Positions 1 to 64,000 of a DNA stretch of 64,000 nucleotides are shown piece by piece. A model generated the notes under the pieces. That model was not told the origin of the DNA, ran no database searches, and was given only the letters and a program-made list of their open reading frames with translations. Made by a program: the position numbers and the translations under genes. Numbering within the stretch: the first letter of the stretch is position 1; each line of letters starts with the position of its first letter. The DNA comes from Mycteria americana. Its lineage: Eukaryota; Chordata; Aves; Ciconiiformes; Ciconiidae. The stretch is taken from assembly GCF_035582795.1 (NCBI RefSeq), contig NC_134367.1, forward strand, positions 1,738,501 through 1,802,500. The letters are read 5' to 3'.

Positions 1-2310
1 CTACTGGACCTTTGGAGGGGAGGCTGGAGATGTCCTGGGAGAGGAATCCAGGGCGGGGGGTGATGCCCAGAGCCCACTTCCAGCCCCCTCCGAGCATGGC
101 TGGAGGATGGGAAAGGGCCCCGAGGAGACGCCGTACACGCTCACCCCCTCCTTAGGGCCTCCCCTGGATGCCTGCTTTTGGCCGAGGGGCACCCCGGGAC
201 ACAGGGACCTTCCCCCGCGGCTGTCCCGCTGCTCCGGCCCAGATGGACCACAAGCTGCGGCTGGGTCCCACGCGCTGTGTGCCCACGGCGAAAGGTTTCC
301 GCCGTCTCTCCCACCCCATCGGCCCATGCCCGGGAAGGGTGTGGATGCTGGCGCTGGGATGCCGAGCAACTTTCCCTAAGCCCCGGGAAGAGGGAAACCC
401 TTCGCCTCCCGTGGCCTCCTCTCGCTGCCGGGGCTCTTTCCTCCCCAGCGTCAGCCTGGCTCCACGGCCAAGCTCTCCTCCAGCCACCTCCTGCCCTCCC
501 CTGTGCTGGAGATGGTCCCACGCCAGGCTGACCCCCAAGGAGGGTTTGGTGGGGACGGTGTGAATGGGAAAGGGGTGGCCATCGCCCTGGGTGGACCCAA
601 ATCTCCTTGGCCTCCTTTCTTCGTGCCTCGTTTAGTTTCGACCAGCACACGCTGCTGGAGAAAAACAGTTCCCAGCGTTGGAGCAGCCAGGAGGCTTTGC
701 AGGGTGGAGGGCGACAGCCCTTAGGGATGGTGGCCACCGAGTGTCCCCAGGGCCACAGCCTTACACAGCGGCTCCGGGAGCTGAAACCGAGCTCCGTCCC
801 CCCAAATGCTGGTCCTGTGGAGCTGGGGGACAAGAAGGCACCTCCAGACGTGACCCCCCCCGGGCTCCCAGCGGCTCCCCCGGCTCCAGCAAGCCCAGCC
901 AGCCATGCAGCTAAACTGTGGCCATCGACACGGGTGACAGGGAGGGGTTTGTGCCCTGAGCCTGGACCACGGGCAGCTCAAAGGAGCATTTGAGCAGAGC
1001 TCCCTGCACACACCCCCCCCCCTCCATGGGGTGCCACGCAGCCCGGTGCCAGCTGCCGCAGGGACCGTCCCGCAGCCACGTGGGTCCCCACAATGGCTGT
1101 TTGTCCCCCGGTTGGCCGCTGCGTCTCAACTCTTTCCTCCCCTTGGCCCCTCCGTCTCAGGGCTGTGCTCCGTTCCCTCTGCAGCTCCTCGCGTGTCCCA
1201 CGGGCATCCTACCCACGGCCCCCACGCCCGCGTGGGCACCCGAACCCTGCCGGGCCGGGGAGGGCTCGGGCGTGGAGCTCGCTCATCGCCCGAGCATGAG
1301 AGGACCCTTTCAGAGGGAAGTGACGAGCCATTGAGTTTCGGCGGGATGCCTTACAGACGCCCCACCGTGAGCTCAATGGCTGAGCCGCGGTGTCACGCAG
1401 GCGATGTCACCCCCATTTCCAGCTGGGTCACCTTGTCCTCCCCCGTGTCCTGAGGCCGTGGGCTTTGCAAAGCCACCCTACATTCGTTTTCCAGGGGGAA
1501 CCACCTCCCCACAGCCGCCCTGATGCTCATTGCGTAACGGAGGAGACCGGTGCCTAAATATACCCGCACGGTTCCCCGGAGGTGCCGGGCTTGCGATCAC
1601 CGTCAGACGGAGCCATCGGCGATAAATAGGCCAGAGCGAAGCAGGTCTGGGGGAAGGAGAGTCAGTTTGTGGGAAGGGCACAGCCCTAAGAGACGTCCTA
1701 GCTCTGCTGGGGCTCCCCGGGGACCTCCGCTCGCCCCGGCAGCCACGGCGGCATCGCACCAAAATAGTTTCGGGATCTGGGACTCGGCCTCTCCCAGCTC
1801 CCGTTGCCCAGTTTGAGGAGGACAACGAGTCCTCAACGTGCCTCTGGGGCTGGGAACGGGTCACGCCGGGCTTGTGCCACATCCCGGCCCTGGGAGGAGG
1901 GAGGGGACACCCCATTGCTCCCCGGCGTGGAGAGGACACCCCACAGCCCCTGCCGGCGTGGGGTTTAGGGGAGCGCAGTGGGACAGTTTGGCCCCATTGG
2001 AGATGCCACCAGGGCCCTATTAAACCCTCCAAGTCCCCTTCTTTGTCACTTTGTCACCCTCCAGCTTTGTCCTGCTCCAGCAGAGCGCCGAAGCTCGCTT
2101 TCCACCATGCGCTCAGCCCTTTCAATCCATCCCCCCCCCCCGAACCCCCCCAAAACCCCCTTTTGGGGCCGAATCCAGCCCCTCCCCCCCCTTCACCTCT
2201 CCCCACCTCCCCCCCCCCCCGCCTTTTATCGTATTTTTTCCCTTTTTCTAACGTGGTTTTCTTGGTTTTTTGTGGTCCCCCCCCCCCCAAGGCCCAGCCC
2301 GAAAATAGCT
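1..2310. other. Upstream flank of STMN4, no gene recognised
   Basis: GC-rich flank with many short open frames on both strands, none of which looks like a known protein or has convincing splice borders. The last 250 bases are dominated by C homopolymers (about 2132-2150, 2209-2220 and 2277-2288). I see no gene here, although a distal STMN4 leader exon could be hidden. Confidence 0.5.
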
Positions 2311-2317
2311 GCTCGGC

Positions 2318-2474
2318 GTGATGTCACCGGGCTGGTACCCGGTTCGTACAGGCTTCGGGCCAATCAGCGGCGGCGGAGCCGTTGCGCCAATCGCCGTTCG
2401 GGGAGGTGATGTCATGGGGGCCCGGGGCCCCCGGGTGGGATGTTCCGCGCAGACCCCCGCGCCCGCGTTAAATG
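2318..2474 (+). promoter_or_regulatory. STMN4: STMN4 core promoter with paired CRE-like and CCAAT boxes
   Basis: Two identical GTGATGTCA sites (2318-2326 and 2406-2414) match a CRE/ATF half-site variant. They enclose two NF-Y-type CCAAT boxes, CCAATCAG at 2360 and CCAATCG at 2387. A weak TATA-like TTAAAT lies at 2468-2473. The block is CpG-rich and sits directly before the leader exon that ends at the GTGAGT donor at 2518. The symmetrical order CRE-like, CCAAT, CCAAT, CRE-like suggests one compact promoter. Factor binding is inferred from motif matches only. Confidence 0.55.
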
Positions 2475-2517
2475 AGCCCGGAGAGCGCGGAGAGGCAGCC
2501 CAAGCGCCGGCGGTGGG
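2472..2517 (+). other. STMN4: STMN4 leader exon (mostly 5' UTR)
   Basis: The exon is bounded on the right by a consensus donor (GTGAGT at 2518). The transcription start is not known; with TTAAAT at 2468 as the TATA element it would lie near 2495-2500. An ATG at 2472 would be in frame with the main ATG after splicing to 5465 and would add 28 residues. Its context is weak and it overlaps the TATA-like element, so the downstream ATG at 5503 is preferred. Confidence 0.45.
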
Positions 2518-2548
2518 GTGAGTGCCGGGGGGGGGGGGTTGCCTTGGG

Positions 2549-2550
<2 letters not shown>

Positions 2551-2580
<30 letters not shown>
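2551..2580 (+). repeat. (ATG)10 microsatellite
   Basis: Ten perfect ATG units in STMN4 intron 1, directly followed by a long G homopolymer (from 2581) and more G-rich sequence. It is likely to vary in length between individuals. Confidence 0.95.
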
Positions 2581-2983
2581 GGGGGGGGGGGGGGTGTTTT
2601 TTGGAAGCTGAAAAGTTTTTGGGGAGGGGTTGGGGAGGGGGGGGGATTTTTTCGGGGGGTCCTGGATGTCGCTCTCTGGCCGCCCCCCCCCCCTTTGTCC
2701 CCCTCCCCATCCCTCCAGCATCCTCCCCGCCGTGCCGGTGCAGCCCCGCAGCTCACCCCCGCGCCCCCAACCCCTTTTGGGGTGCTGTCCGTCGTCCCCC
2801 CCCCCCCATCTCGACAGCCGAGCTCGGGCTGCTGGAGACCCTCCCCGCGCCCCCTTCTACCTCCCTCGTTCCGCACCGCGGCGGGCCCCATCCTGCCCTG
2901 CCGGGCGGGGGCGGGGGGCAGCCCACGCCCACGGTGAGGGGCGTGCAGGGATGGGGCTCAGCAGCCTCCGCCCCGCCTCGCCC

Positions 2984-3045
2984 CAGCATCCCCGGGGGCC
3001 CCGCACCCCCAGCATCCCCGGGGGCCCCGCACCCCAGCATCCTCT
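2984..3045 (+). repeat. Short GC-rich tandem repeat, 25-26 bp unit
   Basis: About 2.4 copies of a unit beginning CAGCATCCCCGGGGGCCCCG, starting at 2984, 3010 and 3035, in STMN4 intron 1. Confidence 0.8.
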
Positions 3046-4932
3046 GGACCCCGGGGGGGGAGGGGGTGTGTGCGTCTCCTGACCTGGAGCCCCCCAAAAT
3101 GTGGGTGCAGGGGTGCGGAGCCCCCCCCCCCCCCCAGCCCGGAGGGCAGGGCCAGGCTGAATTATTGATGGAGGCAGGATGCTGGCGGAGGTGACCTGCT
3201 CTCAGCAGGCGCTGAAATATTTATTCCAGGGAGGGGGGAAAGCGAGGGGGAGGGAGGGAGGAGGCGGCTGCCATCCTCCCTCTCCCCTGGAGGTGGGGGG
3301 GGAAGCATCCCTGGCTTCGCAAGCTTCAAGGGAGGGAGCGGAGAGCCCCCTCCGCTCCTCCATCCTCTCCCTCCATCGCTGGGTGCTTCTTGCAGGGAAG
3401 GGGATGGGAGATGGGGGGGGGGGGTTCCCCACCGTCTCAGGGCATCTACAGCGGCGATCAGGGTGTGAAAGCGGGTTGCAACCCTTTGGGGTCGGATCGG
3501 GCCCCCCCTCTGCCATGTGCTCCTCGCCGGGAGCGGGATCGCTCCCGCAGCCTCCGTGCTGGGGGTTTGAGCCAGGTTGCAGTCTGGGGGTGCCAGCAGC
3601 AGCAGAGCCCCAACCACACCCCACTCCCCTTGGTGCTGCTCGGGGGGGGGGGCAGCGGGGCTGGGAAGCAGAGAGGGAAGGGAGCTCAGCAGGGAGGGGT
3701 TTCCCTCTTGGAGGAGCCTCCAAACACCTTGCATGGCATCTTCATCCAGCGAGGAGGAGTGGGGCTGGCAGCCCACCCCCCACCCCCCCCCCAGCCGGCA
3801 GCATCCCTGGGGATGGACCCCATCCTCGTCCCCGTTTTGGGTCTGATGGGCGAGCTCTGCATTTTGTCGAGCCAGGGCACGAACGAGGGCTGGGAGAAGG
3901 GCTTCAGTAGCATCCAATGCATCCAGGCCCCCCCCGCAATCTCGGGGAAAATGAGGATTTGGGGTGGTAACGCAGGGAGCGGGGATGCATGAGGAAGGCA
4001 TATGCTTCCAGCCGGGCTGTCAGAGCTCCCGGCACAGCCCCGTGTCGGCACACGAGCCACCAGAGCATCCCCACCCTGCCTCGGCACCGCGCTTGGCGAG
4101 AGCCACCCAGGGCAAACCCCTTCGGCTAGGCAAGGAGGAAAGCCCTTGGTGGGGGAACAGCCCTGGGCAACCCCCAAACCCCACCAGCCCTGGCTCCGGA
4201 GGTCACCTAAAAGAGGGGAGCATCTCCAGGGAAGGTGTCCCCAGCAGGGCGTCCCCACATTTTGTCCCTGTTCCCCCCCGCTCCGGCAGCTGCGGGCAGG
4301 TTATTTGTGTGATCCCTGTGCCAGATCCCGGCAGGATGGGGGACGAGGGGTCGGGGTTTCTCAGGACCCCCCAGGTTGGGCTGGGTCGGGGTGTGTGCGG
4401 CTGTGGGAGCTGGCAGTGCCCTGACGGCTCTGGGGTGCCCACGGAGGGGGTTTGCCCCTTCCCTGGGGGGGGCTGCAAGGATTTAAGAGTCCCTATTTTA
4501 TTTTTTCCCCTTAGAAACAAAAGCTGTGAATAATTCCAAAAACCAAACTCGGCCCCCACTTTGGCACAGCCGGGAAGGGCATTTCCACCGGGAAACCCCT
4601 CTGATGCCACCGACACCCCATTTGTGTCCCCCGGAAACCCTGGGAAAGGGGGGTGGCCCCGGCTTAGCTGGCTTTTAATGAGTCTCTGGGTGTTGCCGCC
4701 CCACGCCAGGTCCTGCGCTCACCCAGGGGCTCTGCACCCCGGGGATGGGTGGGGGGTCCCGGGGATGCCCCCACGCCTGACCCACAGCCACGGGGACCCC
4801 CGGAGAGGGTCCCAGTGGGATATGGGAGAGGGTCCCAGTGCGTCAGCCCTTCTGCGTGTGGTCTGGCAAGCGGCGAGCTGAGGACTGGGGCTCTCTAGAC
4901 ACGAGCGGGGGTGGCAGCGGGTCCGTGAAGGG

Positions 4933-5005
4933 TGTGCACGCGTGTGCATGCGTGTGCATGCGTGTGCGTGTGTGCACGCTGCTCCCAGCACACGCGTGCA
5001 CACGT
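4933..5005 (+). repeat. Degenerate GT/GC alternating repeat
   Basis: Alternating purine-pyrimidine run built on GTGTGCATGC and GTGCACGC in STMN4 intron 1. Such tracts can adopt Z-DNA; no coding content is seen. Confidence 0.7.
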
Positions 5006-5090
5006 GTGGGTTGCGCGGGTGCTGGGCAGCCCAGCGCAGGGAAGGGCTGTGGGTGCCAGACGCACCCCACCGGCTGCTGCCGTCGTCCCA

Positions 5091-5285
5091 GTGGGTGCCC
5101 GTCACACCAGTTGCGTGTCCCCCACATCACACCAGCGTGTGCCCACCCCAACGGCACGTACCCGTCACATCGCAGCCGTGCGCCCGCCGCACCAGCACTG
5201 CCCCTCACGCCACACCGCTGCGTGCCCGCCTCGCCCGTGCACGGCCATCACACCGCACCGGTGCGTGCCCACCCCGTGTCCCCAG
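5091..5285 (+). repeat. Degenerate minisatellite in STMN4 intron 1
   Basis: Recurring cores such as CATCACACC, CGTGTGCCCACCCC and CGTGCCCGCC appear about every 30-50 bases. The copies are diverged, so unit length and copy number are uncertain. Confidence 0.45.
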
Positions 5286-5502
5286 CGCGCGCCCGCCGCA
5301 GCATCCCCGGCGCGCGCACGAGGCCGCGGCAGGGGACGGGCAGGGCTGGGCCATGCCCTCAGCCCCAGGACACCCGGCAATGGGCAGGCGTGGGTGGGCA
5401 GGGCTGGATGGTGCCCCCAGCCCCCGGGACGCCCCACACTGATCCCGGCTCTTTCCTCCCCCAGGAACGCTCTTGCTGCAGACGCCCAAGGATTGTCACG
5501 CC

Positions 5503-8378
5503 ATGACTCTGGCTGGTACGGCACCGTCACGGGGCTGCGCGTGGGGACGGGGGACAGCGTGGCTCACCCAACCCCTTGAACACAACCCTGGCGTCTACCC
5601 CCCCACGCCGGGGCACCCCTAGTTTGAGTGGGGCCCCATCCAAACCGCCTTGGGGATGGCTCTGCCCTGGGCTACCCCCTGCCCTGGGACGCTCACAGCA
5701 TCCCGGTGGTGGCAGGGAAGGGGTCGTGCGTGGGGTTAACACACCGGGACAGACATAACCCACGTGGCCGTGAGTAAAGCACCCCACCTCTACGTGCCTC
5801 AGTTTCCCCTTTGCATACCTTGCTTCCCCCGCCCAAATCACCCTGTTTGCAATATCTGGGCAAACTTCGGTGCCAGCCGCCGTCCGCGTCCCGGCCCTTC
5901 CCTGGCACGTGGCAGCCCCTGCCCCGGCTGCCTGGCAGGACCCCCCCACCCCTCTGACCCCAGTCCCACCATCTCTTCCCAGCTTACAAAGAGAAGATGA
6001 AGGAGCTGCCTCTCGTCTCCCTCTTTTGCTCCTGTTTCCTCTCGGACCCCCTGAACAAGCCAGCATACACCTATGAAGGTAGGAGCCTGCTGCCCGCCCA
6101 CGGCTGAGGGGTGCATGAGCAGTGGGAGCTGCGGGGGGGCTGCAGACCCCCCTTAGGATGAGTGGGGTGACCCTCAAACCGAGAGAGGTGGCTCCACAGT
6201 TTGCTGGCACCGGCTGGAAGCAGGGGGCCAGGCTGAGGTTTGGGGGGCTTGGGCAGCCCCCCTCTGCCGTGGCTCCGCTGCACGAAGCGCCGGGCGTGGG
6301 CTCGGTATTTTTAGGCAGACGGTGCTGGGTGATTCAGACTGATTCATGTCAGCGGGTCCAGAGGTGACAGTGGTGGCGGAGGGGGGTGCCCAGCCTTGGG
6401 GGGCTCCTCCTGGCTAGCTGTGGGGGGATCCGCAGCTGGAAAGGAGCTTCATGGTCCCGTTCCCAGTCCTCAAAGCAGGGCTGAACACGACCCTGCTTGC
6501 TCACCTCTCCCTCGGGGGGGATGCCCAGCCCCTCAGCTCGCCCAAATATTCCCAGCTCAACCCCCTTGATGGGTGTCTTGGAGTCCGTACCCCAACCCAT
6601 GACACTGGGGCTGAACCGCAGGGGTTCAATCGCGGTGCAGGGATTTGGGTGAAACCAGTGGAGATCGGTGAAGGCGGTGGCACGTGGGTGGGCTGCAGGT
6701 GTGGGACCCTGGGGTGGTTTGCCCGAAGGGGTGGGATGCGTCCGCACCAGCAGTCAGCCCGTGCCCCTCTCCCAGCAGACACGGTAGACCTCACCTGGTG
6801 CGTCATCTCCGACATGGAAGTCATCGAGCTCAACAAGCGGACCTCGGGGCAGTCCTTCGAGGTCATCCTGAAGCCCCCGTCGTTCGACGGCATCCCCGAG
6901 TTCAATGCCTCCCTGCCCCGGCGGCGTGACCCGTCCCTGGAGGAGATCCAGAAGAAGCTGGAGGCGGCAGAGGAGAGGAGGAAGGTAGGTCCAGCAGCTC
7001 GTGCACGGCACTGCAGCGTGGGGACGCGCCGTGGGGACACGCGACCTTGCACTTGGGGTGCTCAGCAAGGCACACCCACCTTCGGGGACGTTGTCGAGTT
7101 TGGAGGGGATGGTTTTGGCCGGGAGGGTAAGGAACCCATGGCCCACACGGCCATCGCATCCGCTTTGCCCACGCAGTACCAGGAGGCTGAGCTGCTGAAG
7201 CATCTGGCGGAGAAGCGGGAGCACGAGCGGGAGGTCATCCAGAAGGCCATCGAGGAAAACAACAACTTCATCAAAATGGCCAAAGAGAAGCTGGCGCAGA
7301 AGATGGAGTCCAACAAGGAGAACCGCGAGGCCCATTTAGCAGCCATGCTGGAGCGCTTGCAGGAGAAGGTGAGAGCCTGGCGAGGAAGGAGGGGGGATGC
7401 TCTGGGACGCCGGTCCAGGAGGGTGTCACAGGGCACCCGGGCACCCTCCATGGCTCTTGGGGTGGCATTACCCCCTGGGGACACCACCAAAGGGGGGGAC
7501 CCCTCTTCGCCTCCCACTGTGCAGCAATACCCAACCGCAACGTCCCACCCGGGGTGGGGGGGTCCTACCTGGGGACCCACTGAGCCTAATGGGTCCGTAG
7601 GCTCACGAGCGGTTGGTGGGTGGAGAGCCGGGACCCACGTCTCATCCACAGACATGCAAAGCCTTTGCTTTCCCCACGTCCCACCGTGATGGCCTTGACC
7701 CACCGCTGGCAATCTTTCCACCTCCCAGGTGGCAGATCTTCCCCTGGTCCCTTCCCCAGAGGCCGTGGAGCCGTCAGCTCCCCGGTGGAGCTGGAGGGGT
7801 CCACGCTGCCATGCTAGGAGATGCTTCCACCCTGCCAGCCTGTGCAGACCTCTTCTCTCTCCCCGAAGCAGGTCTGTTCCCAACCTCAGCACGGAAGGTC
7901 CCACCCTCACCACCTCCAGCTCCCTCCAAAACATCCCTTCTGCAAGGAGCTCGCCCAGTGCCCTTCTCCAAACGCCTCAGCTAGCCTTGGGTCAGAGGCA
8001 GAGAGCACGAGATAATGAAGGACAATCCGAGCTAACCCCATCTCCTTGGGGCTCACGGTCCATCCCGTCTGGTTGACGTCTACCTCCTAGCTAGAGGGCG
8101 AGGACAATCTGTCCCTGAGTGCCTCCACAGTCCTTAAAACACCCCAGGGGAGGAGAGGACGCTGTTGACCCATCGGTGGTGTCCCTCTGGGGATGAACCT
8201 TGCGAACGCCCTCGTGCCTTCGAACCCCTCCGAAGCTGCTGGCCCGCCCGTGGGGACCCTGAAGTCCGTCCAGCTAATGCGTGTGTCCCCCCCCTTCCCT
8301 CCTACCTCCCTCCCACAGGACAAACACGCGGAAGAAGTGAGGAAAAACAAGGAGCTCAAGGAAGAAGCCTCCAGGTAA
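5503..8378 (+). CDS. STMN4: Stathmin-4 (RB3), five coding exons, 189 aa
   Basis: Neuronal stathmin-family phosphoprotein. The family binds two alpha/beta-tubulin dimers and restrains microtubule growth; STMN4 is attached to Golgi and vesicle membranes. Coding exons are 5503-5515, 5983-6078, 6776-6984, 7177-7368 and 8319-8378, all with AG/GT borders. Their total of 570 nt gives 189 residues plus TAA, the family's usual length. The start matches [12 protein letters not shown]. The membrane-anchor segment carries Cys20 and Cys22 (SLFCSCFL), the palmitoylation site of the neuronal paralogues. The stathmin-like domain (about 48-189) has the proline-rich [20 protein letters not shown] linker and a long charged helix ending KELKEEAS. 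Exon 3 of this list has a tandem CAGCAG acceptor, so residue 37 (Ala) may be optional. The protein is nearly identical to mammalian STMN4 as I recall it; STMN2 and STMN3 differ in the N-terminal segment. Confidence 0.97.
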
Positions 8379-9945
8379 AGAGGCGATGGTTGGACTGACA
8401 GCTCCGGGGAGGTGGCAGAGGCTGCCGCAGCGCAAGGTCGGATGGTGGAAGGGTGGACGTTCCTCTGCTTTCTTTGTTCGTGAATGTAAAGAGTTGACCA
8501 GTGAAGCCATCCTATTCGTTTCGGGGAGGGTGGGGAGGGAGGAGAAAGGAGGGAGGGTGGGCGGGAGGGTGCTGGCTTTGGGATGCCCACCTCCTTGGTG
8601 GGTCTCACGAGCCACCCGTCAACCAGGTCCAGAGGAGACAGCTGAGGGCTGGTGAAGCGGAGGAGGTGGCCCCCCCAGGGAAAAGCCGGGGGGGGACGGA
8701 GCGGGTGGGGAGGGAAGAGGGGGGGGGAATGTGCGTCGTGTGTGACTTTAATTTGGTGCTGGGCAGGCAGGGCGGGCAGGTGGGCATCCCTCCGGCTTCC
8801 TTCTTCTCCTCCATCCCACCCCATCGATGGGCAGCGGCATCTCTTGGTGTCCCTCCCTCCTTTTTTCCTGCCTGGACTCAGGGCCTCTTGCCCGAAGCGG
8901 GCGTTATTTGCCCATAGACCTTACAGAACCATTTTGCGGAAGGGAGAGAAGAGACCCCCGCATTGGACGTGGTCAGAGAGTGAAAGTCGCTTGCTCCAAA
9001 GGCTTTATCCGGCTGTAGCAGATGCTGATGATCCTTTTCAAGGGTGAAATTGAAAAGTGCCATGACTTCCCAAAGAGCTGGGGTTTTTTTGTAAGAAAGA
9101 ACCTCCTGAGAATCATCTTTGCGGGAACTCTTGGGTGAAATCCCCTTTTCTGCTGTAGAGCAGCTGGAAAGCCATCAGCTTTTAGAGGTGGTTATCTGAA
9201 AAGGGAGGTGACCCCCATGGAGAGTGAAAGCAGGAGAGAAAAACAGGCTGCGGAAACCGTGATGGAAGGGACGGGGAAAAACAAGAGGGAAAGAGGAGCC
9301 AGGGGAGCCCAGGCTGGAGAGCCAGAGGTGGGATGGAGATGGCTCTCTGGAGAGCAGGAGAAGACAACAGCCATAGGGAGTCCCTGGGGACGGCAATGGC
9401 ACCTCCTGGTGACACCAGGGCAGGAGGAAGGCCAGTCTGGGACCCCACCAACGGCTTGTGACCAGCCCAGGAGGTGCTTTGTGGGAGCTGCTGGGCAATC
9501 CCCTGGGTGATCTTTGCCTCCAGGGAGGGTGAGCGAAGCAGAGAGCTTGCAGCGAGGAGCAGGAGAAGGTGGAGAGCCTGCTTTCTGCCGCAGGGGTGGG
9601 AATGTCCCCTCCTCTCCCAGTTACCAGCAGGCAGTGGTCCCAGTGCCGCGATGCCCTGGCACCCCATCAGCCTCCAACCCTGATGCTAACAGAGGGTTTG
9701 ATCTCCACTATGGCCAGACAAGCTTTCCAAGCTCTGATTTGGGTCTGGAGGGAACCGTGTCTTTTCTTGTGCCGCGAGATGCTCGCCTGGACCCCGGAGC
9801 CCCGGGGGGACCAGCCCGGGGAGGGGAGCACGGGAGAGGGCAGCGGGCGAAGGAGACGGAGGGGGCTGTTCTAACCGTGGCACGAGCTGTCCTTTTTTTG
9901 TATACAACGGTTGTAAATAAACCGCCTTGGCATTTCTTTTGTTTT
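8379..9945 (+). other. STMN4: STMN4 3' UTR and poly(A) signal
   Basis: The UTR runs from the stop at 8376-8378 to a canonical AATAAA at 9916-9921, with a GT-rich element (TGTCTTGTGTGTGGTTTG) from about 9961. The expected cleavage point is near 9940, giving a UTR of about 1.56 kb. A second AATAAA at 11096-11101 with a TG-rich follow-up could serve as a distal site. Confidence 0.75.
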
Positions 9946-9979
9946 CTCATGATCTGTGCAGTGTCTTGTGTGTGGTTTG

Positions 9980-10005
9980 TTTTTTTTTTTTGGGGGGGGG
10001 GGGGG
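9980..10005 (+). repeat. T12-G14 homopolymer junction
   Basis: Twelve T (9980-9991) run directly into fourteen G (9992-10005) just past the STMN4 cleavage region. Sequencing length errors are possible here. Confidence 0.9.
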
Positions 10006-13000
10006 CATCCCAGTGTCACTTACACTGGGAAGGGGAAAGGGACTGGGGGGGCGGAAATTAGGGTGGGAGGCAGCATGTGCGTCAGGGAGATGGGTCTATT
10101 TTACCCCGACACCCCAAACAACCCCAGCCTGGTGGGACTGCAGCGAATTTGGGGTCCTTCGGCCCCCCAGCACTATCAACCCCTTGCACCCAGCCGTGCA
10201 ACCCGGGCTCACCCTGTGCACCCCTGGGGCACGCAGAGGTGATGCTCTCCCACCCCAGACCCAGAGCAGGGAGCTGGAGCCAAATTTCAGCCGTGTGCTG
10301 GGAGATGAAGAGGAGTTGGCCAGCACGGTGGGGAAGCATGGAGGTAGCTGGACACATTCCAAGGTCTACGCCGAGGCCAGATGACCCATTGGTCTATGCA
10401 TGGAGTAGACAAAAGGAAAACGTCGTGTCCTCAGTGCCAGGAGAGGAGCCGAATGGTTTCTTCTTCTCCAACCCTAAGGAGAACGTGGTACAATTCCTCT
10501 CCCATCTTTGATGAGCCCGAGAGAGGTGATGGCACCAAAATTTAGGACCAGCCTCCCAGAGTGGCCAAGAGTCCGTTCCTCCTGGGCCAAGGAGGTCTTC
10601 CCTGACCTGGTCCTCTCCGATCTGGGCTAAGGAGGTCCTCCCTGAACCTGAGAAGCCTTGGAAGATGGGTGTCCAACCAAGGAGCTGGTGGTCCCAAGGG
10701 TGTGGGATTTGGTGTCAACTTTAAGACAAATCCCAGGAGGGGATTCAGACCTCCCTGTGAACACAGCAGCCATGCTCAGGGGTTTCCATCACACTCAGGT
10801 GCAACAGCAAAGGGGCCATATCAAAAGGGACCATGCAAACAAGGACATGGAGTCACTGTGGAGGTGGCAGAGTCCACCACGGTCATACGAACTGGTGGGA
10901 TGTGAGTTAGCAACCCCCAAAAGCCATGTGGGAGAGGACCCGGGGAGAGCAGAAGAGCTTTTTGCACCCAAGAAGGGAGGAGAAGCCACAGGCTCAAGAA
11001 GAAGGCAAGATGCATGCATCTAGTACAGACGACGGCAATGGGAGTCTTGAGGCTGACCATCAGCAGACTTGTAGGAGCTGAGTAAACTTGCAGCAAATAA
11101 AATACTGGTCTGTTAGGTATATTGTATTTGAATAAACAAAGAATAATGAAATATATTGTTCTGCCCTAGGACTCTGTGCCATAGTCCACAACACCATGTG
11201 CGTTGATGGGCACGAAGGGATGCAGGAACCATGACACAATGGAAAAGGGCACCTAAGCTGGGCTGAGGATGAAGAAAACAGGGAGAGACTAAAAGACCTT
11301 CCTCCAAAGAGCCTTAAAAAGCACCCAGAAGCTTTGAGGAGGGTAGCAGAGAAACGGGGAGCAGAGCCAAGAGAGCACAGCTCTCCCTGGGGACAAGCCA
11401 GTGGGTGTCAGGGGGGAAAATGGGGCACCAGGGTAAGAAGATGATCATGGGGGCACAGCTGATGGCACCAACACCGTCAGGAGGCAGCTGTTTGGAGGAG
11501 GCGGTCCAAAGAGGATCAGGGTGAGTCAAAACCAGGCAAAGTGTGATGCAGATGGTGTCAGGATGCACATCCTAAAAACTCTCGACTCTTTCCAGGCACC
11601 TGGAGCAGAAACCCACCCCACCCATAACCACCTGCATCTCAGATCATCCTGCTCCATGGCCCGAATCCTAATGAACATCGTCAGGGCTCCAGCAAGGGTT
11701 CAGAGGCTCGTTTTTCTCCCATTGCTGTCAAGGTGGAGAGATGATGATGGCTTAGGCTAAAGGGAGAGGTGAGCTGGATCTTCTTCCTTCATCCAGCTTT
11801 TTGCCCACCACAGTGGTCCACCTCAGATAATCCCCTCCGTAAACTGATCAAGTTTTAATCTCCTTTCCAGTGTTTCTAGTGTTGCGTCTTAGAATAGCTA
11901 ATGTTTAACTTCCCTGTTCTTCTCCCTCCCTGGCTCTTTCTCCTCACCCCAAGGTGTTTGAAGATCCAGCCCTCTGGTCATGGACCCCTCACCAAGGTTT
12001 TTTTGATGACCATCACTCCAGGAGCCCTTTCCTTCATTTTTTCCCATCTCAGTTCAGATGCCTTTCCCAGCCGTGGGACTGGAGACCTGTGGGAGCACGG
12101 GCTGGTGGCCCTCATAAACCTTCTCCATCTTCAGTAAATACATTGAATCCTGATTATCACACAAGATGGAAATACTTGCATTGACCTAACACATCAGATG
12201 GAAATTGTTCTCAGACCTTCCTCTGCCTTGGGTAGCTGTGAGCCAAAACAACGCCGGGTCACGTAGCTGCTCCCCCAGCAAGACACACACAGAGCCAGCC
12301 GCTGCTCCGCAGCAGGAACATTGCACGTCCACGTGCGCAGGGGTCTGCAGGGCTGTCTGGTTAGTGCAGCAACGCACGGGACCCGGCAGGGCGTCTGCCT
12401 CGTGGCTGCACTCGATGAGGCTCTGTCAATACGATTTCTTGCCCCGCATCACTTTAGACAGCACTGTAATGGGGTCAGCCAAACTAACGAGGCAGGGGTT
12501 AATGTGAGTGTGAAAGGGAAGAGCAGAAGAAGGAGCCAGGCTCGCAGGCGGGAGCCCTGTCCTGGGAGGAGTCACACACGCTTTCCTCCCCCAGTGCAGG
12601 ACCGAGTGTACGGGGCCATTTCATGGGGTGTATTTAGTTTCTTGCTTAGCCGCACCGCTGTGTCGTGCCCAAAGCCTGGTACCCAGCAGATGCCTGGACC
12701 AGGACCATCACCTTCTTCCAGGGGAAGCCAGCAGGGTTGTCAGCCCCATACAGGGAGAGAGGCAGGGGAGGTATCCCCATGTCCCATCTGCTATAAGCTA
12801 TGGGGCACGAGCAGCCAGGAGTCCAGGCTTAACCTCCCCTTTCTGCAGCAGAGCTGCTTTTGCAGATGCTGGCCCCAATTCTTCTCCCTGGGACGAACTC
12901 AGGCATCCTCTGGCTGGATTTGGGGCTTGCAGTGATGAGAATCAGGCTGCCCTTAGCCTGCTGGGATACCAAATACCTTCATCTCACCACGCAGAGCCAT

Positions 13001-14970
13001 TTGAGATGCCCCCAGAGTTACCCACCTGGTTCCCAAGGGCCCTGTGTCCTGTGGGTCCCATGTCACCTCTGCCCATCCCATGTGCCAGCCTCTGATAGCC
13101 CACGAGTCTCAAACGGCAGAAGACACCCACACCTGGGTGAGAGGTTGGAGCTCAGATGCTCGCACCTGGACATCCTGAACCAAACACCAGAGAGGAGGTG
13201 ATGGAGACCAGGTCCTTGACTACATGGCAGAGCCTCTCCGGAGGCACCATCCTGTGGGCACAGCCAGGACATACAAGGGGAAAGCACAAAGCAAAGGTTT
13301 GGTGCCTTCAAGGAACCTCCCAAGGAGACACTTCATGGCACGTGCCAGAACCTGAAGGCTGAGATCTGGACAAACCTTCTGCACCTGATCCCACCTCTCC
13401 TGTTTGGAAAGTCAGATGCAATCCCATCCCTAAATCCCACCCCAAGCAAGACCTGTGCACCTCCTGAACATCAGAGGATGCCTGGGTGTCCTTCAGAGCA
13501 GACATGACAAGTGCTGCACGGTTGCTGACCTGCATGGGGGACACAAGTGTCCACCTCTGCAAAGCGACACATAACAGATCAAAGCAGGTACAGAAGCAGC
13601 ACCCTGGAAGTGCCTCCAGGACTCCAAGCGAAGAGATGAATCTTCCTGCCATCAACCCACCGCCGGACTCCGGGAGCTTTTCTCGGCTCGTGCGTCATCA
13701 ACAGCAGCGACATTGTGCAGGGACAGTTCTGCCGTTTGATGTCCTTCCTCCAGTCCGTAGCCTCACGCTGGTTTCTCAGAAATCATAAATTTGGGCAAGG
13801 TACCAGCCGTTCATTCACGGGAAGCTGGCACTGGTGGGCAAGGGGTGCGGTTGGAGCATTGGGTGTCATAACTAGCTGGGGCTTCTGCGGGGAACCGGGG
13901 GAGCGATTAAAACTATTCAAGGGCAAGGATGCCGTGTGAACTCCAAAACAGTATGAAAACCACAGTATTTTGTCTGCTCCTCCAGCGTGCAGACTACCTG
14001 TGCGTGCGAAGCTGTTTGGGCAAGGTGGAGGAGCCAGGTCTGAAGCAGAGAGATTCATCTTAGAGAGTGTAAAAGGCACCCAGCATGTGTCCAATATGAA
14101 CCCCGTAACCGTAGGGGAGCTTTGGGGTGCAGTCTTGCAAAGCCACCTGTGTACAGGCAACCACATCAGTAATGCCCTAGAAGGCCAAGATTGCTCCAAT
14201 CATGACATCAGATATAACAAATTTGAGTATGGATGTAGCAGAATTGGGACCAATAGGGAGAAAAAAAGTAATTAGGGGCAGATTAGGCTGAGAAAAAAGA
14301 GGTGCTAAGGTAGAAATAGAAAAAAAAAAGAGGGATAAGTTATGAAACCAGGTAAGGAACACAGAAGGATGGGATCTTTTGGTGGTCGGAGCATGGGTGC
14401 CTACAGACGGTGGTGATGCTGATCTGGGTACCCAACTGCATGGGATGCCCTTGGACAACTCGCTGGACTCTTCATCAGGGCTATGTCCAAAAGATTCAGT
14501 GCAAGAGGGTAAAAAGGGAGACACTTGCACCCTGGTATGAAGAGCTGTGGGGAGGGAAGGATAGTAAAACTGTAATTCAGCAGTAGTAGGGTGTAATTCG
14601 TATGGTTTAAGAGTGATACCTTTATCGTTGTGTTTAATAATGTGCAAAATCAGATCATAGATCAATAATGATAACGTGATCGTTAGTTAATTAGGTTGTT
14701 GCTTATTCAAGTGGTTTATTAGTCTCTTAGTAGGGTATTGCTTAACCAGTGGAATTCATGGCCATTTGAACGCCTGCAGTTCAAAGAGGGAAGGTCGGAT
14801 CCTGAAGGAATGGTGTTTTATCCGAGATGCGCGTGCCGCCAGGCAAGCAAGCTCTCCTCCCACTGCTGGTAGTGCCCAGATGTTCATGGCAAGTGATGGT
14901 CCAACAGCAGCGTAGACTGGCCCATTGCAACTCCCAAACACCATCGGATATGTCTTGGGAATACCCCCCA
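10006..14970. other. Intergenic region between STMN4 and the fibrinogen-like gene
   Basis: No gene recognised. It holds a small 40-bp tandem duplication at 10582-10650 and a possible distal STMN4 poly(A) signal at 11096. From about 14270 to 14760 there is a more AT-rich patch. Open frames here lack family motifs or matching splice phases. Confidence 0.5.
10582..10650 (+). repeat. 40-bp tandem duplication
   Basis: CTGGGCCAAGGAGGTCTTCC at 10582 recurs as CTGGGCTAAGGAGGTCCTCC at 10622, giving two diverged copies. Confidence 0.75.
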
Positions 14971-15592
14971 AGGAAGATTACCAAGGCCAACCTAGCAGAG
15001 GGACAGACAAATAATGTTGTTTTGTTATCTTGGTGATATTCGTTTGTAGGACGCTTGGAAGGTAACTTCTCCACTTGAGTTGCCCATGAAAAACGAGGTT
15101 CCAATCAAAATATTGTCCGGAACAGCGTAAAAGCTACAGAAACCATCAGGGAGCCAGCAGAGCATCAAGCAGGAGACAAGAAGTTGGGAGGGACGGTGTT
15201 TTGTCTCTAATACATCTGCCTTTCTCCTTCGCTGAACCTTCTTTGAACTCATCTGCACACATGAAACAGGAAAAAGGTAATCTAATTAAATGTTCATCAT
15301 CAAACACAATCAGGGCTGAGGCCAAGTCCCAGCCTCCGTCTCTTGATCCTGCGAGGAGGCAAAGTCAGGAAAAAAGGAGGGTCTCTCGCTGCAGCTACAA
15401 ATGGAAAATTAAAAGACAGCAACAACGAATCTTCTTTATCTGGAGTAAGGCAGTAAAAAAAGACTTAAAAATCATGTCTGATGATTCCTGCAGACCACTT
15501 TGAGCGTGGATAGAAAATTCATCAGAAGTTCTCTGCTGGAGAAAGGACGGACAGGTGAAAATGGAATGGAAAAGGGAAAACCTTCTGCGTTT

Positions 15593-15613
15593 TTTATTTT
15601 TAAATCTTTTAAT
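15593..15613 (-). other. Candidate poly(A) signals of the fibrinogen-like gene
   Basis: Read on the minus strand, ATTAAA (15613-15608) and AATAAA (15598-15593) lie about 770-790 nt past the stop codon at 16382. This would give a 0.8 kb 3' UTR, but it would run through the unexplained open exon at 15881-16108, so the true transcript end is uncertain. Confidence 0.35.
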
Positions 15614-15880
15614 TTGGAGTATTATTATCGCAGCTAGCTGATGTCCACGTGTGTAACACAATCTGCGCCAGAGAAGGCGAGGGCCACTGCAGACCTTCCT
15701 CCTCGTTTGCCCATGACACCATCCCTGGGCGATGCACGCTGGCTCTCCTGGCTTTCCTTAGGGCTACCTCAGCACCTTGGAGCCACCCTAGCACATCCCT
15801 GGGGTGGTGGACCTTCAGTACCAAATACATAGGCGGTGATGTGAACAGAGAAACTCTGCCGAGGCCAGAGAGACGCTCAC

Positions 15881-16108
15881 CTTACGGCACAAGAATTGGT
15901 CCGTCACATCCCACGTGGAAAACTCGTACAGGATCACTGGTTCTTTGTTTCCCTCTAAAATACCGTTGGGTTGGTAGCCAGAGCACTCAACATCTCCATT
16001 CAACATAAGGTCCAGCCTTAGTGTGTGGTTGACTCCTATCACCCAGTCAACTGGATTTAGTCTCGAGCCTTGGGGATGCCCAAGCCTGCCAAGGACTGCT
16101 GCTACCTG
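15881..16108 (-). other. Orphan coding-like exon, 76 codons, function unknown
   Basis: On the minus strand a pyrimidine-rich stretch ending TTTCAG at 16109 is followed by 228 open bases, then CGTAAG and a GTGAGC donor at 15880. The exon is phase 0 at both ends. Its translation has a normal amino-acid mix, with a possible N-glycosylation site (VNHTLRL), two cysteines and the stretch EPVILYEFSTWDVTDQF. It starts 274 nt beyond the stop of the fibrinogen-like gene on the same strand. A possible continuation is 15133-14978, which opens in phase 0 after a TAG acceptor and ends in TAA. I do not recognise the family. It may be a remnant or unknown gene, an alternative 3' end of the neighbour, or a chance open frame. 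Confidence 0.3.
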
Positions 16109-16381
16109 CTGAAACAGCAAGCCACATGCTTGTCTTTGCAAAGCCCTTCTCAGCAATCACCTCCACATTTTTAGGAGAGCTTTCGCCACCCAAACGCTTG
16201 CTGAAGGTCTTGACACCTCTGCTGTTGGTTCAATTCTCTCAAAAGCAAACAGGCAGCAACAGGCATGGTGGCTCGGTCCCTCCAGGATCTCCAGCATCAG
16301 TTTTTGCTCACAGCAAACTATTTCCAGCCCTCTGTTCCCAACCTTCAACGTGAAGTGAAATGAAGAATGTCCCAGGCTCCT

Positions 16382-19300
16382 TCATGGGGAGAGGTAGGGC
16401 CGGAAAGTGCGTGGTCGAATCATCATGACCACCTTCCTTAGCGAGTAGTAGTCTGTGTCCTTCCACGAGTACCACACAATACCGTCCGGCCCCAGGATCT
16501 TGCGGTTTTTAATGGAGTATCGGCCGCCCTGTGATGCAGAGAAAGAAGGATGGTCAGGCATGGGAAACGCATCGAAGCATCATCCGGATGGAAGCATCGG
16601 AAAACTGATTGCTCTGAAACACTGGAGCAAAGAGCTTAATGATGATGTGGTGAAAAGAGCATGTAAAGCCCAACATTTTTCAAATGGTCCCAATGGAGCT
16701 GGCATCCATCCATCTCGGGCTGCATGAGTCACCCGTACCACAAGTTTCTACCATGCGGTCCCAAACCCCAGCGTGCAGAGGTGTCTCAATACTCATGTCT
16801 GGCCCACAGCACCGAAAAGGCTGGACTACCTTGGTGCCCAGCACTCATTTTGTTCCCTCCCTGGAGAGCAGAGGCTGGTCAAGCCAGGAAGGATTGCTAT
16901 GATGTGAGGACCAACAACCTCTTCCCAGCCCTGGACCTCGTGTGCTAACGTCTGCATCCTCATCCCTCCACTTTACCTTATACTACACCCCATTGAGGTT
17001 GGAGAAAAAGCACTGGTTGGAGAAAAAGCACCTTGCATCCCCATCCCTCCACCTTTCCTTGTAGTACAACCCGTTGAGGTTGGAGAAAAAGCCCTGGTTG
17101 GGGAAAAAGCACCTTGCATCCCCATCCCTCCACCTTACCTTGTAGTACACCCCATTGAGGTTGGAGAAAAAGCACTGGTGGTACCACCATCCTCCATGGG
17201 AAATCTCAGCACAGATGTTCCCCGAGTCAGGTGTGCTGAAGCTCCTCTTGTTGTGGTACCAGGCAAAGGAATCCTCCACCGTCCCACTGAACCCGTCCAC
17301 GTGCAGGCGGTAATAGTTTGCCTCGTCCTCAATGCTGCAAGCAACAAAGGTGGGGCTATTTAATGGGGAGTGTTTGAGTCTCCTTTCCAACCTGGATACT
17401 GCATTCCTCGTGTGGACACCTAGCAATCATCGAGCTGCTCTGGCCAGGCTCCCTGCTATGACTCATCACCTCTAGAAGCTAAAGATGTTGTATTTTTCCC
17501 TTCTGTGGGATGTGCGTGATTTTATCGTGACTCAGGGCACTTGTTATAGGGCTGAACTGGGCAGACCGTGACTCTAAAACCACAATAAAGGACTGCGGCA
17601 CCTTTGGCAAGACAGTCCCTCTAATTACACAGCACTGCCTCCTCTCCACGTAACGAGCATCCCGCTCTTCACCTAGACTGAACTAATTAGTAATCTGCCC
17701 CTGGGCTAGCAAAGGCTGAAGGTCACTGCCATTACACGTGACGTCTGATGAGAAAAGTCAGGGTGATCATTCAGAGCACGCATTTGCTAGTGGAGAATGC
17801 TCCACGGCACATTCAGGCAATGGGATTTTTTTTTTCCAGCAGTTTCAGCAGTTTTGGGGTCTACTCAAGCCCTCAAGTGTCCATAAGGTGCAGAGCTGGC
17901 TTGGACATCCTGCCATGGTGGGTTACTCCGCAGTCACCCACAAGCATTTCCAGTATAGACAGGGAAGGAGTTCATCTGGGACAGTCTAGACAGACTCGGT
18001 CACCCCTGATTAAGAAAGGATGTGGCTGATGCAGCATGGATAAATAAAACAGCAGAGGAGGGGAAGAGGTATAGACACTGAATGACAGCACATCAGGTCC
18101 AGCAAGTAAAAGCCATGAGTAAAGAGGCTAAAAATCAAAACACGATTCTAAACCAGGGAGATGCTGGAGGACCTGCCCAGCAAGGCCACGGGACTCAGAC
18201 CCCTGGTTTTGACATAGAACTCCATAATTTTGGCAGAAAAAATACTCCTAAGCAGCTGGGGACTGTCCATTGGGTCCTACAGCTGCCTTCCCCTGGGGCT
18301 GTGGATGTTGGCCGTGGCCGAACGACACTGCACATTTACTATGTCACACCCAGGCTTCAACCCGGAGCAAAAATTGGTGGTCAAATCCGGGTGGGGAAGA
18401 AAGGATAGACAGCCTGGGCCCAGTCCGAAAAGCTCTCTAGACAGAGTCACTCTGACCTCAACAGGGTTCCCATGCCTGAAGGTCTCCCAGCATTGAACCA
18501 GTTGCATCTATGAGAACCAGGGAAGGCCATCCATCCCACTTTCTACCTGAAGACCTGGTAGAAGGCGTGTTTGTGTTTGTTGTTCCAGTCCTCCAGGTCA
18601 ATGCGCAGAGAGTAGTCCCCTTGGCTCGTCATCTTGTGGATGTTCTCGTTGCCCAGCCAGAACTCGCCATTGAGGTCCCCAAAGCCCTCCTTGTACTCGT
18701 TCCAGGTCCGGTTGAAGTCAACTGAGCCATCCTGACGCCTCTGGATGACCGTCCAGCCCCCACCTGCCAGGAGAGAGATAACATAAAATGGGGAGTCTCC
18801 AGGGAGCATCCAAAGGTCCCAGACAGACCCCTTACTGGTGTCACCTCTGAGGATCCATCTGCAGCTCAGCAAGGTGTCTCTTTGTCGTGTGTCCTCCCAC
18901 CAACTGGCAAAACACAGTGTCGGTTGCTGCACGGGGATAAAACATGATGCCCGTCATAGCTCACGGAAAGATGCTCCCACCTCTCCCATGTCGGTTCATG
19001 ACGGTGTTCCCCTCTTGATGGTCAGAGGGTCATTCCAGAAGGTGGTTTTAAATGGGAGAGAGATGGTAGTTTTCGGGAGAAATGTTTTGGGACTGGAACA
19101 AACTAGAGATCCTGGAGTTTGGAGATTATTATGTACTGTTCCTGCAGCACCACAGAGGCACAGGAGCTCTCCCAGTATTGTCTCACTGTCTCCATCTGCT
19201 CTCCCATCTGTGCAAATCCCTCTCTCCTCTCTCATTTTATTCCAATATTGTAAGCTTGGGGCGGGGGGGGGGACGGGGACACGGGACTGGAGCCATCTTT

Positions 19301-22300
19301 GTATTTGCTGTTTGTACAGCCTGTCACTCTACAGTGTCCAAGATTGTGTTGATGGTCACGCAAATAATAGTAATGACATAACAAAGACCACGTTGTCTGA
19401 ACAGCTTGTTTCTCAATGAGCACGTGCACCCCAAAGCTGCAATCACCTGTAGCTACTACAACAGGGGAAATTGTAGGTGTGGGGAGCTGAACCCCTTCCT
19501 CCAACATGGGATGTGTTGATGTGACGCGTCCATCTGGGCTGGAGCAGATCCATGGGGCAAGGGACTGACAATCCACCACCCCATTTCCCTGATGATTGTC
19601 ATTATTCTTCCGAAACTCAGGTGTTGCAAACCAATTTTTTTAGTAAGTTTGTGCCTTGGGATGACAGTAGTGTGCTCCGTATGGATATTTAGACAGCAAA
19701 GGTGTGGGAGGTCACCTCCTCCCTCATTTACACTCCAAAATATCTGTGGGAGAGCATCTACCTCCCCACTCCTTACTTCGGCACAGCTACAATTTAGTGG
19801 TTGCCCACACATAGCCCTCAACTACCCGGAGATGCTCCAGGTACCCCCAGTGACTAGCTGCTACTCCAGAAGGGCTTCTCTTTCCCTAAGCCCTGTGTCA
19901 TATCCACTACTGTGTTGCAAATATCTTGGATGCACGAGGACATCTCAAAGAGCACTAAACGCCTGTATTTAGGCAACTGAATCCCAGCCGTAATGTCTGG
20001 TTTGAACTATTCATCCAAACCCCTCCTTTAGTCAGCAGAAAGGACAAGTCCTCTGTCCCTGGAGAAGAGCCCTTATGGAGATGCTACTCTCACTGACTAT
20101 AATGTAGCCTCAGAATAGCTCAGATATAAGATACAACCCTCAGGTTAGACAAATCCCACCCAAAAGTTCTTCTAGAAGATGTTGTAGGTGCCTCCTGCAG
20201 TACCTTCGGTGTCCATCTCACACAGCACTTCAATAGGCATCCCTCCGACCGAGGGCATGATGCTGTAGACCCCAGATCGCCGGAGCCCGTTGTAGTAAAC
20301 GGAAGCACAGTCGATGGGGCAGTTCCTGGCGTGCTTCACCTCTGAGCGAGAAAGCAGAGAAACACGGTGGTTAGTGCACAGCGTGGAGAAAGGGGCATGC
20401 AACCAAAGCCAAGTGCACAGCGTGGAGAAAGGGGCATGCAACCAAAGCCAGCGTTGTTTTCACGCAATCGTAACGCAGAGCGGGACAAATAATCCTGGAT
20501 CGCGAGCTTCTTCTGAAGCTGGAAACCTCTGCAGCACACTAGCTTCACGCCTGAGTGCAGTGGCCTATTAGTGATCACGTTCGTTAGCACAGATCTGCAC
20601 TTAAGGATGCTGTGGCTGAGGGATGGTCTTCGGTTCAACCGGTGTTGTAATGGCAACGCAGAAATGATACGCATTTTGCCAGGCTCAAATGAGATTATAT
20701 CTCACACCGAAATGTTTTATACGTTGATAAAGAATAGGCTGGTTCTCGGGCAATGGTCGGTGTAGATTATAGCAGAAGGTTTTTCTTCTCCCAAACTGCT
20801 GCTGCGGGTTTTGTCTTACAAGGAAAGGGGATCAAAATCATTCTGGAGAACCTAAAGGTGTTTTATATTTGGATATGTCAGGTGGGATGTATTTCACCTG
20901 GCACCAGCCATCGATACTTCAGGCAGGTGGTCTCCACTAGCCCTTAGAGACTTCTGCCGAGGGCAGTTCATCCTGGTTTTACATGGGAGAGGAGAGAAGA
21001 GCCCCTCTCCCTGTCTCCCTCCATCACCTACCAAAGGACCCCAGCCGAGTTCTCTGCACAGAGATGCACGGTGACATCTGAGATGCCCCGGGGTTGGTTT
21101 TCAGCTGTCCCGTGTAGGTCATGTCTTGTATCTGCCAGGCTTACGTGGATGTCTTGGATGCTCCAGAGTATTTCGGGTGGCACTAGGTCTCAGCTGAACC
21201 GAGACCCTAGTCATAGCAGTGGAAAGAGCACATTGAATTCTTCTCTGTCCACGCGTTGTTTGCCTCATTATCTTAAATATCCAGCTCATGTGGGGGGACG
21301 CGTATGTAGACACCCAACATGAAGCATCTTCATCTGTGAGCTGAGCCTCCCTGGTGGGATGAATCCCGTCTTCAGAAAGAAAGGCACAAAAGCAGCTCAC
21401 ACAGCCAGATCCCCTTCCCTTCACCCACACAGCTAGACCAGCCTGAAGCACAGCGTGGCCTGAATACCCAACTGGGACCACTGGGAAAACCAGGAGCCTG
21501 AGGGAGGGCAGAAAGCATGGATGGGACATTGCCCTTCCATGAGGCACACAGAAAGGATGAGACCACGGGACTGGCAGACGATGAAAGCTCCTTGTGAACG
21601 GGAAAGTAAGTCCGGAGGGGAGTGATGGATGAATGGTTGCAACATCCCAGCCCACCAACTGAAGAGCGTGGTGGCTGGGAGGTCTCCCATGGGAGACCCC
21701 AGTGACAGGTTGGGAACATCTTTTGAGGTTGGCACCAACTGGCAGTGCTGCAGGGGAGCGTGTGGGAGAAACCAGTTGTGTGCAGCAAGCAGAGGTCAGG
21801 TAGAGGCAATCTAGACCCAGCAAGCATCTAGGACAGCAGGCAGAGCCTGATCCCACCTGAAGTTAATCAGCTAAAAGTGCTGCATCAACCAGCTGCACGT
21901 GGGCTGGCATTCTCTGGGCCAGAGAAGTCACCATCCCAGTCGCGTCCCGTTATTGAGATGAATCCCAGCTCTGGCTTGCAGGTGGCGGCCGTGGGTATAG
22001 ACATCAACTCTGACGTCCTGGTTTTGCACAGAACATTTCTTGCTCAAGGCTCTGAGGCACCTGGAAGCAGGTACCAGTGGAGCTGCTTACGCTACCTCCA
22101 CCACGACACGGATAGCCAAAAGAGCTTTAAATGAGCGCAATGGAGAAGACTCAGACGAGTTGGCTCAGGGGAGAAGTAACATGACTTTCCCTCCCCAGAC
22201 ATCACCAGCTCAAATCACATCAAGTTTGGTAGGTGAAAGCCATTAGCGGTTCAGCTCTGCATGCCGCCTCAGCCACCCAACCCAGCCTGCTCCTCGGTGG

Positions 22301-25300
22301 AGAAGACAGACGCTGTCCCTACAAGTCCCTCAGCCACAGTTCATGGAAGGCTGGAAGACTACTCAGGAGAAGTGTCGCTTGGTCCTTCTCCGATGTTCCT
22401 CCTGGATATCTGCTGTGGGAGATGGGATTTGGGGCATGGGGACCAGACTGGCACATCTAGTCTTGTCTTCTCGAACACCACCACTCTCTTGCCATGGACC
22501 CAGAGACTTGAACAGGTTGAAAAAGCAGCTCAGTTTCCCTTCCAGCACCTCAAGGTTGAGCTTTGCAGAACCTGGCTATGGTAGGCCCTAGTCAAAATGT
22601 TTTGACAGCAGTGGGTTCTTTGGCAGAAAATGGGGTTTTAGTCAAACTGAACCTTGAATTCTTTAACTGAAGGTTCCCATGTTTGCTATAAAAACCAAAG
22701 AAAACATTCCAGGACTAACAAGGAAAACAGCGAAAAACCTGGCAAATATTTAAATGCATTCATTAAAAAAAAGAGCGTGTGAGAAATAACAGAAAATAGT
22801 TGTTTTTCAAGAGTTTCACCAAAGCCGTAATTTCACGCTGTGAATTTCTGAACAAAAATTAAAAAAAAAAAAAACCAAAAAAAAAATCCTGTTTTTTTTG
22901 TGGGTTATTTTGGATGGAAAAACAGTCCCTGGAGCTGGGAGGAAGGCTCACGCAGCTGACTGCAGGTGGGGTGATGGTGGGAGCAATGCCAATCTGGTTG
23001 TCAGAGCCTGAGCTGGCCTCTGAGAGCATCTCACACCATCCATGGAGAGAAAAAGGAGCCACTGAGGGACAGGACCTCTCTCTTAGACGGCATGGAAACT
23101 ATCCCCAGAGGTGTCCATTGCTCTGAGGAGCCCTCCTGGCTGCCTTGGAAAGGCAGGTTGGCTGAGATAAGACTCCTGGCCAATGCAAAGGGGATTTAAA
23201 GCAGTTTTCCCATACCCTTTCCCTACAACCCGCCTTGAGAGAGGTCCTAAGGGTGAAGCATGCCCTCCCACCCTGCTCCAGCAGGTCCCCATCACCTGGA
23301 TGGTGCATCTCCTCCTGCAGCCTCATCTCGGCAGGGCTGAGGCAGGTGGGGTTACGCCAGGCCCAGTCGGTCAGGACGGAGATGTTGTTTATCTGCGCCT
23401 GCATGTCGTAGAGCAGCGTGGCCTGGATGTGCTGCAGGGTGCTGGCCTCGCTGTACCGATGCTCCAGGTCCTGCACCCGTTGGGCCAAGCTGTGGTTCCA
23501 GCCGGTCGCCTCCTCGTGCTGCGGGCAAGGAGAAAGGCGGGATGGGGGGAAAGCCTGGGGACCGGGGGCATGGCCCCAGGACCCCCCCAGGGATGGGCAG
23601 GCAGGGGAGCAAGCGGGCAGAGGAGCGCTTGCTGCGTGCACCAACACAGACCAAGGATGGTGCCTGCACCCTCACCCTCACCCTGCAGCCCCATACCAGC
23701 TCCCAGCCCACCGTGGGAGCTACAGGCAGCTCGAAATTCCCAGGCTACGGTGCAGGCAGGGCGTGCACAGGCAAGCCTCGGGCTGCGAGAGCAAGGCAAG
23801 TGTCTAGGGTTCCTCTCCAAACACCCTTCTGCCTGCAACCCATTGCAACATGGATATGGCCTCTATGTACTTAGCAATGCCACCACGCCCAGGTTTTCCT
23901 TCCAAAAAGTTGTCCAATCTCCCCTTGAACCGTATAATGTTTTATAACATTATAAGGAGCTCCACAGCTTATCGACACCTTGTATGGTGAGCCACCTCCT
24001 GCTCTCCGGGCAATGGCTGGCGTCCTGCAAACAGCAATGACCACATCCATGCGATGCAAGGAGTGGGTGTGACAGAGCACCCCAGCCCCTTTCACGATCC
24101 TTTTGCTACTTGTTTTTGGACAACCGGTCTCTGATCCTATGCATAATGTACACGCAAGCTGGCTGGAGATGCCCACAGCTCATACCAGGAGATGGGCACC
24201 CCGAGCCCCACCAGCAGGCACCAAAGAGGACCCAGATGCAGTCACTGCAGACGCACTCGCCCCTCTTGTTCGGTGCTCCCTGTCCATTAGATGACAAAGC
24301 AGGCCTTAAACAGCACATCCAAAATCCCACAGCAGCCTGGGAACCCCCCGCTCCCTCCCCTGGGCAATGCAACAGCTCTACACCGTGCTCCCCAAAACCC
24401 TCCCGTGGGTCCGGCAATCCCATACCCCCATCTCAGGTGGAGGGATGCTGGTTCTCCACCAGCACTGCCCTTCCCTGTCCCCTGATGGGGACATCTCTTC
24501 CTCCATCACCCGCTCGGTGTCACCGCACAAGCCACCCCAAGACCCTGAAAATAAATGAGTTTATTTTCTCACCTCCCCGTCCCCAGCATCAGGGGCAAAT
24601 CTGGATTTTTAGGTGTCCGTGCAAGCGTGCGGCTTATTAAATATCCCTGGGGACACAGAGATCTGGCCCTTGACTCATCACTACCTGCAAAACCGCAGTG
24701 GTGCGGCTGAGAGCCGGGCATTTCCTTCAGCTGGAAGGGGTTTGCATGCCCAGAGTATGTTTTCTTCCCTTCCAGCTGCTCCCAGGACCCAGCTCACACC
24801 TCGGTCCCCGTTCCTGCCAGGACACGTCTCAGCTTGCTGTTCCCAGGAGATGGCATCACCACTGCTGGGTTATTGTACCGATAACTAGTGGCAGCTCTAT
24901 AATATCCTTCCCGACGCTGCTTGAGCGTTGCCTGCATGGCCCTGCTAAAAGCCCACCAAGCCCGCCTGTATCCCCAAATCCAGGGAGCAGCTAGCTAGGG
25001 CAGGGGCGGCAAAGTGGGAATTACAGCGTACGATAACACAGTGCCTTCCTTCCCAGGACTGCAATGTCTCTGGCTCTACCATAAATCAGCCGTCCCCCTC
25101 ACCTGCTCCGTGAGCCGTGACTGATACAGGCTTCTTCCAGCTCCCTTCACCCACGCATCAGCTCTCCGAGCAAACCCCGTGATGCTTTCTCCCAGACAGT
25201 CCCCTCCTCCGCAGTTGATACCTTTTTTTTCCTGCTGCTGATTAAAAACGGCACAGCCAGACCACCGTGACGGTCCCCTCATGCTGCTCCCTTCACCACG

Positions 25301-28300
25301 TCCCTCTGCTCCGGTGGGACCGGGGCTGTATTTTTGCACAGCGGGGTCCTGCTCCGTGCATTACCCCGCCGTGCAAACGCAATAGGACTGGAAATGCACA
25401 AGGGCTGGGTGAGGGGGTTCCTTGTGCTCCCTAAATCATGCCGGAAGGAGGGAGGTAGGGAGGGAAGAAAGGGCATAGATGGGACAAACTCATCTGACTC
25501 AATTTGGGTGTCCGAGAGGAGCTGTGACCTGGACGAGCCTGTTGCTCTCGCTCAGCTCAGAAAGCGATGCTGAGCTCAGAGAGACGTCTCTGCTGGGACA
25601 GACGAGCCCACGCTGAGCTCCCAGAGAAATAACTGACGGCAAACCCCAGGGAGACCAACCAGCAGCAGCCGGAGGCTGATTTATGAAGAAGGATTAAGGG
25701 AGCAACAGCTCCTCAGCGGGAGGAACGGAGGCAAAGGAGACCTACCCAGGCTGACCCAGCGGGGAATTCGGCAGGGGGACTCCCGGGACATGCGAGGGGA
25801 TGCAGGAGGAAAGCAGCTTCCCAGGCTGGGCACAGGCGTTGGGAAGTGGCCAGACCAAGGCAGCGGGAAAAATCCTTATGGGAGAGCCGCGAAGCCGGCG
25901 GGGAGCGGAGGAGAGCAGCTCAGCAGCCATTGCTGCCTCTGGTTCCCTCCACTCGGCTGTAAGTCCCCGCGCAGCATTCAGCTTTGCTTCTTGCTTTTCC
26001 CCTCCTCCGGTGCTTGGAGGGTGACAGGACCTGGTCATTGCCATCGGCTAAACTCTTCAGATTTTGTTTTCTTCTTCCCATCCCATTATTTTTTAAACTG
26101 ATGGAAAAAAACTGAGGTTGGAAGACATGGCTGGAGGTCTCCACCCTGCAGAAAGCAGGGCCAATTTCCAAGCTGGATCTGGTTGCTCAGGGCCTTTTCC
26201 AGTCGAGGTTTGGAACTCTCTACAGATGATCCCAAACGATCTCAGAGGATGTCCCCTTTCTGCGTGCGGCAATATCTTGGTGGCACAGATGTTGCTGGCA
26301 CTGTCCCCCAGGTATGAACCACTTGGAGACACCAGGTAGGACCTGGGACCTGGCTGCTCCAGGACATCTGGGTGCACCTTGTGTCCCTCCGCTCTCCTTG
26401 TAGGGTAAGGAGCCCACCAGCACCCCATGGCAGACACGACTCCTCCAGAGCTGCTCGCCTTGGCTCCCATTGAGGAGAAACAAGCTCTACCAACTCATCC
26501 CATCCTCCAGGAGACATCCAAGAGGTCCTAGCAGCATCTGTGCCTGCGTTCACTGCTCAGATCTCTACGAGATCGACTGGATCCCATGGAGACCCTTGCA
26601 TGGCAGACATGGGAGGTGGGCAAGAGGAATCCCACCCTTTGGTGCTGCTCCAGAAGCATCCCTCTCCACCAGCTTCTCCCCAGCTGCCAGGCTCGGGCAG
26701 GAGAGCCAGGGTATGCTGTGAGAGCATTCAGTACCTGCCTAAGGACGTTTCAGTACCAAAAAAATAGCGAATAGCAGGGAAAGGAATAATAAACTAAAAA
26801 AAAAATGACATAGAAATTACCAGGCTGTGATAAGGGAGACAACTAGGAAAAGGAGAAGCTTCAGCCACTGCCGATGGGCCAGGAGGGACCTGCTGGGGCA
26901 TGGCCTTGAACAGGGTCCGCCTGAGCCCTGCAGCAGATAAGAAGGGGGAAAACACATTTATCAGGAGTATTATGGGCTTGTGGGACTCTGCGAGAGTTAT
27001 TACGGGATGTTCAGGGGAAAGGCTAAAGGTGGGGAAAGGAGCGGGGGGTCAGGGCGGATGGGGTGGGGAGTGCGTGTAGGAAAACGGAGAGATGGGGGAG
27101 TTAAAAAGGGCCGGACTCGCTTAAACCAGCTCCCAGTCAGTGTCCTTGTCTGGCTGAGCCTGATGGCCGCAGGCCGTCTTCTCTGCTTAGGCAGCCCTGT
27201 CCTCAGCTAATTTTTTTTCAGCGTAACCTCGCTCTCTCCTACGTGTGAGTGCTGCAGGGTCTAAGTGCCTGCGGCTGGAGGGACGCGGGCCGCAGGGCTC
27301 ACAGGTCATGCGCGCGCGTGCACAGGCACGTCCACGCGGATGCGCGTGCACCTGTATATATGCATGTGGATGCGTATGTTTATGTCCACATGTACGTTCG
27401 TGTGCACGTATGAGGGGTCTAAGCACCAGCAGCTGGAAAGACCTAGGCGTGTTTGTATTTCCCCAGGGAATTCAATCGTGTGTACGTAACTCGCTAGCAA
27501 ACTTCAGTCCGGACCAGCTGGCGAGCAGGAGACTGGCATGCAGGGTAAGAAGCTGCAGGACCTGGGCATGGATATTAGATGGACTGAGAGCTCGTGCTCC
27601 ACACCTAATTCCCTCGCCTCAACACGGAGCGTCCTGTTTGAGGCCATCAGCTCAGCTCCCTCTACAGCCACCACCAGGCAGCCCGCATCTCCAGGAGGAG
27701 ATGGGTTCTCCTCCCTCTTCCTTCTGACCCTGCGGACACCCTGCACAACTGCCGTAGACCAAACACCTTGCCTTTAGATGGGTCATTATCAGAGTATGGA
27801 AATGAAGAATGGATTAAGACCGTGAACACTGCAGGGAAAATATTTAGTGCATTACTATCCATCTCTCTCCTTGGCTCTGAGCTGGAGAAGTCAGTGAAAG
27901 AGCTGCAGCTCCAGGTAGCACAGAAGTGTGTTTTGCAGCCAGCGCAGGGAGCTGGGATTGGGGAAGGACAGATTAAACAGTCCAAAGGGACGAGATGTCA
28001 CCAGAGGATGAATGTGGGAAGTTGGGAGACCGAAGATCTATTGCACCAGCTCGTCCCAGTGCAAGTGCACGGAGAAAATGGGAGAGGAACAGTGGGAAGT
28101 GGGTAAGAAGGTGAGACGGGGGACAGGGGCCAACACGGAGGAGGGACCCTGGGTGGGGGGCACCAAGTGGGTCTGCCTGAGCACGAGCACCCATCCTGAC
28201 CCACATGTCTCCCTGCCTTCCTCCATCGCACCGGGAACATCTCGCTCCCACGCAGACACCCACGGCACGGATGCCCACCCAACAGCGTGGCCATCGCAGC

Positions 28301-29579
28301 GCTCGAACAGCCCTGCAGCCTCTGGCACAGCCTCGCTCTCCCCACGGGGCTGCAGGAAGCCCAAGGGTGAGGATGGAAGGAAGCTAAATAGAGAATAAAT
28401 CACCCCCAGAGCTGGACCACATCAGACCTCATCTCCTCCGAGAGCAAAGACAAGGGTGCTATTCACCCAGAGGTCTCGGGGCTCTTCCAGCTGACACCAG
28501 TAGATTGCTGCTGGTTCTTCTGTGCATCTCATCAACAGCCAAGTGAGACATCTCAGCTGGGAAATGACTCCTGCGGCCAGCAAAACACACCCTGCTCCCT
28601 CCCTGCTCCTGGTTACAACCCCCTGCAAGCTGCTGCTTGCCACTGCCGACAGACGAGCCAAGTGTTTGCTGGGCAAAGCCACGGGGCAGTGCCAAACGTC
28701 TGAGAGCTTCAGAGGTTTCAGCTTCAGGCTGTGGAGCTGGTGAACGGAGCTGGGGTGGGATGAGCACCAGAAAGGAGACTGCAGGGAGGGTGTCATGGGC
28801 TGGAGGTCAGGGTTTCTCCTGCTCGGCTGTGGCCATCAGGGATATGGTCCTTCACCGGCCACCCAAAACTCCAGGTCTAGTCTGGCATCCCGCTATGGGC
28901 AATGGGATGGATCAGCAACCCCTTCTAGGCAGGCTCGAAGGTGGAGGAGATAGCACAGATAAAACACCAAAGGGTTTGTGGCTAATGTTAAGAAAGATCA
29001 GCCCTGGAAGGCTCCTGAGCCATCACAGTAGGAGCAGCTGGGGTTTAATGGATATCCCAGCCTGTGGTCAGAACAACACCATCTGCTTCACCAGGTGTCC
29101 TCCCCCTGCAGCTGCTGGGAGCTGGAAGGGACCATGGGGAGGGACCGTGGGCACCCGCATGGAGGGGGGGTCTGCGAAGGGCAGCCCTTTACCTGGAGCT
29201 CAAGGACTTTGATGCGGTGCCGGTGGTTCCTCAGCTCCTCCTGGAGCTCTGAAATCAGCTCCCGCAGCTCCAGGACCTGCTGCTTGCGCTCTTCGTTCTC
29301 GTGGAGCCAGTAGGACACTTCATCGGTGCAACGAAACATGTCCGGGCACCGCTGCTCGTCCCCCTGCGGCAGCGTGGCCACGATCTTACAGCGGCCATTG
29401 GGCAGCACCTGGTTGCTGTACTCCCCGCACTGGATCAGGCCCGTGCCCTTCTGGGGACCCTCGTGGTCTCTGTACGCCGCGGGCAGGGATTTCTGCAGCG
29501 AGGGGCTGCTCAGCGCGGCCACGAGGATGAGGGACAGCAAACCTGCCCTGGCAGAGCCGGTGCCGGGGCAGACCTCCAT
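16382..29579 (-). CDS. Secreted fibrinogen-domain protein (angiopoietin-like / FGL1-like), six coding exons, 435 aa
   Basis: Coding exons, 5' to 3' on the minus strand: 29579-29193, 23518-23296, 20341-20204, 18763-18547, 17334-17139 and 16528-16382. All junctions are GT/AG and phase-consistent. A signal peptide (hydrophobic core LLSLILVAALS, residues 14-24) is followed by a Cys-rich segment (Cys51, 64, 78, 84), a coiled coil (about 92-165) and a fibrinogen C-terminal domain (about 207-435) with GGGWTVIQRRQDGS, GEFWLGNENIH, GGWWYHQCFFSNLNGVYY and MMIRPRTFRP. Cys211/215, Cys240-type LCEMD and Cys363/376 give the usual disulphides. N-glycosylation sequons are NHS, NIS and NRT. The calcium loop before Cys363 is short (STPDSGNIC). 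The layout is angiopoietin-like, while the C-terminus (GIVWYSWKD...YSLRKVVM) is closest to FGL1, so FGL1-like protein is my best guess; receptor and role are unknown. An in-frame ATG at 29627 would add 16 residues; 29579 is preferred because it gives a normal signal peptide. Confidence 0.9.
16971..17175 (-). repeat. 81-bp tandem repeat across the exon 5 splice donor of the fibrinogen-like gene
   Basis: TTGAGG anchors at 16993, 17074 and 17155 show an exact 81-bp period. The copy at 17139-17175 is the true end of exon 5, coding for CFFSNLNGVYYK followed by GTAAGG. The two further copies, reading into the intron, again encode CFFSNLNG-type sequence. The middle copy has GAAAGG where the donor should be. 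The far copy keeps a GTAAAG donor but has a stop codon just before it. A smaller internal repeat of GGTTGGAGAAAAAGCAC is also visible. Confidence 0.92.
20373..20450 (-). repeat. Perfect 39-bp tandem duplication upstream of exon 3 of the fibrinogen-like gene
   Basis: 20373-20411 and 20412-20450 are identical 39-mers (AGTGCACAGCGTGGAGAAAG...). On the minus strand they lie 32-109 nt before the exon 3 acceptor. The near edge touches a CTAAC branch-point match (20374-20370). Perfect identity implies a recent event. Confidence 0.93.
22859..22896. repeat. A-rich/T-rich low-complexity tract
   Basis: Two A homopolymers followed by T8, in an AT-rich part of the second intron of the fibrinogen-like gene. 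It may be the tail of an old retroposon, but no element body was recognised. Confidence 0.6.
23895..24160 (+). mobile_element. Possible ancient CR1-family LINE remnant
   Basis: The order AAGTTGTCCAATCTCCCCTTGAACC, GGAGCTCCACAGCTTATCGAC, CACCTTGTATGGTGAGCCAC, GGAGTGGGTGTGACAGAGCA resembles the antisense 3' region of CR1-like LINEs of reptiles and birds as I remember it. It is highly diverged and intronic, with no target-site repeats visible. Confidence 0.35.
26112..26235 (-). mobile_element. CR1 LINE 3'-end fragment
   Basis: Read on the minus strand, the sequence contains AAGGCCCTGAGCAACCAGAT, TTGGCCCTGCTTTCTGCAGG, GAGACCTCCAGCCATGTCTT and CCAACCTCAG. These are in the order of the 3' end of chicken-repeat-1 elements (GAGCAACCTG, CAGGGGGTTGGA, GACCTCCAGAGGTCCCTTCCAACC). 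The terminal 8-bp repeats are not preserved. It is a short, old, 5'-truncated copy in the first intron of the fibrinogen-like gene and supports an avian origin. Confidence 0.75.
27305..27425. repeat. Alternating purine-pyrimidine (GT/GC/AT) tract
   Basis: Built on GCGCGCGTGCAC, GTATATATGCATGTG and GTGCACGTATG, in the first intron of the fibrinogen-like gene. It is degenerate rather than a clean microsatellite and could form Z-DNA or cruciforms. Confidence 0.65.
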
Positions 29580-31186
29580 CAGGCAGGTGAGGATGGTCCC
29601 CCGGGGTGACCCCCCGTGTCTCATCATCAAACACCGTCGGGGAGAAAGGTGGCAGTCCCCAGGGCATAACACCAGGTCTTCTCCTGAGAGCTAGCGGGTG
29701 AGGTTGCAGCTATACGGGAACAGAGCGTCCGTAGGGATGCCAGAGCTCCGGCCAAGGGGGTCACTGCAGGCAAGGGACTCGCCTGTCCCCATAGAGCATC
29801 CTCCTTGGTGTCACCCCGTGGCCACCAAGCTGGGACCAGCTCTGGCGGGAGATCCCCCGCTCTCCTGGCCAGGCTCCACCGGCTTTGTGGGCTGCGTTTC
29901 CCCTCCTGCAGAGCTGCCGGTTGGCTTGGAGGGTGCTGAGGTCTGGCTGGGGGTGGTCAGCCCCTCGGGCAGGGCTTTCTGCCCACGCAGGACCGGGCAC
30001 TGGAAGGAGCTGGCTCCCCCGGATGGGGCATCCCACTACGCCGTCACTCCCTGCAATGGGAACCAGAGCAAGGAGGCAGGTGATGGAGAGGAAGGATGAG
30101 CAACCAACCCTCCCCACCACGCTGCCCACCCGCAGTAAACTGACAGATCCCCCCACCTTCCCCGGCCCGCTCCAGCCATCCCCATGGCCCAGCGACACGG
30201 GGCACGGACCTGGGGCTCTCTCCATGTCCCTGTCTATGACATTTCCTTGGCAGATGTAACTATAAATGGAGTTATCAAGTGAACGGTGTCCATCTACAAG
30301 GGCAGCCCAGATCACCAGCCCGCCCTTGGGCAGGGTTAGACCACCAGCCCATCCCCGGGGCAGTCTGGATGGGCCCTGGCCGTGGGCTGATTGCCCCGCA
30401 CGGGCTCAGGTCCAAAGGGGGATGGAGGGATGGTGGCCAGGCCACCATCCAGGTGAGAAAAATATGTGACTTGGTCCCTTTTATCCAGAGAAATGGGGCT
30501 CCCTTTGCAGCCAGAGCTGCCCTCTGATCCCTGCCCGTCACCGGAGCTCCCAGCCACAGCATCACGCTCTGAGTCTGCTCCCAAGGTTTCTCCCGACCAA
30601 AAGCCATCCCTATCCCACTCTGGTGAGGATGGGGAACTGGGAGGGATGCCACAGCTCCCCAGCAGCACCCCAGCTCCCAACAAGCAGCACCCCAGCTCCC
30701 AACATACCTTCAAAAGTCCTGGCCAGGCTCTACAGCAGCAAGAGCAGAGAGCAGCGAGCACCGGCTGGCCATGGGGAGCGGGGTGTGATTTAGGGGACAC
30801 CGAACGCTTATTCCCCCTGATCCTATCACCGCACTATAAATAGGGCCAAGAGAGCCGCCGGTCTCAGACGACGCACGGGAGGGTGGAGCGTGGGTCCCGG
30901 CGTGACCTTATCAGCGCACGGGGGATTAAGCAGGTGCCTTGGCAGGAGGGCACGGCTTCCCCTCGCCTACAAACCCTCTGTCCCACCCCGGGGATGTGTT
31001 CTGGGGAGAGGGCACGTTCATCTGGCGTGCAGTGACCTGCCCCATCCCAGCAGTTTTGGAGGGGGGAGAGCTTCCCAACCTGGCCATGGACTGGGGCCTG
31101 GGGCAGGGAACAGCCATCGTTTGTTTTATTCACTAGCCCAGAGCTTCCTTTTTGCTTTTGCAAGGGAGTAATGTCAACAGGCTTGC

Positions 31187-31210
31187 TTAATTAAATATGC
31201 TAATCATTCA
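31187..31210 (+). promoter_or_regulatory. Cluster of homeodomain/POU-type motifs
   Basis: TTAATTAA (31187-31194, LIM/paired-homeodomain type) is followed by ATGCTAATCATT, whose ATGCTAAT (31197-31204) fits a POU octamer. The patch stands out as AT-rich in GC-rich surroundings. It is 1.6 kb upstream of the fibrinogen-like gene and 11.4 kb upstream of POMC. Function is purely inferred. Confidence 0.25.
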
Positions 31211-33736
31211 GCCATAGGAACGTGAGCTGAAATCAGAGATTTCCATATTGGACAAAAGCGTTGGCTGTTGGGTTTTTTCCCCTTAATGTAAAGAGTTTCT
31301 AGATGATGTTCCCAGACTGATTCTCACAAAGGAGATACTCAAACCAGCTCAGATGGCCTCCAAAAACAGAGGAACTGCCCAGAGAAGTGGAGCTTCATTA
31401 GCAAACTTCTGCTCGGGTGGTTCAGAGAGGTGCTGAACCTCACCGGTCCTGCAGCAGCTATCCCAGATGGCCACCTGAGTGTCCTTTGGAGGACCTGTCA
31501 CCTCCATGGGCAAGACCCTCCTGCACCACCAGTGGCCCCCAGCAAGGCTGATGAGGGGAGGACACAGCTTGCATGACACCCGAGCATCCCGACCCTACAT
31601 GCCATGGTGGGGCCATGTCCCGCCCTGACTTCCCCACGGCTGGATCCAGCCCAGCAGATCCAGTATCTCTTCCCCTGGGAAGGATGAAATCCAAGTTTAG
31701 CTCTAGGGTTAGGCAGAAAAACTAAAAGCCCAGCCGGATCGCCAGCCCACAACCGGCTCCGGGCCTTGATTTCGGCTTGTAAAAATGTTAGGTGAAGGGG
31801 TTTTATTTGTTTTCTTTGTCTCTGGGGGGAGTTGGTCAGGGCAGAGCAGGGGGATGTGCTGCCTCTGAGTCCTGCCGGCTCAGGACACGGTGCTGTGCCT
31901 CTGGGCTGATTTCTGCATCTCCAGCACAGCAGGCATCTCTGTGTCCATATCCACCACCCAGGGCGGCTTGGAGAAGAAGGGACACCCCAGCAGCAAGTCC
32001 CCTGTGTGAGCAGGGGCTGTCCTAAGCTCACGCACACTAATGAACGGAGAGCAACCAGCCCAGGCAGGGAGCAGATCACCCCAGCCGGGAGGACCTCCTG
32101 AGGACACCTCCCCTTGCTGGGGCAGGGACCTGGATTGCTCCGAAAAATCACACGTCTTTGCACCCGCTGCCTCCAGCTAAGCCACCCTCTGCTCTTTTTC
32201 AAGCGTGGCTGTGCTTTACTTCAACAGCCACTTGTGGGAGAGACAAAATAAGGCTGAAGCAGCCTCCCTGGAGCTGGCAGGAGCTGTGCCAGCCCAGCAG
32301 GCAGCCAGCATGGACAGCAGGGTTGGGTAAAGTAGGAGCACAGCGGGGAGAGGGACCCTGAGATCATCCTGCAAAACTCCGAGGGACACCAAGAGAAGTG
32401 CTGTGTGAAGGACCACCATGGGCAGAGGATGGGCAAATGGGGCTGGGGGCAAGGGGGAGCCAGAAAAAGGTCATTGCAGGGAAGGAAGGAGTGGTGGTCC
32501 ATCTGGACATGATGGATGTGAAGACCTTTCGGTGCTGACTCTTCTCTTTGGGCTGGACTCCACCACTGCACCAACAAACCCTACTCCACCACCGCAAGAG
32601 TTGTTCCTCTGGCCAGACGTAGACGTTTACCCTCCAGGCTTGTCCTGAGCCACCCCCTGGCCAGTGGAGAGAAAAAGGATGCGATGCTAGACACCGGCAT
32701 GGCTATAAGATTAATTGTGCCCCATAGCTGGCACTTTATGGGGTGGTACAGGGGGGGATTGGGGCAGGGGACCAAGAGGAACATCTCGCTCTCGAATCTC
32801 AGCCAAGAGCTCCTCCAGCGTGATTAGCTAAAGACCAGCTTTCCTTTATTGCACACGAGTGGATAGACATTTAACGTGCTTGTCTATAATGAAATCCATT
32901 ATCCTCGTCTTTCACGGAGGCCCTACAGTTCTGGTTCCCCCTTTTCATGGCCGGAGGTGGTGGGGGAGAGGAGGTGGAGGAGGGATGGAGCCAGGTACAG
33001 CCAGGCCCTTTGTGTGGCCACTCAGGAGGCACTCTCCCCGTAAATCTTTAGGCTCCTAAATGGATCTGACCTCCCCTCCTCCAGCCCCTTTCCCTTTCAT
33101 TTTCTTTTCCTCATTATTCTTGGGAAAAAAAAAAACAAAAAAAAAAACCAACCCTCATCCGGATCATTAGCGTCAGAGGCGGAGACGGGCGCTGAGTGCC
33201 ACATGGAAGAGGCGAACGTACATTTCGTTCAATGCCCCTCGAGTGGCGTTTCGCTCAAGGCTGCTCCTTCACAAAGGGAGATGTGAAAATGGTCCCCGCT
33301 GGCGGCTCGCCACCGGCCGCCCCGACAGGGCTCGATGCAAAGCTGCCTCTTCAGGGAGACAAAGCGCGGCCATTTCTTCTGCCTTCGATTGATGTCTGAG
33401 TTGTTTGGGGAGCATTTAGCGAGGAGGGGAGAGGGGAGGGGGGAAATTCAATGGGAGAGCCTGGGCGATGCTAAGAGAGATAACGGCTCTGAAAGGCTCA
33501 AGGTTGAGTGCTCGGCATTTGGTCTGCCCGTCTTCGGCATCCTTCCCCACTGCTTGGGGGGACATCAGCTACGACCCCTCCAGCGGTCTGGGATTAATTG
33601 AAGCCAACACCAAGAGCCCTGGGTACCCCAACTCTTGGCCAACTCTTTCCAAAGTCATAGATGCAGATTACACCACCCTGCTGGGCAGTAGCTGTGGTTG
33701 AGCATCCATCTCCCCAACGTGCTGTGAAGAGCAGCA

Positions 33737-33790
33737 CCATGAAGCTTGTGCCACCACCATCCTCCATGAAGCTTGTGCCACCACCATCCT
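33737..33790 (+). repeat. 27-bp perfect tandem duplication
   Basis: Two identical units starting CCATGAAGCTTGTGCCACCA at 33737 and 33764. Confidence 0.9.
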
Positions 33791-35049
33791 CCCCTGCCAT
33801 GAGCACGTCTTCTTCTGCTTCCTCCCAAAGGCAGGAACGCACAACATTTCCACGGGCATGCAACTCCTGCTCTTCCCACTCCATCCCAAATCCCACTCCA
33901 TCTGCTCCCCACTGTAATTTCTGGAGGAGACGAGGTCCCCACCACCATAACCCAGGTGCTGCAGCCTCTCCTCTGCTCGATGAGCCTGTGGCCAGCCTTC
34001 AACAGCTCACACACGCCCTCAGTGTACAAACAACCTGTTGGCTCTCACGTGGTCTCTCTTTGAGGGAGAAATGTCAAAAAATGCAATACTTCTACATCCC
34101 TTGTTCCTGCCCAATGGAGTGAAGAGACCGCCAGGAATCCCTGGATAAGTCTCCATCCCTGACCCTGCCTTGGTCTCCTGGAGGAAAGGACAAACCAACC
34201 CAACCTCTTAGGATTGCAATGACCTGAATTAGCTTCCACCACTAACACCAATAATCAGTAATTCGCTATAAAATAATCAGCTGTAAGAGGCAGTTCAGAG
34301 GCTCCTGAAGACCAGGGAGCCCCAAAATCGGAGTAAACTTTAGTGCTGCTCCGCCGCCCGCAGTCACGCTCCACAAACATCAGCAAAAGCCATACCCTGA
34401 GGTACAGGGGCCATGGGCTTCCAGGGCTCATGTTCTCTGCCAGCCCTGAGCCCTGGATGCAAAACTGCCCCCCAGGGATGCCCTGCCCTGGGTAGCCCCT
34501 GCCCGGGAAGGGTAAGGGGGAGCTGGGTGCATCAGATGGAGATTTAGGGTCCAGCTGGAGCTGAGGAGCTGCTTGTGCTCAGGAAGGCACCACGGGTCTT
34601 GGGGCTGCTTTGGGAGCCTGCAGGGATCTGGCTCTGACCAGGGGCTTTGCTAAGCCCCTTCGCCCTTAATCCCCCCCCCCCCCGAGAGCACCAGCCCTGG
34701 GCAGAGGCAGCTTCTCGAAGGGGCAAGCGAGGCTGTTCACACCCCTTGGGGCTGCCCCTCTCTTGGCTCCCTGCAGCCTCCCAAATCCCTCTCCCATCCT
34801 CTTTTCCCTCCTTCAATTTCAATGTGTGATTTCAAGAGAGTTGAAGTTGCAGCAAGGAGGAAAACAGGACGCGGCTGAGTGTCACGCGCTGGAGAAGGGG
34901 CTGGGTGCAGTTCTCCTCCCACGGGACCCCGAAACGCTCTGGGTTGCAGAAATGAAGTCCCTGCTGGGCTCCTAAACCCTGCCAAAAGCCGGCTCCCCCC
35001 CCTAAGAAGCCGTAATCCCTCTTAGGGGCACGGGCAATAATCGGGGATT

Positions 35050-35118
35050 TGGCTCTGGGTGTGCAAATGCGTGTGCGTGTGTTGTGCGTACAGCATGTGC
35101 GTGTGTCTGCGTGTATAT
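35050..35118 (+). repeat. Degenerate GTGTGCGT tract
   Basis: Interrupted GTGTGCGTGTGT and GCGTGTGTCTGCGTGTATATA sequence; intergenic. Confidence 0.65.
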
Positions 35119-36153
35119 AACCGGGCCAAAAAGAAAAGAAAGGCAGCGTGAACGAGGAAAGAAAATGCTGAATTGGACAATTTTGGGTTCCTGACCCCCA
35201 CCTCTCCTATTGCTCTGGGGACGCCCCTGCCCTGGGCCAGCCCCCAGCGCTGGTGTGCACCCGTGCCAGGCAGGAGGGGATGATCCAGCCCCGGTCCCGG
35301 AGCGAGGGCAGGATATATCCACCGCACTTTTATCCAGCCGAAAGTCAGGCGGTTCCTCCCAGCCCACGGTCTGGGCTGACGCGGCTGTCGCTGGAGAAGG
35401 AGCCGCATCCCAGGGGCACCTCCGCATCTTCGGATGGGTGGCAGGGACCCGAGGAGCTGCTCCGGGCAGGAGGGGTGTCCCTCTGTGGGGACAGGACACC
35501 CCCTCGAGAGGGTCACAGCTGTGCCTCTACCCCAGCCAGGGCTTTGCTGACCCTGTCCTTCCAGCCCAGAAAACAGGACAATTTCCAAACCCAGGAGTTG
35601 CAAAGAGATTAATTCAGTCTAAAAGCAAGGTGCAATATTTACTTACTGGTTTTATTTTTTTTTTTTTATTACCAGCAGCTGGAATTGGGAACCTCGGGGA
35701 GGGTTTCCCATGCAACATGCTGTTGCACTCCTGACAGCTGCTTGCATCCCCAGCTGAAGGGGCAGCCGCCCTCTTTCTGCCCTCCCCGGCTGCTCTGAGC
35801 GGTTGTAAAAGAGTCCACAACCAAGACAGCTGAGCCTTCGCAGAGAAAACGGAATTATTCCTACCTAAGCCATAATTCCCTGCTGGGGAACACACCTACC
35901 CAAGCCCCATGACCATCTCGCTGCTCCTACAGCACACTCGCTCCAGGACATCCATGTCTTTCCTGTACTGGGCGATGCCCAGGGGTATTTTTGATCCCCT
36001 GCATGTCCAAGATAAAGTCAACTGTATTTCCCTCAAAAACTCTTAATAAGGGGGTTATAAATTGCAATGGATGGGGGTCAGGACCTTTCGTTTCTGCTTT
36101 GCAGCTCTGTGCTTGCAGGAATGCTGAATGGGGACATGGACGGGGTTGTGAGC

Positions 36154-36500
36154 CCTGGCCATGCCTGGCGATGCCTGGTGATGCCCTGGTGATACACTGG
36201 TAAGGCCTGGTGAGACCCTGGCGATGCCCTGGTTATACCTGGTGATGCCTGGTGATGGTTGGTGATGCCCTGGTTGTACCTGGAGATGCCTGGTGATGGT
36301 TGGTGATGCCCTGGTTGTACCTGGAGATGCCTGGTGATGGTTGGTGATGCCCTGGTGATGCCCTGGTTGTACCTGGAGATGCCTGGTGATGGTTGGTGAT
36401 GCCCTGGTGATGCCTGGTGATACCTGGTTATGCCTGGTGATGCCCTGGTGATGCCTGGTTATGCCTGGTGATGCCCTGGTGATGCCCTGGTGATGCCTGA
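36154..36500 (+). repeat. Minisatellite of TGATGCCTGG-type units
   Basis: About 345 bases of 10-12-base units (GATGCCTGGT, GATGCCCTGGT, GATACCTGGT). Inside it is a higher-order 41-base block containing GTTGTACCTGGAGATGCC, present three times (one copy has an extra 12-base unit). All frames are open over parts of it; this is a by-product of the repeat, not evidence of coding. Confidence 0.95.
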
Positions 36501-39500
36501 TCTGGCACACATGAGAAAACCACATGCACCAGAGAAAGGTCGCAGTGGTATTTGTCCATTCGTTGCTGTCCAAGGAGATTGGGGTTGGGGGACAAAACCA
36601 GGACAAACAAAAACTGTAACGTGCTCTGCTCATCTGCCAGAAGATCAGCAACTATTTCTGCAGCCGAGAGCCTCCTCCCAGCCAGCTTGGTCCTCACTAG
36701 GGAATGCCATCACCTTCATCCCTTGGAGGGCTCCAGGAGGAAAGGCAGGCGTAACAGGAATAAAGCCTCAGCCCTTCAGACAACGCAAGTCAGCCCAGCT
36801 GTGACGGCCAAGAGAAGCCTGACTCCAGCTTTCCAAAGCCATGGAAAATCGAGCTGCAGGGATTTCCAAAGGGATTAAGACAGAGCTGCAGGACAGGGCT
36901 TCCCTGAAAGGATTTGGCCAGTTGGGATGAATTTGCTGGCTGGAAAAAATCAAGGTGAGAAAGACGAGGGGTTTCTGGAGGTGCCAGAACATGTTGACAT
37001 TTTCCAGCCTATTAATATTTGAGGAAATTCAGCCACACCGGGGGATAAACGTGCCAAGAGGTGCTCAAAGACTGATGTGCAAACCAACACCTTCCCTGGA
37101 GGGAAAACTCCGCGGGCCCAGCTGCACGTCCCACATGACAAGCTAGTTTTCGAAGGAGACTCTGAGACAGCAAGTTCTCTTGTTCCCTCACCTGCTTTTC
37201 CAGGCTTCCTTGCTGCAGCATCTTTTGGGGTCATGCACACCGCTTCCCAGGTGCAGACAGCCTTTCTCCCCCGTCTTTGGCTCTGCTCACCAGGTACATC
37301 TGCACCGAGACCAGATGCTGCCTGGGAGCATCCCCAGGCATTGCACCGTGGCCACCCAAAGCTCTTCTGCTCCAGCCAAGCTCCCCGAGGCGCCGGGTCC
37401 CCATCACGCTCTGCTTGGTGCAAAACCAGTGCCGCACACCCCGTCGCGGTGCGAGATGTGCAGCTGGTACCCACCAGAGCATCATTTCTAAGGGAGATGA
37501 GGGTCATGAAGGATGATCAGGAGCTGCTAAGCAAGGCAAGCATCCTCTCAAACGCTGGTGCCATTGGAAATGTTGCTTTGATAATTAAAAGTGAGGCATT
37601 TCTTTACAGAGCAGGGAGATGGGCTGTGCAGCTCCCAGCCAAGGGATGCTGCAGGTGCTGAAAGTCGGTTGGCTTGAAGGGGACACTGGAAAAGTTTGTG
37701 AAAAAGAAATCCATGAAGGGCTATTAAACACCGTGACCCACAGATTGCTCTGGGCACGCGCTGCTTATCAGCCTCTTCCCTAACTAGCACAAATTGCTGC
37801 AGTGAAGATGCATCCTTCACCATGAACTCAGAAGAGCAGCAGAAACAAACCTGTTCAAGCCGTAAAGGCTCTAGGCTCCGCAGGAGCTTGCTCGGGTAAA
37901 GGGTTTGCTGCAGCCTTGCACGGATCCTGCAGTTCTAGTCGGTGCATGATCTATCCAGTGGGGTGACGTGACTCAGGCTCTTTGCAAATATCAGGAAGAA
38001 AAGAGAATGCCAGAAAACACCCACAAGCAAAAATATCAGAAGTCATCTCAGAAAACACCTACAAGCAAAAACATGAGTGGCATCGTTCAGATCCTCAAAT
38101 GCCTTTAGTTGTCTGTTCCTAGAGAAGTGCCCAGTTTTGGTTCAAATCAGAGAGAATCAGGCACAATTATAGATTTTAGCATATAAATAGTGCTGAGGAA
38201 AAGGCACTGGCATCAGTAAGCTTAGGCAGAGCAGCGATGAGTTCTACCAGTTCACATGCCACACAGCCATGTCTTTCTTCATTTTAGGTCTGATCTTGAT
38301 TTTATTAAAGTCAGTAGGAAAATCAGTCGACTCCAGGGGAAAGGAAAAGGACTCCCCTCTCTGCAATGAAACTCATGTGTGCCACGTCCCAGCCAAAAAA
38401 AAAAGATTTTTTTTCTACTGGAGGCTGCCCTGGGCTGCTCTTGCTGTGGAGCTCAGCACCTTCATGTGAACTTAAACCTGGTACCAGGTGCCTGCTGGGC
38501 CAAGGGATGGGTGGTGGGATTCCCAGTCCCTAACTTCAGAGCTGCTCTTGCTCCTACAGCCAAGCTACAACAGAGCAAGCATCAGCATTTTCCTCCAAGA
38601 GCAAGGTGCGTGGTTTGTATTTCACCGCCTGCCGTGGACTCAAGGTGGGCACGGGTGGGTTCAGAAGGGACCCCTCGATCAAAGCCAGCTGGAAACCACA
38701 GCTCCGGGTGTGCACAGATGTGATCACCTCCATTTATGCACCCAAAAAGGCCTTAATCCTACAGGTGATCTGCCAGTCGCAGGCTCCAAGGCTCAGCTTT
38801 ACCATCAATAAGCGTCTTCTGGCTTTAAAATCTTCAGTCAACGGATAGTTTTATGGTGGTGATCCGACTATCTCTTCATCTGGATGTCTCCTGGGTCCCT
38901 GCTCTTTCTATCATCCTGCACAAGCCCTTAATGCAAGTGCTCTGGGGATCCATCCTCATCCCATTTCAACATATATGAGATGAAGATGGCCCGGATGGAG
39001 CAGGGTCCTCAGCAGCACTCCCCACACCACCGGCTGCACCCAGGCAGGAGGAAAAGTGGGTGCTGAGCCCAGGAGACCTGCTCGAACAGAGGATGGGTCA
39101 ACTGTCTGCAAAGCACTGCCAAAAATTTGTCCTGAGATAGCAGGGAAGGGGATTGACTCGGCACCCAGCGGCACGTGGCCGCGCTGGAGGGACGTGCGGG
39201 TCCTAGGACAGACCTACGTGGCCGTCACAAGGTTCTCGCAAGCCCCAGAGCACCTCTCGCCTCTGTGACGCTGGTGTTTACAGCCCGGCGGGACGGCTGC
39301 CCCGCGTCCCACGGGATTTGAGCACAGCCGCGACATTCGCACCCGGCCCCAGAGCTCATTCACACCCAAGTGCGACCCGTTCTCCAAATTAAAACGGAAA
39401 GGCCAGAAATTACGTGGCTAACGAGCCCGTTCACCCATGGATGCTCACCCCCGCATCCAGCCCTGCCGAGAAAGGGCTGCGCGTCCTGAATACGTGGCTC

Positions 39501-42426
39501 TTACAGGGACAAGGTCGTGATGAAGCCACCAGATCTCATTCAAGGCACCCCTAAACTGAGGTCTCCAGGGCTGGGCAGTTTGCTGAAGCGGAGCCCCAGG
39601 GGCACGCCTTGCTGCCGGCCGCGCTCAGAGCCAGGGGCTGGAGGATGCTGCTCTTGCAAGCACGTGTACAATGTAATTATACGGTCTTGGGTGGTCTTCA
39701 GCTCTCCCCTGCTCAGGGAGAAGAAAGAAGAGGTTTCTCCTAACGGGATTTTCTCCCTGCTGGAGGGTCCTTTTCTCGTTGGCTTGGCTTCCTACCACTC
39801 CCATTCATTCACCTGGGAGCTGGCTGCATCCGCTAACGATTTACACGCTGGACTCTCTTTGGGAAAAAAAAAAAAAAAGATAAATAAGCTCCAGAATAAA
39901 ATATAATGAGTATCCTGCTGTTACAGCGGGAACAGCCCTGCGCTGGGAGGGGGAGCTGGTCACTCCAGCACCCCAACGGGGGAGGTGGCACTCCTGCACC
40001 CTCCAGAGATGCCGGGGCACCGACGGCCCCAGGAGATGCCGTGCTCCCCGGCACCGGGAGTGGGGAGGGTGAGCTCTGGCTGCCGTTGTCTCCGGGATGG
40101 AGGTCTGAAAGCACCGGCTGCGAGGCCGGCGAGCATGGAGGCATCCGGCACGGGCTGCTGAAGCCGCAGCAGAGGATGCTTCATCTCAGCCCCTCACCTG
40201 CAGCCGCTACGCTCAACGAGGTTTCCTAAACAGATTTCGCATCTTCCTTATAAACATAAACCTCTCAGATTGGCCTAATGAAGATGAAAGAGCCTTTAAA
40301 GTGGGAATCATAGCTCCGGTTTGGGCCATAAAGTATCTCAGAATAGCTCTCCGTCATGGAAGAATATTGCAGATCGGGGGATCTGTCAGGGAGGATGGAG
40401 GCAGCTGACGCAGTTGCGGGCGCTGCAGCGAGATGGGGATGGTTCGGGGATGGATTTGGGGAGGACAGGGGTCCAGAGAAGGTGTGAACCAAACTGAAAT
40501 GCTACAGAGGCTGTTCCTGGAACCTCTGGTGCTTTGCCTCTTCAGTAACCCACTACGGAGGGTTTCATCTGGTCCCGGGGTACTCAGGTGAATCTGTTGC
40601 GCCCCAATATCCTTTGGCAAGGAGGTGCTCGCATCTGCAGCCTGCTGAAGGACAACCCGCCTCCTTTTTGTTTATTCTCAGCCTCTTCTCTGGCTGTTGG
40701 AAAGAGGGGAGGATGTCCAGAGGAGATGTCTTCAGGATGGAGCATCTCCACCCTGAGGCAGATGTCTGGATGAGGTGGCTCAGCCACGCTCCAGGTCCCT
40801 CCAGCCCCAGCGTCCTGCTGATGGGCTGCTCTCCCCGGGAGGTTGCCTTTGGGGTGGCTCCTTTCCCTGCAGAAGACTGTGTCGAGTAAAATAAGAGCAA
40901 ATCCTTGGCCCACCCGAGGCGAGACCGTATCTGCTCCCTGCTGGTAAGATCATGGGCAAACCCCCATGTGTGGCTTCACCGTGCCCTGCAGTTTGTCTTC
41001 TCGTAAGCACGCAAACCGACAACGGTGCTTCGTACGGGCCGGTGGGAGGGATGCTCACAGGCCGTGTCTAGCTCTTGCTTGAGCCCAGACCTGACAAAAG
41101 TCACTGTTAGGTACTCCAGGAGGATGGCCCAGCCTTCAAGGGCCACCTTGGCATTACATCCTGAGGATGGAAAATCCCGATGGAGATGTGTTTCTCCACC
41201 TGGGTAAACCCACAGCTGGAAAAAAAAGACCTTAAAAATCTTAAAATCATCCCGTTTTCCTGACATGTGGCTGAGGACCGGTGCCATCACAACGGGATGC
41301 TTGTGGAGAGCAGCCAGAGGAGGTGATGAGCAAGGTCAGAGGCAAATCTGCCTCAAACACATGAGACATGGGGTGTAAAAGGCCGTGCGAACCCTGGTAA
41401 ACCATCCTGCTGCTGTTAAACCTTCCACGCTGGGCCTGCTGGGGTTTGGGGACGTGGTTTTACCCCAAACCACCCCAGGGTAGAGTCAGGAGTTAGCAAA
41501 GCCACAGCCATCCACAAGGGTGGTTTGCACGTCGCTACCCTCTTTTGGGTGGAAGAAGAGAGTTGAGCCCCCCGGGCACGAGCCAGCCGTCCGGGGGGGC
41601 TGGAAACTTGGCACCAGATGAGTTTCCCCATCGCTGCGTTCCCCTCGGATCCCCCATCGCCCCCAGCCCCCTTCCAGGCTTGCCCCACGGTGCTACCCTC
41701 CCCCGAACACGCTGTAGAGGATGGAGCATCCCTCTTGCTCGCCCGTGCAAGGCTTGGCCAAGGCGCATGAAGGAGCCTCCTGGAAGCCACCACTGCTCTG
41801 AGATATAGAGTAGCCAAGGCCAACCCTATAGAAAACATGAGTTCTGCTGGGCTTTGGGCCACTGTGCGATGGGGAAAGCGTCGGCAGCCCAAAACTGGTC
41901 CAGCTTGAGTGGAGCAGAGAGGTTGGGGTTCGATGGGCGCAGAAAGGGAGCAGTGAGCCTGGCCAAGCCACGTAAACCTGTCCGTGCTCCGGAAAAGCCA
42001 CCCCCAGGCTGGAAAACGCTCTCCCGCTGCTTTTGCACCCAAAGCCGGCGGCCGCAGGACTCCCTGGCACATCAGGCAGAGATGCCCGCTGCCTGTGCCC
42101 ACCCTGCCCGGGCTGAGGAGCCGCTGCTGTCCTGAGAAGTTTGCTTTTAACCAAATCCCCTTTTATCCCACGGAAAGATGACCCCAAATCCTCAGCACCC
42201 ATCGCAGCACGAAGCCCTCCCACGCCTGAGCCCAAGGAGTGACGGATGCTCCTGTCCGGTGCACCGGTAATAAACAACCCGTGCCTAACCCGCTGCCATC
42301 GGTGCTGGCTGGTACGCGGTGAAGGACTTCTCCATCCAACCCCCCCCCCCCCAAGCTCCAAAGCTGCAAATGCAATTAGCAGCATCACCCGGAAAACTTT
42401 GCCGGCTGCGGTTCGTGGAGAGATGC

Positions 42427-42585
42427 TAATCCCTCCATCCGCCGCGGGGCCGGATCCGGCGAATGCCCGTCGCTTGCTCATCTTTTGTTCGGTACCTGGA
42501 ACGGTCCCTCTCGCCTCCCCTCTCGCCCCCCCCCTTCTCTCCGGCAGACGGCAGCGGCTGCGATCGTTGTGGGGGGCTATAAAAA
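42427..42585 (+). promoter_or_regulatory. POMC: POMC promoter: bicoid-type site and TATA box
   Basis: A clear TATA box (CTATAAAAAGCC, core 42578-42585) sits about 30 bases before the expected start of the leader exon. TAATCC at 42427-42432 is the core recognised by Pitx-type homeodomain factors, which are known activators of POMC in corticotrophs. It lies about 180 bases upstream of the start. The glucocorticoid and NurRE elements known from mammals were not identified by eye. Confidence 0.7.
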
Positions 42586-42607
42586 GCCGCCGGGACCAGC
42601 GGCCAAG

Positions 42608-42687
42608 TGGCAGACGCTCTCCGGGAGCGCGTGGGAGCGAGGGACGGAGGGCGTGCAGCGGCGGTCGGGCTCCCACCCCGACCACAG
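42608..42687 (+). other. POMC: POMC non-coding exon 1
   Basis: The start is set by TATA spacing and the end by a strong donor (ACCACAG followed by GTAAGC at 42688). The length of about 80 bases agrees with the usual untranslated first exon of vertebrate POMC. Intron 1 is 1.7 kb and ends in a T-rich tract with a TAG acceptor at 44392-44394. Confidence 0.75.
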
Positions 42688-44466
42688 GTAAGCCCCAAAA
42701 ACCAACGACCCAGCCCTGTGGGTCTCCCTGATGTGTTTCGGGGTGCATGGGGGGGGGGGGGGGGAAAGAAACTTTGCAAAAATACGGGCTTGATGGATGG
42801 TGGGGACCGGTCGCTGGGGAGGGGTGACACGCCGCGACGGACGGCTGCCGGGCAGGGGTTTCCCAGAGAGGCATGGGCAATAAAACACACCCTTCCCTGC
42901 CAGCCTCCGCTTATCGCCGGCTTTACTTGCATCATTGGGTGTTGATGTGCTGCAGAGGGGCTGCCTGCTGCCGCCCCGGACCCTCCGTGCTGCGCTGGGG
43001 GGTCCCGGACAGTGACACCCACAAATCTGGGCAGAAGACGGAAAGATAACCTTTACGTTTAAATTGGGTCTGTCTCGCTGTTTCATCCCCTTCTCTGAAC
43101 TGCTGTTTGCTGCCATAAATCCAGGGTCTTTTTTCCCTCTGCCAAAGAAAGCCCCCCCTCCATCCAGGTTCGACCTGGCGGCTCTTGCACCGGAGGGGAG
43201 GGTCAGCTCTCCCCTCCAGCCACACATTCGGGGCCAAAGTGAGATTTTTCTTCCGTTTTCTTTCACCGTGGGATGGGCTTTCCCTCCTGTAGAGCTCCCG
43301 CAGCGTGGGGGAAGGTGAGACACGTGAGTCCACGCCGAGTTAAATACAGCTGCTTGGGAAAGAGTCGGGGTTTGCAAAGGAAAAGCAACCCGGACGTCCT
43401 CGGGGACCCGGGAGCCAGGTCCCACGGGCATCCAGGAGCCGACCCCAACCTCATCCTTGACGGCACAGCAGCTTCAGCCCCTGGGTTTTGGCCGGATTCT
43501 GGGCTAATTTTGGCAGCCCCCGGGACGCGCCGCGTCCCAAACACCACCAGCGCTTGCCATAGCCCTTCCCAAAAGCCGAGCAACCGACTTCACTGTAATT
43601 CAATGTAAAATATTCACGTCTTACTCATCTAATCCTAGTTTAATATTATTTGCAGTTGTGTCTCCCACCACGCAGGAGTTTTGCAGCCGCTCGAAGGGCA
43701 TCGCAGGACAGGTTAGGAGGGAGCGTATATTTTTTAGAGGAATCAGCTTGCAAGCCACGAGGGGTTGGCAAGGGATGAAACCTGAAGACAGCTCCCTAAC
43801 GCTTTCCCCTTGCAGCATCACTCATCTTTATGGGGTTCTTAGGAGGCGGCAGCAATCCCCGCCGACAGCGGTTGTCACCTACGGCAGCAGTGACAAAAGA
43901 CCTGGGCTCCGGAGAGAAGCCTCTCTGTTGGGAAGGCAAAAGGAAGAGGCAGGGGGGAACGTTGCCCATTTTTGGGAGCGGCCGAGCAGGAGCAGAGCGA
44001 TGCGGGTGCAGGCGGGGAGGCAGCTTTCGGTGTTGCCTTCCCTTTTCTGTGCCTCAGTTTCTCCTCCGGCAAAATCACCCCCATGCCCCTGGGGTGTAGC
44101 GAGGAGCATCCCTTTGCAACGAGCTGGAAGCGGGAGGAAAGCTGTGCAGAAGGAGGGATTTGCAGCACTAACGCATCTCCCGGGGCACGGGGACAGGCAA
44201 AGCTGCGGCCCCGCGGGACGGGGAGGCAGGTCGGTGCCGCAGGAGGGGACCCCGCTCCTGCAACCCCAGCAGAGGCGACTTCCAAAAGGGCAAGGGTAAG
44301 GCGGACGCGTCAAAGAAAGCATTAAAGAATCGCCTGAAGGAAAAAAAAGGGGGGTTTGGGTTTTTTTTTTTTTTCTTTTTTTTTTTCCCCGTAGTTCCTG
44401 CACGGTTCCTGGGCCCGCAGCCCCTCGCACCCCTCGTGTGACCCCGGCTTCGCGTCCCCGGCCAGG

Positions 44467-45876
44467 ATGCCGAGCGTGCTGTGGAGCAGCCTGCCCGTGG
44501 TGCTGGGGCTGCTGCTCTGGCACCCCGCCGGTGCCAGCAGCCCCTGCTGGGAGAGCAGCAAATGCCAGGACCTCACCAGCGAGGCCGGCATTTTGGTAAG
44601 CCCGGGGATGGGGACTGCCCTCCTGTCGCTTTGGCTTCTGACCCCCGCCCCAGGGACCGGCGCGGTGGGCTGGGGGAGGAGGTGACAGGGATGCCGACGC
44701 CGTGGGGTGACCCGCATCGATGTGGGGTGATGCTTCGGGCCCCATGACCCGCAGGTGTTGGTGGGCTCGTGCCTCCCGGCTTCACGCCGGGGGACGATGC
44801 TAAAATAAATTTTTGAGCTTGCAGCGTCCCCCCTGCATGGGATAAAAGCAGAAATTGGGGTATCGGCTTTACCCCGCGCCCACGGGTGCTGGCAGAGCGC
44901 GACCTGCTCTCATCAGCGATGGGACAGCGGTAACGGCTCACCCTGTGCAGGCACTGAGTTTGCTCCAGGGACCCCACGGTGGGGGCCGTGCCCCCCAGCA
45001 CCGTTTCCAGCCACCCGGGGCCGGTTTGGTGCCTGGGCACGATGCTCCAGGCTCGGCCCTTGAAGCTCCCCACCAAGGGGGTGACACCCAGGCGGGGACC
45101 TCAGCCGGGCACAAGCGTGAAACCATCTTGTGAAGCATCCCGCTCCGTGCAAGCAGCCCCCTGCAAACCCTCCCCGGGGGTGCCCGGCCGTGCGCTCACC
45201 CTTCCCGCACGTCTCCCCCCCCCCCCACCCCACGCAGGCGTGCGCCGCGGCGTGCAGAGCCGACCTGTCGGCCGAGGCACCCGTCTACCCAGGGAACGGG
45301 CACCTCCAGCCCCTCTCCGAGAGCATCCGCAAGTACGTCATGAGCCACTTTCGCTGGAACAAGTTCGGCCGGAGGAACAGCAGCAGCGGCGGCGGGCACA
45401 AACGAGAGGAGATGGCGGGGGGCGACCCACCGCCGGCATCGCTGCCCGCCATCCCGCTGTCCCACCACGAGGAAGAGCAGGGAACCGGGCTGGAGCGGGA
45501 GGAAGGCAAACGCTCCTACTCCATGGAGCACTTTCGCTGGGGAAAGCCGGTGGGACGCAAGAGGAGACCCATCAAGGTCTACCCCAACGGGGTGGAGGAG
45601 GAGTCGGCCGAGAGCTACCCGCTGGAGTTCAGGCGGGAGCTGGCGCTCGGCAGCACTGGGGCACCGCCCGAGGAGGAAGAGGAGGAGGAGGAGGAGGAAG
45701 GCCAGGAGGAGGAGAAGGCGGCCGGCAGCTCCTACCGCATGCGCCATTTCCGCTGGCACGCGCCCTTGAAGGACAAGCGCTACGGGGGCTTCATGACCTC
45801 GGAGCACAGCCAGACCCCTCTAGTGACTCTCTTCAAAAACGCCATCATCAAAAGCGCCTACAAGAAGGGGCAGTGA
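44467..45876 (+). CDS. POMC: Pro-opiomelanocortin prohormone, two coding exons, 255 aa
   Basis: Coding exons are 44467-44595 (43 codons) and 45238-45876, joined in phase 0. Residues 1 to about 25 form the signal peptide (VVLGLLLW). N-POMC has the four conserved cysteines 27, 33, 45 and 49. Gamma-MSH is [12 protein letters not shown] (76-87) before RR, with an NSS glycosylation site at 90. ACTH(1-39) spans residues 136-174, preceded by KR and followed by RR, with alpha-[17 protein letters not shown] before RKRR. Beta-LPH starts at 177. The beta-MSH core [15 protein letters not shown] precedes KR 223-224. Beta-endorphin is 225-255, beginning [16 protein letters not shown]1/3 and PC2 cut at the dibasic sites in corticotrophs and melanotrophs. 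Odd points: a run of ten Glu (188-197), and only a single Lys (203) before the beta-MSH segment. The start codon has A at -3. Confidence 0.98.
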
Positions 45877-46210
45877 TGGGGGAGAGCCCGAGGGGCATCC
45901 CGCCCCCGCCACCGCCCCCCCCCCCCCCAGCTTTAGTGTCCCCCTGGCATGCGTTTCACTTAGAGGTCACTCGTTATGTCGTTCTTAATTAGTACTCCGA
46001 AGGGGTCCGCTCCCGGGTTTCACCGGGTGGGAACAGGTTAGGGATAAAGATGTCAACCGCTTCGCCCACTGGACACGCACGGGGAGCGGGGATGATGCCC
46101 AGTTCGGAGCACGCCGGGTGATTTTCATATATTTTCACTGAGCTGTACAATACTGTAAATGACGGATTAAAAGAATTCTAAAAAAAAAAATAAATAAAAA
46201 AAATATATAG
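45877..46210 (+). other. POMC: POMC 3' UTR and poly(A) signals
   Basis: A short UTR after the stop at 45874-45876. ATTAAA (46166-46171) is followed by AATAAA at 46189-46194 and 46193-46198 in an A-rich stretch. A C-homopolymer lies at about 45917-45929. Confidence 0.7.
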
Positions 46211-47311
46211 AATACATTTTTTTGCAAGCTAACCAGGTGTCGGCAATGTCTCTGGGGGTGCCCGGTGTTTGTAAAGGGGTGGAAAAAATAATTGCGAAGT
46301 AAAATCCTGCAGGTGGGGAGGGGGTAAAGAGACGTGGCCGGGCAAGTGCTGGGAGCGTGTTTTGGGGCGAGGGGAGGAAGGGCAATTTCGCACCCCCCGC
46401 TCGGGAGCTTCACAGCAGCTGGCCGGGGAGCTCCAGCAAGGCTGGGCTCGCTGCCCCCAGCCCGGAGAGGGCACCGGGGGCTGCGTTTTGGGAGGGCCCG
46501 GCTCCTGCGCACCCCCGCGGAGCGTGTTTCGGTCCCGGAGAGGAGCCCCACGCTGCTGCGCCACGCGATGACGGCGTTTGCTGGCAGCCGGGGGAAACGC
46601 AGCGTCCTCTGGGTGCTGCCCCAAGGAGCAAAGGGACCCACAGCCAGGCTCCCCCGGCACCCCCCTCCCAGGTAAACTCATTAATTCCCCATTAAATTCC
46701 CCATTAAAGAGTTGCAGCTGCCCCAGGGGGATGAACCCCCCCCCATCCGGCCCCCAGGAGGGGCTTTTGGGATTGGGATTGCAACGTAGGGGGGCTGCGC
46801 ATCCCTACGGTTGGGTATAACACGGTGGAAACATTATTCAAGGAAAACAGGGCTCATATGAGTGCTTTCTCCCCGCTCCTTAGCTAAGAGATGTCCTCGC
46901 TCCGTCCTTCGCATAGCGAGGAGCAGAGGGGCTGCGGGGGCAGGCCGTGCACCGCGTACGTTTTGGCCCCTCAAATAGCTATGGGGGGGCTTATTTCCCA
47001 TTTTGGCCTTGGCAAGTGGGTTTGTGCACGCTCGCCCACGCCGTGAACAGAAGCCCAGGAGCCTTCCCGCCCCAGGGAGGTTCTGCAGGATGGGGGGAAA
47101 ATGCTGAATTATAAAGGGATGATGAAGATGAAGCCCGGTTTGGGTTGGATGCTGGGCACAGAGCTGGGGGAAGGAAGCTTGTCCACAGCTGCGGCCATCC
47201 TCCTCCTCACCCCATGCCTTCCCTTCTCCGTTCCCTTCAACCACCCATTTTTCCTCTCCCCGGGCAGAGACAGCACCCAGCTGCCGTGAACGCGCCGAGA
47301 CAGCAGAGCCC
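46211..47311. other. Short convergent spacer between POMC and EFR3B
   Basis: About 1.1 kb between the two poly(A) regions. It is GC-rich at 46330-46680, with open frames on both strands that lack recognisable content. No gene is seen. Confidence 0.6.
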
Positions 47312-50198
47312 CTAAGGTGACAACATCAACATTTATTTGAAAAGGGCATTAAGATGGTGCATTCGAAAATATCGAGGGCTTCTCGGCCCTTTTTAACAAC
47401 CCGCTTCCCCCCCCCCCCCGCCCCAGCCCTCGGCTACACACACAAACGCCACAGTGCTCCGAAATACAGAGATGGAAACGCACACATGCACCTAAACTGC
47501 CGACTTTATAGAAATATACTTTGTCATCTATACGTACACAAGTATCTAAACGAAACGGGATTTACAAACAGGTCACTTACACCGTGTGCGTGTCTGGGAG
47601 GGACATTTACAGGTGGAGTTTGGGTCCCAAAATGCGGAGGGGCCGTGGCGAGACATGCTGGGGGCTGCAGCCAGCTGGGAGGGGACGGCCCCAGCCCCGC
47701 TGCCAGCTCCCACAGAGGGAGCGAGGGAAAAGCATTGGGACCGGAGGGACCGAGGGCTGCTCCCGGGAGCAGAGACCAGGGGTATTTTCCGCCCCAAAAG
47801 GGATGATGAGCACCCCGAGATGCGCCCCACGGCATCCCCGTGGCTCCCCTCCTTCGGCACACGCAAACTCGTGCTCATCTTCCCACCTGCGTTGCGGTTT
47901 TGAAGAGTTTTGGGTGTGTTTTCCCACGGACACACAATTTGGGGCTTCATTGCTTTTCCTACTGCACTTTGTTAAAAATGTTAGTGCTTTTCATTAGAAC
48001 AGCCACGGGAGCAAACCCTCCTTCCACGAGCAGCCTGCTTTGCATTCCCACTGCCGACCCCAAAACCTGCCCCAGCCAAAACTCGGGCTTCAGCAGGACC
48101 GGGCATAACCCGGGGAGCAAAAAGGGCTTGGGGACAGGGGACAGAGACACAAGGGACCCTGAGGAGAGGCAGCAGCAAGGGGAGAGCCTCGGGCAGCGGC
48201 CAGGGCTGGCACAGGCAGAGCCACGCCGTGAGCGGGACAGCACGATGATCCAGCCCAGGGACCAAAATAAACCCTTGTTTTTCCTGTCCTCTTAAGCTAG
48301 ATCATTTCCTAAGCCCAGATTACAGCACAACCACACAAACAAACGGTGACCTCGGGGCAATCGCGAACTGTATCCGCCACAGGAAAAAAAAAAAAAAGGG
48401 GGGGTGAGGATGGTAATGTGTAATTACAGCTTAAAATAACTGCCTGAAGATCTGCAGCCAGAAGTGGCAGAGAAACGGGTCGTGGCTGAAGCGACCCAGC
48501 GGGGCACGGGCAGAGCTGGTGCGGCTGCCGAGCGGCTGCGTTTACCTGCTGTCCCTCCGCGACGTGCAGAAGCAGCTCCCACGTCTCCGGCTTTAGACCC
48601 TTCTGTGGCTCTTCGTGCAGCGAAGGCAGAAGCAGCGCGTCCAGCCGGAGGGGAAGGGGCTGCCCGAGCTCACAGGAGAGACCCCCAGGGACCCCCCAGG
48701 CTGCTCGGAGGGTGACGGCGGGGAAGCCGCAGGCAGTGTCCGCCCGACTGCGAGCGCGGCCAAGCTCGCCTTGCGAGCAGCCTTAGCACACCGACGCTTG
48801 AAAGGCATTCGGGAGCAAAAGAGACCCTGTGAATGACTGAATACCCCCGAGCGCCCTTTCCTTCCCATCCCTACTGCCTTCACCTCGCAGTTTTGGCTTG
48901 GTAGGACCCAGGATTTTCTACCACGTGTGTCTAAAGCAAAATTCTCGATAGCCTCATCTCCCCCCACCCCAATTCCAGTTTTATCCTATTAGAGGTGCAA
49001 TCCACAGCCTGCCAGATGCAGGGTCTGCAGGGTGGACTCTGTAAAACACCGCTTATCGCAGCTATTTCCCACAGCGCTGGGGTTTCTTTGTGATTATGGC
49101 TCAGCTGATTTAAGATTGGACCTTGTCAAAGTGATTCTGCTTAAAGAAAAAAAAAAAAATAATAATTCTTTCTTTGAGACAGAAACCCCAAAACTGTGAA
49201 AACCCAATGCAAAAATATGAAAACAATGGGTTAATGTGTTAATATTCCCCAGCACGGTGGTTGCTTGTGCCTTGTGTTACTGCTCCAGGCACCCCACTGC
49301 ATGCCCGGGCGTGCTGCCTGGGGGCACAGTCGCATCAGCCCGCCGCAAGCAGCCTGCCGGTGACCTGGGCGAGAGGCACGGCTCTTGTGGGTTTTCCCCA
49401 AAAAAGTGGGTTTTCCCCAAAACAAATCGTGTTTTCAAGTGACCTGGAACCAGCCAGGCTGCTGTGTGCCCCCACACTGGGGTGGGACGATCGCCACCCT
49501 CACGCTGCACCGGGCACGCCCTCCGTCCGGGGCATCGGGGCACCTTGAAGCGCCGTGGGGAGCTGGCCATGTGCCGAGGGGGCTACGGGAAGATGCAGGC
49601 TCACAGGCCGGGAGTTGGACGTGGGGACCGTACCCCCTCCAGCAACCTGCCTCAAGCACCGGCTCGGGCAGGCTTTGGTTACGTGGCTGCCCCAGGCTCC
49701 AGCACGCCGCACCCCAGAGCCCCTCCTGCCTTTCACAGTCTCTCACCCTCCAGCTTCAGCCCTGCCCCTTGCCAGGGGCTCTCAGCGTGGCCGACAGACC
49801 ATGCGGGGAGGGATTCCCCAGGGAACGGGTTTGCTTTATGCTGGGAAGATGTACGTGCCCAACGTGCTCTGTCCGGAGCCAGAGCATCTCCTCTCCCCTT
49901 CCTGAAAAACGAAACCGGAGAGGGAGGTCAGAGCAACTACCCACCTCCCCGCGCTGCTGCGCCCCGAGCCTCCTGCACCACCAACCGCTGCAAAACGTGG
50001 CTGCGGAGGCAAAGAGTCACAAAATAAAGTACGGGACACGGGTTTGTGGTGCCAACGAATCTTGGGGTGGCCTCGATGTCCGTGTCCCCACCCGTCCTGC
50101 ACAAGGATGCGCTCCCCACAGGGTCAGCAGTCTCTCCCCAAGAGGTCCTTTGGCGCGAGCTGCGCAGCGGTGGCTCTGCCCTACCAGCACGGCTGCCC
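47312..50198 (-). other. EFR3B: EFR3B 3' UTR with terminal poly(A) signal
   Basis: After the stop codon (50201-50199), no splice site or other gene is needed down to a minus-strand AATAAA at 47337-47332, with cleavage expected near 47312. This implies a 2.9 kb UTR, in keeping with the long EFR3B UTRs of other vertebrates. It contains homopolymer tracts (C at about 47408-47419, A at about 48384-48397) and no recognised structured RNA. Confidence 0.6.
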
Positions 50199-53100
50199 TC
50201 AGTACACGCACAGGTCCGGGAACTTCATCTCGTACACCGGGATGGAGTGGTTTTGGGGCTGGCCGTAGGCGGCTGTGATGGTGCCGGAGGGGCTTGGCGG
50301 CGGCCTGAAACGCAAGAGATGGAAGGAGGTGATTTACAGAGAGGTTTGGTGAGGGAGCAAAGCCTGGCGCAGAAAACGCGTATTCCTGCACCGTTACAGG
50401 TCTCCCCAGTGCCACCATAGCAGAGGAGAAGCGGGACAAACAAACCAGAGGCTGCTCCCAGCAACCCTCGTCCCCTCTGCCATCGCAAAGGTCCCATGCT
50501 GGCACCCATCCCCAGCACGTCAGCCCTTGATGTGGGGACACGCGTGGCTCCCATTGCCCCACAGCCAGCGCTGGCTGTGTGGTCAGGCACCCCACGCTCC
50601 GACAGCGGGTTTTCGGGTGGCTCGACAAACTGCGCTCGGCTGTCGCCCCAACTCACCGTATGGTGATCTCGAAGATCTGGTTGAGCTTGCTCTGCAGCAG
50701 CGTCGCCTGTAACACAGACACAGCGGCTGTATTAGTGCGGCTGCATCCTGAGGACCACAGCGGTACAAACGGGAAGAACATCCTGTTGGCCTTCCCCGGT
50801 CACCAGAGCAGAGGGAGGGTGACCTGGCCAAATTCAGAGCCGCGTCGTCACCGTCCACCTCTCCGCGGCAGAGCGGCCGTGGGGATTTAGAGTGCCACAG
50901 CCCCGACTCACCCGGGCACCGCAGTGGGCGGCGATCTCCTCGAACGGGGCTTTCTGAAATTTCTCCACCACTTGCCGCCTCCGCTCTCGCTCCTGCTCCT
51001 CCACAGCGACGCTGTCTACTGAAGCAGAGGGGAGATGGCTCTCAGCTGCTCCCCACCCGCAGAGACCACCCCGTGCTGCATCCCCAGCTCCCCAGCAGAC
51101 AGCGTGGAGATTTGGGCATCACTGGAAAGCCAAGGAGAGGGTCTCCAGCCTCTGGCTTTGGGACCGACACCCCCAGGGCCAGGCAGAGCTATGAAGCTGC
51201 CCGGCCACCCTGTAACCCGAGTGCAATGCTGCCACGGCGAGGTGCCGGGGATCCATCCACCCACGGTGTGCACGCACGGACGCAGGGGTGACAGCACCCA
51301 TACGCACACACCATGCCAGCCTCCACCTCTCCCTACCGTGGCTGGCTTCCTCGCTTACCTATCGCCTTCTTCAGCGTCTCGTACGTGATCTCTTCCGCTG
51401 GTGCTCTCTAAAGGAAAGGGAAAAGCAGATGATGCTCAACGCACAGCACAGGACACCGTTCTGGGATCACAGCAACCCAGAACCAGTGTCCCAGGCTGTA
51501 TTCTTGCACCAAAACAGTCTGTCCTTAAAGATCAGGGATATCTTCCTGGCAAACTGCACTTTTAAAATGTTTTTTCAGGCTGGGCTAGCCAGGCTTTACA
51601 CCTCCCCGAAGGCTCCCATAGCTAAGAAATATGCATACAGGGAAAATAAAGATTTGCCACCCAAACAGCAGTGGGAGACCCCTCCTGCCGTGCAGCCCCC
51701 CTTGCAGACTGGGACCTGTCAGCACCTCGAGGGGAGCATCAGGGGGAGTCGGGGTCTTTCTGACCCCGCTCACTGCCAGGCACGCCAGGGCTGAGTTACG
51801 GGCCCCCGCGCTCGCAGCCAGCGGAGCAATTACGCGTGCGGCCAGATGAAGAATTGGAGAGGGTTTAACTGCATGTGTCAGGCTGCTAAAAGCACGCAGT
51901 GCTGAAGGGAGGACGCAGCCTCTGCAGCTCTGGCATAACACGGTACCTGCTCTCGCTCAGGGCTGTTTCTCGACTCCACCTCGACCTGCAGGGAAATGGT
52001 CTCGCCAATGCTCTTCCTCTTGGACAAGCGATCTTCATCTGGGGAGGAAGAGAAAGGGCAGAAGCGCTAATCGTAGCCACCCCAGGGGCAGCGGGGTGAG
52101 CACAGGCAGCTCCCAGGGAACACGGCCTCACGTCCCATCCCCAGGGTAGCAGTCTATCTGCTCAGCCATTCACCCAAATTCACCCAAACCAGCAGAACTG
52201 AGGACTGAGTCAAGCCCAGCGGGCTTCGTGGCTCCTTCCGTCCAGCCAGCCATGCATGCGGCCACCCCAGGAAGCTTCCGATTCACTGCTTTGTGCCTCA
52301 GTTTCCCCAAGGCTACACCTCTAAAGGAGGGCAGAAAAACAACATGCCCACATGTAGCACAAGAACTTCACACCCCATAACTGTGCAGAGTGAGGGACCA
52401 GTTTCCTCCCCTCCCAGTCCTCCAGGATGCCCCAAGGTGGTGTGTACCCGTCAGCTGGGGGATGTAGGGTGTGCTGAGCCGATCCGAGTTGTAACCGCTG
52501 CCGCCCAGCACCTCGCTGATCTTGCTCTGCCAGAAGAAGACCTCTGGGCCCAGGCGGTCAAGGCTCTTGCTCAACCTATGGAGATGGAGAAAAACCAATG
52601 GAGATGGCAGCGTCTTTCCTGCTAGGGGAACTGTGTCAGCAGGGTTTCCAGTCCCTTTGGGTCAGAAACAGAATGCTCTCATGGCTTCGCTTAGCTCCAG
52701 CACAGCCGGACACATCACGCTATTTCTGCGCACACCGGCACAAAGCCAGACTCCCAGAAGGGCTCTCGATCCATCACGAAGGATACAGATGTGCTCAAGA
52801 AGGACCACCCTGACCTAGGGAATGTCTCAAGAGAGCAGTGGCATTCACTGGGGGCAGTGTCTCCGTAAAGGACCTCCCCCCCACACGTGACCCGTGCCAA
52901 GCGTGCCAGCAGGAACAGGACAGCCCGGCCAGCCTTGCCCTGGGGATGCTCAGCACGCAGCAAGCGTGGCACAGCGGAGCGGCGGGATGACAAACCAGAT
53001 CTACACCCCTCCTGCCGTCAGACAAGGGGAGGGAACAGCCTGCAGAGCTGATCCCGGCATTTGCCTGGCTGCGAGTGCAAGCCGTGGTGGCCACCCCCTT

Positions 53101-56100
53101 CCCTGGCTGCATGGGATCCTCCTCAGATTCTAAACAGGCTGAAAACCACTTGATGTCCTTCCCGCTGTGCCATCCCCTGATGGGAAAGGAGACAAGCGCA
53201 GGCAAGTGAAGGGCTGATAAACCCATTATCGCCCACCATCTTATGGATGCCAATCCCTCAGCAGCAGGTAGTGGGGAAGAAGGTATTTCCCAGGCTCTTA
53301 CCTGGGTCTTTCCACAAACACATCTTCAGGGAGCAGATAGGGAGCTTCCTTCTGTCGCATCTGGATGACCTGCAGAAGACAAGCAAGGAGCCAACCTCAA
53401 ACCCCAGGGGTGACCAGGAGAGCCGATGCCAGAGCCGCCGCAGACAAGGCTTCCGCCCTGTCCCCAGACCCTCCCTCGCACCTCGTGGATGTGCTGGCAG
53501 AAGGTGGGCACGGTGGTGAGCTGGCTGATGAGGTTCAGGTAAGCCGCACCGAGGGCGAAGAGCGCGCAGCGGTTGTACGCTGTCAAGTTATCCTCGTTGA
53601 TCTGGGCAATCTCCTGCAACAGAGACGCAGCCCCACGAGACGAGGATGGACAAGGCCCCAGCATGGTCTCCGTCCACCTCGTGGCATCACCTGCCCTCCA
53701 AACATCCCAGCTTTTGGAGCTTGGGTTCGCAGCATTTCAGAGGCTGGCAAGGCAACCGAGGTCTCTCCTCAGCATGTGGGTCTGATCCCACTATGGTGGG
53801 AGAAGCTCAGAGCAGGTGAGACACTTGAATTCCCCTTCCTCAGAGACCCCGACTCCAAAACCACCCCCTCCCAGAGGCTCCTTCCCATCACATCTCAGCC
53901 CACACACCCAGCTCCCCCTCTGCCTACCTGCACTGCCAGCACCAGGCGGATGAGGTCCACCACCACCTCCTCGTTAGCCAGCTCGATGCTGATGAGCATC
54001 AGCATGCTGTAGAGAGCCTCGTAGTGAGCCTGCACGTTGCTCTCCTCCTTGCATATCAGGTAGATGTGCCGGTAGAGCTGCTGGCCATGCTGTGGGGAGA
54101 CGGAAGGATGTGGTCACCTCCTGAGCATCCCCTGCGAGCAACGCTGCCATCAATGCAGAGAAAGAAAAGCAGCAGGGCCCAGCCAAGGGGCCTCCATCCA
54201 TGCAGGAGGGAGCAGAGCTGCCCCGGTCACCAAGCAAACGAAGAAAGCCCCGGGCAGAGGGAGCTGTGACTATCAGGTGGCGGTCCACCATTCGATGCTG
54301 GACCCTGACAGGGAAGAGGCACTGGCAGGTCCAAGAGCAGAGCCCAGGGCAGGCAAACAACACCCGCAGCACCGAGCCCAGGGAAAGGATGCCTCTGTTG
54401 CAGAAGCGTTACAGAAATCACGGCTCAGACCACAACAGAGAAATAAAGCCCTGAGACACGTTGCTTGACAGCAAGGCATGGGACAGAGCAGGGCACACGC
54501 TGGCGCAAGGGAAACACGACTCTGCCGTGGTTTTCAGTCGAGGGGCTGCATTGCTGCTCCCTGGTGCGTGCAAGGTAATAAACTGCTCCTCTCTTAGCCT
54601 CAAGTTAGCTCCAGAGGGGTTTGCACCACCCCTGAAAATGTTTTGCGGGGAGTGTGTAAAAATAAATAAATAAATAAAAATCAAACAACTTCGAAAGCCA
54701 ATTGATAAATAGTTTTTGGGATACCAGCACATCCTGGGGTACTCATTCCTTGGGGCAAATAGCAGATTTAGGAGTCTAGAAAGGCCCACGCATGAAGAGC
54801 TGATGGAGATTGAATCCCAGTGGCTTTTCCCAGGGACTTCCCCAGGTTTAGAGGCATTATAGGCCTCCCCCATGCTCAGTGTGACCTGGGAAAACAGACG
54901 GACAGTCCTTACACCGGTCTGCACGAGGACAGCTTGACTCAGACCCTGCCACTACCTTCTTCATGAAGACAGTATCTTGGCGCGAGCATTTGTCCACTTT
55001 CAGCTTCAGGACCGAGATGTCGCTGATGGTGCTGCAAGGAAAGGCCAAGGGGAAGGGAAAACTCAGACACCGGAGGGAGGAGGTGCGATTCCCGCACGCC
55101 TGCAGAGCTGCTGGCCAGGAACGAGCTGTCTGGGAGGAATCGAGGGGGAAAGCTAAAGGTGGCTTTTAAAACCCATCTGAGCAATTCGGATATTCAAGAG
55201 TATAGAGCCAAATCACAACAGGATTTCAAGGCAGCGGCACTCAGGAACACAAAGGCAAGTTGACAAAGAAGCGTTGCAAGCAAAATGGATCAGCAGGACC
55301 ACAGCAAAACCCATGGAGATGTTTCCACCTGGGATTACTGTCACCTTCTTCCAAGGTAACGCAGCACGGACAACATGAGTGCCCAGCAGGCCTATCCATG
55401 GGGATGCAATGCAGTCGATGAACCCACTTGAGGAGGTTATTGCTCCTGCGCATCCTCCTGGGACCAGTGTCTAACCACAGTTACTTTCAGCAGCGTGGTC
55501 CCACGTACCTCTGGGCATGGCCTCTCAGAGAGACCCCCCCACCCATCTGGCTGTTAGCAAACTACTGATCTGCAGCGTTAAACCACCCCAGAACTGGTAC
55601 CAGATTTATTATTTAATCCTTCCAGCAGCTCCCAATCCTGCAGGCACTCCCAGCCTGGCAAATCTCCCTCCCAAGCCTGCTCTGCAGGGTCTGCAGGTCC
55701 CAGCCCTGTTGGGGAGCCCCTGGGATATACCTGATGGTGGAGAATTTCTGTCGGTTCCCGTGGCGATCGATGAAGCTGATCAGGATCTCGAGGACAAAGA
55801 GACGGATCTCAGCATCCTCCATAAGGGCTGCGGAGAGCAGCCTGTCCAGGAAGGCGCTGGGAAGTGCCGTGAGCATGTTACTACACTGGAAGCCCACAGA
55901 GACCTGCGAGCATCAAAGAAAAAGGGAGGCAACATGACAGTGTCACTTGAGGGGGGTTAAAACAGACCAAGAAAGAGGGGATGCAAGCAGAGAAGACTAA
56001 GTACAGCTTGAGCTCTTCCTAAACCAGCCTGGGGGAGAGGGTTCCCAAGCTCAGCTCCCCCATGCCAGCAGCTGGGGGCCCCACATGTCTCATGGGCGGA

Positions 56101-59100
56101 CATTCCTGCGGGGATGGTGACATGGTGACACTCCCATACCTGGAGGAGGGACTTCAGAAGCATTATCTGTGTCAGCCGGTTCCGGTTCTCCCTGTCACGG
56201 AGAGAAGAAACAAATGGTAAAATCCAAGTGAAAACAAAACCCCCCTCCTTCCATACCCAAAGGATGGAAAAGCCTCAGAAAGGGCAGGACCAGTTTCCCA
56301 AGAGTCACCACTGCAAACAGCCATGCTGTAAAGGTCTCCAGCAAATGAGCTCCAGATTTAACAGCCAGCAAAAAGGCTGCTAAAGGAATGATGAATATCA
56401 AAGTATGATATTCCTGCCATAGGCACCAGAAACAAGGCAGCACTCGCATCTCCAGGCAGGCGCAAGCTGAGCTCAGGATGCTGAACTACCCTCTGGATAT
56501 GCCCATCCCACAGCGGCTCTCGAGGAATGTCGGGTACCGGCTCTGAACAGGCTCCTCACTTTTAAGCAGATGAAAATTGGCAAGCCGAAGCCCAAGCCCT
56601 CCTGTCCATGAAGGTCTCCCCGCTCCTCGCTCACGTCTCGCTTCTTGCAAAGCCACCATGAACCACGCTTCCACTTCAGCAACGTGGGGGTTTTTTTTAA
56701 TGCAAAAAAGAGGAAATATCTCTACTGTCTGCACTCAGTCTTTCCTAGCCCTGTACTGGAAGGGGACACCGAGCTCCCAAGGGATTTCCAGGCTGTCCTG
56801 TCACCCATGACATGCTGCCTACCTCTGCCCAGGGACTGAGCCACACCACAAATGGCAGCATCCCCATAAGCCAAACTGCAGGCTGCAGCTCCTCTGCAAG
56901 CTCCCGGTTCACCTACACACCCAGAGCAAGCACCATCCTTCACACAGCGTCAGATGAGACTTAAAAACTCTCCCGGAGGAAGCTCACGAGCTGATAAAGG
57001 AGCAGTGACAAACAGCCTGGCGCAGCCAGCCTAGCACTGAGAAGTGACTGCCATCCTGGGGCTATGAGCCCGATTCTGCTCCTGCAGCAAGAAAAGCTGC
57101 CCTGGCCAAACGGCACCCAGCGGGTCTCCCACCGTGTGAATCGGGATTGAACGCAGGCGTCAGGAATTACCCCCGTGTGAGCGAGGAGCAGAGCGTGTCT
57201 CCTATCAGCCGGCAAAGTCTCTCTCCCATCAGAGACAAGTGGGAAGAGCCCGACCGTACTTTGAAGATAAATATAGCATGAAAATCTGTTTGCTCCTTAC
57301 CTACATGTTTCAGCGCTGATACCCTCGCTCCAAATAGCTCTCTCATGGTCTGTTCCCACACTTCTTAAGCAATTATGTTGTTTGGGTGTTTTCCCTTCCT
57401 TCTCTTCCTCCACCACCGGGTATAAATACCACCTCCCGCTCAGTGTTAATAAAAGCTCAGAGGCAGCTCAGAGGGGCCACGCGCCAGCGGTGGGAGGCAG
57501 CGACGAGCAGCCAGTCCCACGAAGCCATACGTGAGCTTCTCAAAAGCCCCCAGCAGCCCTCACTCACCAGCGGCCACCTCGCTGCCCTGAGAGTCACTCC
57601 CCTGAATATTATTTTTAGTTCCTGGCTAGTTTTGGATGACCCCCCAGGACCGAGCTCCTGACGGCTGAATTTCTCAGCAAGTACCCCAAAGAAATGCAGA
57701 GTTCAACTGCAGCACCACTGCCTGTAAACACCTTTCCTCCTCGATGCTCCGGTGTTTCAAGGGGTCCTTGTCACCACATTTGCAGCAGACAGCAAAGCAT
57801 TTGAAACAAGGATCTCACATTGCACAGCTTCCCTTGGTCTTCGGTGGAAGCCCTCGATGCTCAGCCTTTCCAATAATGCGCCCACGTCCCACTCTGTCCC
57901 CAAAGGCCACCTCAAGGTGGGAACGGTTTCAGGAGCTCCCCAGCACTTTCAGCCCCAATTCAAAGCCTTACACCACCGCACACGGGACAGCGGCAGGGAG
58001 AGCAGGGCAGGGGGGAGCAAGAGGAGGGAGGAAGGCACCCGTTCTCACCCGGCTTTGCCAGCCTCGATGGACTGCTGCAAGGATGGTAGCGGCACCTTGT
58101 TCATGATGAAGACCATCACCTCAGACTGCTGGTAGGTGGGCAGCGTGCTGGCGAAGGACCCTGCGGGGACAAGAGCGAGCTGGCAGCGTGCGAGGCGCAG
58201 CCCACCGCCCCCAGAAGCGCCCAGAGCCGTGGGGTCTGCCCGCCTGCCCCACTCCAAGCCAGCTGCCAGACCCTCATAGCCAGGCTGGGATACAACGCCT
58301 GCCTGGATCCGGTACCCGCAGGCAGCTTTACCTTCGGGGTGCTTCAAGACCCATCAAAACACCTCCCAGGTGGGGCGAGGCTGAGAGATGCCAACCCCTG
58401 CCTCTACCCCTTCCTTTTTCAGGGCTGGTGCATCCCCATCCTCAGCGGCTGCAGCGGGCTAGCGCCTGCCCTCTTTCCCTCCTCTCCTTCCCTTCCTCAG
58501 GGTCTCCTACCCAGGGAGAAACACGGACTCTGCCTGCGCACAGCAGCTCTGCCGGGGACGGCTGGGGTTGCAATGCCACCTGCCGATAACCCGCCGCCAC
58601 GCTTGCAGCATGCCGCAACAGATAAATCTCATTTCCCATCACCGCTTTTAGGAGGAGAGCGACTTTGTTTCAGCCCAGATAATCCTGCAGATGCACAAGG
58701 CAGAAACCCGCTGCGCAGGGGGTCACCCACCAGCACAACCTACGCCGGGCACCGCAGGATATCCCACCTATGGTTTTAATGACGGCCTCCTGGAACATCC
58801 TCTCCTCATGTTCCTTGATGATCTTGGTGCTGACGCCAGCGGCGCAGTCGTAGCTCCCCGTCAGCGCGTAGTCAATGCTGAGCCGCAGCTGCCGTAGCAG
58901 GGTGTTAAACACCTCCAGCACCGTGGGGCCTGGGGTGGCGAGAGGGGAGAGACGGTGGAGCATCGCCGGAGGAGAGAAGCAGTTTTCCCCACGGAGATGG
59001 AGGCTGTAGTTTCCCCCAGAATAGTGTGGTTTATACCTCCCACCACCCCATAAACAGGTTGAAAAACAGTTTGGCCAGACACAAAGTGACTTTTAACCCC

Positions 59101-62100
59101 CACCAGCTCCCCCAGTCAAGACAGGAGAGAAATGTCCTTCCGGGAGCACCATCAGCTCAGCATATTCACAGCAAGCCCCCGAAAATCCCTTTGCCCCCGG
59201 CCACGAAGGCAAAGGCAGGCATTGCATTCAGCCTTCTAGGATTAGGTCACTGCATGTGGGCATGGGTGTTGCTCTTGGGAGCGCTGAAATGGCACAGAAC
59301 AGATCCCCAGCACCCCTGGATGCTCCAGGCTGGATCCTCCAACACCAGCTCACACTTGGGCACACGCCAGAGCCCAGCCCAAAGCTCCGGCACCTCTCCC
59401 GCTGCAATAAAAGGGTGAAGGGATGGATGGAGAGGATAAATGTATCCACTTACCAACAGATCCGGAGGCTGCGATCACCGCTGCCTCTGAGAGGACCTCC
59501 ACGATGCCCGCGCGCACAGTGGCTGCGCTCTTGCTGTTGGCATCCAGGTGCCCCAGGAGCTGCTGGATCACAAGATGGGAGTGCTGCGGCTGGAAGGAGA
59601 ACGCCAGCATCAGCACGGGTGCTGCATGCACGAGGTGACAGCCCCTTTCTGTAACCCACAGGGCTACCGGGGATGAATCCTGCACACGTGCCTGGCTGCA
59701 CCAAGAGTCTGCCCGGCTCTTTCCGAGACAGCTCTGGATGCAAAATGAGAGGAGGCACCTGGAGGAAGCCTGTTTTACATGACTGAGCAAGAGCTTGGAG
59801 CAATTTGCACAGGAAAAATGATCTAAAGAGCTGTACAGATCTAACGAAATGGTGACAATCCTGGGGATTTCAGGGAGAAGGGATTTGGTTTTTGCCAGGG
59901 TTTCCCAAACACGTCTATACTTCAAAAGGGTCCTGCTGAGTTATTGTGACCTTATACCTCCAATATGCATTAACAGGATTTTATAAAATCTAGTAGCGCT
60001 GTAAAGGGGTTTAGGCAGTTTACAGGATTAAAAACAAGAAACGAGAGCAGGGGGCGGCGATCTGCTTTTCACTGTAAGAGTTCTCCAAGCAGACCTTGGC
60101 CGAGTCCAAAAGCGAAGCAAACTCCCAAGGGAGTGAAGTGGGGCAGCAGGTCTGGGACAGCCCCAGCAGAGTGGGAGCAGGGTGGGAAGGCAGCACCGTG
60201 CCCAAGAGCATGCAGGGACCCAGGCAAAGGGAGTTTCATTGAGATCCACGTGGAAAAAGAAAGGATGGAGCTTTTCCCATCACTTTGGGGTTTACCTAAA
60301 CTGCATTTCCATGGCCCCCAGTGAGAAGGGAAGAGCCTGGCAGGGTCTGTCTCTCAGCATCCCCATGTCTAAGGACAGGGATGCTGCGCTGCCGTGACAC
60401 CCCGTTTGCCCGGGGCATGTTTCACCCCAGACAGCCCCTCTCCTTTTCTGCAGGGACAAGGAACTTGGGTTGATTTACACAGCAGCAGCCCGAAAAGAGG
60501 CAGCTTTCCATCAGAGCCCAACTGCTTCCTTCGGAGCGTTTCACAGCGCGCCGCTAGCTAGCCTCGTCTGATTCAGCAGGGCTTTGCTTTCCGCTGAAAG
60601 GGAGGGAATCGCTCCCGGGACTGAGACACAAGCTCCACGTGCAGCATCCTAAAACACGCACGGCTGGCACACAGCCAGGCTAACTAACGCCTATCAGCCA
60701 TTTCCCCGCGTATCCGCGGGGCTCCCAGCCCACGCTGCCGTACACCCGGACTGTGTCCGTTTCCAGCCAGTTTTGGGGCGCGCTTCGTGGCCAAACTCAT
60801 TGCGAGCGCTCGGACTCGGCACTGCCAGGATGCGGCAATGCGACGGCGGCTCTGACTCAGCCCAGCCGTGGAGGCAGACGCGGGTGCTCCCAAGCATGCA
60901 TGAGCATCCCCAACCAGCGCTGCCGGCCAGAGTCCCGCCAGCTCCCCACCTGGATCGAGTACATGATGATCCTGAAGCAGCACGTGGCAAAGATCTTCGG
61001 CTCCCAGAGCGAGTGGTTATCCAGGTGGCTGGGGAAGAGGTGGAAAGAGAGGGGAAAGTAACTGTCGGTCCCCCAAACCCTGCAGGGGTGCAAAGCAGCA
61101 CCAAGCACCAGGGATGGCCAGAAGCAGCAGGGAGCAAACGCTGCAGGCGAGGGCAGGGACATGAACTCCTCTCCGGGGTGACTTTTCTCAGCGACAGGTA
61201 CCTAGCCCATGCCATCTTCCTCACTGCATCCAAAAATGAGAGCTCAGCCTGAAACCCAGTCCCCATCTCCAGTACTTTGCCAAGGGGAGCCAGAAGAGCT
61301 CATGCCTTCACCCCAGCTCTGGCCCACATTGGCTGTTTCCCCGTGCCTCAGTTTCCCTTGTGCCAAAAATGAGGGATGCATGACTTACATGAGGACGGGT
61401 TTGATGGCGTTCTTGATGTTGCCGTATGCCGCTCGGCCCAGCAGCTCCCGCAGACACCTCTCCGCCAGCTCCGTAGGACTCTCCTTCTCCTTCTCGGTGG
61501 CTTGCAGCGGGGAGGGGGAGCGGCTGTGAAAGCAGAGGAGGGCGATGAGAGCAGCACTGAGTGTGCGGCAGCAGTGGGGGAGAAGAGGCACAGAGCCCGG
61601 CCAGGGAAGGCTGGAGCAAAATGGTCCTGCCATCTGCCCGCGCCTGCCGCTGCACAGGGCCGTGGGCTACCCCTCGCACAGCCCGCAGCCACCCCACAGC
61701 AGCCAAAAACCAGATGGGGTAGCTCCATCCCAGCAGAGCCCAGCGATAACGCGCTGCTGGATTTGAGCCAGATCAGAGAGCAGCACGGGTGCACGGATCA
61801 CAGGGGAAGGGGACGTGCCAGGATGGCCTCGCCTGCAGTGCCAGGCTGTGCCAGGCAGCGGGGACAGCCCCCGTGTCCCTGGGACTGGGAGGACGATCAC
61901 AGTGCTCAGTGCTGGGAGGGAAGGATCTTATCAGTGAGGACACAGGACATAACGTCCTCCCAGGGTGGACACAGCCTCCCGGGGGAGGAAGAGCAAAGCA
62001 GTCACGGCCCGGCACAAGTCACCCTGAACATGCACACCCCAGAGGAAATCCATCCCCTTTTTCCACACTCGAGCTGTTTGGCATCACACAAACACCGTGA

Positions 62101-62924
62101 ATGCTTTTTCCACCTTGATGCTTCAGTTTACAAGAAAAAGGGAAAAGGCATCTGGCCAGAAGCCAGCTTCCCAAGGCTGATACATCTCTCTCAACCTTCA
62201 AAAGGAAAACCCCAGGAGGAATTAACGCCTGCTTCTCTGCTCTGCTCTTCTCAGCTAAGCAACTCCCCTTCGAACACCCAGCTGGTGGGAAGCACGCAGC
62301 TGGCGGGGGGTTACGCCGGAAGAATGGAGGGACAGCGAGCAAAGCTGTATTTCAGTTCCTGAGATTCCTCTTGCCTGGCTTTAAAGTAACTGCTTAGGTA
62401 GCATTTAAGCAGGAATCCCTCACAGAGGTCAACCCACTCGAACAGGCAGCTCAGAGCCTTTGCAAACAGCGTGCCTTAACTGCAGGGACGGCGCAGAGAG
62501 CTCTCTGCTCCACCGGAGCCACCGTGCCCTGCAGTGACCAAGACAGCAATAACCTTCATGGCACCGGGTGGCAGGCAGAGCTCCTGCCACCAGCGGCATC
62601 CTTCGGTGAGGTACTCGCAGGGTTTCCCCTCTGGCCACTCGCCACATTTTTCACGAGCTGCAGGCACAAATCAGCCTGCAACGCCTCTGCCCTGCAAAAA
62701 CCTTGCCAAAAGCAGCCCCGGGGCCCTGAAGCCGCTGGCGGAGCAGAGGGGTGATGGCAGTGGCAAGCACTCACCTTTCGGCCTCCTCCACGTGCTGTAA
62801 GTTGAAGAGCAGCGAGGGCACGATTTTGTCCATGTGCTGCGGGTCCCAGATGTTGGCTTGGAGCTCGTCATTCACCGTCTTCCTCACCACCCCTTGCAGG
62901 CCTTTAATGCCAGACATCCGGATC
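50199..62924 (-). CDS. EFR3B: EFR3B plasma-membrane anchor of PI4KIIIalpha, partial (last 655 residues, 18 exons)
   Basis: EFR3 proteins are palmitoylated plasma-membrane scaffolds that recruit PI4KA through TTC7 and FAM126 to make PI4P. Coding exons, 5' to 3': 62924-62775, 61523-61389, 61028-60950, 59589-59454, 58929-58768, 58160-58049, 56191-56140, 55903-55731, 55031-54956, 54089-53928, 53613-53482, 53369-53302, 52575-52448, 52038-51947, 51407-51359, 51018-50912, 50706-50657 and 50304-50199. All have AG/GT borders and matching phases. Together they encode 655 residues plus TGA; with 162 missing N-terminal residues this equals the 817 of human EFR3B. The translation begins IRMSGIKGLQGVVRKTVND, runs through the helical ARM/HEAT-like rod (LVIQQLLGHLDANS, FVLEILISFIDRHGNR) and ends HSIPVYEMKFPDLCVY. 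The Cys-rich palmitoylated start lies outside the window. It is convergent with POMC. EFR3A is less likely because the C-terminal third follows EFR3B. Confidence 0.96.
54658..54680 (-). repeat. (AAAT)n microsatellite
   Basis: About five and a half AAAT units in an EFR3B intron. Confidence 0.9.
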
Positions 62925-64000
62925 CTGGGAAACAAATTGACACCAAAATGCTACATATCTATATAGCATACGTTATTTTACATTTATTTACATATATATA
63001 AACGGGTGAAACTGCGCAAGAAGTTGGAGAGAAGACACCGCTATCTGCGCTGCTGGAAGGGTTCCTGCAGGCGATGCCCCAGTTCCCAGCTCCAGGCCTG
63101 GTATACCCCAGGGCAATCCTTCTGCCTCGCATCCGTGAGAGACGTGGCTTCCCGCAGCCTGACAGACGCGAGAGGGAAAGGCTCTGAACCAGCTAAAATC
63201 GTCCTGGCAGCAGCAGCCGGCTCCCATCCACCGTCTTTCCCGGGAGGCCCCCAGGCAAGCAGCAGCCACTCATCTCCCCGGCACGCGCTACCCGAGATGG
63301 AGAGGTGGCACCAGCAAGCCTGGCCTCTCCGAAGGATTGGTTTTGGAGCTGGGAGGTCTCTGCTCTCCAGCTGCAGCATGCAGGGAGGGTTTTCCCACTT
63401 CCCTCCTTCCCAGCAGCTGCAGAGCCGTGCTGTGCCCATGGGGATGCTGGGTGCTAGGGAAACTTAGATGCTTTTTGACACCTATGTCCTTTCCGGGACC
63501 AAAGATCCTGACTCTGCTCCAGTCTACAATAAAGTCATCAATAAAAATCTCCCTACACAGCAGGATTCCCAGGTCTGAAACCAGCCCCTCAACACCCACT
63601 GCTAATGCCCAAGAAAGATAGCACGTGCTTATCTGCAGAAATAAATGCATTAAATAACCTGCTCTGAGGTCTCCCTAACACATTTTGCAGATCTAATCAA
63701 GGCAATAATCTGACCAAGACACAATTCTTGAGGGAGGCGCATTGAGCAGGCCCCAGGAAAACAGCCTGCTCCTTTTTAATTACAGGAGATGCCGAAATTT
63801 CTGTCTTTCCAGTCTCCAATGCAATTTAGCCAGCGTCACCAGTGCCCTGAAGGTCAAGTGGAAATAATGAGCCTTCTGCATTATTTTCTTGTTAAGGAAA
63901 AAAACCCACCTGTGAGTCTGCAGCGGTAAAAGGAGGCAAGCCTGGGCCTCAGAGACAAGCCTCTGCGAGAAGTGGCGAACCTCAGGGGTTCGCCCCTCTG
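62925..64000 (-). other. EFR3B: EFR3B intron running off the window
   Basis: No exon coding for the preceding EFR3B residues (the segment ending in the DLEIKTK-type sequence) was found here, so the intron continues past 64000. It holds an AT-rich ATATAT-containing patch at 62940-63000. From about 63640 to 63900 there is a lower-GC stretch that could be a non-coding conserved element, but nothing in one sequence proves it. Confidence 0.7.

Follow-up and report, generated by a model that had tools for sequence, protein, structure and literature searches.

A minus-strand tandem array in a fibrinogen-domain gene repeats the end of exon 5 together with its splice donor and the first bases of intron 5. 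We consider it most probable, at about 70%, that this array is an old, decaying duplication of the exon-intron border that now lies within the intron, with the donor at 17138 as the productive one and the protein unchanged. A border duplication can destroy a gene, as one in human MSH6 shows; here it sits in an otherwise intact gene and offers a natural test of the choice among repeated donors. Read in this way, the array would be a modest, concrete case of a gene surviving while its extra donors decay. Positions are those of the window, which is the whole stretch of DNA analysed (64,000 nucleotides).

The gene and its reading frame

The gene model has six exons joined by five GT-AG introns and encodes an uninterrupted protein of 435 amino acids (Table 1). 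The protein matches Fibrinogen_C (PF00147) with 244 bits (E 2.1e-72) against a cut-off of 22 bits, which places it in that family, and the best-scoring solved chains for a query of exons 4-6 are angiopoietin-related proteins 2 and 6. Exon 5 encodes about five residues fewer (FSTPD-----SGN) than several relatives, in what is presumably the calcium-loop region. Two relatives in the same genome, at L037 and L038, have an intron close to the place of this shortfall. Within intron 2, at 20373-20450, a perfect 39-bp tandem duplication lies just before a branch-point-like CACTAACC and the exon 3 acceptor.

Table 1. Positions of the gene model and of the elements of the array
Feature	Position	Strand	Basis
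Exon 1, counted from its predicted ATG (29579-29577)	29193..29579	-	gene model
Exon 2	23296..23518	-	gene model
Exon 3	20204..20341	-	gene model
Exon 4	18547..18763	-	gene model
Exon 5, ending in copy 1 of the repeated exonic part (36 nt)	17139..17334	-	gene model, tblastn to relatives
Intron 5, 610 nt	16529..17138	-	gene model
Exon 6, starts GGRYS and ends at the stop codon	16382..16528	-	gene model
81-bp tandem array, 2.8 copies, spanning the exon 5/intron 5 border	16953..17179	-	TRF and copy alignment
Copy 1 donor GT (AAG|GTAAGG)	17137..17138	-	top score of 45 GT sites in 17336-16529
Nested 18-nt duplication, copy 2 (TGCTTTTTCCCCAACCAG); acceptor-like CAG ends at 17094	17094..17111	-	sequence, copy alignment
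Copy 2 dead donor position, GA replacing GT	17056..17057	-	copy alignment
Nested 18-nt duplication, copy 3 (TGCTTTTTCTCCAACCAG); acceptor-like CAG ends at 17013	17013..17030	-	sequence, copy alignment
In-frame TAG of copy 3; 6 nt separate it from the copy 3 donor	16983..16985	-	copy alignment, translation
Copy 3 donor GT (AAG|GTAAAG), A rather than G at +5	16975..16976	-	donor scoring

Structure of the array

TRF describes the array as having a period of 81, 2.8 copies, 91% matches, 0% indels and a score of 391. The border part of the unit comprises 36 nt from the end of exon 5 and 27 nt from the start of intron 5 (24 nt in the last copy). Alignment of the copies resolves the 81 nt into this 63-nt border and an 18-nt nested duplication that is present in copies 2 and 3 and absent from copy 1. 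The 18-nt piece (TGCTTTTTCTCCAACCAG in copy 3 and, with one change, TGCTTTTTCCCCAACCAG in copy 2) repeats the opening 15 nt of the exonic part and adds CAG. Its joint shares ACC with both source sites, and the joint of the unit has a CAG-like overlap and two additional bases, a pattern expected from slippage or from small template switches. By-products of the nested repeat are an acceptor-like pyrimidine run and CAG in each of copies 2 and 3.

The donor positions of the three copies (17138, 17057 and 16976) are spaced by exactly 81, and read AAG|GTAAGG in copy 1, AAG|GAAAGG in copy 2 and AAG|GTAAAG in copy 3. Translated from exon 5 past its donor, the frame gives VRWRDGDARCFFPNQGFFSNLNGLYYKERWRDGDARCFFSNQCFFSNLNGV and then the TAG, being open through copy 2 and closed in copy 3. 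In these respects the preliminary description was accurate: it had reported an 81-bp repeat of the end of exon 5 with its GT donor and first intron bases, an in-frame copy 2 with GA at the donor position, and a copy 3 with a GT donor and a stop just upstream. The span it gave, 16971-17175, was correctly located and slightly short of the extent found by TRF, and it made no mention of the nested 18-nt piece.

The architecture suggests that a compound event at the exon 5/intron 5 border, probably the first, produced the 81-nt unit with its 63 nt of border and nested 18-nt repeat, and that one more duplication of 81 nt followed. This order (border, 18-nt repeat, border, then the further duplication) was inferred by eye. 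The original donor at 17138 would have stayed productive and joined to exon 6, leaving the protein unchanged, and copies 2 and 3, being intronic, would have decayed, copy 2 by loss of its donor and copy 3 by gain of a stop and a weaker donor. Loss of the second donor and weakening of the third may be what makes the arrangement tolerable.

Comparison with known border duplications

Tandem duplication across an exon-intron border is an already documented class in human and plant (PMC9818763, PMC4974935, PMC2812944); to call it unusual, as had been done, is fair for the present site. The human MSH6 variant c.3936_4001+8dup, the closest functional case in print, is reported as a 74-bp duplication of the exon end and 8 intron bases (PMC9818763). 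In the carrier tested, the duplicated allele is reported to have yielded no normal transcript, with transcripts of the downstream duplicated donor exceeding exon-skipped ones 7:1; for some other carriers the exon-skipped product alone is described (PMC9818763). The first donor therefore cannot be assumed always to be the winner. The copies of the present array lie head to tail, each with an exon end, a donor position and an intron start, as in a border duplication of the MSH6 type: in both cases the exon end and first intron bases are duplicated and a donor copy lies inside the intron, with units of 74 and 81. Whereas the MSH6 allele is described as a frameshifting disease variant of a family, with one added copy and use of the downstream donor or skipping (PMC9818763), the present array has 2.8 copies, a period divisible by three, a dead donor in copy 2, a weakened one in copy 3 and an intact frame.

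A potato gene is similar in that the duplication crosses an exon-intron border with its splicing signals and the copies differ by several bases, but there the acceptor side is reported as duplicated, with a new intron shown by RNA-seq, and here it is the donor side (PMC4974935). Internal tandem repeats at exon-intron boundaries are also described in human segmental duplications, where they change the structure of genes and possibly create new introns (PMC2812944). The repeat has the same placement in those paralogs, yet they are reported as recent differences with transcript support (PMC2812944), and the present case is one gene known from genomic sequence. In Drosophila, novel introns are described as arising from tandemly duplicated proto-splice sites, and there too a duplicated AG|GT-type site gives the splice signals; those were duplications of coding sequence turned into introns, whereas the present unit already contains intron sequence (PMC2891723). 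A link between NMD and novel introns reported for Drosophila (PMC2809761) was not applied here, because the present stop would be only 6 nt short of the last junction.

Donor choice and predicted products

Splicing from 17138 to 16529 yields NLNGVYYK-GGRYS, that is YYKGGRYS, which fits the YxGGxY of the family, a motif that is uninterrupted in relatives of the same genome (for example WYRGGHY and YYLGGHY). Because 13 related genes read straight through this point, the copy 1 donor joined to exon 6 gives the family sequence without insertion. Donors were scored with a frequency matrix for donor sites. On this scale the copy 1 donor has 11.4, the best of the 45 GT sites in exon 5 and intron 5, and its U1 pairing of -10.0 kcal/mol is the strongest of seven sites compared. 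These values point to 17138 as the donor in use.

It had been suggested that skipping of the first donor could add CFFSNLNG-type segments to the fibrinogen domain. Such an isoform, with the domain complete, is unlikely and we do not expect it, because copy 2 is without a donor, copy 3 reaches its stop ahead of its own donor, and only three GT or GC sites lie in frame downstream of the true donor and upstream of that stop, all of them very weak (0.1, 0.1 and 1.4, compared with 11.4).

Of the alternatives, the one that survives best, though an unlikely one, is live donor competition. The copy 3 donor would be used in a sizeable share of transcripts, and an NMD-escaping product lacking the last 48 residues of the domain would lower or modulate output. 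Use of this donor is predicted to lengthen the exon by 162 nt and to read 51 codons into the array, ending in a 438-aa protein that lacks the 48 residues of exon 6, with its stop 6 nt upstream of the last junction. Under the 50-nt rule, a stop too near the last junction escapes NMD, so this mRNA should escape it. The matrix score of the copy 3 donor, 8.1, is close to that of the exon 1 donor (8.2) and stands beside 7.4, 4.7 and 5.3 for the other donors of the gene. With each of the three flank lengths used, the site is also predicted to be more open than the copy 1 donor (unpaired fractions 0.58/0.51/0.63 versus 0.51/0.35/0.31), and human MSH6 is a precedent for the choice of a downstream donor. 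However, copy 3 remains below copy 1 on both measures (8.1 versus 11.4; -7.6 versus -10.0 kcal/mol), and its U1 pairing is weaker than that of three of the gene's four other donors (-8.6, -8.5, -5.6 and -8.1 kcal/mol). The extra copies give no sign of constraint either, in a comparison to which 8 changes lend little power. The earlier idea of donor competition holds up on the matrix score and the human precedent, with a weaker result by U1 pairing.

Likewise improbable is a standing natural switch, in which the duplicate donor diverts part of the transcripts to the NMD-escaping truncated protein, and in which selection that restored the upstream donor left its traces in the dead donor of copy 2 and the weakened one of copy 3. 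On the reading as a decaying duplication, the copy 3 donor may still be used at a leaky level, which would give the truncated 438-aa protein without exon 6. In light of the MSH6 precedent and of the matrix score and accessibility of copy 3, steady use of 17138 is something that we infer.

We give little credence to the possibility that the 36 nt at 17012-16977, between the acceptor-like site and the donor of copy 3, serve intron 5 as a decoy or poison exon. A CAG after a pyrimidine run at 17013 and the donor at 16976 do delimit such a piece, and its inclusion is predicted to end the protein at 396 amino acids. The intron that would precede it (17138-17013, bounded by signals of two copies and leading to the stop) is merely 126 nt, the acceptor-like tracts of the array have 11/16 pyrimidines compared with 13-14/16 in all five acceptors of the gene model, and the copies carry no signal of selection.

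A hairpin formed by the array RNA was rejected as an explanation. The array shows nothing unusual in its predicted folding (z -0.16), and 84 of 200 shuffles fold at least as well.

Divergence of the copies

Over the 63 shared positions, the three-way comparison assigns 8 private changes, four each to copies 2 and 3 and none to copy 1. A count of 0/8 in copy 1 has P = 0.039 under equal rates, on only 8 changes. Copy 1 thus behaves like a constrained exon end while the rest seems to drift, within what such small numbers can tell, and copies 2 and 3 appear neutral. Two of the 8 private changes fall in the donor 9-mer, which is no excess (P = 0.32), and selection on the array donors was rejected on this count.

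Pairwise, the copies differ at 4/63, 4/63 and, between copies 2 and 3, 9/77 positions. The neutral rate in birds is about 2e-9 per site and year. At that rate copies 2 and 3 would have been diverging for some tens of millions of years, an estimate of very large uncertainty.

Uniqueness and genomic background

A 451-base query has one match place in the whole assembly (1.35 Gb, 279 contigs), in a search that skips simple repeats and very common words. Tandem arrays are in general prone to assembly error, and the array could be such an error or an expansion in the one haplotype sequenced. We regard this as very improbable. A misassembled duplicate would be near identical, whereas these copies differ as given above. 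The 8 private differences in 63 shared positions and the single genome match make a simple assembly echo unlikely, and the array is presumably present in other individuals.

As background, 39 loci were chosen from the same genome for the related genes that they contain or adjoin (L003-L028 and L035-L047; 210,515 bases, with some overlap). In this sample a single locus, L013, has arrays with a period of 30-200, at least 2.5 copies and a score of at least 200; the window has them at two places, 16953-17179 and 36154-36499. Given these counts, a strong array at a splice border is uncommon and within what mutation gives. The second place in the window, 36154-36499, is a minisatellite with periods of 10, 31 or 41 bp (8.3 copies of 41 bp). 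L013 is a repeat-rich stretch of contig C261; at L013:801-3117, dense tandem arrays lie on either side of a fibrinogen-domain exon, and a possible CAG|GC border follows the exon.

Beyond the assembly, a pattern search for relatives gave 41 matching stretches in genome_contigs, none of them confirmed, and 3 in viral_contigs, of which one was confirmed over query residues 6-19 on a contig of 6,000 bases.

Position and origin of intron 5

Because its position is read straight through by 13 related genes of the same genome, intron 5 may have been gained and may be specific to this lineage. The 13 genes comprise 11 from a set of 26 other matches and two further ones on L035 and L036. The remainder of the 26 are three upstream exons of genes already counted (L021, L025 and L026), four in which, by eye, a donor-like GT lies close by but differs in position or phase (L012, L014, L015 and L022), the ambiguous L013, and seven too different here to compare (L005, L006, L016, L017, L018, L020 and L024).

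Least probable of all is that intron 5 was born by tandem duplication and left the array as a remnant: a gained intron would suit this reading, but the units already hold 24-27 nt of intron 5, which makes the intron and its donor older than the array, and the likeness is only at chance level both between the rest of the intron and the unit (241/500 shuffles as good) and between the start of exon 6 and the array (350/500), so it was set aside as the main reading. Descent of intron 5 from a mobile or repeated element was also rejected, as a 421-base query of the remainder of the intron finds one place in the genome. In some of the genes that read through the position, the last intron lies farther upstream, for example after AACAG in the gene at L035, which we take to be FGL1-like.
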